From Planctomyces sp. (GTDB lineage Bacteria > Planctomycetota > Planctomycetia > Planctomycetales > Planctomycetaceae), in NCBI GenBank assembly GCA_002702685.1, contig PABD01000113.1:1-33106 (forward strand): a DNA stretch of 33,106 nt, given 5' to 3'. The translations under genes were made by a program, and so were the position numbers. The notes beneath the pieces are model-generated. The model was not told the origin of the DNA. It did not search any database and saw only the letters and a list, made by a program, of their open reading frames with translations. Positions 1 through 33,106 of this stretch are shown here, piece by piece. Positions within the stretch are counted from its first letter, which is position 1, and every line of letters starts with the position of its first letter.

Positions 1-3000
1 CAAGAGGTTCAGATGGACCTCTTTGCCCGCGAATTCCTGCTTCCCCGTAGCGTAATGCGTCGACTCCACGTTGAAGAGGGATTGACGGCATCGGCAATCG
101 CAGACCGATACAAAGCGCCGCATGCAGTGGTCGCTCAGCAACTGTTTGATGCACTGCTACTCCCGCCAAGTACACGTTTGCAAGCGGACTCTCCTCCACC
201 GAAGAATCCGCACCCAGACCAACTCAAGGCCATCGCTCATCGTGGAAAGGCATTTTTGCTCGAAGCTGGGCCTGGCACAGGCAAGACGCAGACGTTAGTC
301 GGACGCGTAAGCGACCTCTTGGTCTCGGGAGTGGAACCGAGTCGACTTCTAGTACTTACGTTCTCGAACAAGGCTGCGGGCGAGCTGTCTGAACGGGTTG
401 CGGCTCAGCATCGTGAGGCCGCAGCAGCAATGTGGATCGGCACCTTTCATGCTTTTGGGCTTGATCTTATTCGGCGATTTCATGATCGCTTAGGATTCTC
501 CGCTGAGCCGCGACTACTTGATCGGACCGAGGCGATCGATTTACTCGAAAGCGAGTATCCTCGGCTAGAGCTGGTGCATTTCAAAAACCTCTGGGACCCT
601 TCGCAGCCACTTAGCTCAATCTTAAGTGCGATCTCTCGGGCTAATGACGAAGTTGTAAATGCAGAGGCATATCGAACGCTCGCAGAGGCGATGAAAGGTC
701 CTTCTGCCACTCCAGAAGAGATCAAAGCCGCCGAGCGGAGTATCGAAGTAGCGCGAGTATTTGCCGCTTACGAACGCCTTAAGCTGGAAAACGGCTGCGT
801 CGATTTCGGCGATCTCGTATCGATGCCGGTTCGTTTGTGCGAGAGCTTTCCGGACATCCGCGAGCATCTGTGCAGCCTTTACGAGCACATCCTTGTTGAT
901 GAATTCCAGGATGTGAATCGTGCAAGCGTCCGTTTGCTCAAGGCAATGACAAAGAGCGGAGAGAACCTTTGGGCGGTGGGCGATGCCAAGCAGTCGATTT
1001 ACCGATTTCGTGGTGCGTCGTCATTCAATATGAAGCGATTCGACCTGGATGATTTTCCGGGCGGCGAGCGCGGTCGACTCACGGTGAATTATCGCAGCGT
1101 TGCCGAGGTTCGTGATTCATTTGTCTCTTTCGCATCGGATATGAGTGTGGTGGCCGGGGGAGAAGTCGCTCTGGAGGCAGAGAGAGGCGAGTCAGGTTAC
1201 GTGCCGGAGCGACGTGAAGTTGGGACCGACGAGGAGGAAGTTGTTGCGGTTGCTGAGGCAATTGAGGAAATGCGCAAGGCCGGACACAGTTATCGCGACC
1301 AAGCGATTCTTTGTTCGGGAAACGACAAATTGGCTCGCTTTGCCCGCCGCCTCGAAAAACTTGGCATTCCGGTCCTCTACCTCGGGAGCTTATTTGAGCG
1401 GAGTGAGATCAAGGACCTGCTTTGCCTTCTTTCGCTCGTCGTCGATTGTCGCGCCATGGGCCTGTTGAGATTAGCAGCGCTGCCGGAGCACAGCGTCAGC
1501 CTGGCAGACATCGATCGAGTACTGAGTCACCTGCGCGAGCACGGCTGCGAGCCAAGGCAATGGGTCAACGATCTTACTGGTATCGAAGGGCTAACGACGG
1601 ACGGCTCGAACGGCCTGAAGAAGATTGCTGCATTGCTCGAAGGTTCCGAGATTTCGGCTGATCCATGGAGGCTACTTGCCGAGGTGCTACTCGATCGAAG
1701 TCGAATCGTTGCAGATATTGCGTCAGCAAGCGATATCCAATCTCGATCGCGTGGAATTGCTATCTGGCAGTTCATGAATTTTCTTCGTCTTCAACCGCCC
1801 GGCAGTGGCTTGCCAATCACCAGAGTGCTGGAGCGGATTCGCAGCCTTGTGTTGCATTCTGACGAACGGGATCTTCGGCAACTTCCGTCATCGGCGCAGA
1901 GCATAGATGCCGTGCGGTTGATGACGATGCACGGCAGTAAGGGCCTGGAGTTCGAAGTCGTACACATTCCAGGGCTAACCTCAGCAAGCATGCCGCGATC
2001 GCCCAATGCTTCTTTGGCCAAAGGGATTTCGCCACCTGATGGAATGATTGACGGTGCATCAGGATCTGGGCTCGATGCGGCACGCGCTGCTATTGCTGAA
2101 GAGCAAGAGTGCCTGTTTTTCGTGGCGATCTCCCGTGCGCGCGACCGCCTATTCTTGTACAACCCAACGCTGACCTCCAACGGCCGGAATCGACCTCGCT
2201 CTCCGTTTCTTGACCGACTTGGAGGTCACGTGCGCGCCCGCCGGATTTCACCAATTACAGCTCTCCCACAGGATGAGGGCGAAATTCCGATACCAATTGC
2301 CCTCGATGGCAACTGCAGCTTTACCAACCACCAGCTTGCGCTTCATGAGCGGTGCCCGAGACGGTTTCTGTACACGCACATTCTCGAAATTGGCGGACGC
2401 AGAACTGAGTCCGCCTTCATGCGGCTTCACGTCGCGGTACAACAGGTGGTCAACGACGTGTGCCAATCCGGTGGTGGTCCGCCGTCAGCAGACGACATTG
2501 CGGCCAGTCTTGCTGCCGCTTGGCAGTCCCACGGACCGGTAGACCACGGCTTCAGCGAGGATTATCGAAGAATCGCTCAGCAGTTGGTCCGATACTTTAT
2601 TGAGTCGGGCTCCGATATGGCTCATTCGCCAGTGGCAGAGCTGCGTCTAGCGGTTCCTGGCGGCGAGATCATCGTCACTCCTGATCAAGTCCTCAGAGAC
2701 GAAAATGGGACTGTTCACTTTCGCCAAGTCAGAACCGGACACAAGAAGTCGAAGGAAGGAGATAGCCTTTCTACTGCTGCGTTTCATCTTGCCGCAAGCG
2801 AGCACTCTCCCGGATGCACCGTCCAGCTTGTGCATTTGGGGGATGAGAAGGTCACTTCGATTGAAATGACCGAGCGTGTCCTCAAAACTCGCAGGGGGGC
2901 GATCTCTGAGATGCTTGCTTCGGTCAAGCGGGGATATTTCCCACTCGAAGAAAGTATCACGTGCCCCCGGTGTCCGGCATTTTTTGTCTGCGGAAACCTG

Positions 3001-3036
3001 CCCGCCGGTCCTCTCGTGAAAAAAATGGCGGAATAA
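1..3036 (+). CDS. UvrD/Rep-family superfamily 1 helicase, 5'-partial, with N-terminal ImmA/IrrE-like tail and C-terminal AddB-like Fe-S/PD-(D/E)XK-type region
   Basis: Frame is open from base 1 (QEVQMDLFAREFLLPRS...). SF1 motifs: AGPGTGKTQTL (I), LVDEFQDVN (II), VGDAKQSIYRFRGA (III), MTMHGSKGLEFEVVHIPGL (V), FFVAISRARDRLFL (VI). C-terminal HERCPRRFLY plus CPRCPAFFVC. Annotated start at 13 is probably internal. Confidence 0.9.
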   Translation, partial: QEVQMDLFAREFLLPRSVMRRLHVEEGLTASAIADRYKAPHAVVAQQLFDALLLPPSTRLQADSPPPKNPHPDQLKAIAHRGKAFLLEAGPGTGKTQTLVGRVSDLLVSGVEPSRLLVLTFSNKAAGELSERVAAQHREAAAAMWIGTFHAFGLDLIRRFHDRLGFSAEPRLLDRTEAIDLLESEYPRLELVHFKNLWDPSQPLSSILSAISRANDEVVNAEAYRTLAEAMKGPSATPEEIKAAERSIEVARVFAAYERLKLENGCVDFGDLVSMPVRLCESFPDIREHLCSLYEHILVDEFQDVNRASVRLLKAMTKSGENLWAVGDAKQSIYRFRGASSFNMKRFDLDDFPGGERGRLTVNYRSVAEVRDSFVSFASDMSVVAGGEVALEAERGESGYVPERREVGTDEEEVVAVAEAIEEMRKAGHSYRDQAILCSGNDKLARFARRLEKLGIPVLYLGSLFERSEIKDLLCLLSLVVDCRAMGLLRLAALPEHSVSLADIDRVLSHLREHGCEPRQWVNDLTGIEGLTTDGSNGLKKIAALLEGSEISADPWRLLAEVLLDRSRIVADIASASDIQSRSRGIAIWQFMNFLRLQPPGSGLPITRVLERIRSLVLHSDERDLRQLPSSAQSIDAVRLMTMHGSKGLEFEVVHIPGLTSASMPRSPNASLAKGISPPDGMIDGASGSGLDAARAAIAEEQECLFFVAISRARDRLFLYNPTLTSNGRNRPRSPFLDRLGGHVRARRISPITALPQDEGEIPIPIALDGNCSFTNHQLALHERCPRRFLYTHILEIGGRRTESAFMRLHVAVQQVVNDVCQSGGGPPSADDIAASLAAAWQSHGPVDHGFSEDYRRIAQQLVRYFIESGSDMAHSPVAELRLAVPGGEIIVTPDQVLRDENGTVHFRQVRTGHKKSKEGDSLSTAAFHLAASEHSPGCTVQLVHLGDEKVTSIEMTERVLKTRRGAISEMLASVKRGYFPLEESITCPRCPAFFVCGNLPAGPLVKKMAE

Positions 3037-3119
3037 ATTACCGGTCCCTCAAAGTCGCAGCGATTAGTCCTTCAGAAGCCAATGCAAGGGGCGTTGGCAC
3101 CTTACTGAAAGGACGACTC

Positions 3120-3755
3120 ATGAACGACAAAGGACAGGGCCAGCCACAAGGCCCGAAATACACGATTGACATCGAGGGGACTGCCTATCCCTGGGACAAG
3201 GACACGATCACGACGGAGGAGATTGCTGCTCTTGGTGGTTGGGAGGCGACTGTCGGTGTGATTGAAATCGACAAGGACAACAACGAGCGGACTCTTCAGC
3301 CGGGCGAAGTTGTGCAGCTCAAGCCTGGCATGGGCTTTTCAAAGAAGATCCGCTGGAAGCGCGGTCATCTGCTCGAAGAGCGACTCGATCGCGAGTTGCA
3401 AATGCTTCGGAGCAGATACCCGACCGCCACCCGTGACGGGATGTGGTTTCTCGTCCCGGACTATCCGCTGCCCGCCGGCTGGAGCCACGCGAAAGTAAAC
3501 GTCGTCGCGTACCTGCGAGCTGGTTATCCCGGCACTGGGCCCTACGGGATTTACATTCCGCAGGATCTTCGCCACGGCAACGAATACCCTGAGAACTATC
3601 GAAATGTGGCAGAGCTGCAGCCGCCTTTCGGTGGCACTTGGGCTTTCCTGTCCTGGGAAGCGGAGCAGTGGTTCGCCACTGCGGAGCCCCAGGGGGGGCA
3701 CAATGTCTTGACCTGGGTTGACGGATTCGCAACACGCTTTCGGCAGGGTCGTTGA
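3120..3755 (+). CDS. Ubiquitin-like (multiubiquitin-type) domain fused to prokaryotic E2-like (family E type) domain
   Basis: ATG at 3120 within the 2961 ORF. N-term KYTIDIEGTAYPWDKDTITTEEIAALGGWEATVGVIEIDKDNNERTLQPGEVVQLKPGMGF (beta-grasp Ubl-like), then E2-like VPDYPLPAGWSHAKVNVVAYLRAGYPGTGPYGIYIP...PPFGGTWAFLSW. Genomic context JAB-E1. Confidence 0.75.
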   Translation: MNDKGQGQPQGPKYTIDIEGTAYPWDKDTITTEEIAALGGWEATVGVIEIDKDNNERTLQPGEVVQLKPGMGFSKKIRWKRGHLLEERLDRELQMLRSRYPTATRDGMWFLVPDYPLPAGWSHAKVNVVAYLRAGYPGTGPYGIYIPQDLRHGNEYPENYRNVAELQPPFGGTWAFLSWEAEQWFATAEPQGGHNVLTWVDGFATRFRQGR

Positions 3756-3757
3756 TC

Positions 3758-4291
3758 ATGAAAGCTCAACCGATTCTTGACATCGACCGGGGCAGCTACA
3801 CAGAGATTGTCCGCTACGTACTCCCCGGAGACTCTCGCAATGAGGAAGCCGTGTTCGTATTCGCCCGCGTCGACGACATCGGCGTCTTTACCCCAATTGA
3901 ACTCTACTTTGTCCCACCTGAAGGTTTTGTTCATCGTTCGCCATTTTTTCTGGAACTGACCGACGACACTCGGGCCGCAGTAATCAAACGGGCGCACGAT
4001 TTGACCGCATCGGTCCTCGAGATCCACTCACACCCGTCGCAATTCCAAGCAGAGTTCTCCGAAAGCGATATACGGGGCTTTCATGAATTCGTGCCCCATA
4101 TGCTTTGGCGCCTGAAGCGGCGTCCATACGCAGCGATTGTGGTCGCAAGAAGTTCGTTTGATTCCTTGGCATGGTTCGAGTCAGAGGTTGCGCCTGTCCC
4201 GATGGTGCTCCGCTTTGAAGATGGGGCGATTCATGCACCTACCGGTACAACTCACTCCACTTGGGGCCAGGAGGAAACAACATATGAATGA
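3758..4291 (+). CDS. JAB/JAMM (Mov34/MPN/PAD-1) metallopeptidase
   Basis: JAMM-like motif EIHSHPSQFQAEFSESD; upstream acidic NEEAVFVF; located between Ubl-E2 and E1. ATG at 3758; alternative TTG at 3752 overlaps the upstream stop. Confidence 0.82.
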   Translation: MKAQPILDIDRGSYTEIVRYVLPGDSRNEEAVFVFARVDDIGVFTPIELYFVPPEGFVHRSPFFLELTDDTRAAVIKRAHDLTASVLEIHSHPSQFQAEFSESDIRGFHEFVPHMLWRLKRRPYAAIVVARSSFDSLAWFESEVAPVPMVLRFEDGAIHAPTGTTHSTWGQEETTYE

Positions 4292-5159
4292 TGAACGGCT
4301 TAACCGAAACGAAATGTTCTTTGGCAAGGACGGCCAAGATCGAATTCGAGCGACAACGTGCGCTGTCGTCGGCGTAGGAGGTCTCGGCACTCAGGTCGTG
4401 CAGCAACTGTCATTACTCGGAATTGGTGCCCTGCGTTTGATTGACAGCGAAGAGGCCGACACCACGAATCGAAATCGTTACATAGGGCTCCGACACGACG
4501 ATCCCGTTCCTGGATTCCGAAAGGTGGACCTGGGCGAACGGTTGGTAAAAGGAATTGATCCGACCATTCAGGTCGAGAAGGTCTTCGACTCATTTGTTAG
4601 CGAGGCGGGTTTCGCCGCGATTCGCTCCGCCGATTGGATTTTTGGCTGCCTCGACTGTGAAGGGGCTCGGCTTATCCTCACTGAGCTATGTTCAGCATAC
4701 GGTCGACCTTACTTCGATCTAGCGACCGACATCAATCCGCAGGTAACGCCACCAGCGTACGGCGGGCGTGTTTGTGTTTCGCAGGAAGGTTACAATTGTC
4801 TCGTCTGCTTGGACGTACTTGATGTGGAGGAGGCAGCGCGCGACCTGGAAGGTGAAGCCGAGCGTCGAAATCGCGAGGCGATTTATGGAGTAGCTCGTGC
4901 CGCGATGGGGCGGTCAGGGCCTTCGGTGGTATCAATCAACGGAGTGATCGCCTCGATTGCTGTCACTGAGTTCATGGTGGCGGTAACGGGGTTACGCAAA
5001 CCAAACGGCATCAGCACGTACTACGGCCATAATGGTAAAGTGACCGTGAGTATGGACTCACCCAGACAAAACTGCTGGTATTGCAGCTTATGGGAGCAGG
5101 GATCAAAGGCGGATGTCGAAAGACATCTCCGTAATGGAATCGGGAAGGTGCTTCGGTGA
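4284..5159 (+). CDS. E1-like / ThiF-family adenylyltransferase
   Basis: Nucleotide-binding VVGVGGLGTQVVQQLSLLGIGALRLIDSEEADTTNRNRY; paired zinc-ligand motifs NCLVC and NCWYC; GPSVVSINGVIASIAVTEFM. Start overlaps the JAB stop by 8 nt. Confidence 0.9.
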   Translation: MNDERLNRNEMFFGKDGQDRIRATTCAVVGVGGLGTQVVQQLSLLGIGALRLIDSEEADTTNRNRYIGLRHDDPVPGFRKVDLGERLVKGIDPTIQVEKVFDSFVSEAGFAAIRSADWIFGCLDCEGARLILTELCSAYGRPYFDLATDINPQVTPPAYGGRVCVSQEGYNCLVCLDVLDVEEAARDLEGEAERRNREAIYGVARAAMGRSGPSVVSINGVIASIAVTEFMVAVTGLRKPNGISTYYGHNGKVTVSMDSPRQNCWYCSLWEQGSKADVERHLRNGIGKVLR

Positions 5160-5252
5160 AGCATTGTGTGACGCGTTACCTTGGCAGTGTATCTCCCTGA
5201 ACGAGATCCAGTACGAATCATCACCAAACACAATAGAACCTGGGCCAACAAC

Positions 5253-6530
5253 ATGTCCGACGTGCGCTCGCGATCATTTCGATTCATTCACGCTGCCGAT
5301 CCCCATCTAGACAGCCCACTCCAGGGATTAGAATGTCATGATGGCGCACCAGTTAGCATGCTTCGCAGCGCTACAAGACACGCGTTTGAAAAGATGGTGC
5401 ATCTTGCAATCGACGAGGCGGTCGATTTCGTGCTGATTGCAGGTGACCTCTACGACGGCGATTGGAAGGACTACAGCACAGGCCTGTTCTTTCGCAATCA
5501 GATGGTCCGTCTAAAGACCAACGACATTCCGGTCTACCTCATTGCCGGAAATCATGACGCGGCGTCGGTTATTTCGAAAAAACTCAGCTTGCCTGACAAT
5601 GTGCATGTTTTCTCCACGCGTGCCCCAGAGTCAATCGAGTTGGCCGAGTTGCCTGTGGTGATTCATGGCCGTGGGTTTCCCAATCGCGCCGTTCCCGAGA
5701 ATCTGGCACTCGAATATCCAACTGCAATTGCAGGGAAGTTCAATGTCGGCCTGTTGCACACCAGCCTGACGGGACGAGTTGGCCACGACACCTATGCCCC
5801 GTGTTCCGAACAGGATCTACGGAGTAAGGGGTACGACTACTGGGCCCTGGGACATGTCCATCAGCCCGAGGTGGTTAGTGAAGACCCCTGGATTGTATTT
5901 GCGGGAAACTGCCAGGGACGCCACGCCCGGGAGACGGGACCGCGCGGCTGCCAGCTCGTCACCGTTAATGATTCGCTCGAAGTTGAGAGCGTCGATTGGC
6001 GCACGTTGGATGTGGTGCGCTGGCAAGATGTGCGCGTCGACTTCGACGGGCTGGAAAAAGAAGCTGATGCGTTTCAGCGTATTCGCAAGTCGCTTGCTGA
6101 TGCTGTCGAGAAGTCCGAGGGACGCTTGTTAGCATCCAGGATCGCGCTGATCGGGACCTGCCATTTGCATGGAAGCCTGCATCGGGATGCACAACGCTGG
6201 CTGGCCGAGATTGCGGGGATCGCGCAGGATTTTGGCGAAAACTGCGTGTGGATTGAGCAGGTCAAGGTGGCCACCTCACCGGTGTATGACATCAGTGAAT
6301 TGGCGGAGCGTGATGCCCTGACACGAATTGTGCTCGAAACGCTGGAAAAAGAGACCGACGACTTGAGTGACATGCCGGTTGACATCACCGAGATGCTGGA
6401 CGTTCTGCCAACATACGTGCGGGGCGAGGTGGAAGAGCAATGGAGCGTTGAACAGCGTGCAGAACTTTTAGGAGATGTGCGTGCCATCATCCTGGAGTCA
6501 CTCAAAACGAAAGGTGGTAACAACCCATGA
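5253..6530 (+). CDS. yhaO-like: Metallophosphoesterase / DNA repair exonuclease, SbcD/YhaO-like
   Basis: Calcineurin-like motifs FIHAADPHLDSPLQG, LIAGDLYDGDW, IAGNHD, GLLHTSL, ALGHVHQPE; followed by YhaN-like ATPase with 4-nt ATGA overlap. Confidence 0.9.
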   Translation: MSDVRSRSFRFIHAADPHLDSPLQGLECHDGAPVSMLRSATRHAFEKMVHLAIDEAVDFVLIAGDLYDGDWKDYSTGLFFRNQMVRLKTNDIPVYLIAGNHDAASVISKKLSLPDNVHVFSTRAPESIELAELPVVIHGRGFPNRAVPENLALEYPTAIAGKFNVGLLHTSLTGRVGHDTYAPCSEQDLRSKGYDYWALGHVHQPEVVSEDPWIVFAGNCQGRHARETGPRGCQLVTVNDSLEVESVDWRTLDVVRWQDVRVDFDGLEKEADAFQRIRKSLADAVEKSEGRLLASRIALIGTCHLHGSLHRDAQRWLAEIAGIAQDFGENCVWIEQVKVATSPVYDISELAERDALTRIVLETLEKETDDLSDMPVDITEMLDVLPTYVRGEVEEQWSVEQRAELLGDVRAIILESLKTKGGNNP

Positions 6531-9500
6531 GATTTCAGCGACTGCACATTCCCGCCTTTGGCCCGTTTACGAATCTGGAACTGTCGTTCCCGTCAACAAC
6601 ACATGACTTGCATGTGATCTTCGGCGAAAACGAAGCCGGAAAGAGTTCGCTGCTGCGGGCGATTCGCGATCTGTTGTTCGGAATTCATGGTCAGTCTTCC
6701 GACAATTTCTTGCACGAGTACAAGCAGCTTCGCCTCCTGGGTGAAATTGAGAATCGGATTGGTGAGCGATTGGTGTTTCAGCGCCGTAAGGGCAACAAGA
6801 ACACACTTCTGCACGAAGATGGAAGTCCACTGTTGGATAGTGCCCTCCGACCATTTCTGGGCAGCGTTGATCTAGACTATTTTTCGACGATGTTTGGGCT
6901 TGGGAGCAGCGAACTGCGCGAGGGTGCCGTGCACCTTCTCAAGGGAGAGGGAGAGATTGGCAATGCGCTTTTCTCGGCCAGCCTCGGAGGCACGCCCATC
7001 CAGCGTGTCTTGGATGCGATGGTGGCCGAGTCCGAGCTGTTTTTCAAAGGCCGGGCGACAGCCAATGTGTCAATCAGGCCAGCGGCGACCCGTTACAAGG
7101 ATCTTTTGAAACAATGTCGCGAAGCTACGGTCAATGCCGAAACATGGGATCAGTTGGAAAGAGACCTCGCGGAACAGTCTACAGCAAAGAAGACCCTTGA
7201 GGACGAGATAGACCGCATCTCACGAGAGATCGCCTGGATTGACCGCTGCGAGGATGCTTTGCCGAGCGTCGGACGTTTGAACGACGAAACGAGATCACTG
7301 AGCGAGCTTCCCGCAATGCCGGAAGTCGCCAGCGATTTTGTGGAGCGGACGAGAGCCGCCCGTGCTGGCTACGCGGCGTCCAGTGAGAAAGTTCGGGTGC
7401 TCACGGATCAGATTACGCGACTAGAAAGTCAACTGGAGAGTTGTGTGGCGTCCCCAAACGTCTTGGCCGAAGCGGACGCCCTCGATGTACTCCACCAGAA
7501 TCTAGGCGCTTATCGTGAGCGGAAGAAGTCGCTCACGAAGCTGAAGGAGGAATTGGCTGGCATCGAAGTAATGTTGCGAGCGGGAATGAAAAGCCTTGAA
7601 TGTCCAGGGGGATCTGAGTCGCTAGAGGCATTTCGGCTGAGCAGTGCTGTGCAGTTAAGTGTCGAAGAGGCTGCGAGTGCTCTGCAGTCCGCCCTGAGTA
7701 ATCATTCCGCCCATGGAGTTAAAGCGGAAGAGTTGAAAGCAGATATAGAGAATGATGAGACCGAGTTGGCGTCGCTCCCGGAAGCGGATCTGACGCCTCT
7801 CCGAGAAGCGCTGGCGGATGCCGCGGAGGCCACAGAAGCCAATCAGATGCTTGCGGTTAGTCAGATGGCGGTCGATAAGTTGATCCGTGTCATTGCAGCC
7901 GAGCGAGCCCTAGTGCCAGGTGTTCCCGAGGATCTGGATGACGTCTCCCGACTTGCCGTACCTGCTCCTGCCACTATTCGTAGGTTCCGCGATCGGTTTG
8001 CCAACTTGGAGCGCGATCTCGGGCTTACCAATAATCTGATCCGTGACGAAAAGGAAACCGTCGGTGGATTGGAGGACGAACTGCGCCGTCTTGAGCGTCG
8101 CGGGGAATTGCCGTCCGAAGAGTCTCTCAAGCAGGCCAGAGGGCATCGAGATCATGGTTGGCAATTGGTGCTCGCGGAGTGGAAGGGCGAGGGTGCGACG
8201 GAAGAGTTAGATCCCGCATTACCGCTGGTGGAGGCCTTTCCCCAGGCGATCAGCAAGGCGGACAACATCGCGGATCAATTGCGATCGGATGCCGAAGCGG
8301 TCGCGCAAGCCGAGGAAAAGCGTCTGCAGGTCCAGAACAGCCAGAGGAAAATCACCGAGGCAAAGGAGTCACTCGCATCACTCCAGCGCGAGTTCGAAGG
8401 CTGTCAGGCCTCGTGGGAGTCAGAATGGGCTCCTATCGGTGTCGTTCCTCGCTCACCCGACGAGATGGAGGAGTGGCGGGAGAACTGGGTTCGGCTCCGA
8501 GAGACAATCACTAAGCTGAGAGAAGCGGAAGCGGAGTTCAGTTCCAAGAGTAAGAAAGTTGAAAAAGCCAGGACTACTTTGGCAACTGCTTTGATGGAAT
8601 CTCCCGAAAAGCCGTATTCGGTGCTGTTCGAGGCCGCGAGAAACAGGGTCCAGAAAGGGGAGGAATCAACAGGCCAGCGAAACGCCGTCGGAAAACGGCT
8701 TGCCAAGTTGAGAACTGAACTCGCAAGACTTGAACAAGAATCTGCTGGTCTATTCCCGGCAGTCCAAACGGCGGAAGCAAACTGGAAGCTGTTGTGTCGG
8801 TCCGTGGGCTTGTCGGAGGATACGACTCCCAAAGCAGGCCTAACGTTGCTGCACGAAAGAAAGGAACTCCTTACAAAGTTTGATAGGTGGACCAAGTTAT
8901 CCGGCGAAGCCGAAAGCACGGCAGCCGACATCCAGCGGTATGAGCAGAGTGTATCCACACATGCGACGTCGCTTGGGATCGAGGCGGACCTTACCGAGTC
9001 CCAAGAAGCTGGGCTGTGGAATGCCCTTTCGCAGGCTAGGGATGCCCAAACACGGCATGACCAACTGACCTCTCAGATCCTCGATGCCACGACTGAACTG
9101 ATGGACGCGAGACAGGAGGAAACGAACGCGAAGCAAGCCTTGCAGGAGTTAGTGCGATTGTCCCAGTTAAGGGACACGGAAGAACTGGAGCCCCTGCTCG
9201 CAAACTTGGAGAAGCGCTCGATTATACAAGATCGGATCGACAGTCACCGAGAGACACTTGGCGGACTGGCGCGGGGCCAAAGTTTGGATGATTTCATCTT
9301 GCGAGTTCAATCTGAGAATGCTGATGATTTGCCCCAGCGAAAGACCCATTTGGAAGCAGACAAACGAACGAAGATTGCGGACCTTCAGGAAGTTCAGTCG
9401 GCATTGGACACGCTGGACCGTAAGAAGAAGGAACTTGAGAAGGCTGGCGACACGGCTGCGGATTTTCGGCAGCAGGCGGAATCTGTGGCAGCAAAAATGA

Positions 9501-18227: not shown

Positions 18228-18986
18228 CTATGATGCCGCAAGGAAAATGTACTTGAGAGAAAAGTATATTCCCAGCGCGATAAACACGGCTCCGGTTCCT
18301 GTTCTCGCCCACCATTCGATCTGGCCGAGTATCTGGTAGGTCTTTCCTACAGACTTCGCGCTGTAGGCCAACAAGGTGGCGACGACGAGTACTGGAAGCG
18401 CAGTGCCGACACCATAAATCATCGGCAGCCATAGTGCTCCCCCTGTGAATGTAGTTCGCGGTAGCTCCACCCCAACTCCCTGCATCACTTGAGAAATCGC
18501 TCCGGCATCGGAACCGAGCGTTAACGCCAACAGACCAAAGAACCAAGCTGCCGAAGTCGGGCAAAATGAAATTGCGAACAGGACGCCCAGAATGAACGCT
18601 CCCCAAACGCCCAACGCGTCAACCCGACGCTGAATTCCCTGAGTCAACCCGCCTCCATTAAATTCAATGCTCATGATGCCGGCCAGAAAACTTCCGAGCA
18701 GTAGAAAGATGGGACCGAGAAGCAAATGCACGTAACGCTGCAAAAATACGGATACAGCGGGAATGGACAGACTGGTCCATGTCAACAGGCCAGCCAGCAA
18801 GACATACAACAGGCAGCGACCCAATGTGTACAGTAATCCCGCCTGAATAACACCTCTGGATTCGCCAACGCGTCCCCCGATGTAGGAGATCGCGGCGATG
18901 TTGGTAGCCAAAGGACAGGGACTGATCGAAGTCAGGATTCCTAAATATAAAGCGGTCAACGCATGAATAAAAAAAGTGAGCATCAT
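18228..18986 (-). CDS. ArsG-type permease (cytochrome c biogenesis/DsbD-like membrane protein)
   Basis: Hydrophobic multi-TM protein with SISPCPLATNIAAISYIGG and SFCPTSAAWFFGLL; adjacent to ArsF-like thioredoxin-fold genes. Confidence 0.75.
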   Translation of the reverse strand: MMLTFFIHALTALYLGILTSISPCPLATNIAAISYIGGRVGESRGVIQAGLLYTLGRCLLYVLLAGLLTWTSLSIPAVSVFLQRYVHLLLGPIFLLLGSFLAGIMSIEFNGGGLTQGIQRRVDALGVWGAFILGVLFAISFCPTSAAWFFGLLALTLGSDAGAISQVMQGVGVELPRTTFTGGALWLPMIYGVGTALPVLVVATLLAYSAKSVGKTYQILGQIEWWARTGTGAVFIALGIYFSLKYIFLAAS

Positions 18987-19040
18987 GGTCCATCCAATCG
19001 GATCGTTCGGGGCTCGACCAGTTTCCTCGTCGGTCAGGCA

Positions 19041-19364
19041 TCACTTCAGGTAAGCTTTCACGCCAGTCTGCACATACTCGATGAATTTCGGCTTTTCACG
19101 AACCTTGGTCCAAATCTGGTCCATATCCTGATATTTTTCCACGTTATTGTCAGTGATTTTGGCAAGGATCAATGCGGGCCCCGTCACCTTATAGGCTTTG
19201 ACTAACCCGGCATTTTCTTTCTTCTCGAAATCGATCATGCGAAACTCGACGGAACCCTCTGTCATTTGTTTCGCAAAGCCTTTCTTCACTGCCTCTGCGG
19301 AGTAGCCACCCAGCATTTTGCAGGTCGGGCAGCGCTCGGTGCGGTGAAAATACATGGCGATCAC
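19041..19364 (-). CDS. ArsF-family thioredoxin-fold protein (mature domain)
   Basis: MYFHRTERCPTCKMLGGYSAEAVKKGF...VEFRMIDFEKKENAGLVKAYKVTGPALILAKITD; GTG start at 19364 overlaps stop of upstream signal-peptide ORF. Confidence 0.7.
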   Translation of the reverse strand: MIAMYFHRTERCPTCKMLGGYSAEAVKKGFAKQMTEGSVEFRMIDFEKKENAGLVKAYKVTGPALILAKITDNNVEKYQDMDQIWTKVREKPKFIEYVQTGVKAYLK

Positions 19365-19471
19365 CCGATCCGCTTGACTTGAGGTTCATCCGCGAACGAG
19401 CGAACAGGAAGACCGGAAGTTGCTGCGAGCAAGGCAATCGTCGTAACAGTTGTCAAAAGCACACGGGTCAT
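19361..19471 (-). CDS. 36-aa signal-peptide ORF, probably the 5' end of the ArsF-like gene in another frame
   Basis: Manual translation MTRVLLTTVTTIALLAATSGLPVRSFADEPQVKRIG*; TGA overlaps GTG of the downstream ORF (GTGA). Confidence 0.55.
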   Translation of the reverse strand: MTRVLLTTVTTIALLAATSGLPVRSFADEPQVKRIG

Positions 19472-19517
19472 TTCAGGTTCCTCCGATAGAAATTGGAAAG
19501 TGGTGATTCGCTCAAGG

Positions 19518-20156
19518 TTAATTGGCTGGATAAGGGATACTGTTGTTGTCAGGCGCCGGAATCGTCGCGTCCGAACCGGCTTCAGAGACCGTGTCGGTGT
19601 CGCCGATCTGGCTGTCGATTTGCGTCAACATGTCGTTGATGTTGTCTTGAATGAACTTTGAGAACCTGGACTCATTAACGACCAGGCCCCAGACTTCATC
19701 CAGGCGTCTCCAGTCTTTCAATTCTCCACCGGCATATCGCTCGATAACCACGACCGGCATGACGATTTCGAATTGGCTCGCTATCTCAGCATTTCGAGGA
19801 TCTTCGTAGTTTGAAATTTTCCAAGCCAGATCGCCGGCGGCAAGCTGAGGTTGGAAATGCTCCTTCACGGTCGCTTCAGTTTGGGACTCGATGGCCTCGC
19901 AGGTAATGCACCGCGTACTCCCATGGAAATAATGGACAACCAAGCCATCATCAGGCGTTTCCGCCAAACCTTCTTTCGGCATCGCCCGGTGCAAGGCGCC
20001 TGTCGATTGCAGCGATTCCAATCGATCCGCGATCCGCACTAAATGAGGTTCCAGACGATTTGCGGCTTGCAAGTCCAACGAGCGCGCGATCAGCACCACG
20101 AGGGTTGCCGAAAAGAACGAGATCAAACAGATGCCGAGTGCGTCTTTGAGTTTCAT
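19518..20156 (-). CDS. Membrane-anchored ArsF-like thioredoxin-fold protein
   Basis: N-terminal TM (GICLISFFSATLVVLIARSL), VVHYFHGSTRCITCEAIESQTE CxxC-like motif, YEDPRNAEIASQFEIVMPVVVIERYAGG. Confidence 0.7.
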   Translation of the reverse strand: MKLKDALGICLISFFSATLVVLIARSLDLQAANRLEPHLVRIADRLESLQSTGALHRAMPKEGLAETPDDGLVVHYFHGSTRCITCEAIESQTEATVKEHFQPQLAAGDLAWKISNYEDPRNAEIASQFEIVMPVVVIERYAGGELKDWRRLDEVWGLVVNESRFSKFIQDNINDMLTQIDSQIGDTDTVSEAGSDATIPAPDNNSIPYPAN

Positions 20157-20169
20157 GGCAGATGCCCTT

Positions 20170-20307
20170 TTATTCTAACAATGCGGCAATTTCGTCGACG
20201 GTGGCGACTTTGCCAACGAACTTGACTTCACCATCAATCGCCAGCGCGGGCGTCGCCATCACACCGAAGCCGGTAATCTCCATGATGTCGGTCACTTTCT
20301 CGATCGT
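20170..20307 (-). pseudogene. 3' remnant of thioredoxin-like (Thioredoxin_3-type) gene
   Basis: TIEKVTDIMEITGFGVMATPALAIDGEVKFVGKVATVDEIAALLE matches the C-terminal half of small thioredoxin-like proteins; the N-terminal CxxC half is missing. Confidence 0.65.
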
Positions 20308-20987
20308 CGCGTCGACGAGTTCCTGATAGGCGGGATGAATCAGCGACTGTGTTCGTCCTTCCAGATCGCTCACATGAGCCGCACTGCAGGGAACCGCGCA
20401 GACCTGTTCAGCAAAGTCGGCTGCCTTCTTGCGAGAGACTCGATAGCACGAGGTCAGCAACACCAGCATGGCGGTCAGGACCAACCCGGTCCCGCCACGA
20501 ACCGTTTGTCCGCAGGTGCTAGTGCCGCAGTGTTCACCGATTTGACGATGCTGCTGGTATTCGGTCACGACCGGACGGATTTCCACATCCCACCCCTGAT
20601 GCCGCAACGGATTGGGATCGAGCTGCGGGGTGGAAAACGTATGCCCGCAACGGCGACAGCCGACTGGGAGACATGGTATGATCTCGGCACACTCTTCCGA
20701 GGGAATCAACGGACGCTGGCAGCGCGAATGCCCGGGTTGACCACCTCGTTTTCGTTTCTGTTTGGTTTTGGAGGCTTGGCATGGGGATGCTGCGACGAGG
20801 GCGGCAGCGACGAGTTCCGTGGTGTCAGCCGTTTGACCTGCGATCGAAGTTGCTCGTTCTCAGCCTGGAGAACATCGATTCGTTCTTCGAGTGCAGTCAT
20901 ACGAGCGAACAGCGTTTCAACGAACGCACGGACAGCCGGTGTCATCTCCGCCAGCAACTCGTCCGGAATGTCCGACTTCCCTGTCAT
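20308..20987 (-). mobile_element. IS66-family transposase fragment (N-terminal half, frameshifted, 3'-truncated)
   Basis: Frame A: MTPAVRAFVETLFARMTALEERIDVLQAENEQLRSQVKRLTPRNSSLPPSSQHPHAKPPK. Frame B: KRKRGGQPGHSRCQRPLIPSEECAEIIPCLPVGCRRCGHTFS...PVVTEYQQHRQIGEHCGTSTCGQTVRGGTGLVLTAMLVLLTSCYRVSRKKAADFAEQVCAVPCSAAHVSDLEGR. Confidence 0.85.
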
Positions 20988-21053
20988 CCACGCGGTATCG
21001 CAAATCCTTCAATTCAACAAAAGATCAGTCTCGCCCCGTGAACGGTTACGAAT

Positions 21054-21479
21054 ATGCTGCAGCGCATTCAACAAGTTTTGTTTGTGTGTGGTGCCACCAC
21101 GAGTGGCGCAGTCCTGACAGCGGGGATGGCGTTCTGTTTTGGGCTGCTGGTGTTTCCGTCGGGCAGAGATGCTGGGGGCGCTGTCGTCGCGTTCGTGATT
21201 CTTGCGATTGGCGGATTGATTCTGGGGTTCATTGCGAGTCTTGTGGGTTCCATCTACTGGATCGCACAAAAATCAGGAGAATCGTGGAAAGCGATGACGT
21301 GGATCGGCATTGCTATCGGCCTCGCCAGTGGTCTGGCGATCTGGAATTCAGCCCTGCTGGACAGTGTCGTGTTGGGTGACATCATCAACTGGTTCCCCGG
21401 AACAATAATCTTTCTAACGACAATGGCCTTTCTTGGTGGGCTGATTGGAGGAGCAACCAGCCTGTTGAGAAAACATTGA
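21054..21479 (+). CDS. Hypothetical multi-TM membrane protein
   Basis: 141-aa ORF with several hydrophobic segments (GMAFCFGLLVFPSG, AVVAFVILAIGGLILGFIASLVGSIYWI, IIFLTTMAFLGGLIGGA). Confidence 0.6.
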   Translation: MLQRIQQVLFVCGATTSGAVLTAGMAFCFGLLVFPSGRDAGGAVVAFVILAIGGLILGFIASLVGSIYWIAQKSGESWKAMTWIGIAIGLASGLAIWNSALLDSVVLGDIINWFPGTIIFLTTMAFLGGLIGGATSLLRKH

Positions 21480-21519
21480 ATCACTGGTCTTTCAGAACCG
21501 TGGGGTTAAGGGGCTTGCC

Positions 21520-21666
21520 ATGCTGGGTGACGATCCGGATTCCAAGCAGGTGCTTTTCCGGCGGGCGTTGATGGTGATTCTGGGACTCGTCTTGGTGTCG
21601 CTGATCGCCCACTTCGGCTTTCTGCTCAGAGATTTCCAGCAATCGCTGCATGATATTACCAATTGA
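21520..21666 (+). CDS. Small single-TM protein, 48 aa (not in ORF track)
   Basis: Manual translation MLGDDPDSKQVLFRRALMVILGLVLVSLIAHFGFLLRDFQQSLHDITN*; polar N-term, one hydrophobic segment. Confidence 0.4.
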   Translation: MLGDDPDSKQVLFRRALMVILGLVLVSLIAHFGFLLRDFQQSLHDITN

Positions 21667-21959
21667 TTGAGTGCGGGAACCTTCCAGTTCCGGAGCGACC
21701 GTCGTTTCCCAACTCCGCCGGATTCCATCCGGGCATAGCTGGACCAGGAGGGCTGACCGCACGAGAAGGTAGTCCGCACGGCGTGAGCATTGGCGGTTCC
21801 GTCATGTTGGCATAAAATTGATGTGCCGTTCTCGTTGGGACGCCATCGCATACCCGAGCCGATCCAGCCACAACATTGTCTTCGTACTGGGCTTGGGGCG
21901 GTGTCGCTACCATCGCGCGTTGATGATCCACAGACTGCAACAAGTATGGAGACACAAAC

Positions 21960-22510
21960 ATGAATAGCTCCGTTGCCGACGCCGCCAAGGTAACGCGGAT
22001 GACGATTGCCGCCGTCGTTGCCATTGGCATGCTCGCCATTGTGCCAACTGTGGCAACCGCCCAGACGCCGGCCACAGCCGAGCAAAGCCCGAACCGTCGC
22101 CAAGGATGCCTACATCTTCACGTATCCGGTGGTGATGAACTACCGGACGATGTACATGCAAGCCATCAAGAGCGACCGGGCGTTCGGCAAGTGGCTGCAT
22201 CTCGGTCTTTCGTCGCCGAGCGACAAGGATATTGTCACACCCAACAACGACACGCCCTACTCCTACGCTTGGGTGGACCTGCAGGCAGAACCGTGGGTGC
22301 TCACGATGCCGAAGATCGAGCAGGCGCGGTTCTACACCAGCCAGTGGGACGACTTCTGGGGCTATGTCCTCGATAACCCCGGTTCGGTCATCGACGGCAA
22401 CGACGGCCACAGCATCATGTTTGCCTCGCCACTGTGGAAGAACGAAACGCCGTAAGGGATCAAACGGGTCGTTCGCGGCGAGAGCTTCAATAGCTTCGCC
22501 CGTCCCGCAC
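21960..22510 (+). pseudogene. DUF1254-domain protein, frameshifted and with in-frame stop
   Basis: Signal peptide in frame of 21960 (MTIAAVVAIGMLAIVPTVATAQTPATAEQSP), then frame of 22006 gives TVAKDAYIFTYPVVMNYRTMYMQAI...NNDTPYSYAWVDLQAEPWVLTMPKIEQARFYTSQWDDFWGYVLDNPG...ETP*GIKRVVRGES. Confidence 0.7.
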
Positions 22511-22518
22511 AGTTGCAG

Positions 22519-22992
22519 ATGGTGAAGACAAGTTGGACCGCCGAAACCGGCGCCGACGGGCAGTTTCTGATTCTCTCCGTCCCGCTCTCGGAGCGGTATG
22601 ACCTGCACGTTTCCGATGGTTTGTTCGAGGAAGCAATCGATTCCGTATCGCTGCGAAGCTGGAACCCGATCGCCACCGTAAATAAACAGTTTGGCACCGC
22701 CGTCGACATCACAGTCACAATCCTGGACGCGAACGAGCAACCGGTCGAAGGTCTGGAACTTGCCATCGTCCAATTGCAGAATGGAAGAGAGAACTATTGG
22801 GTCCAGGAGGGAACGCGAACCGATTAAACGGGCGCCGTTGTCTTTCGAAATCTGAATGCCAATAATGCTGGAAATTATCTGATTACGATTGCCAGCGACG
22901 CTCCGGCAGGAGATGTCAAAATCCCCCTCGACCTGTCGACGCCGGTCAATACGATGTACCTGGTCAACAAACAGCTTCAGACGAGTCCGTGA
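22519..22992 (+). pseudogene. Fragment of an Ig-like/carboxypeptidase-regulatory-like protein interrupted by TAA at 22825
   Basis: VDITVTILDANEQPVEGLELAIVQLQNGRENYWVQEGTRTD*TGAVVFRNLNANNAGNYLITIASDAPAGDVKIPLDLSTPVNTMYLVNKQLQTSP*; reading frame continues on both sides of the stop. Confidence 0.5.
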
Positions 22993-23056
22993 TCGTTTCC
23001 CGTATGTCGATCTGCTGGGGTTCACTGGAAGGGAGATTCATTTACAGGATGGCGCC

Positions 23057-23620
23057 ATGCACAATGTCACTGCTCCCGATTTCCCCAACTATGTTGACGA
23101 TGATCACTTTCATCTGTCGACGATTCATTTGCCCGCATTCGCCGGAATGCAGATCCGAAATGGCCCTTACGGGGCGATTTCATCCAAGGGAGCTTCCTCA
23201 GGAGCAACACACGCTGTCGCTCCGAAAAGTCTGTCGATCGACGAGTACCGTTCCATCGTAGAGTGGGTGATTGAACACGATTCCGAGATTCGGGCTCTGT
23301 TGTTTCCCGCTCTGGTCGAAGAGTATTTCGAAATGCGCGAACTCGTTCTGGATTGCCTGATTGACGAAGACCCGGATGAAGTCGTGCCTGAAATTACTGA
23401 GCCGGAAGAATTGAGTGCATTATGTGGGCTCGTTTCGCTTCACGTAGGTGGAAGGAGCGACTCTGGAGAACCCCGATTCGGCATTGAGCTGGGCCGTAAT
23501 TGGGAGGACGAACATGGAGCAGGTGTTCGTTTTCTGGGAATGCAGGTCGTCGAAGTCGGCGGCGCTGATACGGCGTTCAGCTTTCCTGACGTCGAGTCTC
23601 CACTTGAAGATATTGACTGA
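23057..23620 (+). CDS. DUF6985-like protein
   Basis: MHNVTAPDFPNYVDDDHFHLSTIHLPAFAGMQIRNGPYGAISS...FGIELGRNWEDEHGAGVRFLGMQVVEVGGADTAF; the 22889 start adds unrelated sequence. Confidence 0.65.
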   Translation: MHNVTAPDFPNYVDDDHFHLSTIHLPAFAGMQIRNGPYGAISSKGASSGATHAVAPKSLSIDEYRSIVEWVIEHDSEIRALLFPALVEEYFEMRELVLDCLIDEDPDEVVPEITEPEELSALCGLVSLHVGGRSDSGEPRFGIELGRNWEDEHGAGVRFLGMQVVEVGGADTAFSFPDVESPLEDID

Positions 23621-23659
23621 CGAAAATGGGTTACTTCAGAACTCTCTCACCTCACTTCC

Positions 23660-24010
23660 TCACTGCCTCAATATCTTCTCCATCGCTTTTCCCTTCGCGA
23701 GTTCGTCGATGAGTTTATCGAGGTAACGGATCTCCCGCATCGTGGGCTCTTCTACTTCTTCCACGCGGACGCCGCAGACGACCCCTTTGATCAGAGATCG
23801 ATTGAGATTCAGGTTCGGAGCCTGGGCAACGAAGGTTTCGAAGTCGGTCGTTCCCTTGAGCAGGGAATCCAACTTGCGCTGGGTATAGCCCGTCAGCCAG
23901 CGAATGATTTCGTCGACCTCGGCTTTGGTGCGTCCCTTCCGCTCCGCTTTCGTGACATAATGGGGATAGACCGACGCGAAACTGGTGGTATAGATACGAT
24001 GTTTCGCCAT
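23660..24010 (-). CDS. DUF2200-family protein
   Basis: [51 protein letters not shown]...[36 protein letters not shown]. Confidence 0.85.
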
Positions 24011-24140
24011 GGTGACGGATCACTCCCGGTTCGGGTTGCGGCTGCTCATGCTGCAGGAGCCGTCTGCTTAACTAATTCTTGAACAGGACCAAGGACAGCA
24101 TTCCGATTGAACGCCGTATTCTAACTTGCGTATGCTTTAG

Positions 24141-24257
24141 ATGAATAGAGCTGGTGGACCCACACATTTAATCCCATTCTATGACGAAATCCGCGTTTTC
24201 AGGCAAGAAACGAATCTCCCCCTCGAAGACTATCTGAGGAAGATCGGAACGCTTTAA
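24141..24257 (+). CDS. Possible 38-aa small ORF just upstream of the methyltransferase
   Basis: Manual translation MNRAGGPTHLIPFYDEIRVFRQETNLPLEDYLRKIGTL*. Confidence 0.25.
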   Translation: MNRAGGPTHLIPFYDEIRVFRQETNLPLEDYLRKIGTL

Positions 24258-24282
24258 ATCAAATCCTGATGGAAGCAATACC

Positions 24283-25047
24283 ATGGAACGATTTCTCGAG
24301 GTTTACGGCACCCTGCCGCGGGCGGGACCCGGTTCGAATGAATTGACGCGGCGGGCATTCCAATCACTGGCAGACCTCCCGTCATCGCCACGGATTCTCG
24401 ATGTCGGCTGCGGACCGGGAATGCAGACGATCGAGTTATTGCGACTAAGCGCGGGGGATGTCGTTGCGCTCGACCTGCTGCCGGAGATGATCTCGCGCGT
24501 ACGCGACGCGGCAAACAGCGCTGGGGTGTCCGACCGCCTGACCACGATCGAAATGGATATGCAGGCGATGAACTTTCCCCCATCCAGTTTTGATGTCATC
24601 TGGTCGGAAGGAGCGATTTATTTGATAGGTTTCGAAGCAGGCCTCACCCGGTTTCGTCCCCTGCTCCAACCGGGTGGCTATGTGGCTGTCAGTGAAGTAG
24701 TCTGGTTGAAACCGGATCCCCCGGCAGAACTTGTCAGCTTCTGGAACGAGTATCCCGAGATCGATTTCATTGAGAAGAAACTCGACGTCATCGCACGGAC
24801 CGGGTACGAATGGATCGATCACTTTGTCTTCCCTCCCTCCGCCTGGACTGACCATTACTACGGTCCGCTGGAAAATCGCATCGCAGAGGAATCCGGAGAA
24901 TGGGCGGGAATTCCGGACGCGGAAGCGATCCTGGAAGCAGCCCGTAATGAGATCAGGATGTTCCGGGAGCATGCAGACTACTACAGCTATGCCTTCTTCG
25001 TGATGCGAAAGCGGAGTGATGCCGATCGATCACCGGAACAGACGTGA
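24283..25047 (+). CDS. Class I SAM-dependent methyltransferase
   Basis: Motif I ILDVGCGPGMQTIELLRL, VVALDLLPEMISRVRDAANSAG, FDVIWSEGAIYLIGFEAGL. Confidence 0.92.
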   Translation: MERFLEVYGTLPRAGPGSNELTRRAFQSLADLPSSPRILDVGCGPGMQTIELLRLSAGDVVALDLLPEMISRVRDAANSAGVSDRLTTIEMDMQAMNFPPSSFDVIWSEGAIYLIGFEAGLTRFRPLLQPGGYVAVSEVVWLKPDPPAELVSFWNEYPEIDFIEKKLDVIARTGYEWIDHFVFPPSAWTDHYYGPLENRIAEESGEWAGIPDAEAILEAARNEIRMFREHADYYSYAFFVMRKRSDADRSPEQT

Positions 25048-25135
25048 AAACAAGATGAAAAAGAGCCGCTGTTGCCCGGCCTGGTTTCCGGCGCCTATCA
25101 TGGGAATAAGACAACTCAACTTACAGGAGAGAATC

Positions 25136-25543
25136 ATGAACATGCGTTTTTTGATGTGCCTCGGATTGATCACGATGTTGATGGGGGGCGCCCCGGTGAC
25201 CGCTTCCGCCCAGGAAGGACTGGGGGAGAGATTGGGTAAGGAACTCGACGAGAAACTGAATGAACTCAGCCGGGAACTTAAAGAGGGCTGGTCGGAAGTC
25301 GAATCGTTTGTCGACCGGCTGGGAGTGCGAGGCCGCGTCTATTCCCGCATTCATTGGGACAAAGCACTCGCCTCGCAACCGATTGGCATTGAAGCCAACG
25401 ATAAGGGCGTGGTCGTCCTGACAGGCAAGGTCAAAGACGAAGCTTCCCGACAGAAGGCCGTTCAACTGGCGGAAGACACCCTCGGCGTGAACGAGGTCGT
25501 AGACCGCCTCAAAGTCGTGCAACCCGAAGAACCGCAGATTTGA
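25136..25543 (+). CDS. BON-domain periplasmic/secreted protein
   Basis: Signal peptide MNMRFLMCLGLITMLMGGAPVTASAQ; BON-like IGIEANDKGVVVLTGKVKDEASRQKAVQLAEDTLGVNEVVDRLKV. Confidence 0.82.
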   Translation: MNMRFLMCLGLITMLMGGAPVTASAQEGLGERLGKELDEKLNELSRELKEGWSEVESFVDRLGVRGRVYSRIHWDKALASQPIGIEANDKGVVVLTGKVKDEASRQKAVQLAEDTLGVNEVVDRLKVVQPEEPQI

Positions 25544-25559
25544 GACTGCCTGGCGGTAT

Positions 25560-26366
25560 CTACTTCGATTGAACTTCGAGTTCTCCGTCTGCGCGGACAA
25601 TCGTGTATTGATCGCCGGAAGAGGGTTCGACGGTCGCGTCGACTTCCTCTTCATTTTCGGGGAAGTCGAACTTCACCGGCGCCGGGCGACAGCTGGTGTG
25701 CGTTCGGATATAACGAGGAGGCAATTCGTAGGAACGGTCGCCAATCGAATAGCTGACATCCGATTCCGATTCATTCGTAATGCGGAATTCGATGGCGGCA
25801 GACTTGGGGCGTCCGAACATCTGCACCGCATACCAGTGTCCCGTCTTTTCGCTTTTGGCCACGGCAACCCCCGTCTCGGTGACGGCGGAATTGAGCATGT
25901 TTTTGCGATGCTCCGGCGAATTCTTCCAGCCTTGGACGAACTTCCGTCCCAGAGGTTTCGTATCGAACCCCGTCGAGTTGTACTGATAGCCGATATTCTC
26001 GGATACGATGCAGTATTCATAACCATGATTCTTCGCGCGTTCAGAAGGCCGTTGATCATCGGCCCCATGACCATAACGATCTGTTCGCGCCATGTAATCC
26101 GCGAAATACTGGGCCGTCTTATTGAGTTCCTGATTCGGTTCCACCGGCTCCAGTTCTTTCTTCTCACGAAAATCATTCGTTCGTTCGATGATCAACTTCG
26201 CGACCTGAGAGGCGTCGACATTATCTGATGACGTCGGCTTTTCTGTGGACTCCAGTAGCTCAAAGTCGTCCTCTTCCGAAAACTGCGAATACGCGGGCAT
26301 CGACATTACGCAGACAAACAGGAAAGGCGCACACAGAAATCTGATGTAGCCGCGAAATAATGACAT
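25560..26366 (-). CDS. CAP (SCP/PR1-like) domain secreted protein
   Basis: Signal peptide; NDFREKKELEPVEPNQELNKTAQYFADYMARTDRYGHGADDQRPSERAKNHGYEYCIVSENIGY...GWKNSPEHRKNMLNSAVTETGVAVAK. Confidence 0.88.
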   Translation of the reverse strand: MSLFRGYIRFLCAPFLFVCVMSMPAYSQFSEEDDFELLESTEKPTSSDNVDASQVAKLIIERTNDFREKKELEPVEPNQELNKTAQYFADYMARTDRYGHGADDQRPSERAKNHGYEYCIVSENIGYQYNSTGFDTKPLGRKFVQGWKNSPEHRKNMLNSAVTETGVAVAKSEKTGHWYAVQMFGRPKSAAIEFRITNESESDVSYSIGDRSYELPPRYIRTHTSCRPAPVKFDFPENEEEVDATVEPSSGDQYTIVRADGELEVQSK

Positions 26367-26412
26367 CGGTTCAGTCTCCTCGATTCGTGGAACAATTCGC
26401 GTTTCAAAAGTA

Positions 26413-26446
26413 AAGACCTCGTGAACGTTGCCATTCGCGAGGTCTT
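26413..26446 (-). terminator. Putative terminator downstream of the YXWGXW-repeat gene
   Basis: AAGACCTCGTGAA ... TTCGCGAGGTCTT near-perfect stem of 13 bp, T-rich on the minus-strand exit side. Confidence 0.55.
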
Positions 26447-26474
26447 CATTCTCATCTATTCAAATCCGCGGCGC

Positions 26475-33106: not shown

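Follow-up and report, generated by a model that had tools for sequence, protein, structure and literature searches.

A planctomycete Bub-type operon with serine at the catalytic-cysteine position of its E2-like domain

The window analysed here, a 33,106-nucleotide stretch of DNA from a Planctomyces sp. (contig PABD01000113.1), contains an operon encoding a protein in which a ubiquitin-like (Ubl) domain is joined to an E2-like domain without a single cysteine. Judged from the alignment of its homologues, this Cys-less E2 is a maintained trait, with Ser and Cys alternating at one site. The module as a whole is, on sequence grounds, a member of the known Bub (bacterial ubiquitination-like) pathways, within which it forms a distinct subclade with variant gene content; given this membership, the absent Cys characterises the family and is no defect. 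The module probably carries out Bub-type conjugation without a catalytic Cys, the Ubl passing through an oxyester on Ser178.

Results

The features of the operon are collected in Table 1. The ATG start of the Ubl-E2 gene is backed by an 87%-identical planctomycete homologue, whose alignment begins at the same Met. The first-pass annotation of this DNA had described the product as a Ubl-E2 fusion devoid of Cys, and both statements are borne out: the 211-aa translation contains 0 Cys, and a Multi_ubiq Ubl is followed by an E2-like domain with BubB as its best fold match. At the Cys frequency of the neighbouring window genes (1.08%), the chance of finding 0 Cys in 211 aa is about 0.10. Such an absence is not rare by count and was dropped as stand-alone evidence, so that the finding must rest on position. 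The Multi_ubiq match (PF14452) exceeds the Pfam cut-off, as for a BubA-type Ubl; direct BLASTP against the third Citrobacter Ubl gave no alignment.

The border between the two domains is conserved in an informative way. In the fused loci, the KRG motif stands immediately ahead of the E2 domain. In two other loci (L007 and L008) the Ubl ORF terminates in ...KRG and in a third (L006) in ...KRGAR, the E2 domain being encoded in each case by a separate ORF. In a Citrobacter plasmid, one ORF holds both BubA and BubB, yet the solved BubA chain matches it no further than the Gly that precedes BubB. Since this junction is kept whether the domains are fused or split, and coincides with the end of the BubA chain, the window protein is best read as a precursor predicted to be cut after Gly82.

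According to sequence and model comparisons, the C-terminal half of the product has an E2 fold and belongs to the Prok-E2_E/BubB family. Its match to Pfam Prok-E2_E (PF14462, residues 107-158) remains under the cut-off (E 0.0047, 17-19 bits against a cut-off of 25), yet three other searches agree on a BubB-type domain. Its closest PDB sequence is Citrobacter BubB (phmmer, 6e-4), which is matched at 6e-29 by a profile of 27 homologous E2-like domains; the ranks after BubB, all non-significant, are mostly E2-fold proteins (UBE2L6, a Pex4-type E2, FANCL). For an AlphaFold model of the E2 domain built from 4 sequences, of medium confidence (mean pLDDT 67.6, pTM 0.68), Foldseek ranks BubB first (prob 1.00, TM 0.55, E 1.2e-3), and the lower, non-significant matches include the GCN2 RWD domain and UBE2L6. 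The fold search, which could have revealed a fold other than E2, thus returned BubB. A model of the whole fusion (3 sequences) was set aside, its C-terminal half of the E2 lying at pLDDT <50. The domain is not a canonical E2 (UQ_con): it has 0 Cys, and aligning it with UBE2D2 reveals no HPN motif.

The position of Ser178 carries most of the argument. Homologues were gathered from whole genomes, from plasmids and from one viral contig. In the 41 distinct ones that cover the site, the column contains 34 Ser, 7 Cys and no other residue, and the next-best Ser+Cys column of the alignment reaches only 24%; L068, whose weak match falls short of the site, was excluded from the count. The Ser is borne by the motif PPFGGTWAFLSWEAEQW. 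In a global profile-profile alignment with canonical human E2 sequences, the Ser178 column pairs with the catalytic Cys of four canonical E2s, and the invariant Trp past it pairs with the canonical E2 Trp. The earlier guess that the Ser of an FLSW segment sits at the E2 active site was therefore correct by position, as in Bub, where Ser likewise occupies the E2 nucleophile position; the conservation proposed there as a check is given by the counts above, and the nearest relatives, in which a catalytic Cys might have been found, carry Ser.

The seven Cys forms (L009, L010, L014, L032, L033, L063 and L066; motifs CYES, CIHx and CMYV) make up a sister group, mostly from planctomycete genomes, with two from haloarchaeal plasmids. 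Five Cys-type operons are represented in the unrooted E1 tree, where they form one clade (97/95), and the Ser/Cys distribution is explained by a single change. The codons at the site are TCN for every window-type Ser and TGY for every Cys checked.

The two neighbouring genes encode a JAB peptidase, the sole deconjugase candidate found in the operon, and an E1. The best PDB match is Citrobacter BubCD for the E1 (1e-13) and, weakly, the BubCD N-terminus for the JAB; both are thus homologous to BubCD, here encoded by separate, overlapping ORFs. The window E1 falls in its own subclade of the E1 tree (7 rows, 97/95), apart from classical BubCD. In an alignment of 29 E1s, 28 span the crossover loop, the window E1 included, and all of these lack a Cys there; Cys is widely conserved only at the CxxC...CxxC zinc ligands and at the FGC-D position (Cys122 in the window E1), the latter being kept in 26 of the 29. 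With neither a loop Cys in the E1 nor any Cys in the E2, there is no canonical catalytic Cys in either enzyme of the operon. A sulfur-carrier MoeB/ThiF assignment was discarded, as Pfam shows ThiF only, with no rhodanese domain, and the crossover loop has no Cys.

The genes of the unit run in the order IrrE-UvrD-PD-(D/E)XK, Ubl-E2, JAB, E1, YhaO/SbcD-like and YhaN/SbcC-like, followed by a hairpin, and the order in the homologous locus L003 is identical. An IrrE peptidase also lies upstream of the Ubl in two more planctomycete loci, one of which has a sigma-70 region 2 protein as well.

Table 1. Features of the Ubl-E2 operon in the window
Feature	Position	Strand	Basis
UvrD helicase with C-terminal PD-(D/E)XK nuclease	13..3036	+	N-terminal IrrE peptidase domain cut by the contig edge, whole in L003
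Ubl-E2-like fusion, putative precursor of BubA-BubB type, 211 aa	3120..3755	+	Pfam, PDB sequence and profile matches, Foldseek
Ubiquitin-like domain Multi_ubiq, residues 14-74	3159..3341	+	Pfam PF14452, E 6.6e-7, over cut-off
Gly82, predicted last residue of mature Ubl (KRG, then E2)	3363..3365	+	Fused and split homologous loci, solved Citrobacter BubA chain
E2-like (Prok-E2_E/BubB-like) domain, residues 83-211	3366..3752	+	Homologue alignments, profile match, Foldseek
Ser178 (TCC), E2 catalytic-Cys position, predicted acyl acceptor	3651..3653	+	Homologue column, canonical E2 alignment
Trp184, invariant Trp past the nucleophile position	3669..3671	+	Homologue alignments; pairs with Trp downstream of Cys in canonical E2s
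JAB/JAMM peptidase, BubD-like, motif HSHPSQFQAEFSESD intact	3758..4291	+	Pfam Prok-JAB E 8.7e-5, under cut-off; BubCD N-terminus match
E1-like ThiF-fold adenylating enzyme, BubC-like, CxxC...CxxC Zn ligands	4284..5159	+	Pfam ThiF 3e-30
YhaO/SbcD-like metallophosphoesterase nuclease, same operon as Ubl-E2	5253..6530	+	Pfam; gene order as in L003
YhaN/SbcC-like AAA_27 ATPase, same operon as Ubl-E2	6527..10033	+	Pfam
Perfect 17-bp inverted repeat, then T run; probably terminates the unit	10260..10299	+	

Several further observations were made in and around loci of this kind. In G000, the genome that carries the window, a second, distant YhaN (29-35% identical) is split across two contigs (C126 and C194), with a YhaO-like gene adjacent on C126. 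On a Tenderia plasmid (L005, 5335-7427), two genes with no Pfam match lie directly upstream of the Ubl-E2 cassette. In another Bub operon (L025, 4855-6303), a kinase that resembles aminoglycoside phosphotransferases and carries a TCAD9 domain stands between the E1 and DUF6527 genes; the same kinase annotation recurs in L026 and L027, and operons of the L025 type form a third Ser-type subgroup. Elsewhere in the window (28421-30670), a sulfatase-like protein apparently runs into a glycerophosphodiester-phosphodiesterase-like domain, as judged from motifs seen by eye.

Discussion

An order of events in the pathway can be proposed as follows. The fusion protein would be a precursor consisting of the Ubl (residues about 1-82) and an E2-fold transfer domain, and the neighbouring JAB protease may cut it after Gly82. 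The terminal Gly so freed would be adenylated by the E1, adenylation of this residue being what E1 enzymes of the family do. As the E1 has no crossover-loop Cys, it might pass the Ubl straight from the adenylate to Ser178, giving an oxyester instead of the canonical thioester; we infer such direct transfer as the simplest reading. The Ubl would next be moved to a nucleophile of a target protein, from which the JAB could later remove it.

The first-pass annotation had also offered a UEV-like non-catalytic scaffold, and the E2-like domain might indeed be an inactive UEV/RWD-like module that only positions the Ubl or the target, while the Ubl goes straight from the E1 to targets. The missing Cys would fit such a role, individual members of the family weakly match Pfam RWD and UEV, and Iyer et al. 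2006 called domains of this kind inactive E2/RWD-like (PMC1779556). However, a UEV or RWD domain would be expected to lack a conserved nucleophile where the Cys normally sits, whereas here the column aligned to the catalytic Cys is strictly Ser/Cys in 41 diverse homologues and is the only such column in the alignment; a scaffold has no need of a nucleophile-capable residue at exactly that site. Because of this strict column, we regard the scaffold as an unlikely explanation, and an oxyester on Ser178 as the favoured one.

Two features of the window-type proteins count against the Ser178 oxyester: the His that follows the Ser in classical Bub (WSRH) is missing from the window-type clade, and the HPN motif is not recognisable in the window-type E2-like domain. 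The Ser could instead be structural, capping for example an active-site hairpin between conserved Trp residues, with Cys122 of the E1 or a target side chain as the acyl acceptor. The Trp-rich motif around the Ser and the retention of Cys122 in 26 of the 29 E1s agree with such an arrangement, but a Cys at the FGC-D position is common in sulfur-carrier E1s too, and alternation with Cys alone would be unexpected of a structural Ser; we find this account improbable. Much less credible still is that the window protein is a degenerate copy of a Cys-type E2. Homologues of that type do exist, but the Ser is common to close and distant homologues, the nearest at 45-84% identity, and the intact operon is conserved in L003; the conservation of the Ser refutes this reading. 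Transfer through Ser178 thus remains the explanation that we prefer.

The operon context suggests a role in DNA damage or defence. One could tentatively imagine, as a somewhat speculative extension, a distinct Bub subfamily that couples Ser-based conjugation to the processing of DNA ends, the Ubl tagging or controlling the UvrD-nuclease and/or the SbcCD-like YhaO/YhaN pair, an IrrE-type peptidase serving as the DNA-damage switch, and YhaO/YhaN being swapped between Bub and CBASS among related genomes. In one relative (L046, G823:C30, 5604-19999), YhaN, 78% identical to that of the window, and YhaO adjoin CBASS genes in place of Bub, namely a CD-NTase (PADLOC Cyclase, E 1e-158) and a SAVED effector; a DEAD/SNF2-type helicase and a dynamin-like GTPase are also present. 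As the CBASS case was seen once, exchange of YhaO/YhaN between defence systems is a lead and not a result. Among viral contigs, the window protein and its E1 had no relatives, one classical BubB being found there, and no relatives were found in phage records.

What makes the module worth pursuing is that Ser and Cys alternate at one site, so that a Ser-to-Cys swap would be informative on oxygen- versus sulfur-based ubiquitin-like transfer, and that a ubiquitin-like pathway shares one operon with DNA-repair nucleases, the same nuclease pair being tied to CBASS in a relative.

Among known systems, Bub is the closest. The 2026 work of Ye et al. is said to report a non-thioester intermediate in Bub. 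The primary Bub papers cited in PMC13373217 are those of Ye et al. 2026 and Gong et al. 2025, and literature searches, whose reach excluded both, returned no text describing the Bub mechanism. The Bub family comprises hundreds of operons (544 identified), often under DNA-damage regulators, and phage protection by them had not been demonstrated as of 2026 (PMC13373217). Structures of Citrobacter BubA, BubB and BubCD are available in the PDB (9ea4, 9ea5, 9ea8, 9eae and 9eav). The window module shares with Citrobacter Bub a Multi_ubiq Ubl and an E2-like domain in one ORF, a Ser on the E2 Cys position, an E1 with no crossover-loop Cys and a JAMM protease, and its E1, E2 and JAB all find their best PDB match there. 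Unlike Citrobacter Bub, it has its JAB and E1 as separate genes, an SW rather than an SRH motif and a single Ubl instead of several; it has no DUF6527 gene nearby and adds IrrE-UvrD-nuclease and YhaO/YhaN genes. DUF6527 is found in classical Bub loci; none was found in G000, G226, G065 and G357, four genomes with window-type loci, an absence that is weak evidence in G000 because G000 is 66% complete, and in G004, a fifth such genome, the copy lies on another contig.

Bil and the CBASS E1-E2 systems resemble the window module in Ubl or Ubl-like tagging, in their E1/E2/JAB logic and in their defence setting. Those systems rely on a catalytic Cys. Operon type 6e of Iyer et al. 2006, with a Cys-less C-terminal E2/RWD-like domain fused to beta-grasp repeats, and the Prok-E2_E family (PF14462) share with the window a C-terminal Cys-less E2-like domain and a beta-grasp domain beside JAB and E1; the domain was judged inactive in 2006 (PMC1779556), whereas the Ser/Cys column argues otherwise, and the window copy is below the family cut-off. 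It is therefore already known that a Cys-less E2-like domain can be fused to Ubls (2006, PMC1779556), and Bub is structurally characterized. What is less ordinary, as far as the compared loci indicate, is a subclade with separate JAB and E1 genes and no DUF6527, joined to IrrE-UvrD-nuclease and YhaO/YhaN.
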